From Paramecium tetraurelia (Eukaryota; Ciliophora; Oligohymenophorea; Peniculida; Parameciidae), in contig NW_001798976.1 in NCBI RefSeq assembly GCF_000165425.1, positions 2,590-66,589 on the forward strand: a stretch of 64,000 nucleotides of DNA, given 5' to 3'. The notes beneath the pieces were generated by a model that saw only the letters and a list, made by a program, of their open reading frames with translations, made no database searches and was not told the origin of the DNA. Below are positions 1 to 64,000 of the stretch, piece after piece; the first letter of the stretch is position 1, and the number at the start of each line of letters is the position of its first letter. Position numbers and translations under genes: made by a program.

Positions 1-288
1 TGCAGAAAGGCAGATCTCTTGTTTTCTTATTGTAGTGGTACTCAAATAAATAATGAATTTATGATAATATCAAATGTATACAAAATATTTTGGTTTAAAA
101 TGTCATGAATAATTGTAATCTCAGAATTCTGTTAGAACATTAGAGCTTCAAGTCTTTCCAAGATATTAGCTTACTCTATGTTAAGAATTAAGGTTTTTTA
201 ACAAATCTAAAAAATTCGCTGTTTAGTTGTATTCCATTAATGATATTATGCAAATCTTTAGCTTTTATCTTTCATTAATATTTATTTA
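1..288. other. Left edge, unresolved
   Basis: Forward frame 1 is open from base 1 to a TGA at 106-108 (last residues WFKMS). It could be the 3' end of a gene lying to the left, but 36 open codons carry little weight when only TGA stops. Bases 109-288 are A+T-rich leader in front of the gene starting at 289. I see no RNA gene or repeat here. Confidence 0.3.
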
Positions 289-3200
289 ATGTTTATTGAG
301 TTCCTCCTTATTCAATTATTTAGATTAAATGTTGAAGCCTATTATCTTTAGAATTTTGCTTCTCCATCAAGCTCTAATGACGAAGGTAAATATAAAGTCA
401 TTATTTAGGGTGGTTAATCAAAAATCCTTATAATGGAGCTTCTGTCCATACATATGATTGTGGAGGAAACACAATTCTTGGAGGATATTAGATATTTGGA
501 TGCTACTTATCTACGAAAACATCATTAATGAAATATTTCCGCCTGCCACCTCATTACAAAGTTCGTGTTGATATCACCTTCTGGAAGTTTAATATTAAAA
601 TATCTTAAGAATTGATGATTGGCAAGCAAACGTACAAAAATTTTACATAATTATTGATTAATGGACTCAGACTTGGCAATTTGCAAATAATGCAGGATCA
701 GATTAATGCGGGGGCAGTGGTACAGACTTTAGCGCTCTGTAATATAATGATTTTTCTTTACATACTTTGAATTCAATAATTGTTGAGTTTTACTCAGACT
801 GTGATAGCACTGTATTTTTTATTTTTAACACCTTAAGAACTTTTGGGGGTTAACTAATTTCTAAATAACTTTAAATGAATGCTACTTAGGATGTCTATTT
901 TGTTTTGATTCAACAGTTGATTGCATCATGTGGAAATTGTGGCAATCATTCTTTTAACTATAATATCTTGATGATGGTTTAGAGGGATGGAATAAAAATA
1001 AATTTCCATCATTTTCTGACACTATAAATGATAGTAAATTTTGTAACCTATTATAGTTTAATTGAAGATGCTTATCTTGCATTAAACGGATTCTGCAATA
1101 ACTTATCTCACCCTTCCAGATCACTCTTCTTTGATTATTCAATTTAGAGTTGAGTATTATACAGCCTTGCCAATAATTGTAAGAGTTTTCATAGATGATG
1201 TATACCAATATGGGCTCATGAATTATAAAAAAGAGGTTGATTTTAGGACAACGACAATTTAGAATTCAAAAAATGCAATTAAATTAGAAATATACTGTGA
1301 GGATGGCACAGTAGGTATCCGTGAGGTATAAATAATTCTTCGTGGACCAATAAATTTAATCTCATGTCTCGATGACAATTTAGTCCCTTTTGATGGTTGC
1401 TTTTCTAAAATAAGTATCTTGTTTAGAAGGTTGTGTATTTTGTGTCAAAGGAGAATGTTTGATGTGTGATACTAGATGGGATTATGATTCTGTAAACTAA
1501 ACTTGTGAATCTTTATGTGGAGATAAATATATCACAACGAATGAATAATGTGATGATGGAAATGACATCCCATTTGATGGTTGTCATTAATGCAACTTTT
1601 CATGTCCTTTAAACTGTTAAAATTGTATCTTTGGTAAATGTCAGACTTGCAATTCTGGTTATTATTATTCTAATGGAATCTGTAACAGTAATTATGATAA
1701 TTTGCTGACTTTATCGATATCTCAAGTTGACTAAAATTAATAACCAAATTATTTAGTCGAAATTGATGTTGCAGTATGTGGAGATGGGAAAGTCTAATAG
1801 GATGAAGAATGTGATGATGGTAATAACTTTTCTAATGATGGATGCTATAATTGTTATTTTTAATGCATTTCAAGTTGTTAGAAATGCATTTTTAATAAAT
1901 GCTTATAATGTAGTCCAACATATGAATTAATAAACGGAAAATGCTATGAAAAGCAAACATAATTCAGATCAGTAAGTTGTAACAGATTAGATTCACTAGC
2001 TAGTGATAATTTAATATAAGAATTAAGCTAATTTACATGTTGTGACACTGCTGATACCTAATACTATAATATTTGTGACCTTGAAAGATCAAGAATCAAA
2101 TATAATGATCAAATAATTGATCTTAGATGCCCCTTTAATTGTGAAATCTGTTAACTAGGGTAATGTAAACAATGTTTGGCTAACTATTTCCTATTAAAAA
2201 ACTAATGCATCTCTTAAATTACCAAAGGAGTACTAGTAGAAGATGGAATTCATATAGGCCAAACCGAAATCGGATGCTACAAATGCAAAGATAGTTGTCA
2301 GGTTTAATGTCTTTAATGTATTGATTCCTATTGCTTGCTTTGTATTGATGGCTGGTCACTTGTGAATGGTATATGCAAATACATTTGTGGAGATAATTAA
2401 ATAGCTATTTGGTCTGTAGAATAATGCGATACAAATTTAGATTATTGTATGGACTGTTAGTTCGTCTGTTCTGAAAACTGTTCATATTGTATTAATTTTT
2501 AAGATTGTTTGGTTTGTACATTACCTTACATTTTGGTTAATTAAGAATGTTAATTACCTTGTATAACAGGATGTAAGTAATGTAGTAATGGCATTTGTTA
2601 TGATAACTGTCCAAATGGAGAGTTAAATATTGATGGCATTTGCTATTCAATTTGTGGCGATGGGATTGTATAATAAAAAGAGTAATGTGATGATGGGAAT
2701 GACATATAATTTGACGGTTGTTTCAAATGCCAATATTCATGTTCTCGATATTGTGAAAATTGTTTTGAAGGAGTTTGTTATTAGTGTTAGCAATTCTTTA
2801 AACTGATACAAAATGAGTGTTATGATGACTGTGGCAGTGGAATAAAATCTTACGATGAATAATGTGACGATGGCAATCTTATTAATGTGGATGGGTGTTC
2901 TTCTAATTGTCAGATTGAAATTGATTATAAGTGTTAGGAGTAAGCTTATAGTTATTCTGATTGTCAATATGCTGAATCTCCTTATATGTTTGTCAAATTC
3001 TTAAACCAAACATACGATAAATATTTTTTTGAGATATCATTCTCATAAGCAATCTTTTTTAAGGATAATTATGATTTGGAATCTCTTTTTGAGTTTAGCA
3101 TTGATGAAATAAGCGATGAGGATTATTAAATAAAGTTAGAGTCATACTTTGAACCTGTAATTAATAAAATTCTAAACTTTTAATTTCAGGTATAAATTGA

Positions 3201-4527
3201 ACTATTTGTATCTACTAATAGTAGTAGTCTCACTTTTTTTAATTTATTTCTGATAAATGAAGCATATAATTCAGATGAAATGGAAATACTCAATCCATCA
3301 GAGAAAGTATCACTTAAAAAATATTCTAAATTGAGTCAATCTGACATAGAAAAGACTAAATAGCTCACTTAATATTAAGAAGCTATGATTATGGCTTAAG
3401 GGATAGGTAGTGTAATTGTACTAATTTCTGGAAATTTTTAAATTTTTGTCGAAATTCTAGACAATTTACAGTATCAATCATATTTAAAGTACATTAACGT
3501 TATTTATCCCGAAAATCTCTACCTTTTTTTTGAAGCCACTAATTTAATAAGTATTGTTCCAATTTTAGATTATTTATAATTTAATGGATTCTATTAAAGA
3601 TTTCTATTTTACGAATTTATTGAGTCTTATGCTAAATTATAGTTTTACAATTTAAATGCTCATTTAATTACTAATCTGCAATTCTTTTTCATCTAAGTAA
3701 TATCTACCTTTATATTTGTTATGATTCTGAGATTAATTTCAAAACTCACCTTTAGAATAGTCTACAGAATATAATCCTAACATTATCTAATTTTTAGGCT
3801 TAGAAGTTTATAATCAAAATTGCTTATCTAAATATTCAATTGGATTTTTAATTTTTTTCATTACATTTTGACTTTTCTGGCAGAATTTTACTAAAATGGT
3901 GTATTAGATGTTTTGCTTGCAAACGCTTGGGATTTGCTATTTAAAATATTTTTAAGTTTAACATCCTCCTCAAAATAAGATATTATTTCTCGAATATAGA
4001 ACATCATTTCTTATTTGGTCTTGGCAGCCTCAGGAGGCTTTATCACATCCTCATTAAAGCCTGTTTTTTCAAGAAAGAATTAGATGCTAATTAATAGATA
4101 TCGGGCAGTTTATTTACTTAAATAATTTTTGTTTTGTTATTTCTTGATATGTTTTCAAAATCATTAATTGATCTAAATATTGATGTTGACAACTACAAAT
4201 ATCATTTACTTAATTGTATTAATTTTCGCAAAACTTAACTTGTAGGCATTAGATAAATTGTAAATGATTATAATGGAAATTTCAATTATTACATTTACTT
4301 TTTCTACGATATTTTATTTGAAAGATTACAGTGATTTAATAAGTGAGTAAGATAAGATAGTGTTGGGTTTTGCTTAAATATATTTGTTGATTTCAGGCTT
4401 ATTAGGAATTTTCATTAAATAAGTCATTATGATGTATAAATAAATTAAAAAACGATGCTTTAAGATTAAATAGAGGAAAAAGATCTCCAAATAAGTTACA
4501 CACCTGATATTTGAGGTTGTTTCATGA
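289..4527 (+). CDS. Large cysteine-rich surface membrane protein with DUF4215-like repeats
   Basis: The start is ATG at 289, giving a hydrophobic leader (MFIEFLLIQLF) that looks like a signal peptide. Two related beta-rich extracellular modules follow. The first has the ciliate-type motif FWKIDDW, formed only after removing a 23-nt intron (587-609); another 23-nt intron lies at 386-408. The second begins YLDDGLEGW. Then comes a long cysteine-rich region with at least four 'CDDGN...DGC' units (about 1540, 1800, 2690 and 2860), typical of DUF4215/Myxococcus-type Cys-rich repeats, with many CxxC pairs. The last third is hydrophobic and contains several likely membrane helices before TGA at 4525-4527. 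The role is probably cell-surface or sensory; ligands are unknown. The junction near 850-950 between the two modules is not resolved: the best splice needs a 41-nt intron, longer than the others. About 1,350 residues. Confidence 0.75.
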
Positions 4528-5033
4528 CTCTAAATACTTTTTATATATAAATTTATATTAGATAAATTTACATAAAAATAAATTTAGTTTTAAAAAATCA
4601 TTTTCATTTGTAATAGATAATCATTTTCAATTTTATTTCATCTAATTTTTCAAAAAACCAAAATTAATTGCTCATTATGTATGCATTTTAATTAACTTAA
4701 TATGGTTTAAATTGATAGTTTTCATTTTCTCATGGGAGTAACAAATTGATCTGTCAATATTAATACTCAATTAAGTTCATAAATAAAAGATGATTTATTG
4801 AGAATTATGCTTTGATTTTCTGAATTACTAATCAAAATAACCTTGGATAATAAACTAAATTTAAAATCAACAATATACCAATTTCAGTCACAGTTATTTT
4901 TCTTATTTTGTTGCTTACAAAGATTAGAATTAAAATAAATGGAATTTCTTTCTATCATTCCCTATTTAATAGAAAAATTAGAGAGCAAAGTATTTACAAT
5001 TTTAAATATAATAGTATCAAATATTTAATGTTA
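4528..5033. other. Convergent intergenic region
   Basis: These 506 bases lie between two converging stop codons. The sequence is strongly A+T rich with T- and A-runs. I see no tRNA, no repeat array and no open frame with recognisable protein features on either strand. Confidence 0.6.
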
Positions 5034-6612
5034 TCAGTCAAAATACTTATACATTTTTATAGATTTTGAAAAATTGTCCCATGATACTAAGTAGGATCCA
5101 TTTTCATTTAGAGCAACCTGAGCGGAAGAATCATGAAATTGTAATTAAAACTCTGTAACAAAATCAGGATTATCTTATATTTTCATAAAATTTATTGATA
5201 TTCCATCTTTATTTATGAGTATTTATTTATCTTTAATATACCTTTGATTGAATTTCCTTGAACCCCAGTTCCCATAACTTTAAATTTTGAGTTCTCTTTA
5301 TCTAATAAACTCTTGGCCCTAATTCACAAATTTGTAATACCCTAAGGTTTTGAATGCTTCTTAAATTATAAATGAATCAATTCCAATAAAGCTTATTCCA
5401 GGTCCTAATTTACCTAAATGGAAATTGTAAAGTTTAATCCAATCAGTTTCTCTCTTGACCAATGCAACTATACATTTATTGTAATCTGAGATTATTAATT
5501 TATCCCCTATTTCATTGAGACTTACAGCACATATCCTGATGTTATTGGTATAAGAGAATACAGATTACAATTAGCTTTATTTTATGAAAAACGATACTTT
5601 CCAATCATCACATGAAATTATAGAATCTGAATTTTTGTTTGATTGTAAGTTATAAATTGGTGATCTGTGATCTCTTAATTTTTAAATGTATTTTCCATTA
5701 TTCATACCAACACTGCTTGATACTTATATTTATCCATTAAACATTGCAAATAAAAATAAATTACATTACTTCAAAGATTCTATGAAAGTGACTCTGGATT
5801 TAGTAATTTAAAATAGAGAGATAAATATTAATTCTTCTTTAATAAACAAGTAAGCCTTGAGAATTAATCCAAAACTAGCCAGAATCTTAGTTGAAGTATT
5901 ATCAAATGCTAAGAAATTACATTATTAGCTCTAAATTAATTGTGCATATTCTAAAACGTCATAAGTAAACTATTATTTCTATTGTAAACCTAAATTGAAT
6001 TCTTCTTACAGACATGATATCTTATTTTGCATATTTATCGATGTATTTTTTATTGAAATCAATATTTAATTGACATTATAATTATAACAATATGATAATA
6101 CTTATTATTTGCAACATCGATTTGATAATCTATTTACATATTCTTCTAATGATAAAATATATTGAAATTAGAGAATTTATTCATTAAATTGCATGTCTAA
6201 ATAGAATAACCAAAAATACCTTAACAATTATATGTGTACTAAACTTCTGTATACCCTGATTAACATATGCAAGCTTAGTTAATGTCTAGAACTCTATGAG
6301 TAAGATCCTCGTTCCCACAACTTTTGCACTTAGATGGATCATGAAGATCGCAATTCACACAATTTGAAGGGCATTCTAATTTCAGCTCAACAAATTACAA
6401 AAGCACTCCTACCCTCCAATACCCACAAAATTTTTTTGCATACATATACGTTGACTCCTTTTTCATCAATGCTCAAATTTCTTGTAGCAAGAAAACTTGA
6501 ACAAAATTCTTATGAAGAATCGCAAATTTGACAACTATGTTTGCCTAATTATTCAAAAAGACAATTTACATGATAATATAAGTTCAACGCTAACAAACAA
6601 AAGTACTAGCAT
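5034..6612 (-). CDS. Secreted cysteine-rich protein with C-terminal beta-propeller-like region
   Basis: On the minus strand, ATG at 6612-6610 begins a clear signal peptide (MLVLLFVSVELILSC). A cysteine-rich segment follows (CKHSCQIC, then ECFQCPSNCVNCD, CKSCGNEDL) and includes several short introns. A helical linker (EEYVNRLSNRCCKQQ) leads to a C-terminal part of about 300 residues with repeated WD-like strands, for example LRDHRSPIYNLQ, CAVSLNEIGDKLIISD and VALNENGSYLVSWDN. It ends at TGA 5036-5034. The order signal peptide, Cys-rich module, propeller suggests an extracellular or surface protein; the ligand is unknown. One junction needs a 41-nt intron and may be misread. It converges with the surface-protein gene ending at 4527. 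Confidence 0.65.
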
Positions 6613-6756
6613 TTAATTTGAAAATTAATAATTAATCTTAAAAGAAGTTAATTTGGTTATATCATGCTTGATTAATTTTAAAATAGATCCTGATGATTTC
6701 ACATATTGATGCTCGAATAATGTAATTATATATATATATATATTTAAAATGTCCAA

Positions 6757-9700
6757 TCAGGCAATAATTGAATCTTAAGATGGAAATTATGAAGGCAATA
6801 TTTAGCTAAATCGTATGTTCTTGTTTGATGATGTTGACATCTTTTTCAAGTGTAAGTTACTCCTTAATTGCATCATTCTTAATTTGTTCTTTATCCTCTT
6901 AAACTTATTGCTTTTCTCTATAATTGCTTGATTCATCCTATTGCGTCTTAATTTGAGATACTTGAGTATATAATTGAAAGGGAAAAACATGAATTTCTAT
7001 AGCTTATCTATGATATCCTTTTGCCATGAATGGATATTTTTATTTACAACGTCAATTATCTACTAAACATTATGATGACAATAAAAATAATCATAATTTT
7101 TTAGAACTTCAAAGTTATCTATAGTTTTTTGATTTAACTTCCAGAACAGAGGTTCAATTTGACTTAAGGCTTACCTGACTATAAGCTCATCCTAATCTTG
7201 CTTTATTAATTTATTATAGAGAAGTATTATATTTTCATTTTGAGAATTCTGAAATTCTATTGCCAATTATTTGTCTTCTACTTCTTCATCTTAAATATGT
7301 CTCACAGTAAAAGTAGTCGTAGTACTCTTTTTAATTTATTTGTTTTATGGATGAAGAGTCATTTTCCTAATTATTCTTCCTTAATTTAATTATTATCTCA
7401 ATTCTCCTTTAAGATCAATGTCCGTTTCCCTAATTAAGTTTTTCTGAATTCTTATGCTGCTTAGTAAATCCGCACACGCCGCAGATTAAGGAGCAAGGCT
7501 AGCCTATTACATCTGGGGAGTTAATTTAATATTATCATTTGAAGGTGGAGGTTCAACAGAATTAGATTCGAATAGATCAGATTCATGGTTAAGATAAATT
7601 TTGAGTTATTAATTGATAATGAGTTAGTTGTCACTAGAAAACACCTTAGCAAACTCTGCCACTAATTCTTTTTCTGATAAGGCCAAAAATATATTTTTCT
7701 ATCTTCTTCTTGAAAATGGTGCTCTCTATTAATTGGTTGAATGTTAATAACGTTTTATTACTACTTCTCTGTTAGACTTTAATTAAATATAAGGACAATG
7801 AGTTAATGAGTGTTCAAATTGTTAACAAGCAGGACAATAGACACTTTTTGTTAAAACTATTGAATCTAAATTTAGAATTATTGAGTCTTTCAATTAACAA
7901 TATTTTTGAAAATCGTCTGGAAAGTCTTTCAGTGTTTATAAGAATTCTTATTTGGATAAAACTAGGAGACTAACATATCCAACAGCTTTGAAAAGTTCCA
8001 TTTCAGGATCTTCGATTATAAATTCTTTAACACAAAGAAATTCTCCTACAGTTATGATGGTATTCATTTTAGATCTCTATTTTGAATCTTTATGTTAATA
8101 CAACAGATGTCCTTATTCAATAAAACAAAGATGATGTTAACCATTAAAATCAATTTAAAATGTATTTTCTGGTGGAATAACTTTATGTTTAAAATATGTA
8201 TTTACTTTTCCTTTTGATGCTCTTGAACAGAGCATTTCTAAATTCATCACTAAAAAACTATTGCAATAAAATAGATTTCTCAATAAAGACTTTATGAGCT
8301 TATTTATCTAATTCTTCTTTTAGTTCATCAGACAATTGATCCAATAATGCTTATTCTATTTCTAAATCCACCTCATCATCTTCTTTCCACCTATAAGGTT
8401 AAGTACTCCTTTATTCTATGAATAAAATGGCTATTAATACATAATGTTGCAAGGCAAAAGGGATAATTTCGTTTTTGTCGGATATAGCTGTATTAAGATA
8501 ACAGCGTCTGCATCTTCTAATTTCTTTCAACTTAATTTTGAGTTGATGTCTATTCATAATGCCTCCAATAACACAGTTCACACTATACGAAAACCAGTAA
8601 ACATGCTCCAAGATATGATATATAGATTGTGATGAATTTTCTCAGTTGGGTTCTTAGGTACATTAATCTCCATAGCCAAATAGTCAACATTGTTACAATT
8701 GCAAAATATAAGGCTTCCAAATATTATAATTGCCAAGATTTATTAGTTAAATCCTTAAAATCAATCCAGGAATCCTCTATTTGCAAACTTGAGATCCAAA
8801 ACCAAACACAACTGAACAGATGCAAAATATAAAACAGTGTTGCTACAAACTTCAGTAAACCTAATATTCCTCTTTAAGGTCTAGTAAAATATGAGAGTTA
8901 TTCACTTTTTGAAAGTATCTCATAAACATAAGAATATTATGTTAATGTAACTAATGTGAATAGGTTATAGTACTAATCTTATGGTTCAATAGATAAAAAT
9001 ACTATCATTATTATTATTGATAAAAAATCAATAAGCATTGACTTTTTTGCCTAATATACAATAAGTCTCCATCTATCTCGTATAGCTTATCCATTTTAAT
9101 ATTATTAAGTATTTATCCTAATCAAGAAATCCATTATAAGAATTATTATTATGATTATAGTCAGTGGAATATTGCTCTCAAACATTATTTGAGTTTTGAA
9201 TGCTACTTCCAAAGGTATTAAAACCACTAATATAATCCGAAATAGCGACTGCAAACAAATCCCAATACATTTTGAATACTGATTCTGATGATATTAAAGG
9301 TATTTTATCAATAAAATTTTATAATATTTTGATTGCCTGCTTTTTCATATTTTAGTAGTATTGCTTCATTGTTTCCATTCTTGTCTCTTCGATGGACGAT
9401 TGCATCTTCAATAACTTCTTCATTGCTTTTAAAGTAAACCCTGCTCTTTGAATCGACTTTGTATATTGCAACACTACATTACTATAATAAAACTCCATAT
9501 TTACATGTCTGCAGCTTTATCTCCAATCAAATTCAAATGAGTAAAATTCAATGTCTCAATTATTCTTCTCTTTATTTACAGTTTCTCCAAAAATCGCTTT
9601 ATCAAAAAGAAAGCCATCATGCTTGAACCAGTTGAATGCTATTTATTTGTAGGAGTATTTATCAATGTTCTATTCGTCTCTGGAGTATTCTACTGGATGC

Positions 9701-9923
9701 TTTTTAAAGTAATGTTTTCCATCTTCTGACCATTTAAATCATTAAACGCTTCAATACTCTTGATACTCTAAGTTTAGCTATATAAATTTGGACAGTTAAT
9801 CGATGTTTCTCTCTTTGTTGTGCGCAAGCAAAACCCTAAATATTATTACTCAAAATCTTCATGTTATTCAGCTTAAAGCTCTTAATCTAGATCCAAATTG
9901 AATCCGGGAGATTCGAAATGCAT
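6757..9923 (-). CDS. Cyclic-nucleotide-binding-type K+ channel (EAG/CNG superfamily), pore region frame-disrupted
   Basis: The minus-strand ATG at 9923 starts a hydrophilic N-terminus with the ciliate channel motif IKRFLEKLQIKRRI followed by LIGDKAADM. S1 (FKMYWDLF...), S2/S3 (MDFLIRINTQ, SMLIDFLSIIIMIVFL), S5 (LLKFVATLFYILHLFSCVWF), a pore helix (YFAIVTMLTI), the selectivity filter GYGD, S6 (VNCVIGGIMNR) and a C-linker with CNBD (LSDELKEEL; FIEQGHLLY; VGEFLC) are all present. Bringing them into one frame requires removing a single extra base at about four or five places, near 9217 and within roughly 8570-8690. No 20-35-nt GT...AG intron fixes these. From the C-linker to TGA 6759-6757 more than 500 codons are intact, so the tail is under coding constraint. 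It may be a recent pseudogene or an error-prone stretch of the assembly. The role would be a plasma or ciliary membrane K+ channel. Confidence 0.7.
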
Positions 9924-10923
9924 TATTATTATTTATTTTTAATAAGGCTAACTCAAACCTAATTATAATTTTATTCACAGAATTAATATAAAATACAACA
10001 CAAAATTCAATAATTATTGATTCTAGTTTGCGATAATTTATTTTATATATATATTTGAATCATTCTTTCTGTAAATTGCGTAATCTTATATCTAATACAA
10101 ACTCATAATATTTTATATAAAATTATCGAAAATTATTATTATAATCATTACCATTTATTTTATTTGGAATAATATAATTAGATACACACTACTTTAATAA
10201 CAAAAAATTAAATAAAGTTTCATTTATACGTGTTGATACCAACTAAATTTTATTAAAGTTATTTTTCAGCTCAAATTGATATAATCTAAATATTTTGAAT
10301 AATTTAATTAGATTAGAATATTTAAATTTGTCTAATGTTAAATATTCTTTATTATGCCCAATCCTACTTTTATCATTTACTTTTATTTACTTCTTAGAAA
10401 TAATCAATTGTCATAGTTTGTATTCTAATTTTAGTGGTCAAAGTTTGACAGGATGTTTCAGATGAACAGTATTGCATTTAAGATTCAATTAAAGAAACTA
10501 AAAGAAAATATGACAATACAATAAATTGTAATTCTTCAATTTTTTAAAGTAAATGTTGTATTATTTATAATAAATGGTTTTAATACATCAAATAGATTGT
10601 AAATTAAAGGATAATCTAAAGATTTTGATAAAAGAAAAATGAAAATTCATTCAATCTTACTCTATCTTAAGAACAGAATGTTGATTAAATGATAACCTTT
10701 ATTTTGTTATTCAGGTCTTGTTGAAGCATGATTATTCTTCTTTAGATTCATTCTTAATTAATAATCCTGAATTTGTATTATATCTGAATATTTAACTTTA
10801 TTTATTATTGCTCTGTTTATATAGATATTCTCTTCAATACATATAAAATATTTGTGAAGTAAAATTAAGATAATTAAAATTATCAATTCATTTAGTATAA
10901 TTTTTTATAGAAAAATTAATCAA
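9924..10923. other. Long intergenic region
   Basis: About 1 kb of A+T-rich sequence separates the channel gene, which is divergent on the minus strand, from the first F-box/stalk copy. One forward frame, 10453-10692, is open for 79 codons from ATG to TGA. Because TGA alone stops, frames of that length are expected by chance, and it shows no recognisable domain. I see no tRNA or array. Confidence 0.5.
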
Positions 10924-11751
10924 ATGTTACAAACACTTCAAACTGAATTAAATAATATGCAGACCAAAAGTAAATAATAAGATCAGAGAGTAGAGAATTT
11001 GTATATTAGTTTTTAAGAAATCTATTAAATCAAAAATAATTTAAATAACCCATGTTCAACGAAGCATAATATGCTATATTAGGTAAGACCAGAAGTTTTC
11101 AATTAAATATTAATATTTTTAGATATTAAACAAATTTTACAATTTAGATTGGTAAGCAGAAGAGCCAAAGAAACTGTAAAATTACTGCTTCCGAAATAAA
11201 TAAATAATTTATAGTAATTAATAGATGAATAATAAAATGACATACAAATTAAGATATAAAGTGCATAGCAGGCAGGCAACGATCAAGATTAGCGATAAGG
11301 TTTGCAAGCAGCTTTGGATGGGATATCCTTACTTTCTAGAGCACATTTTGTTGAGTTAAGATGCTAAGCTAAACCTCATGAATTAATTGAGAAGATCATA
11401 AATCTAGTTTGCTTGGCTTTAGATCCAGCATTCAAAGTAGCAAAAGATAATTGGAAGGAATGCATAAAATATTTAGGTCAATAAAGTTTTATAGAACTAA
11501 TTTTAAATTTCAATATTAGTAGCTTAAATAATAAACAGTTATAACAACTAGAATAGGTTAATAATATTACAGAACAATAAGTAGCTTCAAAGTCATTAGT
11601 TGCTAGTTCTTTACTAATTTTTTTGAAAGCTGTTGTTGAATTAAGGTAATCTAAGCTTTACATGACATAAAATGAGATAAAAGAATTAGAGAGCAAAATA
11701 AAAAAAGAGCAAAAATTAATTGACAAGATAGAAAAGATACATAATTAATGA
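10924..11751 (+). CDS. F-box-like / dynein-stalk-like protein, copy 1
   Basis: This is an uninterrupted 275-codon frame, ATG 10924 to TGA 11749-11751, with no intron. Residues ~1-45 are a helical leader (MLQTLQTELNN). Residues ~53-95 fit an F-box: VRPEVFNQILIFLDIKQIL then FRLVSRRAKETV. From ~105 a coiled coil leads into a segment matching the microtubule-binding stalk of dynein heavy chains: LQAALDGI, VELRCQAKPHELIEKI, DNWKECIKYLGQQSFIELIL, then a return coiled coil (LYMTQNEIKELESKIKKEQ). Dynein stalks show the same order: CC1, S-x-x-K-P-P, W..AKK.LGD..F...L, CC2. No AAA+ motor is attached. An SCF-type adaptor that binds microtubules is a possible role, but this is inference. Its stalk differs from copies 2 and 3 (RCQAKP rather than KSFARP). 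Confidence 0.75.
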
Positions 11752-12388
11752 GAATTAGTTGATTAAAAATATGACAAAATTATTTTACTTGGCATTCTTA
11801 TTTTTGTTATAAAAAAATTATTTCTAACTCCTTCTAATTTAGTCATTCCCTAAATGTAAATACATTTTAACCAAATAGTTTTAATATTTTCTTATAATAA
11901 AACGAATGATGTATAAATATTTAAATTATACGAATAGTAATAACTGAATAATACAATTTAATAAGTATAAATAGTATTAACTCAATAAAAAAACAAATTA
12001 TGTTTAGTTATTCAAAATAAAATTATCGTGTAAACTGAATAAGACACATTTATTCAAAAAATATGAATAGTCTTAATACAATAATAAAACTATTTTCAAA
12101 TTATATTTATATAAATGATAAGTTAAATTGAATTGTAAAACTAAGTTTGTATATTTATTCAAATTATTTATCTTAGGATAAATATTATTAATAATTCAAA
12201 TCTATAACTAAGTTCTATATATATTCAAATTATTTATTTTAGGATATTCAATGAGCCTGATAATTTTTTTTAATATTATATTTTTCATTTTCATTTTCAT
12301 TTGACTTATGATTTCATTATATTTATTTATATTTTAAAGTCATTATTATTAATTCAATTATTATAATTTTAATTGAAAAATTAATCAA
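11752..12388. other. Spacer between tandem copies, with short direct repeats
   Basis: 637 bases of A+T-rich sequence between the first two F-box/stalk genes. It holds an imperfect direct repeat of the type ATTCAAATTATTTAT-TTAGGAT near 12157-12181 and 12222-12245, and many 'ATTAA/GAATAG' short words around 11930-12070. The last 30 bases before the second ATG (GAAAAATTAATCAA) match the leader of copy 1, so the duplicated unit includes part of the 5' flank. I see no additional gene. Confidence 0.5.
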
Positions 12389-13216
12389 ATGTTACAAACA
12401 CTTTAAACTGTTTTAAATAATATGCAGACCAAAAGTAAATAATCAGATCAGAGAATAGAGAATTTGTATGTTAGTTTTTAAGAAATCTATTAAATCAAAA
12501 ATAATTTAAATAATCCATGTTCAACTAAGCATAATATGCTATATTAGGTAAGACCAGAAGTTTTCAATTAAATATTAATATTTTTAGATATTAAACAAAT
12601 TTTACAATTTAGATTGGTAAGCAGAAGAGCCAAAGAAACTGTAAAATTACTGCTTCCGAAATAAATACATAATTTATAGTAGTTAATAGATGAATAATAA
12701 AATGACATATAAATTAAGATATAAAGTGCATAGCAGGCAGGCAACGATCAAGATTAGCGATAAAGTTTGTAAGCAGCTTTGGATGGAATAGCAAGAATTA
12801 ATAAAGCTCATATTGTTGAGCTGAAAAGCTTTGCCAGACCACCTGAATTAGTTGAAAAGATTATTAATTTAACTTGCTTTGCTTTAGATCCGACTTTTAA
12901 AATGTAAAAAGATAATTGGAAGGAATGCATAAAGTACCTAAATTAATACAACGTTATAGAACTCCTTAAAACTCATGATATTAGTAGCATAAGCGAAAAA
13001 CAGATATAATAGCTTGAATAGGTTAAGAGTATTTCAGAATAATAAGCAGCTGCAATTTCTCTAGTCGCAAGTTCTATCCTCATTTATTTGAAAGCTGTGT
13101 TAGAATTAAGATAGTCTTAAGTTTACGTGAATTAACATGCAATAAAAGAATTAGAAAGCAAAGTAAAGAAAGAAAAACAATTGATTGATGAACTAGGAAA
13201 GATCATTAATAATTGA
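12389..13216 (+). CDS. F-box-like / dynein-stalk-like protein, copy 2
   Basis: A second intact 275-codon frame (ATG 12389, TGA 13214-13216) lies 637 bp downstream of copy 1 on the same strand. Its first ~115 residues are almost identical to copy 1, including the F-box-like stretch (FNQILIFLDIKQILQFRL). The stalk half is more diverged and closer to the dynein consensus: ALDGIARINKAHIVEL, KSFARPPELVEKI, then DNWKECIKYL and the return helix IKELESKVKKEKQL. The RPPEL element corresponds to the K-P-P-E turn at the base of the dynein microtubule-binding domain. Tandem duplication is the likely origin. Product and partners are unknown; the domain assignments are by eye. Confidence 0.75.
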
Positions 13217-13432
13217 GAATCAGTTTATTATACCAAAATTATAAACAATAAAACTAGAAGAAATAGAATTTCTAATTTTATCTTTCTTTAGTAAATTGAC
13301 TTTTAAAGTATGATCCATAATGCACTTTCAATTAAAATTCCTCTTCTTATGACACTAATTATTTTCTGGGTATTATTAGTGTTATTTCATTTCATCATAA
13401 ATGTTACTTAAATTTCAATTTTTTATTCTAAA

Positions 13433-15435
13433 ATGAGAAAAGAATACAATAGCAGGTGACAAAGTTGTATGAAATCTTAGCAAATAAATGAAATATAAAT
13501 TTAGAAATGTCAAATAGAGTAACCAAATAGATATGTATGTTCGGAGAATAATAAGTGAAAATGCAGTTTAGATGACTTCAGAATCTTAAAATTAGATGGA
13601 AGTAGATATGACTGAAGGGAAGTTTAATGAATTATTTTATATTTATTGTTAGAAAAAGATAATTTTAACAAAACAAAATGTAAGATTATTAATCATAGAG
13701 GAGGTGGATAGATAATTTAAGAGACTGAATAATTTGAGTAGAGCTTAGATTCAAAAATTAATATAGGAACTTAGGTATTATAAAAAGAGAAATAGAAATT
13801 ATGAAATAAAAATAAAAAAAAATAAAAATTTGATGTCAATAATGGTAGATTAATTTTACAATTTATATGATAATCAATAAAATTACGCTTTGAAAAAGCA
13901 TCCTTATTAATTATTATAATATTATTAGGAATTTTCGACATATTTACAATCTACAAAAAGCTTTATGATTATTAGAACATATTTAATATAATTAATTATT
14001 TATAGAATCACTATTATTAACAGAAATGTAATAGGAAACACAAAACAAGAAAATCACCTTTAAATTTCTTAATGTATTGAGAATTTATATATTAGTAATT
14101 GAAACTTATGATCAAGCCATCTTAATAAATAGTGTAGATCACTCATGCATTCGTAACAATATTAAGTGGAACAATAGCATCAATTCAAGGAAATTAAATA
14201 AAGTCTGAATGGTAGTCAATAAAACATTGTTTACGAAATACAAATGAGATTCTGGAAATTATTAATGATACACAAACATTTTAAAAAAGGGTACGTTTCG
14301 AAAATCTAGAGAAATCAATGTAGATTTTATAATCAATTCAATAATAAAGCGAAGATGAGTAAAGAGATGAGACATTTGACATAATACAAGAAGCTTTGAA
14401 CTAGTTATTAACTATTGCAAAGCCTTTGTTTAAAAATCTACTATTGTGTAAAAGAAGCAATTCAAGAAATAGATCATTAAGTTAATAAGGTTTTGAGAAA
14501 GCTAATTAACTTCAATAATCCTAGAAGTCATTCAGCAATAAGACCAATATCTCTTAATCTTAATTAAATCAAAGTAATAGCAAAATCAATAGACCCAAAA
14601 GTCAATAATCAAATCTTAGTTGTAGTCGTTCTTCATCAAAATCTAAAGACTATTAATAACGAGTGATAGAAGCTCAAATTAAAAAAGTAAATTTTACATT
14701 AAAGGTAGCAATCAAGATTGGACAGGATATTAAAATTGCAGACCAATAAGCCGTCAGCAACTTCGTAGATAAAAAAAATGATTGAGGGTTAATAATCATT
14801 AAATAGATCATATAGATCAAATAGCAAGGAATCGTTAATGAAATAGGAAATTGAGAAAAACAAATCAATAATTAAGAAATTGAAATAATAAGAAAATTCA
14901 ATCAANNNNNNNNNNNNNNNNNNNNNNNNNNNNNNNNNNNNNNNNNNNNNNNNNNNNNNNNNNNNNNNNNNNNNNNNNNNNNNNNNNNNNNNNNNNNNNN
15001 NNNNNNNNNNNNNNNNNNNNNNNNNNNNNNNNNNNNNNNNNNNNNNNNNNNNNNNTTTTTCCTTAATAATTGTGTCTCAACTGTGTGGGCCAGATGATCA
15101 AATGGGAAATAGAAAGAGAAAGTAAAAGAATTAGAGAAAATGAAAAAGTGAATTAAATTCAAGATGAAATTAATAGATATAAGATAAGTTGGTTAAAAGA
15201 TTAAGAAATTAAATAGGAAAAAAGAAAAAGTAGTAAAAAATAAAAATGTTTTAACAAACAAAATAGTACAAATAACGGGAGTTGGAGAAATAATTCTATC
15301 AATTACGATGAAAATAAAGATAGCAGTTTGAAACAGGACCTTTTGTTATCTGAAAAAGTCAAAAATGAAAAGGAATAATCTTTAAGTAAAATATTAAAAA
15401 CAATCAATAATTCTAAATAGAAATAGTTGAAATGA
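13433..15435 (+). CDS. Gln/Lys-rich coiled-coil protein, interrupted by assembly gap
   Basis: ATG 13433 opens MRKEYNS and, after a 25-nt intron near 13457, a hydrophilic protein rich in Q, N, K and R. Predicted helices such as FKRLNNLSRAQIQKL and IQEALNQLLTIAKPLF and a serine-rich linker (SRSSSKSK) are seen before the N-run. After the gap the frame resumes with strongly charged coiled coil (WEIERESKRIRENEKV) and ends at TGA 15433-15435. Splicing around 14040-14220 is unclear, because two frames are used without an obvious intron. No catalytic domain is recognised. A cytoskeletal or basal-body scaffold would fit, but that is a guess. It converges with the protease gene, with stops 29 bp apart. 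Confidence 0.5.
14906..15055. other. Assembly gap of 150 N
   Basis: An uninterrupted run of 150 N lies inside the coiled-coil gene. The second gap in the window has exactly the same length, which suggests a placeholder or estimated size. The true missing length and frame are unknown. Confidence 0.95.
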
Positions 15436-15464
15436 GGCATAATCTATTATTTTAATATTTTATT

Positions 15465-16712
15465 TCATTTTTCCTTTTTAACAATATTAAATAATTCTGT
15501 TTTTCTTATATTATTAATTACTTCCTATGTAATTTAATCTAAGCTAATATTTGAGATCAAATATTTTAAATACGCACAGATAAAAATACCAGAATCGTTT
15601 GGTTAAGCTAATTAAGGACATTCAGATATAATAATATCTTTTGACTTCCAAGAGATTGTCAAATTATATTGTTTGACGATTGGTTCAATCATATTCCATA
15701 TATGCTTGCAAGTTGTAACATAAAATATTGCCTTTTTTTTAGAACAACTATCATAAACCTTCATTTTTATATCCTAACCTTCAAAAAGTAATTCTAGTAG
15801 AATCCAATGGCCATTTGAATTGACAATAACAAAGATTTGTTAATAAACTTACCAAAATTATCCTTTAAAATAAGAAAATTCAGCAAAATAATTAAGTATA
15901 TCTATTTTTTGTTATTCAAATAAGAAATAAGGAATAATGAGAGTTCTTTTATATGCTTATATTTCAGCTAGTGACTTTAGATTAAAGAACTTTTCTGAAT
16001 CAATATAATTTATGTAGTTAAGATACGCTTCTATGATTGAATCATTTATGGCCTTTTCTGACAAAAGAGAAGAAAGATGATCTTTACTTAATTCAACATC
16101 GAACTTGGTCCATTTGTCATTCTATTTAACTTACGGCTTTTATTATTAGGGTTAAGGTGGTGTTTATTTTACTCCTGATTTGATTCTAAATGTTTTATTG
16201 GTACTTCGATCTTCTTGAATAAAGGATTATTGCAACATTGATTATTGCAAATTTTGTTATTTAATCAGTATGCTCCCATCCTAATTATATTCTTAGAATT
16301 TTTCAATCAAGGAAAGCTTTTGGAAAACCCCATCTACTTTTTTATTATTTGTTTTTCCATAGTATTCTGTTCCCCTACCATCGATTTAATCATTTTAAAA
16401 TTAACCCTCATAAACAAAATAATTGTTATTGCAATAGGCATCATATTGCTTTATATAGATTTTACCATTTCCATGCATTTTATTATTTTGAATTTCTCCA
16501 ATATAAACATAATCTTTTTGGATTATCATTTATTCCTTAGTATTCTTTTTTTAGACAATTAACTTAAATTATTTTGAATCCTGATTATCAAACTATTATT
16601 ATGAATTATTATTGAAGAAGATGAATTCAAATTTGAATTCTTAAGTTGGCTATTCTTATTGTTATTCTTAAGGAGGCTTTGATTCTTTTTTCAGTTTCAA
16701 ACCAAGACGCAT
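15465..16712 (-). CDS. MORN-repeat protein with Ulp1/SENP-type (C48) cysteine protease domain
   Basis: The minus-strand frame is open from ATG at 16712 (MRLGLKLKKES) to TGA 15467-15465. After a Q/N-rich leader come two MORN-like repeats (VYIGEIQNNKMHGNGKI; FVYEGQFQNDQIDGRG). A proline/glutamine linker (QTPPQPQQQKPQ) leads to a C-terminal Ulp1-like domain: KWTKFDVELSKDHLSSLL, a catalytic-type His in GHWILLEL, Asp in MKVYDSCSKK, and Gln...Cys in QPNDSGIFICAYL. These match the H-D-Q-C arrangement of C48 peptidases, which remove SUMO or related modifiers. MORN repeats may recruit the enzyme to membranes or cytoskeleton. A further open frame at about 16760-17000 (KTFKPSKCLCKSFK, KNERDIRNTRN) may be an upstream exon, so the start is provisional. 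About 415 residues. Confidence 0.7.
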
Positions 16713-17062
16713 AAAAATAGATATAAATATTATTAAAATATTAATTCTCTGAAATACTTCCCAATTGATTTTATTTTTCATATATTATTTTAAATAAAAT
16801 GTTCCGAGTATTCCTAATGTCTCTCTCATTCTTTTGAGGATCATGATATTCCGAAAAATCCTCTATTTTTTAATTAAATTATTGAATTATCACTTCCCTC
16901 AAAATGTCATTCTAATTTTGCAATTCTTCTTTAAATAATAATTTTAGCTTGAAGCTTTTACATAAACACTTAGATGGCTTAAAAGTTTTTACTTCAGCTA
17001 CAGAATGTAATTAAGTATTTATTAATTATTTTTTAATTAATTGTTTAAAATAAAAAAAAGCC

Positions 17063-17135
17063 GCCCTCCAAGGGGGTCGAACCCTTGACATTTGGCTTAA
17101 AAGGCCAACGCTCTGACCAACTGAGCTAGGAGGGC
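17063..17135 (-). tRNA. tRNA-Lys (anticodon TTT)
   Basis: 73 nt that fold as a complete cloverleaf on the minus strand. The acceptor stem GCCCTCC pairs with GGAGGGC. The D-arm reads GCTCAGTTGGTCAGAGC. The anticodon stem TTGGC/GCCAA closes the loop CTTTTAA, giving anticodon TTT. The T-arm is AAGGG-TTCGACC-CCCTT. The 3' CCA is not encoded, as expected in a eukaryote, and there is no intron. It reads AAA lysine codons, which are very frequent in this A+T-rich genome. Confidence 0.95.
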
Positions 17136-17300
17136 TGGATTAATTATTTAATTGATTAAGATTATTAATATTTCTTGATTTGTAATTTGATTCCAATTAA
17201 AATTTAAAATAGTTGAATAAATAAAATACTACAAATTTATTAATGAAAAGACTTTATAATTTAAAAATAATAATATCTATAATTTATAAGCATTTATCAA

Positions 17301-18036
17301 ATGGGATCAAAATATTTATAAAAATATCCAGTGTCTGAAGGTTTCCACTAAATTTTACATGATTTTGCCAGAGAAGTAAGTAGTATTTTAGATTAAAGGT
17401 ATTAAGAGATTAACCAGAAAATATTATAAAATATGGAGTTGATTATTTTGAATGCATGGTTTAAGAAAAGGAATTTAAATTTGAAAGCAAATACAACATT
17501 GCTAAAGGAAGCAACAGGCGAAGTGCAGTAGGTAATTAAATTAATAGAATAACATAAACAGTATGTAAGAAAAATAAAATAATTTATTAACCAGGAGTAT
17601 ACACAAATCCACCTAACCTTCAAATGTGACTGGAATAGCAAAAAATATATAGTAGAAAAAGACCTGAATATAAAAATGGGTAAAAACTAGGATCTGGAAA
17701 CGGAAACAATGTTCTTATATCAGTACTTTAGGAAGTTAGCCAAAAGAGAAAATAGCAGCATAAGAAAATGTCAATGATTTTTTATGTAAGATTGCAAACG
17801 ATATTGACAAATTTGAAAATAAAAATTAGATGATGAGAATCTGAATGATATTGAGGAGGAATCACCAAAGTTAACCAGCTTTGTAATTAAATAATATTAA
17901 TATATTTAGGATGTTAAAGACATGCTAAATATTATTAAAATTTAAGCAGTATCTATCTGAAAAATAGTTTGTAGAAAAGGAATAAGAAAAATAGTAAAAA
18001 AATTAGAAGTAATTTTGTTAAGAGAAGGAAGAATGA
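17301..18036 (+). CDS. RIIa (dimerisation/docking)-domain protein with IQ-like motif
   Basis: ATG 17301 starts MGSKYLQKYPVSEGFHQIL. Removing a 23-nt intron (about 17374-17396) gives HDFAREVLRDQPENIIKYG followed by VDYFECMVQ, a close match to the RIIa/R2D2 domain that docks A-kinase anchoring-type amphipathic helices. Such domains occur in axonemal proteins of the ROPN1/SPA17 type. The middle (about 17500-17850) needs two or three more short introns whose positions I could not settle. Near the C-terminus the segment MLNIIKIQAFVEKEQ resembles a degenerate IQ calmodulin-binding motif once a 19-nt intron is removed. The stop is TGA 18034-18036. A ciliary signalling adaptor is likely by family; the partner is unknown. 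It is transcribed away from the tRNA gene. Confidence 0.7.
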
Positions 18037-18158
18037 TGAAATTTAAATAAAATCATAATAAATAATTAAATAGATTTTTTATTATATAAGTTTTGTTATT
18101 AAAATTAATAGATGAAAATTTGTAAAATAGTAAACTTAAACATTTAAAATTAATAATT

Positions 18159-18983
18159 ATGTATCAATAAAAAATGCTATTAAAAGAAAAAATAGGAGAT
18201 GGCTATTCAAGCAATCTGCATCTATGTGATTATCAAGGCAAGTAAAGTGTAATAAAAATTTACAAGGAAGATTATCCAATTAAACTCAGAAATAAGGAAA
18301 TCAAAATATTGAAAAGTTTAGATCATCCTCATATCTTAAAAATGATTGATCATCATCCTGAGAACGACTACATTATTTTTGAATAACTGACGACTGATTT
18401 TTTTACAATAGTTAAAAATTAGAATAGATTGGATGTTAGAGCAGTGAAGTAGATCCTTATAGAATTAGGGGAGGCTATCCAATACCTTCACAAATTTAAC
18501 TATGTACATCGAGATATTAAATTACAAAATCTCATGCTGAACAACCACTTACAAATGATACTAATAGATTTTGGCTTTGCTGATCTTGTAGATGACTAAG
18601 AATAGAACATCAGAAGTTGTGGAACATAAAATTATATGTCACCAGAATTACTAATTTCCTAAAAATACATACGATCAAATCTGTTGAAAAGATCTGACAT
18701 TTTTGCCTTGGCTGTCCTAATATTTATTCTCTATTTTGGATTTCCTCCATTCTCTGAAGCTACTGTAAAATGTCCTTATTGGAGGTTGATCTCTAAAAAT
18801 AATTGGGTGAAATTTTGGAAAATAGTAAATAGAAATTCTAAATTAAATGACATCATATTTTAAGAATTATTTGAAAATATGATATCACCCAATCTTGAGG
18901 ATAGATATACTATTGAATAAGTACTGAATCATCCCTGGATTGATGGAAACCACGATTTAGGCTATTTAATAAATATTATTTGA
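18159..18983 (+). CDS. Serine/threonine protein kinase
   Basis: An intron-free frame of 274 codons, ATG 18159 to TGA 18981-18983, holding a complete small kinase domain. The glycine-rich loop is IGDGYSSNLHLC, the ATP-binding lysine is in SVIKIYKED, the catalytic loop is HRDIKLQNLM, the metal-binding motif is DFGFAD, and the activation segment ends SCGTQNYMSPELL. The C-lobe has the conserved Asp in RSDIFALAVL and ends near HPWIDG. There is almost nothing outside the catalytic domain. The second glycine of the G-loop consensus GxGxxG is kept but the third is Ser, a common variation. It resembles the CAMK/ULK-like expansions of ciliates; the substrate is unknown. It converges tail to tail with the gene ending at 19005. 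Confidence 0.88.
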
Positions 18984-19004
18984 ATATATATATAGAGTTT
19001 TATT

Positions 19005-22000
19005 TCATTATTCATAATATCCCTTAAATTTTATTATCTTGAATATTCCTACCACTTCATCTATAAATAAGCTCTAATATAAGTATGTTAAAAATAAATC
19101 ACAAAATATTGAATCTAAGATAAATTCTATTAAAACACCAACCAACAAATACATATCAAATTTAAATTCCAATCCGTACATTTACCAAATTCCAATTATC
19201 ATATTCCCAAAAAATAAGATTACCCATAATATCCAATAAAAGCCTAACACTTTGCCTTTTCTTTTCTTTCTAAATGCTAATGCTAAGCCTCCATATAAAT
19301 AATTGCATATCCAAGTTTATATGATTACTAACAAATAATATGCAGTAAGCATTCCAAATTTGAATGGCAATGATGATAAATATACAGATGTAAATGTCAC
19401 ATACATCTAAATTTAGATTATATAGAGCGATAACTTTTATAAAGAGAATTCTAGAGAAGAGGCTGTAAAAATGGCATTTATAGGATAAACACTCCAAAAA
19501 TTTCTTGATTTCTTCTTATTTTTGACTTAACTCATTGGATTCTAAACCAAATTATTTCCAGTTTGCACTGTCTCATAGATATCAGAGAATTTCTTTGACT
19601 TTTTTTTTTTGATTGGTCTCTTGTATAAAATGCATAGCAAAGTAAGAAAAGATAAAAACAACCCAATTAAAGTCATTGAAATGGCAAAAGCACTATTTTA
19701 GACAGTTTTAACAAATTTGAATCCTTATGGTATTTCGAAAATGCTTGACAAACCAGATGAATTGGTAGTTACATTTTTAACTATTTAAACATAAGTACCA
19801 AAATCCCCTAAAGTATTTACTTAACAAATTGTGTAATACTTACATTTTAATAACGTGGCCTTAGTATTTTCCCAGATTTATTTATCTTCATTCCATTGTA
19901 CACAAACATTATTCTCATTAAGATCTGCATAATATTAATCACTTTTTGGAACAACAATAACCATATTCATTCCAGTTACTGGCAATATTTTTCCAGATTT
20001 TATTATTTGTATTCTAGAAATAGTTGAATTAATAGTTTAACCAGAAGATCTATGATTTTAATAGTAAAGATGCATTTAGTTGAAAATTAAAGGAGTTTGT
20101 GCATCTGATTACAGAATTTTAATTTCTGCAAGGTTCTCCTCTGTCAAATAAATTTATGGACTTAATAATTTTTTATCATTATCACAAGTACCATATGATT
20201 TAACAAAATTATATTTAAATGCAGAATATGAGTCATCACTAAATAAATCAAATTTTCCTATCACTTATTTATGAAAAGGTCCTGCAGTATTTTAAATTTC
20301 TGAAATCATAATATCTTCAGATTATTTTAATATTGCATTAAATAATGAATTATCCAGATTAGTTAATTTCTGAGCTGCAATGTTTTCCTATTAATATAAG
20401 TTTTTAGAGATAGCTCCAATAGCAGTAAAGTATTTTACATCAAAATTTAAGGCGATTTATTTATCAAGAGCTTATTAGAATTATTTAATATTGCTTTCTG
20501 TGACTGCATAAGTAGTATCTGATATCAATTGAATTATTTCGACATAGTTTGGATCAAATATAGTTTGGGTATTCAAATAAGTCAGTAATTCAGTTTGTAA
20601 TTTAATGAAATCAGATGTAGTTGTGAATTAACATCGACTTCCTGATATATTCTAAATACATTTACAAGATATCAATAGACATCTACCATACATATTGCAT
20701 TATTTATCACTCTGACAGAAAAAGCCTTTGGAATTAAGAGTACCTATAAATGGATAAGGTCCAAGACTTGAGGTAGAAACAAGGATGTTGCCATAAGCCA
20801 ATGCATCATTCGAATTAGTTGCAGATGTCAATTAAAACCCAGATGTCTCTGATGTGCATTAACCATTATATAGGATTAATGAACTTTGACATTTTGTACA
20901 AGTATTCAGGGCAGTACACTGAGTACAAGTAACTGGACACTAAAGACAATTCTATTCCTCTAAATAATAACCATCCTTGCATTATTTGCAAGTATATTGA
21001 TTGGTTGTTGAAGTATCAGATTATAATTCGCATTTATAACAATTCTATAAATTAATAATAGATCCAGAGCAATCTAAACAATAATAGGTAGGATTTGACG
21101 AACCTAATGAATTATCAGTCAATTTCAAGAACCCTGGCAAACAAGTGTTGCATTAAAAACTACTTCCTAAATTAATACAAGTATCACAGTTTTCAAATAA
21201 AGAACCACACTTCATACATTATTACGTGCTAGTTAATACATATCCAGCTTCACATTTTTAACATATTATATTATTAGTTGTTCCTGCTGACATTGTGTTT
21301 AAACAAGTTTAACAGCCGATATTAAAACCAGAACATAAATAGCAATACTATTTACTATTATCATAATAATAATTATTTGTACAACTTGTACATTTATTTA
21401 TAATGCATTATTCACAACTTGCATATTTAGCAGAACAAGCAGTACATTTCCCTTAGGGATTAATGAAGTAGCCATCTGAACACTTTGTGCATGTTGAATT
21501 TGAACAAGTAACACAATTTGTCATCAAAGCTGTTTAACTTTCGCATTAACCAACACAAGATAAAGCATTAGATCCTTTGACATAACCTGTTTGACATTGA
21601 GAACATATTTTCTTAAAGATTTATGAGTCTCCACAAGTACTACAATATTTGATTGGACAGTTTTCACATTTTTTACCAATTAATATGTAATCACTAATGC
21701 ATTTTAAACATACTGTCAAATCTTAATTAAATAAGAGACAATTCTTATCATCTAATGAACATAATTTATTTTCAGTAGATTAATAACCATCATTGCATTT
21801 GCCGCAATATGTCTTTTATGTTTCATCTATATAAAAGGTTGATCCAACTTAACAGTTTAAAATTTCAGGGAAACAAAATGTAGAGTTTGTATGTTTTGCA
21901 TATCCAGTAATACATGTTGAACATTTATCATCTTAATGTATCTCACATTACTTAATATCTTAGTAGCAAAGAGTTCCATTTACAGATACATGATAATTGT

Positions 22001-22418
22001 TCTCACATTTATTACATTTTCCAGTTTAAAAATAATATTTGCAATTCTAAATCTCATTAGTGTTGATACAAATCTGAGTTTTATCATCTTAGTTTTTTAA
22101 TATATATTTATCTTAGCATTTAGAACATAAAGCATCCACTTAAATTGAACAATATAATATTTTCAACCAACATTTTCCATTTGACAACAAATAATTATCA
22201 ACACATCCTTTACAATCTCTCTATTATTATATTGTTTAATCACAAGTTGCTGCACTTGTACAGATGTCCTTTTCACCAACAATATAATTTCCACAATCTA
22301 AACAATTTAAAATTGTCTAAAAACAATACAATCCATTTTCTAATCCATTGTCACATGAACAATAAGAATTCTCGCCGTTCGTAATCCATATTAGAATAAA
22401 CAATCCAACTATGAACAT
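19005..22418 (-). CDS. Large cysteine-rich membrane protein with GPS-like motif and multipass C-terminus
   Basis: The minus-strand ATG at 22418 begins a signal peptide (MFIVGLFILIWITNG). About 500 residues of furin/EGF-like cysteine-rich repeats follow, with regular CxxC spacing (CLDCGNYIVGEKDIC, CDQTIQQQRDCKGC). A beta-rich, less cysteine-rich region then leads to CVQWNEDKQIW ... C ... CQVNTLGDFGTYV. That C-W-W-C-C-L-x-F spacing resembles the GPS autoproteolysis site of adhesion receptors and polycystin-like proteins. After it lie a first membrane helix (SAFAISMTLIGLFLSFLTLL), a basic loop (YKRPIKKKKSKK) and several more helices, ending at TGA 19007-19005. About 1,120 residues. It is probably a surface receptor or polycystin-related protein; no channel pore was recognised. 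It shares its general plan with the gene at 289-4527. Confidence 0.7.
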
Positions 22419-22644
22419 AAGTATTATTTAAATTTCCTATTTATATATATTTTAATATTAAAAAGTCTTATATATTTGTGTAAAATTCAAATTTTATTTC
22501 CTCTCTTGCTACACATTTCATCATAAACTTTAATAAGGCATATTAATTTTTCATTGGAGGTCAAATTAGCATATTTCACAAAAATTATTCTAATTAATGC
22601 ATTATATTATTAAAATATATTATATAAACAACAATAATTGTAAA

Positions 22645-23697
22645 TCAAATCTTTAGTATATGCTATTGGATATGACTTTTTAGATTCTATAGAGGATTGC
22701 CTTCTGCATTTTAATGATGTATTGGATGATTAAATTGAGAATATTTGAATGCTATTTCGCACCCTTTGTAATAGTCACGAACTCCTTTATCATTATTTGG
22801 CTTACAAAAGTTACAAATTGAAGGAATTTTCTCGATACCTTAAAAAAGGAAAGATGACAATATATTGCTTATATCATAATATTCTTCTTTTTAAGCACTA
22901 AACCATATACAATGAACATTTATAATAGATTATTGAAAATCAACTTCAATAAATTAAAGATTCTTGTCGCTTTCGTATGTGAAATAGACACTTTCATATA
23001 ACAATTCTATTTTAAAATTAATGGGTTAAAATTAAAATAAGAATTATTGATATTGTTGTTATACATATTTTTTAATCTCTTCTACTGAGCTATTCTTCAT
23101 ATGACTCTGATCTAAAATGTAGGAAGGTAAAAATAATATATTTATTCTCTGAAAATCTTTTTATAAGAATTTGTCCCAATTATAATGATTTAAATACATA
23201 AGATATGCATTTAAAACACTTATGCTCCCATTTTTTAATTCTTATTAAGTGATTTTTTAATTATAAAAATATGTTTAGTTCTTATCCATCTAAATATTAG
23301 AAAAGTATATTAATTCTTTAGATTGACCTTAAGGTCGATATTCCTCATCAGAATATATATCGGAAATAGTAATTCTATTATCCTTCTCATGATATTTACA
23401 ACATTTCCAATTATTATTTTTATCAATTTAAAATTTATATACTAATTGCTCACTTTCGTCTTTTTAATATGATATATTATCCTTGATCAACTTCATGTAT
23501 CCATAATTAGAACTTTAACTTTTTTCTAAAGGAATGATTTATTCGTATAAATTTAAGCTGAATTTCCTATAAGAAATCCCATCATTTTGTTTATTCTCTA
23601 TAAATTTAAAAAAGCTGTATAACTTCAAGCTCAATATTACAATAAATATGCCTATTAAGATTAGGAGCACTACCAATGCAATTTATTTATTTTCCAT
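22645..23697 (-). CDS. Hypothetical single-pass membrane protein
   Basis: An uninterrupted 350-residue minus-strand frame, ATG 23697 to TGA 22647-22645, with no intron. One N-terminal hydrophobic helix (LVVLLILIGIFIVILSLKLY) at residues ~8-30 follows a short polar start, so this is a signal anchor or signal peptide. The remainder is hydrophilic, mixed alpha/beta, with scattered cysteines (WKCCKYHEK; IPSICNFCKP) and no familiar motif. The two CxxC-like pairs could bind metal or form disulfides. Codon use, with many TAA/TAG Gln codons, matches the neighbours, which supports it as a real gene. Function is unknown. Confidence 0.7.
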
Positions 23698-23986
23698 TTA
23701 TAAATAATGAATATTTCAATTGGAAAGCATTTCTGAATCAATAAAAAAAATATTCTATTTAAAATTCTCACTTATATTTCAATTTTTTATTTGAAAAATG
23801 AAGAAATATGTCAAATCTCATGAATAGAAAAGTCAGGTAACAAAATTTTTTTCAATATTCAAAAACATATTTATGATTTAATGCAAAAAAATATTTTAAT
23901 ATTAGCAAGTTATCAGAGTTTAACTCTGATTACTTCTGATTATTAAAATTATTTTATAATAGAACAATTATTATTTTAGAGAAAGC

Positions 23987-24976
23987 ATGTTTGTCGAAAG
24001 TACAATTCACAAAGTAGATGCAGAAATGGAAGATTTATCAGTTATAATTAAATAAAAAATTTTAAATGAAATCGAGGAGGCTTCAAAAGTTTATGAAATA
24101 TCAAAAATTGACTCTGATTTAAGAACTACATTGAAGTAATAAGAATACTTATGCAGATTAAGTGAAAACCTAGAAATATCTATGTAATCATTTATTCATA
24201 ATTTTACTAGATTATTCAATTATGATTATCCAAAAAGCAATCCTAAGTATTTTGTTTAGCAAAAATTTGAAAAAACCCCTTCAATTAATGAAGACACTTG
24301 GCAGATTAATATATAAAATGAAAATACTGTATTGAATACTCTTTATGCAATTATTATTGAATTGTCACAGAACCCACTATGTCCTGACTTATAGATTTAG
24401 CAATAAATACATGAATCAACTTAAGAATTTCCTACATCTATGGCCTAAATTTTGGATAGTTAGGAAATGAGTATTTTGAATAAAATATCAGATGAACATC
24501 ATATGTATGGAAATCCATTATAAAATCTATTTGAAATAATGGAACAAAAGGCAAAGACAAATTTATCCTTATATAGTAATAATTTGATATAAAAAATATC
24601 TAGCAAAAGTTCAATAAATCTAGAGTGAAACTGAGGAACTCAAGAAGGATTTGAATATTATTTATAATAAATTTCAACAAGTCCAATAGGAAGCAAGAAT
24701 ATTAAATGCTTAATGTAATACTTTTCTGAATGTATATTGAAAACTATTCATTTTTAGAATTTTTCTTAATAAGAATTTAGAAGAATTTTGTCTGATAAAT
24801 TGAGCAAATTGGATTTAATCAAGGAATAATTCTAGGAGTTACCAATGAAGGATACATTTGATGAAAAAGAGAAACTTTATAACCAATTTTTAAATAATAG
24901 AATAGAATTTCATAAATGTAATTCTACGCTAATAATTTTGAAATAAAATATTAATGAATAGTCAAATATAATTTGA
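23987..24976 (+). CDS. Hypothetical coiled-coil protein
   Basis: ATG 23987 (MFVESTIHKVDAEMEDL) opens a hydrophilic helical protein. It runs about 190 codons before a 28-nt intron and continues TKVQQIQSETEELKKDL. A second, 26-nt intron lies near 24735, after which FSQQEFRRILSDKLSKLD extends to TGA 24974-24976. Both introns restore the heptad-like frame, which supports the model. About 310 residues rich in E, K, Q and N. No domain is recognised; a structural or cytoskeletal role is possible. Confidence 0.6.
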
Positions 24977-25074
24977 TTTTCCTTTAAAATAATTCCAATT
25001 TATGTTAAATCTATACATATAAATTAAAAAATGATATAAAATAATGAAAATATATATTAATTTATGTTATACAT

Positions 25075-26129
25075 TCATTATTATATTGATTATTGATTTT
25101 TCTCATATCTAATTAATACCTTTCCTTCACTCATGTTTTTCTTATAATACTCTAAGCCCTCCTTAAATTCAGAAACATCAACTGTTTTAGCCACAATAGT
25201 TTTAAGATTAGTTTTTAGTAATCCTTTTAATTATTTCAACAATAAGGCCTAACTAATAATGTTTTTTGTTTTTAGATATGATGTTAACCAAAACCCAACT
25301 ACTTTTTTGTCTTTGAAAATCAGATCCATAATGGAGACATTTCCAACAGGTTTCAAACTCAATCCTCCATAGACATAACAAGTTGAATGGTTGGGCATTG
25401 CTTCAAGAATCTAACCAGTTAATTCTCCTCCCAAGGCATCAAAGAAGACAGTTGCTCTAATTTCATAATGTAGAATGAATACCTTAAAGTCTAAGTAACA
25501 TTTTTTAACTTTTCTATGAAATCAGCATCTGATTAATTTAATATGATATCTGCTCCTTCTTTTTTTAACATGTCTACTTAAGCATCTCTTCTGATGATAT
25601 TAATAACTCTAACACCATTAGCTTGAAAGTGTCTGATCATCATTCTTCCTAATTAAGAAGCAGCTGCTGTGTGAACAACAGCTTGAGTCTTATGTTCTTT
25701 TGCTACTTCTAACATTGAAATCACAGTCAAAGGATTAACAAATGAGCAACAGGCCTCTTATAATGTGATATCATTATCTAATTCTAAGCAACCCAAAGCA
25801 TCTGCCACACTATATTCACCGTATGTTCCGAATTAAGATTGTGAATAGAAAGCCACTCTTTTTCCTACTAATCTCCATCCCATAATACCTCCACTAAATT
25901 ATTGCATTCAATTATACCCATTAGCAATAACAGTGCCAGAACCTTCGAATCCAGGAACACATGGAAATTATTTACCACTTGAATAAGCCCCATGCAAAAA
26001 GGCTATGTCTGAAGGATTGATTGGAGCAGAGTCTACCTTGATCAAAACTTAGCCTGATTAAGGTGTGGGAATTGGGATTTCCTTGACCACAGCTTCTTAA
26101 CCTGGGCCTTCCAAAACAACTGCACGCAT
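25075..26129 (-). CDS. Zinc-type alcohol dehydrogenase/quinone oxidoreductase-like (MDR) enzyme
   Basis: The minus-strand ATG at 26129 gives MRAVVLEGPGQEAVVKEIP, the typical start of medium-chain dehydrogenase/reductase proteins. Hallmarks follow in order: VLIKVDSAPINPSD, PCVPGFEGSGTVI, YGEYSVADA, the cofactor-binding region QAVVHTAAASQLGRMMI with HFQANGVRVINI, and SEGKVLIRYEK at the end. A 26-nt intron lies at 25457-25482. The stop is TGA 25077-25075; about 340 residues. No structural zinc cluster is visible, so a zinc-independent NAD(P)H-dependent quinone or enone reductase is the best guess. The substrate cannot be read from sequence. Confidence 0.85.
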
Positions 26130-26378
26130 CTGAGTTTACATATTGATATTAAAATATATATGGATTTTTAAACATAATTATTCCTCTTATATAATTTCTA
26201 AAATTCTTATTTCTGAGAAATATAATTATAATTAATACCCTATTTAGATTGAGATTTCATCATATTATCAATATATATATATAAGAATAAAATAATTTCA
26301 TACAGGTTTGTAATGTTTTAATATAGTGTGTATATTGGATTAGTATGTTTTTTGTGTGATTTGGATTATTGTTTTTTG

Positions 26379-26709
26379 TATAAATATAATATATAATTTA
26401 TGGAATTATGATAAATATTATTTTATTTTTATTTTTTATNNNNNNNNNNNNNNNNNNNNNNNNNNNNNNNNNNNNNNNNNNNNNNNNNNNNNNNNNNNNN
26501 NNNNNNNNNNNNNNNNNNNNNNNNNNNNNNNNNNNNNNNNNNNNNNNNNNNNNNNNNNNNNNNNNNNNNNNNNNNNNNNNNNNNNNNNNTCTTTTAATAT
26601 GCTCTCTATGTTCCATTACTATCTTTGTTCTCTCATGTCCTTTAATCTTTTTTCTATAAATATAATATAGCATTGATACCATGAGACTCAATATTATTTT
26701 ATTTTTATT
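26379..26709 (+). repeat. Direct repeat pair flanking the second assembly gap
   Basis: Two 55-bp blocks at 26379-26433 and 26655-26709 share an identical first 15 nt (TATAAATATAATATA) and an identical last 20 nt (AATATTATTTTATTTTTATT). These are separated by 20 nt in both copies but differ in that middle part. The offset is 276 bp and the N-run lies between them. The right copy is inside the 3' coding part of the EF-hand gene. Either a small tandem duplication or overlapping contig ends could explain it. Confidence 0.6.
26440..26589. other. Assembly gap of 150 N
   Basis: A second run of exactly 150 N, between the oxidoreductase gene (starts 26129, minus) and the 3' end of the EF-hand gene (26633). 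The visible bases on either side (26130-26439 and 26590-26632) are A+T rich with the repeat described separately and no other supported gene. Confidence 0.95.
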
Positions 26710-28055
26710 GATTCTACTATGTATCCTCTTTTTCCTTTTTAGCTTCTTTTTTCTCTTCAAATTTTTCTAATTTAGGAACTCTCTTTGCTTGATTACCAAC
26801 TTACACAACCTCCATTTTGCCAGGATAACGAACTTAGCCTTTATGTTCTTGTAAGTATTATTTGGACAATCTAAATATTGTAGATATAAGATACTTATCT
26901 TTATAATTATTTCTTAATTAGGCATGTATTTCCTTTCTAAACAATTCAAACTATCCAACCTACTCTTCTTTTTTGGTATCTTCCTTTTTTGGTTCTTCTC
27001 TTTTAGGCTCTTATTTAAAGATTTATTGATTTTCATCAAGAATTTTATTATCAATTTCTTGTATTTGAAACTCTTTTTCTCCTTAATCTGTCATCAAAAC
27101 ATCGTATAATAAAAGTTAACCAGGAAGAAAGGTTTCAAATAACATTTTGTTTTATTTAAGAGAATCTAGAAACTTCTTGCCTTCAATCAAACCTAGTTCA
27201 TCATTTTTAATTTCAATCTGTTTATCCATTTTAATAGTAGCCCATGAAAACTTTCTCATAGCTCTTTTGAAAGCCAATTCATTTTATAATGCTTATGAAT
27301 CACTAGTTATAAGAGAAGTTTCCCTTGTAAAATTCTTTTCTATTCTTTTAATCATTTATTGAATATCATCAATAGATAGACATCCATCTTCATCAACATC
27401 ACTTAAATCAAATATCAATTCCAATTTCTTCTCTAATTCCATTCTTGCTAATACTCCAAGAGATAGTACTAAATCTTAGATTTCAATTTTATCATCAAAT
27501 TCCAATTAAAATCCTGAAATAATTATTGATAGTACTTTCAAATAGCTTTTCAAACAATGTTTCGAATTTCTTTCCAACCCAAATTTCAAAATATGTTTTC
27601 TCCTACTAAGATTTCTCTTATTATGCTTTTTCAAATATTGGTTAAACATTATTTGATCTAAACCATCTTTCAAACAAACTATCCAATGCAGAAATCTTCA
27701 TCTTTTTTTTATCTGAATTATAATTAGTTCCAAACCATTTAAGAAATTATTAATCATAATTCTACTTAAACCAATTTTCAAAGGCTTAATCTGGTGGTTG
27801 ATGTTTTTCTGATTAATTATCTCGTCTCTAAGCAGGTTCTCTAACCAATTGTGTATCTGGATCAAATCTATATGATTCTGCGCATGATCTCTCAACGATG
27901 GCTTCAAAATCATTCTTCATTTTATTCTAATATCTTGTGAATTCTTCAGGAGCCAAAATCAAAAAGAATTAAGAGGATATATAACTGTATTCTCTACTTT
28001 TGACGTGTAATTTCAGTTATTTTAACATTTCTTTAGTGAAGTTAGATTTGGTCAT
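26633..28055 (-). CDS. EF-hand calcium-binding protein
   Basis: The minus-strand ATG at 28055 (MTKSNFTKEMLKQLKLH) starts a 440-odd-residue hydrophilic protein. A 22-nt intron near 27512-27533 joins the N-terminal helical half (FERWFRSNNVQPIFEKA, IWVGKKFETLFEKLF) to FQLEFDDKIEIQDLVLSL. A canonical EF-hand loop follows: FDLSDVDEDGCLSIDDI, with Asp at positions 1, 3 and 5, Gly at 6 and Asp at 12. The C-terminal third is K/E-rich (KREEPKKEDTKKEE) and ends with LRNNYKDKYLI, RYPGKMEVVQVGN and TGA 26635-26633. The single clear EF-hand and charged tail suggest a calcium-regulated cytoskeletal or ciliary protein; partners are unknown. It is divergent from the ELMO gene, with 163 bp between starts. Confidence 0.75.
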
Positions 28056-28218
28056 TTTACCTTCTGATAAGTTACCTGATTCTCTGAATTCCTAATTTTG
28101 TGTATTAATCATACCTTCCATATCTTTTTGATGAATACGTCCGATAAGAGTTTTTAAAATACTTCGCAAACTGCTGGATTAAGTGGTTCCTTAACTTATT
28201 AATTCATTATTTATTAAA

Positions 28219-29483
28219 ATGATTGCCAATTAAAGAGCCATTTAAAAAAAGAGAAATATCCATAATATTATTGATAATGATGATGAAATAGGAGAGGTAG
28301 CAGAGTGGGCTGGAGTTTCAGCTGCTTAGGCAAAAGATGATGATGATTTCGATTTTGACAATAAATAAGTCTTCTAATAATCAAACGACCATATCGAATA
28401 AGCCAGATAAAAAATCAATTAGAAATTAAATAAGAAAGGAACTAATGTAAATTAAAGAAATGGACCTTTAGTCAATAATCTCAAAGACAAGGCTAAAAGT
28501 TTAGCATTATAGAATAATCAAAGCAATGAAGCCCCAATTTAACAACAATGTTAGTCTAGTGATGATGAAAATGAGAAACCTAGGGTTGATAAAGGTGAAG
28601 AGAGTCCAGATAAAAAGGTTTTTAGATTGTCAGAGAGAAGCATTGGCAAAATAGAAGAAGAATTCGAATAAGCCAATAAAGTGAGAATGATGGATTTAGA
28701 AAAGAAGAAAAATGAAGTGAAACAAATAAGTTTCATTGAGGTTTGGGATTAAATGAAGGGTTCTTAAGATATCCGAGACCAGATTGAATTTATCTAAAAA
28801 AAGACATCATTTTTAGATAAACTATTTGGATGTTTCAGTATCCATTTGAAAAGTAGTAGACTAATTTAAGAAAAAAATCAAGTACTATAATTCTAAACAA
28901 GGTTTGCTTAATGTCGTAATTGTAATTCGATGATAATAACGAGTCTCATTTTAGAATTCTTTACACAATCTATTGCCAACTCATGACTACTGACTATTGT
29001 CTTAGATATGGTTCTCATTGGGAAATGATTGGATTTTAAGGCACTGATCCAGCCACAGATCTTAGAGGAGCTGGTATCCTTGGATTGCTACAAATACTTG
29101 CGTTCATATCAGAATATAAAATATATTTCAAGTAAACTCTGAAGATCTTTCAAGATATCAACATCCCATTCAGCATTACTCTAATCAACATTACAACCTT
29201 TGTATTAGTTAGTCTCAAAGACAATAAATTAAATTAACTAATAAATTAAGAAGATTCTGTTATCAGTGTTATAAATAAACTCTACTTTGCTGGGTTCCAT
29301 TTATTAACCAAAATTCTTAAGAAGTATGTATTATGATATAATTATTAAAGAGAATAAATAACGTTCCATACGATAGGTGTTCATTTGACACATATAAGAA
29401 AGTAAATACATGAACAACCACAGAAACTGATCAGAGAATTTCATTCAGATATTCAAAGATTTTATAAAATTAATAACGTCTGA
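28219..29483 (+). CDS. ELMO/CED-12 domain protein
   Basis: ATG 28219 starts an acidic, glutamine-rich N-terminal region (DDEIGEVAEWAGVSAAQ, SSDDENEKPRVD) of about 200 residues. A 20-nt intron near 28887-28906 connects EKNQ to VCLMSQLQFDDNNESHFRIL, the start of an ELMO domain. The family signature HWEMIGFQGTDPATDLRGAG is complete and is followed by the helices LGLLQILAFISEY and FPFSITLINITTFVL-like segments. A 27-nt intron near 29325 leads to the end at TGA 29481-29483. ELMO-domain proteins act with Arf/Rac-type GTPases, as scaffolds or GAPs for phagocytosis and vesicle traffic; in ciliates phagocytosis is constant. The arginine in DLRGAG corresponds to the residue needed for ELMOD GAP activity. 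About 400 residues. Confidence 0.85.
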
Positions 29484-29541
29484 CTGATTTATCTATAATC
29501 ATTCATTTTTAAAACACTATTGTTATATGTTCTATATTTAT

Positions 29542-31647
29542 TCATTTTCTAAAAGCAATACAATAAGCTTTGCTTGCAAGATCATAAAATTTCTAAGCAT
29601 CTTCATCAATAGAGATTACTTTAAATCCTATTTGAATCTATAATCCAAATGGATGTTGATCTTGAAGTTTCTTTTTTTTCAAAATAAACTCCAAAATTGC
29701 AACCACTTAATTATCTTAGATTATTGGACCTGCAAACACAGGTAATATTGAGGATATGTCAATATTCTCATCAAAATTTTAATGTTTTGTAATCGAAGTG
29801 AGAATCTAAGGTCTTTGTGATTTGTACACTTAGTATGCACATCCTGATCTTATATCATAATATTATCCCTTCTTCTTGAATTTATTATTCTCAACATGTA
29901 TTAAATTAGTTTAAGCTATTTAGAATATGCTATAAGCAGAGTCTTAGATCCTCATCTCAAAATCATCAAAATTTGTAGACTGACATAACTTGATAAATGA
30001 AGAGTAAAATAGATCTTGATATTTTAATTCCTTATACAATGCATCATAACTAAGTATGCTTGTTATAACTGACTTGCTTAGCATATTTACTAATAATCCA
30101 TAGTATTAAATATCTATTATCATGTCATCATTAATATTTTAAATCTATGATAAATAACAAATAATTATACTTCTAATAAACCACATGGTTTCTTTGTATT
30201 CATCATGATCGGTAATAACAAAAAATTTTTACCATAGATTTTCGATCCTTCAGTTATGTAGAGAAGCTATTATTCTTTGGAGGGACTCTTTATTCCAAAA
30301 TTCTCAAAAACAATTTTCTAGAATACACCTTCTGTCAACAATGCTACTTATTATTAACCATTGGGATCATGAGTGTAAGCCTTACATGTCATGCCATCTA
30401 TAATCCATAGACGAACAGTTTCGGTTTGAAATATCATTTTGAATCCTTTACTAACGTGTATTTAGAAATCTTTGATATTTCTATAACTTATTAAAGTAAT
30501 GAATTCATTCATAATCTAATTAATCTTTTCACTAAATTCTCTTTAACTTATAAATTAGTCTTTATAAATGAAATAATTACTTGCAATTAAATTGATTAAG
30601 TCTTTTCTTTATTGCATATTCTCTAATTAAATAACTTAATTTGTGAATACATCAGCTCCATGTTCAATCAAATCTATCAAGAAATCATTTTATTCAGATG
30701 TCAATTAGCTTAATCTGAATTCTAAACTCTAGGGTAGTTAATTTGGATCAAAAACATAATTGTTCACAAAGTTATCCTCGATTACTATATTATCTGATTT
30801 AGCTCCTACTCGTTTAGTTTTTAAATTATCCAACTTTTTGGATAATCTGTTGTTTTGTTAAATCAACTTCTGGTTCAATTCTTTTAATCTCTCAATTTCC
30901 TTTTCTCTTTTAATTACATTACGCTTTAATTGTTCATTATCTTTAACTAATTCAGATAATGTCATTCTCAATTCATCCTGATGGGTAGATAAATTCTTTT
31001 CTAAAATCATCTCTATTCTCTTTTCCAGACTTCGAACCTTTTTATAGTATTCTTCACAAAGTTATTTCTAATAAAGATAATCTCTCTGTAACTTCTATTA
31101 TTCGATTTAAGTCAAATGTAATTTCTTAGATTAATCTATATTATCTTATTTAAAATGATTCTAAACCATATGAAATTAATTGTACTTATTGTTCTTTGAG
31201 TTATTGAATGATTTATTTTTATGAAATGGTTTCAAGAGTACTCTTTATTTAATATACTTATTTTTTTGGTTCAACTCAATTTCATTTTTGGAAGCTTATT
31301 GCAATGTTACTGCCATTTACTATAGACTTTGTAGTATTTTACCAACCTCAAAAGATTGATTAGATTTAAGAGATTCAGCCAATTAATCGATCCAATGCAG
31401 TCTTTATTCCAGAATCTATCTTTACTATGGACATTACCATATTTGTGTCTTAACTAGAGTCTAATCTTCTAGATAGATTGTTTGTGGTTGTTCTTTCATC
31501 TGGTTAGGTTTTGGTGAATTTTTAAACTGAAAAATCACACTACTTTTTTGGTGTACATTAGGGTTGGTTTATTTTGTTTAACTTAATTTTAGGTCCTTTG
31601 AATAATTTTAACATCTTACTCTCTAGAAAATAGGTATTAGAACTCAT
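29542..31647 (-). CDS. Coiled-coil protein with GAF-like domains
   Basis: The minus-strand ATG at 31647 (MSSNTYFLESKMLKLFKG) begins a basic, low-complexity leader. A long coiled coil (LSELVKDNEQLKRNV, EKEIERLKELNQKL) follows. The C-terminal half contains two GAF-like segments. In the first, LRLWIIDG-like strands read VRLWIIDGMTCKAY, then LLTEGVFQKIVFENFG and NFLLLPIMMNTKKPCGLLEV. In the second are CAYQVYKSQRPQIL and SILPVFAGPIIQDNQVVAIL. It ends at TGA 29544-29542; about 690 residues with short introns. GAF folds bind cyclic nucleotides or other small molecules; no catalytic domain is attached, so a sensor or scaffold is likely. The C-terminal splice sites are inferred. Confidence 0.65.
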
Positions 31648-31686
31648 TTATTATAATTATATATATATATATTGTTGTTATTATTA

Positions 31687-31974
31687 TCATTCTTCAACGA
31701 TCTAGTTTTTCTGTTTTTCCATAGTTTCTAAATATTCTTTTCTTAAGTCGTAAAGCAAAGAGTTTGCTTATTGATAATGTTGAGTCACTTTGTTCTGTTC
31801 AATAAGATTTTATTATGATTGTCTAATATCTGATTGATTATTACTATTGTTATTTTGCAATTAAACCTTTCTATGATTCCCATCTCTTAATGACATAATT
31901 TTAAACTAAGGAATTAAATTCTCTTCGTCATCCGATTATCTTAATTACAAATTTTGAGTTTCTTCTTCTTCCAT
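31687..31974 (-). CDS. Small hydrophilic Q/N/E-rich protein
   Basis: A 95-residue minus-strand frame, ATG 31974 to TGA 31689-31687, without introns. It begins MEEEETQNLQLRQSDDEEN and carries an N/Q run (VQLQNNNSNNQSD) followed by an amphipathic helix (SLLYDLRKEYLETMEKQK). It lies only 39 bp from the start of the GAF gene and its ATG is 63 bp from the divergent ATG at 32037, a spacing typical of real genes here. Function is unknown. Confidence 0.55.
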
Positions 31975-32036
31975 GATATTTTAATTTTATAAATAAATTA
32001 ATCAAGTCGAATTTTTGGCAACACACAAATAAAAAT

Positions 32037-33833
32037 ATGTTTTTGTTATTATTAATTGCTCAAATCAAAGCAATAATTCCAACCACATATTAATAAGCTT
32101 TAGCAGCTATACAAGACGATCCAGATCATTTATCTTTGATGATGTTTATCAAACAAGACTCAGAAGATTCAAACAAAGCCTTGTAGATCTTAGAATAGCA
32201 TTCCACTACTATGTTGGATATATTAAATGTAAATATATCAATTTCAATAGATAAACAGATCTAAGTAATAGATTGTGATCAAATTACTAAAGAAGAATTA
32301 AATCACTTACCTGCTTGTTAATACAAGGAAAGTTTGCCTTTTGCTATGTATTTGATACCACCTGCTAATTCTGATCCAACCAAAGGTCCTATCTAACCGA
32401 TCTAAAAATTAATAACTAATTTCTCATTGTCAGCACTCAAGGAAGGATTCTTAGAAAATAGTCCCTAATTTTGGGAATTGATTAATGATGAACAATAATA
32501 TGAACAATTCTTAAGTGATAAGAGATTAAACAAAGTGCTAACTAGAATAGCAACTAAACCTATTTGGTGGTATGGTATTACTTAAAAGTTCAGAGAGAGA
32601 ATAGATGTAAAACAAACCTACTTATTTAGTTTGCTATTGTAAATCCCAGATTGTTGAGTCATGATCTTGTGATTCTGAAATTAATTAATGGTTAGTATGT
32701 TGAATAAACTTACAATGGTGCTAAATAATACGAAAGTTTAAGAGCGTATTTATCTGTCTTTGCAAGTGTATATTTTATTGGAATATTATAAGTCCTAAAG
32801 AATTATTAAGAGTTTGGATTCATCTAGAAATATTAATTCAACCTCAATAACAAATATCACTTCTGTCTAAAATATCAATTTTGATAATTAATGGGTCTTA
32901 CTTTCCATCAATAATCATTAAAGATTGAATAGTGTTATATAAGATATGAAGGGAATTTTTAGTGTTTACAATCTAATTGATAATTCTAATTCAAAGTAAT
33001 TGTTAATTTATCCTTTTTCATCCAAAAAGAATCCCATGTAGGTAGGTAATTAAAACACATTACAAATATGTGAAGAAATGATTGACTTTTTGAAATACAA
33101 TGTCAATACTGATTCCATACAATTGTTGTCTGATATTAATTCATTACTTACAACAAAACAAATTGTGAATGCTTGGTTTTTTAATAAAAATTATAATAAA
33201 TGCCATTAATTATGGGCATTGACATTTGCTAATAAATAAGAATACAAGAAAATTTTCACATTTCATATCATCTATGATCCAGATGATTAAATTAAAAAAT
33301 AATTTAATATTCCTAAAATACCTTTCATAACAAGTTTAGAAATCACTGAGGGCTAGATTGCTTAAATAGATTATACTGAAAGCTTCAATTATTAAAATAT
33401 TGAAGAATATATTGATAAATTATACTAAAGATATTAAGTTAAGAATAAGTAAAGTCAATAATACCCATAAAATAATAAAGAGTTTGAATTTCTTTGTACT
33501 CAAGAATCAGTAAAATGTATCATAACCATAATCGACAGGAATAATCAAGTTGATGAAGATGTCTTTATTAAATCCATGAAGACCATCAATAATAACAAAT
33601 AAATCTGGATTATTCTATATGAAGATTGTCAATAACTGTTCATTTAGAAATATAAATTGTAAGTTCCATCCTTGATTTTATATGATGCCAACAATTATAA
33701 ATATCAAATAATGAAGGAATAATTTAATTTTGTTAATATAGATAAATTCATTAAATCAAAGAAAAGGAATTGGAAAGAGTTGGATTATCAATTTTAAATA
33801 CAGAAATGTTAAATTAGAAAAGATGATTTATGA
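32037..33833 (+). CDS. Secreted/ER thioredoxin-fold-like protein lacking CxxC
   Basis: ATG 32037 gives a signal peptide (MFLLLLIAQIKAIIP). About 580 residues follow that read as serial thioredoxin-like units: strand-helix alternation with LSLMMFIKQDSEDSNKALQ, ACQYKESLPFAMYLIP, KIFTFHIIYDP and WIILYEDCQQLFIQKYKLQ then VPSLILYD. A 20-nt intron near 32640 is needed; a second splice near 32870 is unclear. No CxxC active site is seen, so it is probably redox-inactive, as in some ER chaperone-type or DNAJC16-like proteins. There is no KDEL at the C-terminus (ends QIRKDDL). The fold assignment is by pattern only. It lies 87 bp upstream of the third F-box/stalk copy. Confidence 0.5.
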
Positions 33834-33920
33834 TACAATATTAATATAAATAAATAGTATTTTAATGTATTTAGTCTGATTATATTAACATTATATTAAT
33901 TTTATTGAAAAATAATTTAA

Positions 33921-34748
33921 ATGTTACAAACACTTTCGACTGAGTTAAATAATATGCAGGCCAAAAGTAAATAATAAGTTCAGAGAATAGAGAATTTATA
34001 TATTGGTTTTTAAGAAATCTATCAACTATCAAATAATTTGAATAATCCAGGTTTAACTAAGCATGACATGCTAAGTTAGGTAAGACCAGAAGTTTTCAAT
34101 TAAATATTAATATTTTTAGATATTAAACAAATTTTACAATTTAGATTGGTAAGCAGTAGGGCAAAAGAAACAGTAAAGTTAATTCTTCCAAAATATATAG
34201 ATACTTTATAATCGTTAATAGCTGAATAATAAAATGACATATAAATCAAGTTCTAAAGTATATAACAAGCAGACAACGATCAAAATTAATAATAAGCTAT
34301 GTAAGCGGCGTTAGATGGATTAGCAAGAATTAATAAATCTCATATTGTTGAGCTGAAATCCTTTGCCAGACCACATGAATTAGTTGAAAAAGTTATTAAT
34401 CTAATTTGTTAGTTACTAGATCCATCATTTAAGGTACAAAAAGATAATTGGAAGGAATGCCAAAAATTCCTTAATCAATCAAATTTTATATCTTAAATTA
34501 TAAATTTAGACATTAGTATTTTAAGTGATAAGCAGTTATAATAACTCGAATAAGTGAATAGTATTTCAGAATAATAAGCAAGGGCAATATCTATAGTTGC
34601 AAATTCTATTCTTAATTATTTGAAAGCTGTATTAGAAGTAAGATAGACTAAAGTTTACATGACATAAAAAGCGATAAAAGAATTAAACAGCAAAATAAAG
34701 AAAGAGCAATAATTGGTTGATTAGTTAGAAAAGATCATTAATAAATGA
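33921..34748 (+). CDS. F-box-like / dynein-stalk-like protein, copy 3
   Basis: A third intact 275-codon frame (ATG 33921, TGA 34746-34748), 21 kb from the tandem pair and on the same strand. It aligns without gaps to copies 1 and 2. The F-box-like core (FNQILIFLDIKQILQFRL) is identical. The stalk resembles copy 2: ALDGLARINKSHIVELKSFA, RPHELVEKVINLI, DNWKECQKFLNQSNF, and the return helix IKELNSKIKKEQQL. Conservation of exact length and open frame in three copies argues that the protein is functional. A role in linking microtubules to ubiquitin ligase components is inference. Confidence 0.75.
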
Positions 34749-34818
34749 GAACCAGAAATTATAAAATAAAAAAAATTATTTTAACTTAGCATTAATTCAA
34801 GTCATTCCCATCCTCAAT

Positions 34819-35433
34819 TCACTCATTTTTAACAAAATAAATGCTATTATTATTATATTTGAATATTACTTGTAACTCTTTTTAATTTCTGTCGTTCCAA
34901 TAATAACACTTCTCAACTTTTTTTTATAAATTGCAAGAGGTGATATTGAATTTCCTTCTCACTTCTTCAAACATGTGTCTTTCTACTTGAGCATCTGATA
35001 ATTTCAAACTTTATTTAATTTCTTTTAACTTGATGCATCAGAATAATTTGGATTAAGATACTTATTATTGCTAATTCAGGATTTCAACTAATATATATCA
35101 AAGTACTTTCTCGTTATGTTATTAATTTTCCACAAATTCTCCTATTCTTTGATCTAGTTCAATTCAATTATAAGATTTGTAAAGTATAATTTGCTCAAGA
35201 AGGGGAAAATGTTTCCATATTTAGCACAATAAAATACTTAAGTTGATTTCTTATATCAGTGTATTTCTATATTCAGTATCTATTACCAAATTTTGGCATC
35301 TATATAATATTATTAGTAGCATTGTTATTAGCAAGAATGCCAACGTTTTGTTAACCTTGATAAGGTTTAAGATATAAAAACACAAAATTTGATCATTTAA
35401 TTAAATAATTAAAATGGCTTTAATCTTTATCAT
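34819..35433 (-). CDS. Small membrane protein frame containing two in-frame TGA codons
   Basis: The minus-strand frame from ATG 35433 (MIKIKAILIIQL) has a hydrophobic helix (TLAFLLITMLLIILY) and then a helical hydrophilic part (IELDQRIGEFVENQQHNEKV, LVEILNQQQQLKEI after a 33-nt intron, AQVERHMFEEVRRKF). It ends YYWNDRNQKELQ...FVKNE at TGA 34821-34819. Two TGA codons fall in this same frame (after LYKSYN and after NEKVL), and no GT...AG intron removes them. The frame looks coding on both sides. It may be a pseudogene, contain errors, or be read through. About 190 residues. Function is unknown; the plan, an N-terminal helix plus a coiled coil, is generic. Confidence 0.4.
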
Positions 35434-35648
35434 GATTTAAGTAGTTCTTTTTATTTATAAGAATTTAATAACTTTCTATCAATCTTAAACCAATATAAAA
35501 ATTAGTAATAATATAATTAAATGGTAGCAAAATTCTCCTATTTTATTATTATAATATGTAGATCGAAAAAATAATGCTATTAATTAAATAAAAGGGAAAG
35601 AAGAGCCTCAAAATGATGGATATTTTGATAATTTTCATGAAATCATAA

Positions 35649-37058
35649 TCAATAATCAAATGATTTAATTTGATCAACAATCACTTTTAGAGCCTTTGTT
35701 TAAGTTTCTGCAACTTCTTCTCTAATTTCTAAATATCCTGCTATTTCATCTATTAGCCCATTAAATTGTTTTTTGGTTATCAATCCTTAAATGTATTTTT
35801 GTAAAACTGGAATCTCAATCAATAATTGCTTAGATAAATAATCCAACTTTATGGTTGAATAACACTTCACATATCTCAAAATCTTGACCTCAACAATAAT
35901 CTATTACATATAAGGTTTCAATAGTGCCAAAAAGGAATCCTTTTAGAATTACTAAGAAATAGAGAGTATTTTACTTCAGAGTTAATAATGCTGCTGAAAA
36001 TCTGAACATTCTATTATTCATAAGATATTCTGAGGTCCTAGAATACTCTAACATTTAGATCTTAGTCATAGACTTTGCTCTTCATATCATCAAACAAGTT
36101 CATCTTAAAGTTTTCAAGAATGCTAACAACAGATGCATAAATAAGGGCCTATTTAGCTTCTGGTGAACTAGAATCTAAGAAATTATAGAAAGCTTCCATG
36201 AGTTTCTTTCTACTCTACTCATATTGTCTTTCTAGAGCCTTTTATTAACCGATAGTAAGATTGATAACTCCAGATATCTTGAATATAGATGATTGATACA
36301 TATGATTCAAGCAAATCTAAATTGCATTTTAATAATTATCGATAAAGTGGTTTAATTTGGTTTTGACGATTTGTGCTTTTGTACAATAGAACTCTGTAGG
36401 CCAATAATTCAGCCAGAAAAGCTTTTTTTCTATCTTCATCCTGTATTTGGCTATTTTCCAATACAGATTGTATGTTCTTGAGTATAAAATAGATGTAGTA
36501 CTTAAATTATTTCTTCCAATTTATTAAAGCTCCCTTTTTGGTAATAATCTTTGCATAATTTCATACTAGCTCCACAATATATTCCTATTTGGTTCATAGA
36601 TTTTAACTTTTCTAGTAGGTTTGGTAGAACTGTAGATATAAGATGAGAATTATTGGAATTCATCAATGAATCTACTACAATTTTTAGTGCTTTGTCTCCT
36701 TCAGTCTTGTATTATTTGTCCAATAATTCTAGAAATCCTTGGATGTACTAGCACATTAGGTTATCATCAAATTTAGGTTTTTAAATTAATATCTAGATCA
36801 AATACTATGAAATATGTTGAAATTTGATACCTGATAACTCTTGAAGCTTCGTTATCTGGAATTAATATCTTTGGACTTTTCTTTTTCGATTATTTCATTA
36901 AAAAGCTGGTATGCTAAATCAGGATTAGTTTTCCATTCATCTTCTGCTGTATTATAATTATTCTCCAATTCTATTTCCTCCTAGTTGTCTTCTTAATCAA
37001 TTTAGCCATCATCAAATCCAGGCTCGTAATTATAATCATCATATTCTTAATCAGACAT
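35649..37058 (-). CDS. CSN2: COP9 signalosome subunit 2-like protein (PCI domain)
   Basis: The minus-strand ATG at 37058 gives the acidic start typical of CSN2 (MSDQEYDDYNYEPGFDDG; QEEIELENNYNTAEDE). TPR-like helices follow (KLCKDYYQKGSFNKLEEI, ALERQYEQSRKKLMEAF), then a PCI/winged-helix end (KCYSTIKLDYLSKQL, PVLQKYIQGLITKKQF, GLIDEIAGYL) and TGA 35651-35649. Order and spacing match CSN2 of the COP9 signalosome, which holds the cullin-deneddylating complex together; the 26S lid subunit Rpn6 is the main alternative. Several short introns are needed (for example near 36795-36830 and 36440). About 440 residues, which is usual for the family. Confidence 0.75.
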
Positions 37059-37078
37059 TATATTGAGGAATTTTATTA

Positions 37079-38242
<1,164 letters not shown>

Positions 38243-38288
38243 ATTAATCAATGCATAATAATTAATTATATTATGAATTATTAAATTG

Positions 38289-40293
<2,005 letters not shown>

Positions 40294-40388
40294 ATTCATA
40301 TATATATACTTGGGTATCCACTCTAATGACACTTCTATATTAGATTATGTATAAATCATTATTATTTAATAAAATAAAAGTAATAATA

Positions 40389-42151
40389 TCATCTTAACTT
40401 TGATTTTAGCTTAGCCTAATATTCTAAGTTCTCCTTCTATACTTTTTCTAGCAATTAGGATTTTTCTAAGACTTTCTAGCGTAATCTTTCAATCTCCTTA
40501 TCTTACAATTCACATTTACTCTAAAATTCATTGATAGTGATACTATTCATCTTTACTTCTTCTGATTATTTCTACAATTATTTATGTTATTGCACTAAAT
40601 TTCTGTAATTCTCAGCTTACCTTGATAAATCACCTATCAAACTGTCATTCTATTATTTTAGAATATTGATTTCTCCTTCTTTAATCTATAAATTCTCTAA
40701 GATTTATTCTTGAGATTAATTTTTTCCATTAAGATTCATCAGATCTTTTAATTAGACTTACAATCTAAAGACTTACTCATCTTTCTATTTGATGATATTA
40801 TTGAGTCTAGTGCATTCATCTCCTAACATATTAGTCTTACATTCCAATTCTCTAAAGTGTTATTAATATGATTATTGATTCTCTTTATATTAGGTTTCCA
40901 ACTTCTGATTCATCAATTTCAACTGTTAATTCTATTCCTTGTAACCAAGTAATTCCTATTCTAAAAATTAGATCAGCATTTATTTTTATTTGTGAAGATC
41001 ACTGATTTCATTCTAATGATTCTTCTCTTAATTTTCCAAAGAAGTTTATAATTTCTTAATTTAATTCTGCTCTTTAGTTTATTGCTATTATAAGAGACAG
41101 ATCTACTCCTACGATTTTCCACACATAGAAGTCAATTCACTAATCTTTTATTATAATGAATCCTTATGTTCATTATAAGTTTAAGACAAATGCTCAAAAT
41201 CACTTTCAATAAGCTTCAATTTGTTTTATAAAATGGATTCGCTTGCAGTCTTTGTTTCAGCTACATCCTTGAATTTACTCAATTCCTAAGATATTTCCTT
41301 ATTCTATTCTCTTTACTAAGTCAATTTAGACTTCAATTCAACAACGTGTTGTTCCTATGAACCAATCACAGCTTATTGTTTTAATAAAGTGAATTCCTAA
41401 TCCTTTGATTAAGAATCGAATTATTAAATAGCATATGACAACTTCTCCTCCAATATGTTATTATTTTTCTTTAGATTTATTAATTGAGTTTCCTAGAATT
41501 TAATTATAATATTTACCAATGCTTAAACAAGACTCTAATTCTTGTTGTCTGAACTAGAAATTTATGATAGGTTCTATTAGAGTCTAGCAATCTCTTGCTT
41601 TGCCTATTATTATTCTTATCTCAACGCTTGTCTGTGTTTTGATTCCTATTACTCCATCTGATATTTCAAATTGGCTATGTCTTATTTCCAGCTTAGGTCT
41701 ATTTATCTTACTGAGTCATTGTGACTCTTCTCCTACAATTCACATTTGTGTTTATGGAAATCCAATTAATCCTATAATATTTATTAAGAATTCGTACTTT
41801 GAGTTCCTGGTTTTCCAGTGCTAATTTTGGATCTTGTTGCACAACTACTTGAGGTTCTTGAGTCTTTTCTTTCAACTTTTGATTCTCTATTTGTAATCTG
41901 TCTATTTCTTTAATAAAAGTTTCCAAATCCTATATTGAACAACTGGGCTTTGATTATTTAGAAGTCTATTGTGGAATTGTTACTGGAGATTAAGGAGGTA
42001 ATTATGAATTTGATGATGTCAATGGTTGATAATTTGATACACCTGGTTTTATGAATGAGAATGGTTTTGCATCCTGCTTAGTTTCAGGTCGATTTTCTCT
42101 CTTATCGATTGAGTTATGTAGTGATAGCGGTTATCTATTGATTGAATTCAT
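40389..42151 (-). CDS. Long coiled-coil protein
   Basis: The minus-strand ATG at 42151 (MNSINRQPLSLHNS) starts a Ser/Pro/Gln-rich leader (FIKPGVSNYQPLTS; PPQSPVTIPQQ). From about residue 85 to the C-terminus heptads dominate (LETFIKEIDRLQIENQKL, LALENQELKV), interrupted by at least one short intron near 41790. The end is ENLEYQAKLKSKLR, TGA 40391-40389. About 570 residues. Kinesin-13 lies immediately downstream on the same strand with 95 bp between, but there is no evidence of co-transcription. No named domain; probably a centrosomal/basal-body or intracellular transport scaffold. Confidence 0.6.
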
Positions 42152-42359
42152 GGGGTAAATTATTAACGGATAAATATATAAATAAAATTTCTTATTATTT
42201 ATCTCTCCTTTTAATATTGATTTTATTGATAAATTCAATTAAAATTATTTATTAATTACACTTCATCTGATTAATTCAACTCTGAATTACTCTTTACTAG
42301 TCTTATATATTCAATATTCTTTGTTTTTAATATTCTAAAGTAGAATTATGAAATAATAA

Positions 42360-43583
42360 TCAAAATAATTGAGTGATATCCCAAAGATAATGATAGTTTG
42401 ATAATTGATTAAGAAGTTAATTTAATATACATAAAGATTTCATTTCCTTAATTATCTTCTTCTTAAGATGGCTCAAGTTTTGATTGATAGAACTCTCCTA
42501 AACTTATTCATCTTTATCATTTTCTTCAATTTCTTTTTCTTCTATAGAATAAAATTTAGAAGCATATTTTTCTTTTCTAACTTACAGTTTCTTGATCTGA
42601 GGAATTTCCTTGTCAATCATTTCTTCTAAAGATGATGCATAAATAGTAATAAACAATGAAGTAAAGATACTTGCTATTTCATGCTTATTGGAGATTGACC
42701 TTTTAATATATTAAACTTTGATATATCATCATCTTTAGTATTCAAAATTTCATTAATTCCTTAAAGCAATAGTAAAAGTGAATTCGAATCCTAGATGTCT
42801 TTATTTTGTTTTCACCTACTTTATTTTATGATTATTGAGTTTCATTCTGCTAGAAAACAAACTCTATTTCCTTCTTTATTCTTCTATTTATTTATTGGAT
42901 AATCTGTTTTACAATTCTAGGTTATCTTTAAAGTTCCTTAATCCTGTAGTTATTCTATCAATTTTTTAGCTTACTCATACACATTTTATTCTAGTTGATT
43001 CTGTATGATTTAATCCTTGAATTCTCCAAAAACTTATCTAAGCAATTTGATTTGTTTTTATTTGGACGTTCCTTAGATAGAATAATGAATAGGATTCATT
43101 TTATTGAATTGTTATCTATTCCCAATAACCTACTACTCTAATTGTTAAATAGTTAATTGAAGTTCTTGATTCTATTTTAATAATTAATCATTTTATTCTC
43201 TCTCTATCAAATGTTGATGATTGATCAGATTCATAACAGTTTACTAATCAAACGACTACTTTCTTAATTTATCTTGTTCAGCTTACAAATTTTAATTTAA
43301 AATTCAATTCCTTTTGAATTTTCTAACTTTCCTATAATTCTTATTTTAATTATTGAAGAGTCTTCTCTAAATGATTCTTTTCACTACTCCATTTTTATTC
43401 TTAAATTTGAAATTCATTTGAAAATTATGAGCATTATTCTTTTTTTATCACTTCTGATTCCTTCTTTAATTGATTAACTTAGACTTTTAACTTATTGTTC
43501 TCTAATTTCAACTTAGCTAATTCCACTTCATATTCTTTAAGTTAGGTATCAAAATCAGAAAGATCTGCTTCTTTAATTGACAT
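42360..43583 (-). CDS. Coiled-coil protein
   Basis: The minus-strand ATG at 43583 (MSIKEADLSDFDTQLKEY) begins directly with heptads (LAKLKLENNKLKVQVNQL). Charged coiled coil continues through most of the protein, with I/L/K/E/Q composition. It ends SLEEMIDKEIPQIKKL, a D/E-rich patch (EKEIEENDKDEQVQ), YHYLWDITQLF and TGA 42362-42360. About 400 residues. Some internal frames need short introns that I did not locate one by one. The protein type resembles the neighbouring gene at 40389-42151, but the sequences do not look duplicated. Function unknown. Confidence 0.6.
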
Positions 43584-43650
43584 TTATTTTTGAAATATAA
43601 TAATAAAATAATGTAAATAGCTTTTGAATTCGTTTTTAATAATTTTATTA

Positions 43651-44859
43651 ATGAAAATCTTGGTGCTTTGCTTAATAGCCTTAGCTATTGCAGATAAGTT
43701 CGATCAATTCAGAGCATTTGATTAAGATGAATTTGGCAGAACATTGATAGATACTCTCTAAATGCAAATGAGTACAGGTGAACCTATTGCTCGTTTCATT
43801 GAAATTATGAGAAACCTAGAAACCTCAATTGAGAACGAACAAAAGGAAGATGATAAAGCCAACAATGAATATTAGAATCAATGCACTGAAGACATTAAAG
43901 TATTACAATAAGAGAGTGCAAACTTGGAAAGAAGAACAGTCGAAATCCAATCAATTTTGGATGAATTAGAGCCATTAAGATCATACAAATAAGGTTAAGC
44001 TGATGCCAAGAATGCATGGAAGGTTGAAACGGAGAAGAAATTAGCTGATTTAGTAAAGAAGAGAGAAACAGAGAAGGCTGAGTTTGATAAAAAGGTAGAA
44101 GAACACGATTATGCAACATTCGTTATTGAAACAGTTAGAAGAATGTTTTCAGATAAAAATTAGAGTTTCTTATAAATGAACAACGAAGCATAATGGTAAA
44201 AAGTTAGAGATTACTTCATTAATGCTTCTGAATAAGCAAGTATTACAGATTGTTATATTTTTAGAGAAATTTGAAATCAAAAAGAGTTATTCCAAGATGT
44301 TCAATGTTTTTGCTGAAATTGCCAATGCTGCTTAAGCTGAAGACTTTTAGAATTCCCCAACTGTTAATAGAATTGTTAATTTATGTGATTTGATGCTTAA
44401 ACAAATTGAAGACAGCAAGGCTTTGGAAACTAAGGCAGAATAAAAGAGATTGAATATGTTTGTATTGGAGAAAGGAAACTTTGATAAAGATTTGACAAGT
44501 TTGAACAATGCTCTTGCCTAATTGACTGCTGCCATCTTAGGTTTGGATAACAGAATCTAAGATCAAAAAAGAGACTTAAGTGACTACAATGCTAGATTGG
44601 ATGCCAAAAACAAATAGAGTGAAGATAGAGGAGGTGAATGCAGAGAAAAGGCTTACAATTACTAATTAACCAGAGAGAAGAGGTACTTGCTATTTCATAA
44701 CTCTATATTAGAGAATAGAAAAGACAATTGGTATCTCAAATCATTGGTGCCTTCTCAGCTAACTAAAGAGATTTCGCAGAGTACGTTAAACTTAGAGGAT
44801 AGGCTGGAGATTTCAGAGGAAAGAACTTTTAGGTCTTGGGCAACCCCACGGAAGATTGA
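43651..44859 (+). CDS. Trichocyst matrix protein (TMP family)
   Basis: ATG 43651 gives a signal peptide (MKILVLCLIALAIADKF) and then a glutamate/lysine-rich coiled-coil protein with the family's pattern: MRNLETSIENEQKEDDKA, NNEYQNQCTEDI, NLERRTVEIQSILDEL. Two introns are evident: 25 nt near 44233-44257, and 29 nt at 44683-44711, which joins REKR to EQKRQLVSQIIGAFSANQ. The C-terminus, FAEYVKLRGQAGDF, matches TMP ends; stop TGA 44857-44859. About 380 residues. TMP precursors are cleaved and crystallise in trichocysts, the defensive secretory organelles released by Ca2+-triggered exocytosis. If the second intron were kept, the frame would stay open another ~80 codons, to the TGA at 44960. This is one of the strongest indicators of Paramecium. 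Confidence 0.85.
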
Positions 44860-44958
44860 ATATGAATAATATCATATTAAATTATTAGTAACTATGTTCT
44901 AGAATTTCTATAACGATTAATTCAGAAGAATTGTTCTTTCAGATAATGATTAATAATT

Positions 44959-45349
44959 ATGAAGAATCACTACATCACCTTGGGAATAGAGAGGAATGCC
45001 CAGCAATAATAAATAAAGGAAGCATATCATAGATTAGCTTTAAAATGGCATCCAGTATGTTATATAATTAATCTATTATTAGGATAAGAATACAAACTGC
45101 AGAGCTTAGGCTATTACGCAATTCCAAGAGATTAACGAGGCCTATAACACACTATCTCAGTCAGAAAGCAAGAGGAAGTATGATAGTAAATTGGAACGAC
45201 ATGATCATTCATAAAAACTGAAATATTTTCTGGAACAAATTGAAGAAAGGAGCGAAGAATTTACATATTTAAATAAAGATGATTAAGATATTTTGAATCG
45301 ATTCATCAATAGGATTAACAATAAAAGCAAAAGAATAAGGAAGTATTGA
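44959..45349 (+). CDS. Short J-domain (DnaJ/HSP40-like) protein
   Basis: ATG 44959 gives MKNHYITLGIERNAQQQQIK, the first helix and turn of a J domain. The HPD motif is split by a 28-nt intron (45055-45082): LALKWHP / DKNTNCRAQAITQFQEI. Helix IV (NEAYNTLSQSESKRKYD) completes the domain at about residue 70. A charged helical tail (FLEQIEERSEEFTYL, RFINRINNKSKRIRKY) ends at TGA 45347-45349. About 120 residues; no G/F or zinc-finger regions, so type III. J proteins stimulate the ATPase of Hsp70 through HPD. Its ATG overlaps the reading frame of the unspliced trichocyst transcript. Confidence 0.85.
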
Positions 45350-45472
45350 TGAAAATATAAGTCTATTTATTTCTTTGATTCTTATAATTTAATGATTAAG
45401 TATGTGATAAATTTATGGTCATTAATTTTTATAATTATTTTTTGTGTAAACTATAAAATAGTCATTAAACTA

Positions 45473-47182
45473 ATGAAAGTTAATCAAAGTGTTGAAACTA
45501 ATGTAAATAAAAACACTGTTTATTCTGAGTAAGTTGCGGAAGAATAGGAAAATCAGTAAGAAAAGTCTTCTCTTAAATATATTGTGTTAATCTTAGCATG
45601 CCTCTTAATGTTTGGAAATAATTACTCTTTCGATAATCCCCAAGCTCTTCAGAGACAATTGACCCAGGACTTGGATATCAGCATCTCCAAATATAATCTT
45701 TTGTATACTGCTTTTTCATTTCCGAATATATTCCTAACTCTCATCGGTGGAATGATTATCGATGTTTTAGGTAAATTCAATATCTAATGCCCAAAGGTAT
45801 AAGAGTCGCTATAACGGGATTCAGTGCGATAGTAGTGATTGCTTAGACCATCATAGCATTCGGAGGTTTATTTAAGAGTTTCTGGATAATGTTGGCAGGT
45901 AGAGTACTTTTTGGTAGTGCTTCCGAGAGTCTACTAATAGCACAGACAGCCATGATTGGTAAATGGTTTAGAGGGAAGGAATTATCGACAGCCATTGGTT
46001 ATATTATGACCATGCCAGAAATAGCATCAGCAGCCAATTCCTTTGTCACACCCACAATCTACGATCATTTTAATGGCCTCACTTATCCATTATTCTTCAG
46101 TGTTTTTTTATGCTTTCTGTCATTCATTTGTGGAGTAGTTCTGTGTATTTTGGATAGAAACAACGATAAAAAGTAGAAAGGTAAACTAATAATGTAAACC
46201 AAAAGGGTTATAGTTCGTTTATAAAGATAATGCCAGTGAAAAGAGTGAATAGGTTGAAAAGGTATCCTTCAAAGATATCAAAAGTCTAAATGGTACCTTT
46301 TGGATCTTAATTTTGATATGCACACTTGCAATGGGAGCATATGTACCCTTCTTAGATGATGCTAATGATTTCCTTCAAGAAAAGTTCGAATTCAGTTATG
46401 TGTAATCTGGGAGGATCCTAACTTTGACATATCTAGCCGCTGGTATTAATGTAATATATATAGCTATTACTAGTCCATTCTTAGGTCCATATGTGGATAA
46501 GGTGGGCAAGAGACGATTTTTCATCTTAATCACTTGTCTCTTTTTTTCTGCCACTCATTTCCTCTTTGGTTTTATGAAGTCAGGCTATCATGATAAGCCT
46601 AATTGGTTTTCAATTATTCCATTGATAACATTGGGAATGTCATATTCCCTATATTGTTGTGTTTTAATACCATCAGTGTAGTATGTAGTCCAATAAAGAG
46701 TCATAGGAACTGCATTTGGAATTTTGGGGATGTTTACTAGTACATCTATGGCCTTATTCCCAATTTTGGCTGGGTATATAGTTGAGGAAGCCACTTCTAA
46801 GGAGGAAGGATATTCAACTGTTGGATTCTTCTATTGTGGAGTGTCAATATTTGGGCTCATCTTTACAATCTCGCTTTACTTTTTTGACAAACAAAGTTCG
46901 ATTATTTTAGATTTTGTAAACCCTGAAAATCCGACTAAGGAGGAAAAAGAAATAATGAAAAGCATCAAATAAGCAAACAATGAGTAATTAGGGGTTTTCG
47001 AAGACATTGATGATGATTTATTGAAAATTGAAGGGGAGGAAAATGATGATGATGAAAATGTTAAAAATGATGGGTTTTGGGAGAAAAATCAAAGGTATCT
47101 TGTATCAAGTAAGGGATTTTCGACCCCTAAGTTGGCAGCTAATAAAACAGTGCATGAAAGAACTGGGTCACTGTATTATTGA
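45473..47182 (+). CDS. Major facilitator superfamily transporter, MFSD1-like
   Basis: ATG 45473 starts a polar N-terminus (MKVNQSVETNVNKN) followed by helix 1 (YIVLILACLLMFGNNYSFDN). The order continues: DLDISISKYNLLYTAFSFPN, LTLIGGMIIDVLG, then after a 26-nt intron (45772-45797) a helix in which the RVLFGSASESLLIAQTAMIG segment matches the MFS helix 4-5 region. The second half repeats the pattern (GPYVDKVGKRRFFILITC, VIGTAFGILGMFTSTSMAL). Twelve helices are expected. The tail is acidic (GEENDDDENVKND). The stop is TGA 47180-47182; about 550 residues. The Asn/Tyr-rich helix 1 and GxxxDxxGxR loops resemble MFSD1, a lysosomal dipeptide exporter in animals; the substrate here is inference. A splice near 46180-46205 is not certain. 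Confidence 0.8.
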
Positions 47183-47205
47183 TAGTTAATTAATTATAAT
47201 AAAAT

Positions 47206-47808
47206 ATGAATAAGAATAAATTATTAAGAGTAAAAACTTTAGATCATCTATTTAATTATTCTCCTTAAATTAAGTCATAAGTTGTAGAGGATAGTTTGTC
47301 CACTAAAAAGTTTAGAGTATTCACCTTCTCTGACAAATTACCATATCAAGAGAATATAGGTAAAATATCAACACCCAAACTTATGGTAAGTTTGCAGTCC
47401 AATAAATCATTCCAAAGTTTGACCAAACTAGAAAAAGCAATCCATTTTCACAATAGAAAGAATAGTTTTTAGCATCATACACATCTTAATTAACTACTTC
47501 ATGATGATTAGTATTAAAAGATTATATCAATCAAAATGGAAGATGTAGATCCATTTTTCAAAAAGGCTTCACCTTTAAAATAAGAAATCAAACCCAATGA
47601 GCAGAAATAGAAGAATAATCTCTTAAGAAAACTATAAGTGCAAAAATAATTAAGGGATGATGAGTTTTAACACCAAAATTAAGAAAAAATTAGATTACTC
47701 AATTAATAGATTAATCACTCTCCAGGATCTCGATATTATAAAACATACATTCATAAACATGGTTATAGATAGCCAGAATTCTTAAATGATGTTGAAATTA
47801 TTTAATGA
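47206..47808 (+). CDS. Hypothetical basic hydrophilic protein
   Basis: An intron-free 200-codon frame, ATG 47206 to TGA 47806-47808, only 23 bp after the transporter stop on the same strand. It is rich in K, Q, H and S (MNKNKLLRVKTLDHLFNYS; HFHNRKNSFQHHTHLNQ; QINHSPGSRYYKTYIHKHGY). No signal peptide, membrane helix or known motif. The high count of TAA/TAG glutamine codons in one open frame supports coding. Function is unknown. Confidence 0.6.
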
Positions 47809-47910
47809 TAAATAGATCATTAAACAAAAATAATTCATTAATCAAGTGATTAAAAGGATTCCTGAAATGAAGTATTCTGCTTTTCATTTACTCTTTTCTA
47901 TTTCCATTTA

Positions 47911-49665
47911 TCAACTAAGTTATTAGATTATAGAAATTCTAATTTATTCTAAAATTATTATAATATTATTATACCATAGACAACTTTTATTCATTCTAAA
48001 AATACTCCATCGATGTTTATTGTGGAGTTTACCAAAAACCCTAAGCTTGCTACTATTACGGAGCAATATTTGGTGACAAATTCTCAGGATACGGACTCCT
48101 AATCAAAAGAGGTGATACACCCATATTATACGGATTATTACTATTATTATACAGATACATGGCTTAGGCAGGAGTGTATACCATAGGAGTTTGATTAATT
48201 TGCGGAAAAGGAGAAATTAGGTTATAATTTTAGTGATAATTCATTAAATATTATCCCATTAACATTTAAACAGGAGTTTATTAAATTTATGGTTACACTT
48301 CCTCTTAATAATTTCTAAATCCTTAGTATAAGTATTAATTGGATTATTAGATTGGAGATTGTTAAACTTATTTAAATCCAAATTAATCGTTTTTTAATTC
48401 TTCTATTTTTTAAAAGGAAGGTTAAATATTATAATATAAAGTATTAGGAGTTGAGAGTTCTTTTTTATTATTTTCATTTATTAATTACTATTAGAAATGT
48501 TACTGAATTTTCTATTATTGTTCAAATGTATATTATTATTACTATTATGGTTCTACTTAAATATCTTGTCTATTTTCTTCTATTTTAATTTTATTGCCTT
48601 GCTATTTTGATGTCATTTACAAATCCTTGGATGACTTAACTTTAATTTGCTGATCAATTTGTAAAACATCCTTAATAGCCTTTCTTTTCTTTGTTTAGAC
48701 TTCGATTTGCTCGATTTTATTAGGTTCTTTTTGAGTAGTTTTAGATTTAACTTATCTCAAATAAGTCATTCTGATTTGGGACTCTTCTTTTTGTGGTTCT
48801 TAGATTTATTATTCATCTTGTTTATTCAAATACTCCTTTATTGCTTCTAATTCTTCAATATCATCATCATCTTCATCTTTGTATATTTTTTGGATTAGAC
48901 TCTTAAATCTATTTTAAAGATGTAAATTATGACCTGTTTTTGACTTGATTTTCTGTTCTTCCATCCAAAAGACTAGAAATGAGTGACCATCTCTTCCCAT
49001 TCTTAACGACCATGTTCAATAATTGAAGATCTTCTTATTGGCTCCAATTAGTTCTATTGATTTGATTAATTTTTGATACTTCTTCAGTTTTGGGTTTAAA
49101 TAATTCATCCATCTCTCTCTAACCTATTTTGGGGTTCTGATGTATTATCCATTGTTTTAATTATACAATTCAAGAGCGATATGTGTCCAAATATGTTTTT
49201 CATCCTATTCACTTTATTACGAATGAGAATATTGAATACTTCATAAGCGATCGTATGATTTCATCCTCTTCTGGATCCCAATTTATACTCTTAGAAACTG
49301 GGTTAATAAGAGTTATCCATCTTTATTTAAGAGTGACTTCATCTATTTTTAGAATATTTGACAATTATCCCCATTCATCTTGAGTAGGATTGATAGTCTT
49401 CTTATTTTTCAATTAAAAGAATTTGCCCATAATCCAGATGAACATCATCTTGCATTATTTGTCCCATTTACGCTTGATGCTTGCTTTTTCTTCAGACAGT
49501 AATCTATAATGGTTTCATAATAAAATTATACTTTTGTGCAATTGAATCAAAATGTTTACTGTTAGGATTGATGAAGTTTTCTTTAATTTTGAATTAATTT
49601 CGAAATGGAAAGGAAAGCTCTGAATTTTTAAGAGAACCCAATTCTTGTAAAAATCCATTAAACAT
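47911..49665 (-). CDS. Three-repeat MYB DNA-binding protein with Gln/Asn-rich C-terminus
   Basis: The minus-strand ATG at 49665 (MFNGFLQELGSLKNSE) precedes three MYB repeats. R1 includes IKRKWDKQCKMMFIW and LKQRWITLINP. R2 is NWDPEEDEIIRSLM with WTHIALEL and VRERWMNYLNP. R3 is NWSQQEDLQLLNMVVKNG, KRWSLISSLLDGRTENQVKN. The regularly spaced tryptophans of each helix-turn-helix are present. Introns of 28, 28, 26 and 25 nt fall inside or between repeats and each restores the frame. The C-terminal 250 residues are Q/N/P/Y-rich (PQQQQQYTFEQQQKIQQH; FPQINQTPMVYTPAQAM), like an activation or prion-like region. After a 26-nt intron the gene ends at TGA 47913-47911. Likely a nuclear transcription factor; targets unknown. 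Confidence 0.85.
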
Positions 49666-49759
49666 TAATTAAGTATAATTTATACTATAAAAAAGATAAA
49701 AACATAATTAAATCTAGGGAATGTGCAACTTATCATTTCAAAACATTATTAACACAACA

Positions 49760-50158
49760 ATGTCCTATTCAATTTTACATTTTAAAAGCTATTAATCCTC
49801 AAAATGTATTAATTATCTTCCATCTCAAAATAGGAGAGTCTCGTCCTTTAAATTGAATAGAGAATTAGAAATTAATGTCTGGATTGTTTATAATTTGATG
49901 AAGTGATTTTCAATGATAAAACAAAATATTGGATGACGAATAGAATAGAAAAAAATAATCAACTCTTTTGATGGAAAACCATAGTCAAAGATGTTGGTTT
50001 GCTAGTCTAATTGAATTAAGTACAAAGATTTAGTATGATTTCTAAATTATTTAGCAGAGAACGACGATGTCAGTTAAAATTTTTTACCTTCATCACTATA
50101 TCAATATTTGGCGTATTTGATCAGAAGAACGGAATATTCTTTCAGATAATCATAATGA
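49760..50158 (+). CDS. Small gene with one in-frame TGA
   Basis: ATG 49760 (MSYSILHFKSYQSSKCINYL) runs into RIRNQCLDCLQFDEVIFND after a 23-nt intron. The frame reaches TGA at 49969-49971 (after KNNQLF), yet continues in the same frame with WKTIVKDVGLLVQLNQVQRF, a 22-nt intron and TENDDVSQNFLPSSLYQYLA to TGA 50156-50158. If the first TGA is real, the product is ~62 residues; if not, ~115. The CxxC (CLDC) might bind metal. An open minus-strand frame over the same bases has no plausible start. It lies divergent to the MYB gene. Low certainty. Confidence 0.35.
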
Positions 50159-50249
50159 AAATTGAGATGTAGATTATTAATTGATTTTAATGACTTTGAT
50201 ACTAATATAAATGTGAATTGAAAAACCAAAATTATTAATTAATTTAAAC

Positions 50250-50870
50250 ATGCTTTATAAACCTATACAATATCCTGAGTCTAGAGCTCTGGATAGGATT
50301 ACACTACAACAACCGAAATCTCATTTATTGCCTGAAATCCAAATGAACTAACAATTTAAATCGCTCCAAAATATACCACATTCAAGTAGAGTGAATGATG
50401 GATTATTGTCTTACAGAAATAGTCTATTTGATCAAATATAAGAACCTCTGACGTAGAGATCAACTTACAATTCAATCATCAAGAATAAGAAATTCTCTTT
50501 GAACCAAGAACAATAGAGTTAAAAAAAAGGACTATTAGTCAAATTTGAAGATATGGGAATCTAAAATAATTAACCAAAAAGTATTTTGAAAAGGAAAAAT
50601 TCGAACAGTAGTCAACACTCAGATGTTTTAGATTTCTTCGAATTAGTGGAAGAATAAGCTTTACCTGTACGGAACAAGAAGCATATTATTCTTGAACCTT
50701 TACAATCTACTCCTTCTCCACAAATGGCGAATGCTATTTCACCTAAAAGAGTCTCCTTCAATAAATAAATCTAAATAAAATTGATCAGTGATGATTATAC
50801 TGAATCTAATGAAAAAAGAGTTTAAAGTAGACACCATTTACGTAGATAGATGACAGACTTCATAAATTGA
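50250..50870 (+). CDS. Hydrophilic protein with RVxF-type PP1-docking motif
   Basis: An intron-free 206-codon frame, ATG 50250 to TGA 50868-50870. It is polar and probably disordered (MLYKPIQYPESRALDRI; LKRKNSNSSQHSDVLDFF). Two features stand out: KSILKRKNS, and near residue ~175 SPKRVSFNKQIQIKL, where basic-basic-V-S-F matches the RVxF motif by which many proteins bind protein phosphatase 1. The tail is basic (SRHHLRRQMTDFIN). A PP1 regulatory or targeting subunit is a reasonable hypothesis, not shown. The next gene, a different phosphatase, starts 43 bp downstream, but that adjacency need not be meaningful. Confidence 0.6.
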
Positions 50871-50912
50871 TAACATTCATATAAAAATTTATATTTAAAT
50901 ATATATATTATA

Positions 50913-51959
50913 ATGTCAAACAATTAAATCATATACTAATAGTAAGAAGAACAAAGATCTCTCTTTTCTCGATTGTGTGCTTGTTTGCAAATATTTAATG
51001 GCAAAAAGAAACGAGGAACGCAAAATCAATATCATGCAGAAATTGACACACCCAAATCATCCTTCATTGTATTAATAAACAATTAATTCTCAGTTTGGAT
51101 AAAAGAAAACTATTGTCTTGGATTTAGATGAAACATTAGTGCACAGTCAATTTCAGCCAATGGATAATTGCGATCTTTGCTTAGATGTACAATTCTCCTT
51201 TTACATAAGATTGTCGTTTAATCATAAAATTTCAAAGTTTATGTGCTTGTACGACCTGGGGCTAAACAATTCATTGATGAACTAAGCAATTTTTATGACA
51301 TTATCTTATGGACTGCAAGTCTCAAGGAATATGCTTAGCCCGTGATGGACTTTGTTGATCCAAACAAGAAGGCCATCGATAGATTATTTAGAGAAAGCTG
51401 CACCATTATCAAAGGGGGATTGACTAAGGACCTGAGTATATTGGGCAGAGATTTGAAAGATATTATCATTGTTGATGTAAGTATAACTTAATTTCATATA
51501 AGAATTCAATCCTATCATTCACACTGAATCCAGACAATGGTTTCAAAGTCAGGGACTTCTTCTATGATAAATCAGATAGAGAACTTGAATAGATTCTCCC
51601 ATTTTTGGTCTGGATCTCATAAGTAATCTAAATTAAAATTAAATAAGCTTCCTGATGTGAGACCAGTGGCTACATAATATCAGTAATTTATAAATTCATC
51701 TCCTGAATAGTTAAATGAACGAAGGAATGGCAGCATTGTGCCACTTGATCAACAAAAGTTTTCAAGTCTCTCCAGATCTTTCACTATTCAAAGGGAAAAA
51801 ATCAAGAAAGCTTCCATAATTAGAACTTTAACACTATCTCAAAATGACGATGAGGAATTCGATGAAATTGTCATCAAAAAACAAATCAAATAAGGTGTCA
51901 TCTCAAAATAGGATCAAGCCAATGATAGTGAAAAGGAGACATTTGAAATTGGTAATTGA
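50913..51959 (+). CDS. SCP/FCP1-like (NIF domain, HAD-family) protein phosphatase
   Basis: ATG 50913 opens MSNNQIIYQQQEEQ. After a 25-nt intron near 51068, the catalytic motif KKTIVLDLDETLVHSQF (DxDxT, first Asp the nucleophile) appears. It continues KVYVLVRPGAKQFIDELS, YDIILWTASLKEYAQPVM, IIKGGLTKDLSILGRDL and IIIVDNS, the standard CTD-phosphatase order. Introns are needed near 51208 (the VYVLVRP boundary), 51479-51504 and about 51622. The C-terminal ~100 residues (LNERRNGSIVPLDQQ, NDDEEFDEIVIKKQI) are hydrophilic. The stop is TGA 51957-51959; about 310 residues. SCP-type enzymes dephosphorylate Ser in the RNA polymerase II CTD or other nuclear substrates. Confidence 0.85.
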
Positions 51960-52023
51960 TTATTATAAATGTCTTATATTATTATATAATTATATTAATA
52001 ATAATATAATACAATTTGCAAAT

Positions 52024-54954
52024 ATGCATTAAATAACAACTCTTGAAACTGACACTCCCAAAAAATTGGTACAAAATCTCTTATATTTTGTAAGAATAAA
52101 TTTTCTGTGAGATCATTGGCATTGCCCAGAATAACCTTGGTTGGTTTTGAAAAATCGCCTTATCATAGTGGAATTCACGAACACTCTAGTAATGTCCCTA
52201 AACGTTATAACAGATAGTATTATAAGATCCAGCAATCTGCCAAGGAACGAGATCTGATTAGCGATGTTAACTGAATTGGTTATTGTTTAGAAAGATGTAT
52301 ATGCCACGCTTTCAAATAATCATGAAGAACCTTACCTAGACCGTAAGCCTAAAGACCTTGTTGGAGACGACGCCTATAAATCTTACTATCACACTTTCAA
52401 AAATATCAAGCGAATTCTAGAATAGAATCAATTTGAGAATATCACAAGTAGTTCTTGCTAGAATGTATTTAGATTCCGTTTAAACCAATCTAATCCAAAG
52501 AGCAGAAAAGCTTAAAATATTACCTTGCAAAATGGGCCTCATCAAACTCAAAGGAGATAAGAATTCCATCGCAATTTAAAACCAGAAATTTGGTGACAAA
52601 TATGTAGAGGTGTTGTCAGAAGGACTGAAAACATTGCCAACTATCCAAGATTTCAATTTCAATCGCAATAGAATCAAAGAACATGGAGCTTCGTAGTTGT
52701 TTCCATTAATCAGCAAACAAGCTAGAATTATTGAGTTTCAAACTAATTCCATCGGATAGAAAGGTCTTGAACCAATTCTATAATGTTTGCCATTGTAGAC
52801 ATGCAAGTATATTTGAATTGCAATCTCAAGGATCTAGATTCTCAATTTAGAAGATAATTAATTAGGAGACACATTAATTTCAGACTTGTGTAAGGCCATG
52901 AGTAAGAATCCATCTGTAGAGATGCTCAATATATCAAAGAATAATATTACAAATGCTGCATATTTATCGATAAAGTCAATGATTGAATAAAATGACACTC
53001 TTCTTGAATTATATTTGAGATGGAATTCAATTAAAGGATCTGGAGGTCTTGAAATATTCAAGGTCCTTCAAACCAATAAAAATATTAAGGTTCTAGACTT
53101 CTCTTATAATTTACTTGGAGCTGGGAATGTCATTATTACAGCTCTCAAAGACTTTATAATTGAAAATAAAACAGTATAACATTTGGATTTGTCTGCAAAT
53201 GGATTCTCATACCAAGATTGCCTCTAAATTTCAGAAGCCTTAAAGTCAAATCACTCTATTTACGGATTCCACTTTAGAGGCAATTTTGGTTATGTGGATT
53301 CAAAAGGATTTCTAATTATAGACAACAATATGAAAAATTATAATTCTATCCATGTAGATCAAAGAATCAAAGGAGTATCTCCAAATCCAAAGCCATATGA
53401 ACACTCTTCTCATTTTGAGAAATTAAAAGATGTTTGCTGGATTTGTGATGAATGGTAAATGAGTACTTTTGAGTGGATTCCCAGTATTTTTAATTAATTA
53501 TTTTATAGATCAAAGTGGAGCATGTTCTGAAGAACCCATATTTATACATTTTGATTATGAAGGTTTTGAGCCTATATTTTTAGGGAAACCTGATTCAAAT
53601 GGTAATTTTAAGACTCATCGAATGATTCCAAATGGAGATATAGAGTATTTCTACACTGCTAATTCCATTTAAATAGCCAGTCAATCTGCCCCAACCAAAT
53701 AACATATTGAGAAGTTCAGAACCAAGGTTACAATAGCAGATCAAGTGATTAATGTGTTGATAGATGAAACTAACCTCGAAAAGTTCTCTAAATCCAAACC
53801 AGTCATCGAAGATTGGTATCCTACATATGATGTTTTACCAAGAACCTAGGATCCAATCTATATTCCAGCAAAAAGAAAGAAGCAAAAACGAATTTGGACT
53901 TATCCAATCTCAATTTGGGCTCCAAAGTATAAATTCGATACTGAAGAATTACTGAGGAAATGCTTTGAAAGAGATTGGGCTTGTTGTAAGATAGCGAAGT
54001 TTGTGAAGAAATAGGAGGAGTAGGATCAAGTAAAGGAAATGTTATGGCAAGCCTATAAACCAATGAGAGAGACTTATCGATTTTATGCAAGTGTAAATCC
54101 TACTGGAGATGTGTTTTCAATGTCAGTGAATCCAACTTCTGATTTTGTGAACTAATGTTAGTTGATAGATGGTAAACAATTGAAATTGGCTGATGTGGAT
54201 CTGAAATTTATAGCAACTTGCAGTGCTTCATCTATAGATTGGAAGGGGAACTACAGAAACCCTGAAAGGTCTTTGGTGAGATATCAGATGATGGAATTCT
54301 TAGTTAGATTGTCAGATGATAAATATGTGAGATTCAATCCTTAGGTCAATATTGTTTAGGCAACTAGAATGATTTTGGATTAGTGTATGCCTCATTTGTC
54401 TTAATTTGATTGTCATAAATGGAGAGCTGAACGTTACTTTGTTGAGTAATGTGATGATGTTTGTAAGAAATACAAATGGGTTATCGATTATGTTTACATG
54501 AGGAATTCATAAAAGAAGGTTAAGCCAGGTTAACCGCCTTTTATGTGTTTGGATGAATTGAAAGACATTTGTAATAAAGCCAATTTGTATGATGAGAATT
54601 TTGTTGAAAGAGATGTAAATTTAGCTTTTAATTTATCCATGTTGACATAAGTTGATGAATTGGAAAGTGATAGATTGTTCTAAATGCAATGGATCGAGTT
54701 TATGGAGGCTGTTGCTAGGATTTCTGAAAAATATTCACCAATTGCAATTGGGAAGAAAGAGGAAGTAAATTTAAGTTTATAAAGTTTAGAAAGAGTGGAA
54801 TTATGAATTAAGATTTTAATAGCCTTTATATTATAAACTCGAGGCCTTTATGGTTCATTTAATTAATACACTGGTTGATGATGAGACTAAAAAGAATTGG
54901 AAGTAGCCGACCATTTCTATGTTTGACGAAGTTGAAGAAGATGAATATTATTGA
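52024..54954 (+). CDS. Leucine-rich-repeat protein (ribonuclease-inhibitor type)
   Basis: ATG 52024 (MHQITTLETDTPKKL) and a 26-nt intron lead to SVRSLALPRITLVGF. LRRs of the RI/NLR type occupy residues ~140-420: LKTLPTIQDFNFNRNRI, LQTCKIQILNLEDNQLG (across a 24-nt intron), SVEMLNISKNNITN, TLLELYLRWNSIKG, NIKVLDFSYNLLGAG, TVQHLDLSANGFSY. A 22-nt intron near 53463 joins ICDEWQM to a beta-rich module (EPIFIHFDYEGFEP, HRMIPNGDIEYFYTAN). The C-terminal ~350 residues are mostly helical (LVRYQMMEFLVRLSDDKY, QWIEFMEAVARISEKY). A 28-nt intron precedes the end, DEVEEDEYY, TGA 54952-54954. About 930 residues. Similar large LRR proteins are frequent in ciliates and often ciliary, but no specific role can be read here. 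Confidence 0.75.
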
Positions 54955-55040
54955 AATATGTAATGTTACATTTACGTGCGTATTATTTATAATAATTACA
55001 TAATAAGTGCATCATAAAAGAGTTAATTATAAAAAATACA

Positions 55041-57071
55041 ATGTTAGAAGCTGAAAGAAAATAGGGTCAATTCCCATTGTTGGAGATGTCACATTTACTT
55101 TATGGAGGCAAAGACCAATTTGATAGATTTCTTGAGAGATAAAGTTTCTTTGATGATCATCCAATGTTCAAAGTTAATCATGATTTCTACAATAAGTCAA
55201 GACAGGATCAAGTTTATATTTTAATATATAACTAAGATTCTTCTGAATGCTGAAAGAACAGTTGAAGCAATGAAGAAATTATCATTGGCTGATCCCAATT
55301 ACTACACTCCAAATGTCTTATGTCCTTAGGGTATATTCATATCCACTGTCCATTATGCCATGGTTATACCTGCATTCTAGGTTTTGGCATCTGACGAATA
55401 GATTTCTAAATGGATGACCTCATTAAAGAATTTTAGTGCATTTGGATGTTATGCCTAAACTGAATTGGGCCATGGATCTGACGTATAGAACTTAAAGACT
55501 GTAGCTGTATTCGATAAACAAACATCGGAATTTGTGATCCATACTCCAAATATAGAAGCCACTAAATGTATTTCTAAGTTATTATGACTTAGTTTGGCCA
55601 GGAGAATTGGGATTGTACTGTGAGTTTGCCTTGGTATTTGCTCAATTGTAAGTCGACGGCAAAGGATATGGAGTACATCCCTTTTGGATCAGAATCAGAG
55701 ATAAGGAGACTCACAAACCATTGTCAGGTATTGAAATTGGTGATATTGGTCCAAAAATGGGTTATGCAGTTAAGGATAATGGATTCATGAGTTTCGATCA
55801 TTACAGAGCTCCTTTGGACAGTCTATTGAATAGGTACATAAAGGTGAGCAAAGACGGAAAAGTAGAGAGACAAGGAAATCCAAAAGTAGGATATGGAAGT
55901 ATGATGTACATGAGAAACATTCTTTGTGATTAATATACTAAGTTTGGTGGCAGAGCTTTGGCAATTGCTGTTCGTTATTCTTTATACAGAAAACAATTTA
56001 AAGATGATAATAAATAGGAAATTAGAATCTTAGATTATTAATGCTAATAATAAAAGTTATTCCCATTATTGGCTGAATTCTATGCTTGTGTTTTTGGAAG
56101 TGTTAAAATAAAGGAATTAGTAAATGAGAATTTCAATAGAATTTCTTAAAAAAATGATTTCAGTTTACTTGGATTGACTCATGCTGTGTTAAGTGGAGCC
56201 AAGGCCAATTATACATATTTCGTATCAAATTGTGCAGAATGGTGTAGATTGAGTTGTGGAGGACATGGATTTGCTCATTATTCAGGGTTGCCAATCATTT
56301 TCTTTGAAATGTCTCCAAATGTAATACATAATATTAATTTAATTTAGATTACTTTAGAAGGAGAAAACACTATCTTGAATTTATAATTAGCGAGATACTT
56401 ACTTAAACAATTGCAACATGTGGTCTAAAAACCAAGTGCAGTACCTGAATTTTTCAAGTTCTTGTCCTTAGAAACAGCCAAATTCGATGATGTCACAACA
56501 ATTGAAAGTTTAATTACTCTTTTAGGTTTGAATTGTGCCAATCTTACAAAATATGCAGCCTAAAAGTTGATGTCTCATCCTGACATGAAAGAGAGTTGGG
56601 ACACCAAATCTGGCATCGCCTTAGCCAAAGCTGCATCCACATTCATTCCTTACTTTAATATGCTTTGTTTCTTAGATACTATTAATAACAAAGCAAAAGA
56701 AACTAAGGAAATTCTAACTGTTTTAGCTAGAATATATGGTATCACCATGTTATTGAATAACATGCAAGGATTATTATTAAGTAATATAATTTATCATAGA
56801 AATAGAAAATTAACTTAGCAGTCAATAAATAAAAGCACTCTAAGATACCAGGGAATCACTATACCCAATCATCAGAGTAAATGCTTTATGTTTAGTGGAA
56901 GCACAAGGATTGTCTGATAACTCATTGTAAAGTTTGATTGCTCCAAGAGAGGGCGATGTTTATATGAACATGTACAACTTCGCTTCAAAAGAAAATTCAT
57001 TAAATAAATAACAAGTGCACAATGGCATCAATTACATTCAAAAAATGAGAGAAGTAAATGCTAAATTATGA
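55041..57071 (+). CDS. Peroxisomal acyl-CoA oxidase
   Basis: ATG 55041 (MLEAERKQGQFPLLEMSHLL) begins an acyl-CoA oxidase. Typical segments are GGKDQFDRFLERQSFF, GCYAQTELGHGSDVQNLKT (flavin/substrate region), GIEIGDIGPKMGYAVKDNGF, YGSMMYMRNILCDQYTKFGG, CRLSCGGHGFAHYSGLP (with the catalytic Glu expected in TLEGENTILNLQ). Introns of 25 nt (55212-55236), 25 nt (near 55570) and 27 nt (near 56321) keep the frame; another is needed near 56790-56880. It ends YIQKMREVNAKL, TGA 57069-57071. The last three residues AKL fit a PTS1 peroxisome-import signal. It catalyses the first, H2O2-producing step of beta-oxidation. About 640 residues. It converges with the PP2C gene, 12 bp apart. Confidence 0.9.
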
Positions 57072-57083
57072 TTTCTAACATTA

Positions 57084-58417
57084 TCACAATTCATATTAAA
57101 AGAATATAACAATTGCCGTAATGTCATCTATTCCTTCACTATGAGCTTTCCATCCAGCCACTGATTCTTGAACTATCTTCTAACATGCTCCCTAAGCATC
57201 ATTCTTCTGATAAAACGGATACACCATATCAGCTATCTAGATTATTTAGACTCATAATACACTCTAATTCTCCAAAAACTCCCATATTCCATCAGATCCT
57301 AAAACTATAAATATATCCTCCTTATTGTCAATCTCTACTGATTTGATATCTGGAGTTTAAGACACTCCTATAGCTGCAGCAACAGTGTCTCCTAAACTTC
57401 TGCTCATTGCCAATCCAGGGAATTAGGCTCCTCTTGCCCATACTCTCGATGGTCCTATAGGTGCTCCATTAGGTAAATGATATGTATCGACTACTCCTCC
57501 ATTCTACTCAATTCTGATTCTTTCATTCTCCTAATGTGGTTTATGATCTATTGACAATTCAACTACATTTAAATTGTTGGTATTGCTGTTCCTTTTAACC
57601 AAGATTGCTCTGCTATCTCCTACCCATCCACAATGAATAGTATTTTCTCTTATTAATATTACTGTCAAAGTAGTCCCTGAAAATTAACAACCAAATTCTG
57701 TCTAAAATTTCATCTTCTGATGCATCTCAAAGAATACCTTCTGAAAATCAAATACCTTATAAAATTTAGTTAAATTATCTACATACATAACATTATTATA
57801 CATTTTAACAACTCTTTAATAAACGAACTCACGTAATCTCCATCCATCCCATGTCCATCCATCACTGCAAAGCCATAATTATTATCATCCAATTATAAAC
57901 ATAACTCTCGATCTTAATTCGTTTTCTCTTAAATCCCATCAAACCCTGCTCTAGATTAACTACAATGTGTAATCTTTATTTTATTCTTTCCTTATTATTA
58001 GATGGTCTAATTCTCCTCTCTTTAACTCTTAATTGGGAGAGTCTGAGTTAATGAACTCTATTATCCTTGTAGCTGTTATTTAGTTTTAGAATCTAATATA
58101 AGTCTGTTTTTTAAAAGAGGTGGCTTTTTTGTTAAATCAGCCCCTGATGTTGATTTTTCCATTTACTTCTAATAGCCTTTTAAGTCTGGCAACTTGATGG
58201 TCAATCTTTGGGCAGGAACACTCTAGATCAAATTAGATTACGGTTTTAAGCTATTCTGATTTTAATCTTCAACTGTAGATTATTGTACTCTTGAATCACT
58301 TCTGTCTCTTTTCTGTGTAAAATGGTAATTAGGCTTAGTCACTGGCTATTCTTTCCTATTTTCTGAGGAAGATCGATTGATTATAGGTTTGAGTTGTTAT
58401 CCAAATTTTTAGAACAT
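57084..58417 (-). CDS. PP2C-family (PPM) protein phosphatase
   Basis: The minus-strand ATG at 58417 (MFQKFGQQLKPIINRSSS) begins a ~150-residue Q/S/K-rich leader. The catalytic domain follows with the PPM motifs in order: SRAGFDGIQEKTNQDREL, YGFAVMDGHGMDGDYVSSF, FGCQFSGTTLTVIL, HCGWVGDSRAIL, LAMSRSLGDTVAAAIGVSQ, FIVLGSDGIWEFLEN and GIDDITAIVIFF. Metal-binding aspartates are present. Introns lie near 57750-57830. The stop is TGA 57086-57084; about 420 residues. PP2C enzymes are Mg2+/Mn2+-dependent Ser/Thr phosphatases. Two ATGs are possible; the upstream one keeps the frame open and is used here, and a second at MEKSTSGADL would give a shorter protein. Confidence 0.9.
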
Positions 58418-58439
58418 GACAAATTAATTTATATAAAAT

Positions 58440-59252
58440 TCACTTTTAAAGTAAATGGAAACTATCTTCAATTTTGTATTTGGGCAACACATAATTAAAA
58501 GTATTTGCTTAAGGTATGAATCTACCTCCTATGGCATGTTATCCTTCAAATTCCTTTATGGCCTTCAAAGGCAATCCCAAGGAGATCACAAACTGTGGCA
58601 CATACGCATTATACAGATTTCCATTGTCAGTATGCCATCCAACTGGCAGATTGATAGCCAGCACTTTTTTGCTTACTTCTGAAAAGGCATGCATAAATTC
58701 TCTCACTGGCGTTTTGGGTTATTCAATTGAATTCAGTGTGATAGCATCCACAACTAGATCGTAATCGTTCAACCAATTTGCTAGAATATTCTTGGTCATT
58801 TAAACATTTAATTGTTCTTATAGATTTTGAAGAATGTCAAAATGCAGTGTAGCTGAATGCGATTTACATTGCATTGCCAATCTACTTCTCAGGGGATCAT
58901 TAGGGTATAACAATACAACATCGACTTCTACTTTTCTCTATGCCAAATATCGAGCAGCTGCCAATCCAAAATATCCGTTTTGATACGAGGATCCTGAGAA
59001 ATCCTATCCGATAATAAAAATAACTCTCTTAAGAGGCACATCTATCCTTGATAAATACAGGATGTATTCTGCAACACTCTAACCTCCTATTTCTGCCAAT
59101 TAAGCCTTAGTATATCCGTATTCCTTTCCCATCAATGATCCCATTAAATTTTGAAACTCGCTACCTTTTAAATATGATAATGTAGGGGCAGGTAATGATG
59201 CTTGGTCTTGAGCCAAGAGAGGGTTAAACAAAGTTAGAAAAAATATTAACAT
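58440..59252 (-). CDS. NAXE: YjeF N-terminal domain protein, NAD(P)HX epimerase-like
   Basis: An intron-free 270-residue minus-strand frame, ATG 59252 to TGA 58442-58440. It starts with a hydrophobic leader (MLIFFLTLFNPLLAQ) that looks like a signal peptide. The YjeF_N fold follows: TKAQLAEIGGQSVAEYIL, RVIFIIGQDFSGSSYQNGYF with LAAARYLAQRKVEVDVVLL, DYDLVVDAITLNSI and KKVLAINLPVGWHTDNG. The glycine-rich GNNGGDG loop of active epimerases reads GQDFSGSSYQNG here, and the Asp of LxVDAIFG is kept but what follows differs. It may be a divergent or inactive paralogue. In animals NAXE repairs damaged NAD(P)H and also exists as a secreted apoA-I-binding protein. It lies 23 bp from the PP2C start. Confidence 0.75.
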
Positions 59253-59814
59253 TTGTTAATATTTAATTAATAAAAATTGAATAAAAGGTATGAATTGAAA
59301 TATTTTAAATTCAGTGTTGGTGGATATAATAAGATTCATTTATAATAAAAGCGATCTTTGAATCTCTATGATTATATAGCCATATATGAGAAAATAGAAG
59401 TAAATAACAGACTTAAATTTGAATTGATCGATTAATTGAATGATATTATAACTTTTTATGTTGAGACATAAAATATATATAAAAATATTATTGATATCAT
59501 TAAAATAACCTTGTTATATTCAATTTATTTATCTTAATGGTATTAAAATATGATAATAATAAAAATAAATTGACTCATTACCTTATGAACTAATTACTTG
59601 GGAATCTTAAAAAAGTGAAATTATTCCATTAATCTAGTTTGTTCATTCTTTTTAAGATATAGATTCAATAATAAGGATTTTTAATGATTAATTATCTTTA
59701 TCATAATAGCACTTTGCTTACTTTAAGTTATCTTATTATCTAAAATTTGACATTATGAATTCTATACAATTATAAATAATCTAAAGTTAAAAAAGTGATT
59801 ATTATTAAATATTA
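59253..59814. other. Divergent intergenic region
   Basis: 562 bases between two divergent starts, strongly A+T rich. It probably holds the upstream regions of both genes. I see no tRNA, repeat array or supported reading frame; short TATATA tracts occur near 59470-59480. Confidence 0.5.
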
Positions 59815-61172
59815 ATGAATAATTACAAAGCAGTTCAAATTTAAATAATTGATTAATAATGTTAGCAATTACAAGACAGCATCTCTGATTTGGGATGCTA
59901 TTACTCGTTAATCAAAAAAGATGCTAAATTTATTGATGTTGCTTTATTTGCTGATTCGAATAATTGTGTAAAAATATCATTAAGTGATCCGGAATCATTA
60001 ATCAGCATGATCATTAAAAATTTAACAGATAAGTCTGTAAAGATATCTATTAATATCGTAGGTGTTAGGCAGATTGAAATTGTCAGTGAGAGAGATATTG
60101 GAATATAAATAAGAGTATACATAATGGTATGAATTTTAAAGTGAGTGTTCGACACAGATAAAGGTATAGTTCAAATTCATATTACTACAAAATGATGTAG
60201 CCTCCCCATCACCAATTAAGAGTTCTTTAAACAATTCTCAACAATATTCGCTTTCATCAAATAGTTATTAAGAATAGAGTGCGAATAGTTCAGAAAAGAA
60301 ATAAATGATTCATCCTCATTATCTAACTGTAGGATAGGAACATGATTATCCTGTGATATCTCAATTTCCTACTTCTCCAACCTTTAAGAGAATGATAGAT
60401 GCAGCCACTCAAGTAGAATGCGAAAATCAAGACCTCTTCACGTTGAAATTGGATAAGGAACAACTAATAGAATAATACTAATAGAGTTAGAATTAGCTAA
60501 TGAAATTACAATAAGAATACTTGCAATAAAACAGTCTATATAAGGAGTATGATTCATAGATTAAATTATAACTTGAAGAGATCTAAAAAATGAAGATTTA
60601 AATTCAAAATTATCAAAAAGAAATATTGCTATTTAGATAAAATGAATAACAATAGTAATAACAAAAATCATAACCCCTAGATGATGCATTAATTGAATAA
60701 ATCAAAAAGCTAAAAGTCACAATTAAATAATTGGAGGAATAAAATTAAAAACAGAAATTAGAACTAGCCAATCAATTGGAGATATCAACTAATCAATAAA
60801 ATTAATTGAATGCCATAACTGAAAAATTAGACAGGAATGATAGCATTCTTTAGTTAACAGAGGAGTAGAATGTATAATTATTTAATATGAATATAGAAAT
60901 ATATCTTAAGTCTGAATTAATAATTGGTTTAGCGAGAATAATAATAGAACATTATTATTCAAGAGCAACAGTTGAATGTCGATTAGTTAGAGAAACAATT
61001 GAAAGAATAAAATAATCAAATAGATAAATTGAATTACACTATCAAAAAGGAGAATTTATTTAATTCTGTACTCTAAAGAGTTTAAGAATAGCAATTGTAA
61101 TCTTACATGAAAATAATTGGTCCCCTAAATGAGTATTTAGATCAATCTAAGGACAGATTACTTTATAATTGA
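59815..61172 (+). CDS. Coiled-coil protein with globular N-terminus
   Basis: ATG 59815 (MNNYKAVQIQIIDQQCQQL) starts an alpha/beta head of about 100 residues (LGCYYSLIKKDAKFIDVALF; VCISLSDPESLI-like segment; INIVGVRQIEIVSERDIG). After a short intron near 60127-60163, a Ser/Gln linker (SPSPIKSSLNNSQQYS) leads to a long coiled coil (LKLDKEQLIEQYQQSQNQL, IKKLKVTIKQLEEQNQKQ). A 25-nt intron near 60873-60897 restores the frame into VQREQQQNIIIQEQQLN. The end is NEYLDQSKDRLLYN, TGA 61170-61172. About 430 residues. The head-plus-coiled-coil layout recalls centriole cartwheel proteins, but I find no specific SAS-6 signature. Function unknown. Confidence 0.6.
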
Positions 61173-61200
61173 TTATTTAATACATATAAATAGCATTTCA

Positions 61201-62512
61201 TCATACTAGAGATTGAATATATTCATCATTTTCATCTTCATCCCATAATTACTGTTGAATCTTCCAAATTTAGAGTATGTTTTTCTCTTATTCTACACTT
61301 GCCAATAGATGTTTATGATTGGCATTCCAAGATAAATCATTAACCTTAGATCTATGTCCTCCATGATAAAACTAATATGATTATACACATATCTACCAAC
61401 AATTCAGATGGACCATCTTTTTCATCTTCAGCCTTGATTTCGTTTCCAATTTTGTAATAATCCCACACAATGATTTTAGAATCAACAGATCCAGATGCAA
61501 GCAAATTTCTTTAATGAGGGGACCATTAAAGACTATAAATGGCATCTTCATGATTTGAAAATGTATGGATGTCCTCCTCTGGTTTATTCATATCGAACAT
61601 TTTAACTTGAGCATCGTTAGATCCTGTGGCGAATAAATTAGATTAGAAATTATTAAATTGAACACAATTTACTTCTTGTGAATGTGCTTCTTATTATATT
61701 GAAACTCCTGATGATGTTCGAATATCACAACTACATTATTGGAATACTAAAGTACATAGCAAATGTTTTATCGTCAGAACAAGAGATGAAAATGTTTGGA
61801 TCTTGAGGATGCCAACACACATCTTCAACTTCGCCTTTATGGAAATTGTATTGCTTTATCAATTGTCCTGTATTTGAATCCCAATAGTATATGTTATGAT
61901 CATAACTTGCAGATAATAAATGACCGCTATTATTGAGATTCCAAGACAACCCATAACCTTCTTTCGTCTGTCCTTTTAAGGCTTATATTTTTGATTATTT
62001 GCTTAAATCGTAAATACCTAAGTGCATCTATTAGATTGATACCAACTTCACCATCTCCTGCTTAAGCTGCTAAAATGTATTGATTATTTGGTTATTATCG
62101 AACTCTGTTGATTTCTACTTCCACTGGAATTTGCAATTCTTCTTATACCTTTCCAACTGCTTATGTTTTCCCTTTAAATAGTGTTTTATATGTACAAATG
62201 TTATTCAGCAAGGTGTTATCCAATTATTCATCTAATTTCTTAGGAATAGCAACTTTAAGCAATTTGATATAATCCTACTCTTAATTATTGGTCTGAGTGG
62301 CCACTATCAATCTATGTACTTCGTTGTCGTTTTGATCACTAAGATATTAATGCAAAAGACATTTCAAGTTCATCCAACCAACAAACTGTGAGGGATGGCC
62401 AATTGTTTTGATGATTGATGCAGATTTCATACATGAATGGGATGTTCTACTTCCAATTTCGGTACTACTCCTCGTAATTTCTCTCCTCTTGGATCTCATT
62501 TTCTGCACTCAT
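61201..62512 (-). CDS. RBBP4: RBBP4/MSI1-type WD40 histone-binding protein
   Basis: The minus-strand ATG at 62512 (MSAENEIQEERNYEEQYRNW) leads to the N-terminal helix typical of RbAp46/48 proteins, then NIPFMYEICINHQNNWPSL. WD repeats follow: EVHRLIVATQTNNQEQDY, VEINRVRQQPNNQYILA, GYGLSWNLNNSGHLLSASYD then HNIYYWDSNTGQL, VEDVCWHPQDPNIFISCSDD, and a C-terminal EKNILQIWKIQQQLWDED that matches the family end (EDNxMQIWxMAE). The stop is TGA 61203-61201; about 420 residues with short introns. These proteins hold histone H4 in CAF-1, HAT1, NuRD and PRC2 complexes. The splice joining the first ~50 residues to the propeller (near 62330) was not settled. It converges with the coiled-coil gene, 28 bp apart. 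Confidence 0.85.
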
Positions 62513-62599
62513 ATTTAGGCGCGATTTTATTAAATATAATATAGTATAAATTCCCACTCAAAAATAGTTTTAATGGTGTTAAAGTATTATTATTTAATT

Positions 62600-63866
62600 A
62601 TGGACGCTGCTGAAGTATAACATGATGGTTCCTCACCATCCAAGAAAGTTAAATCAAATCCTAATGCTCTGAATTCTCTTAGAGATGTATTTACCATCCT
62701 TACTAGTTCTAGCATACTGTAGTTGTAGCTGATACCGGCAAGATCAATGACATCCAGAAATTCTAACCTCAAGATGCCACCACCAACCCAAGTCTAATCC
62801 TTGAAGCAGCCAAATTACCAGAATATCAAGCCTTGATTGATGATGCCATCCAAAAAGGAATCAAAGCTTATCAAGTCTCCAAACAACCAGTGTATGTCTC
62901 TTCCTTACCTTTAGTTAAAAATAACCAAAAAGAACAAATTCCAGAAAGAAGAAGGACGAACCAGAAAATAATGAAATAGTTGAACCAGAATTACCATAAT
63001 TCAATTTTAATACATTGAATCCAGAAGAACAGAAAATTGTTATTGGATTGGTAACTGACCAATTGAGTGTCAATTTCGGATTGGAAATCCTCAAGTTAGT
63101 TCCTGGTTATGTCTCGACTGAAGTTGATGCTCGTTTGAGTTATGACAAATAAGCAACCATTGATAAAGCCAAAAGAATTATCGCCCTCTATGAGCAGGCT
63201 GGCATTACGAAGGAGAGAATCCTTATTAAAATTGCTAGCACCTGGGAAGGAATATAAGCAGCTAAAGCATTGAAAAAAGAAGGAATATCATGCAATATGA
63301 CACTCATTTTTAATTATTACCAAGCTTTGGCATGTGCTTAAGCAGGTGTCAGATTGATTTCCCCATTCGTAGGCAGAATTTTAGATTGGTTCACTAAAAA
63401 TAAGACTGGTGAAGATTATTCTAGATAAAATCATCCTGGAGTCAAATTAGTAACCAGCATCTGGAATAGCTTTAAAAAATTCAAATATGATACTATTGTC
63501 ATGGTATTTTTCATATTTGATATTTAATTTAGGCAGCATCCTTACGTTTGGTAGATGAAGCTGCTGAATTATGCGGTTGTGATAGAATGACCATCCCTAT
63601 CAAATTGCTAAATGATTTATAAGGTTTAGAAGGGACAGTATTGGAACCCAAATTAAAAGTCGAAAATTTAGATAAATTAAATATTGAGAAAGTCATTGTT
63701 GATGAAAAAACTTATAGATGGGAAATGAACTGTACATTTTTATTATTAAACTATAGAGGATGCTATGGGAACTGATAAATTAAATGAAGGAATTAGAAAG
63801 TTTGCTTAAGATTTAGAGGCTTTGGAAAATGTAATCAAATAAAAATTAACATAAAATAACTAATGA
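62600..63866 (+). CDS. Transaldolase
   Basis: ATG 62600 ([18 protein letters not shown]) precedes [20 protein letters not shown], joined by a 26-nt intron. The hallmark [18 protein letters not shown] and the Schiff-base lysine in [18 protein letters not shown] are present, as are [32 protein letters not shown] and KFKYDTIVM. Further introns of 23 nt (near 62891-62913), about 29 nt (near 63503) and 25 nt (near 63730) keep the frame. It ends [20 protein letters not shown] 63864-63866; about 370 residues. Transaldolase moves a dihydroxyacetone unit in the pentose phosphate pathway. A charged insertion of about 35 residues ([18 protein letters not shown] ...) sits between AYQVSKQPV and [10 protein letters not shown], where most transaldolases have only a few residues. 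Confidence 0.92.
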
Positions 63867-63905
63867 AACAGTTAACACATTAATATATATAAAAAAATAA
63901 TAGTA

Positions 63906-64000
63906 TCAAATATTAAGTAAGTTAAATTTGTAAATTAACATTTCTATTTCACCCTTCCCACCAATTCGTTTGTAATATGTGAAATCCTCTTCTCCTGTTA
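63906..64000 (-). CDS. 3' end of a further gene (partial)
   Basis: The minus strand is open from the right edge (GEEDFTYYKRIGGKGEIEM) to TGA 63908-63906. With only ~31 codons the product cannot be named. Position and orientation, converging 39 bp from the transaldolase stop, fit the local gene spacing. An intron within the last codons is possible. Confidence 0.35.
   Translation of the reverse strand, partial: TGEEDFTYYKRIGGKGEIEMLIYKFNLLNI

Follow-up and report, generated by a model that had tools for sequence, protein, structure and literature searches.

Three genes in the DNA analysed here, a window of 64,000 nucleotides that corresponds to C23:2590-66589 in the genome of Paramecium tetraurelia (69 Mb, 231 contigs), appear to encode proteins of 275 aa in which an F-box is followed by a dynein stalk with its microtubule-binding domain (MTBD) and by no motor. 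The joining of the F-box to the dynein stalk in one gene is well supported by the sequence comparisons given below, and the C-terminal two thirds of the three products, P0001-P0003, is, as judged from profile matches, homologous to the dynein stalk and MTBD.

The window has a GC content of 21-33% in 2-kb steps, as expected of ciliate-like nuclear DNA, and its frames were read with the ciliate code (table 6, in which TAA and TAG stand for Q). A reading with table 11 was rejected, since under it no ORF of the window reaches 150 aa, whereas table 6 gives 87 that do. The sequence-only reading of this DNA had claimed three frames of 275 codons, and they are there exactly, as table 6 ORFs on the forward strand that each end in TGA: copy 1 (P0001) at 10924..11751, a single open frame with the F-box at about codons 53-90 and the stalk and MTBD at about codons 91-275; copy 2 (P0002) at 12389..13216, a tandem duplicate of copy 1; and copy 3 (P0003) at 33921..34748, about 21 kb further downstream. 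Their mutual identity is 71-79%. Copies 2 and 3 have an in-frame TGA five codons upstream of the ATG, and copy 1 has one farther up. When the copies are compared with each other, 40-42 of 45 nucleotides agree where the coding sequence begins, against 23-27 of 45 immediately before the ATG and 16-20 of 45 shortly past the stop; the unit of 275 codons is therefore the gene, and it has no motor attached. The claimed absence of a motor is further borne out by the Pfam matches of P0001-P0003 and of a fourth family member described below, C12a, among which there is no AAA family. Two other frames of 275 aa in the window, 60305-61132 and 57710-58537, were judged by inspection to be unrelated to P0001-P0003.

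Between copies 2 and 3, the reverse strand carries at 15465-16844 a frame with MORN repeats and an Ulp1-type protease domain (Peptidase_C48), both over the Pfam cut-off, that is, a SUMO-protease-like/MORN fusion situated near the F-box genes. On the same strand, 19005-22418 is a frame of 1137 aa that matches the Giardia variant-specific surface protein family (PF03302) with 33.2 bits against a cut-off of 31.4, with no stretch passing alone; its product is perhaps a cysteine-rich surface protein. A forward frame of 1084 aa at 1273-4527 has four DUF4215 stretches, and a tRNA-Lys (TTT) at 17062-17135 on the reverse strand lies within a same-strand ORF (16627-17499), which casts doubt on one or the other as a gene.

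The F-box half of the family is recognised directly. The segment that had been called F-box-like, EVFNQILIFLDIKQILQFRL, is present in all three window copies, and all three exceed the gathering cut-off of Pfam F-box PF00646 (20.5 bits), with 23.8 bits for P0001, 24.8 for P0002 and 21.1 for P0003; about 50 residues precede the F-box in each. In copy 2, the F-box segment occupies 12545..12658 of the forward strand (codons 53-90, with the PF00646 match at residues 57-88). A genome-wide F-box search gave 15 matches, three of which are the window genes; the loci of seven of the other 12 were read by eye, and most look like F-box proteins without a stalk. This search misses true F-boxes, since two relatives whose F-boxes are over the cut-off, C12a and C183, are absent from its matches. 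A further F-box over the cut-off, followed by more open frame, was seen on the contig of the window (L054; C23:197472-197537, reverse strand), and L055 was another of the loci read by eye; neither was assigned to the family.

The stalk half was compared with the general Pfam profile and with a profile made from the dyneins of the same genome. Against Pfam MT (PF12777), P0003 reached 26.0 bits, above the cut-off of 24, and P0002 reached 20.7, below it; P0001 and C12a were not listed as matches, and in the genome-wide Pfam MT search copy 3 was the only member of the family listed. From the 51 matches of that search, 30 loci were fetched and 24 of them went into an own-genome stalk HMM, six having been excluded beforehand as partial or interrupted (L017, L019, L031, L033, L035 and L038). 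With this HMM, P0003 scored 49.3, P0002 45.5, P0001 36.0 and C12a 27.5 bits, and in P0001-P0003 the match runs from the first coiled coil (CC1) through the tip and into the second (CC2). When each of six family members was shuffled 1000 times (960-1000 shuffles reported for each, about 5900 in all), the maximum was 8.7 bits. Aligned as a profile to the profile of the 24 dyneins by hhalign, the four members gave a probability of 98.6% and a score of 106.1; the reversed profile scored 15.6, 100 column shuffles no more than 25.4 and 82 other frames of the window no more than 22.1. The expectation that residues of about 105-270 would match a dynein stalk profile thus held up, residues of about 90-275 matching stalk profiles strongly.

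Searches of PDB sequences lead to the same proteins. A phmmer search with copy 2 matched 25 distinct sequences at E<=10, and the profile of the three copies matched 32 at E<=1 (best 7.7e-07), in both cases with the stalk half. All 32 can be recognised from their name, length or entry as dynein heavy chains or constructs of the MTBD: the names are mostly those of dyneins, some read only 'AAA+ ATPase domain-containing protein', 6rzb_C is named MKIAA0325 in an entry entitled for the mouse dynein-1 MTBD, and one chain of 4583 residues is labelled radial spoke head protein 9 homolog. The chains without a dynein name were taken as dyneins because of their length and the position of the match. In a tree of the stalk with dyneins, a branch (83/93) sets the four family members apart from the rest, C12a itself being a very long branch, and no dynein class of origin is singled out.

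The claimed order of F-box, CC1, MTBD and CC2 is therefore found in the window copies, PF00646 and the own-genome stalk HMM each matching all three. In copy 2 (forward strand), CC1 with most of the helix H1 would lie at 12659..12820 (about codons 91-144), where the stalk-profile hmmsearch alignment begins at residue 97 and AlphaFold gives helices of low confidence. The rest of the MTBD tip, which includes P151, W177 and S224, would lie at 12821..13096 (about codons 145-236), as placed by HMMER and PDB alignments and by comparison of columns, and CC2 at 13097..13213 (about codons 237-275), covered by the hmmsearch alignment up to residue 266 and by an AlphaFold helix. Of the two motifs by which the sequence-only reading had recognised the stalk, KSFARPPEL is literal in copy 2 but reads RCQAKPHEL in copy 1 and KSFARPHEL in copy 3; DNWKECIKYL is present in copies 1 and 2 but is DNWKECQKFL in copy 3.

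Predicted structures fit this order with low confidence. With an alignment of the three window copies, AlphaFold2 gave a mean pLDDT of 46.4 for the full length and of 56.8 (pTM 0.46) for residues 88-275, and the run of predicted helices, one long, several short and one long, is compatible with a stalk. In the stalk construct, the last three blocks of the CC2 helix (157-187) have a mean pLDDT of 67, 82 and 81. The full-length model (pLDDT 46) was left out of the fold search. The Foldseek comparison with the PDB gave 390 matches at E<=10. The best five, with E of 0.011-0.12 and TM of about 0.25, are structures of a dynein stalk, an MTBD or a dynein complex, none being below E 0.01; STAT3, a radial spoke and designed helical bundles come next. 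Because the AlphaFold models are low in confidence, the antiparallel hairpin is taken from the homology.

Relatives of the window genes were found elsewhere in the genome. C12a (L004; C12:100094-100921; 276 aa) matches over its full length with 25% identity, has an F-box of 23.1 bits and a stalk of 27.5 bits, and its stalk reaches 93.9% singly by hhalign. A search with C12a found two more, C183 (L044), whose exon 1 has an F-box over the cut-off (21.4 bits), and C12b (L045), which has no Pfam match at all, F-box included; taken singly, their stalk halves are at chance level (0.0 and 1.0 bits; 0.5% and 9.3% by hhalign). The three diverged members jointly give 94.8% by hhalign, a value carried by C12a. 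PF00646 is thus above the gathering cut-off in five of six family genes, and both the F-box and the stalk are shown in four of the six full genes, C183 and C12b being co-linear relatives with an unrecognisable tip. A putative intron of 23 bases is seen in one relative. On C4, the locus L005 contains at its positions 1465-1870 a dynein-stalk piece (30.9 bits) with a frame break near its end; inspection of the upstream sequence by eye showed no F-box, and the piece is likely to be a relic of the family. A scan of prokaryote genomes, a collection not meant for ciliates, gave a sole match (L067), rejected as an ordinary bacterial frame that fits the letters of the pattern by chance, and a viral collection, likewise not meant for ciliates, showed no relative. 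Among the titles and abstract openings listed in searches of the open literature, which takes in neither subscription papers nor annotated eukaryote databases, none describes a protein with an F-box and a dynein stalk; an earlier annotation of the pair may have escaped notice.

The window copies are under purifying selection, the three pairwise comparisons giving whole-gene dN/dS values of 0.30, 0.29 and 0.33. Within the F-box, dN/dS is 0.11 in the two pairs that have differences; copies 1 and 2 have no nucleotide difference over F-box codons 53-90 (pS = pN = 0). In the MTBD, the three pairwise values are 0.26-0.31, so that the tip, too, is constrained. The F-box is the most constrained part of the family proteins by dN/dS and by residue retention: between P0002 and C12a, 16 of 26 F-box residues are kept, whereas the MTBD retains 17 of 99. 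Over their first 405 bases, copies 1 and 2 are identical at 40-45 of every 45 positions and, beyond, at 29-37; at bases 405-450, copy 2 agrees with copy 3 at 42 of 45 positions and with copy 1 at 29 of 45. Such near-identical N-terminal halves (10924-11328 and 12389-12793) next to diverged tips suggest gene conversion of the N-terminal half in copies 1 and 2, with a boundary near codon 135.

The tip was compared with dyneins residue by residue. In the alignment to the own-genome dyneins, the dynein signature residues P151, W177 and S224 are present in all four members. Of the residues invariant in the 24 own dyneins, the W of the helix before CC2 is Y or F in the family, and an A is V or F. 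Of the own dyneins, 21 of 24 have a proline in CC1 and 22 of 24 one in CC2. At the CC1 column, three members of the family show a gap and C12a has I; at the CC2 column there is a gap in every one of the four, with a nearby unaligned proline in C12a; we treat a stalk-helix proline as usual rather than defining, since some true dyneins lack one. The tubulin-contact residues of yeast dynein, taken from PMC7042235, were mapped by counting along the 6kio_M alignment from an anchor of two arginines seven residues apart, with which K3116, K3117, E3122, R3124 and V3133 land on the correct letters. In the order P0001/P0002/P0003/C12a, the K3117 site reads R/K/K/K (basic in all four), the R3124 site R/K/K/A and the R3152 site K/K/K/P (each basic in three of four); E3122 is E in all four. 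The R3159 site reads G/N/N/H and is kept in none; three residues earlier, at 182, all four members have a basic residue. Thus four of the six yeast sites are kept in three or four members; R3201 lies past the end of the 6kio_M alignment, and the nearest column looked at, K/I/I/F, is uninformative. The own dyneins are variable as well at the R3152 and R3159 sites. At the three sites in H1, the four members together keep 11 of the 12 charges that face tubulin.

The tip carries a net charge of 0 in P0002 and P0003, +1 in P0001 and -1 in C12a, against -1 to +7 in the 24 own dyneins. This near-zero charge is weak evidence, because the mouse MTBD, too, is reported to be neutral as a whole although its binding face is positive (PMC4987762). 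The contact elements of the MTBD are H1, H3 and H6, and the switch of affinity is a movement of H1 with the registry of the stalk, according to PMC6629372.

From these data, an SCF adaptor role with microtubule binding seems plausible. The F-box would bind Skp1 and through it a cullin-RING (SCF) ligase, which the genome makes possible in that it has two Skp1-type matches and 16 cullin matches, some of the latter being fragments of a single gene. The short stalk would double back on itself into an antiparallel coiled coil capped by the MTBD; since the ATPase ring is absent, CC1 cannot be slid against CC2, and the tip would have one fixed affinity for microtubules and act as a static docking head. 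The ligase would thereby be held on ciliary, cortical or cytoplasmic microtubules and ubiquitinate proteins bound to the lattice. We lean, if only slightly, towards this reading, an SCF substrate receptor docked on microtubules via a motor-free stalk. The more general proposal, that a natural motor-free dynein MTBD serves as the targeting domain of an SCF receptor in a ciliate family that is microtubule-docked or tubulin-directed and has a fixed grip, we put at even chances.

In SCF receptors, it is normally the region behind the F-box that binds the substrate. As that region is here a dynein MTBD in which H1 keeps 11 of 12 charges facing tubulin, the stalk might instead present tubulin itself for ubiquitination, for example in ciliary resorption; the sequence cannot tell such a substrate role from docking, and we consider it rather unlikely that tubulin is the substrate. 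Alternatively, the stalk could have ceased to bind microtubules and instead imitate a dynein tip, catching for the ligase proteins that bind dynein MTBDs, such as light chain 1 of outer-arm dynein. This would suit a tip that keeps its homology and has lost the W, the A and both stalk prolines, with a net charge near zero. However, 11 of 12 contact charges in H1 survive, and a neutral MTBD can bind microtubules, as PMC4987762 indicates for the mouse, so that a dynein mimic seems to us improbable.

An equally low probability is given to the stalk being a structural remnant, that is, a mere coiled-coil spacer or dimeriser with no partner, the F-box perhaps working outside SCF. The singly unrecognisable stalk halves of C183 and C12b and the broken, F-box-less fragment L005 speak for it, but the dN/dS of the MTBD (0.26-0.31) and the invariance of P151, W177 and S224 in four members speak against it. 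That the whole resemblance is due to chance, or the frames non-coding, might be thought from copy 1 and C12a, which singly have no Pfam MT match, and from the weak AlphaFold models; it is contradicted by the profile-profile score of 106 against controls of at most 25.4 and by the purifying selection, and its probability is negligible.

A naturally occurring gene of this plan would mean that a dynein MTBD can exist apart from the motor, would supply a ready-made constitutive MTBD to structural studies, and would tie ubiquitin ligases directly to the microtubule lattice in richly ciliated cells. To our knowledge, the dynein MTBD is known only within dynein heavy chains or artificial chimeras.

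With the stalk and MTBD of dynein heavy chains (PF12777) the family shares the order of CC1, H1, a turn with proline, a further helix, one that begins with W, a last one that begins with Ser, and then the first part of CC2. Unlike a heavy chain, it has no AAA+ ring before or after the stalk; its coiled coils are only about 50 and 40 residues long, and it lacks the two stalk prolines as well as the tryptophan in the final helix of the tip. It resembles SCF F-box proteins (PF00646) in having the F-box in the N-terminal third, followed by a different domain. In the well-known SCF receptors, WD40 or LRR repeats come after the F-box, whereas here it is a dynein stalk, with about 50 residues in front. 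There is a likeness, too, to the engineered seryl-tRNA synthetase-MTBD chimeras (PDB 3err and 3j1t, both among the PDB matches of the three-copy profile), in which a motor-free dynein MTBD sits on a short coiled coil; those chimeras are artificial, whereas the Paramecium family consists of natural genes that have an F-box and no synthetase.
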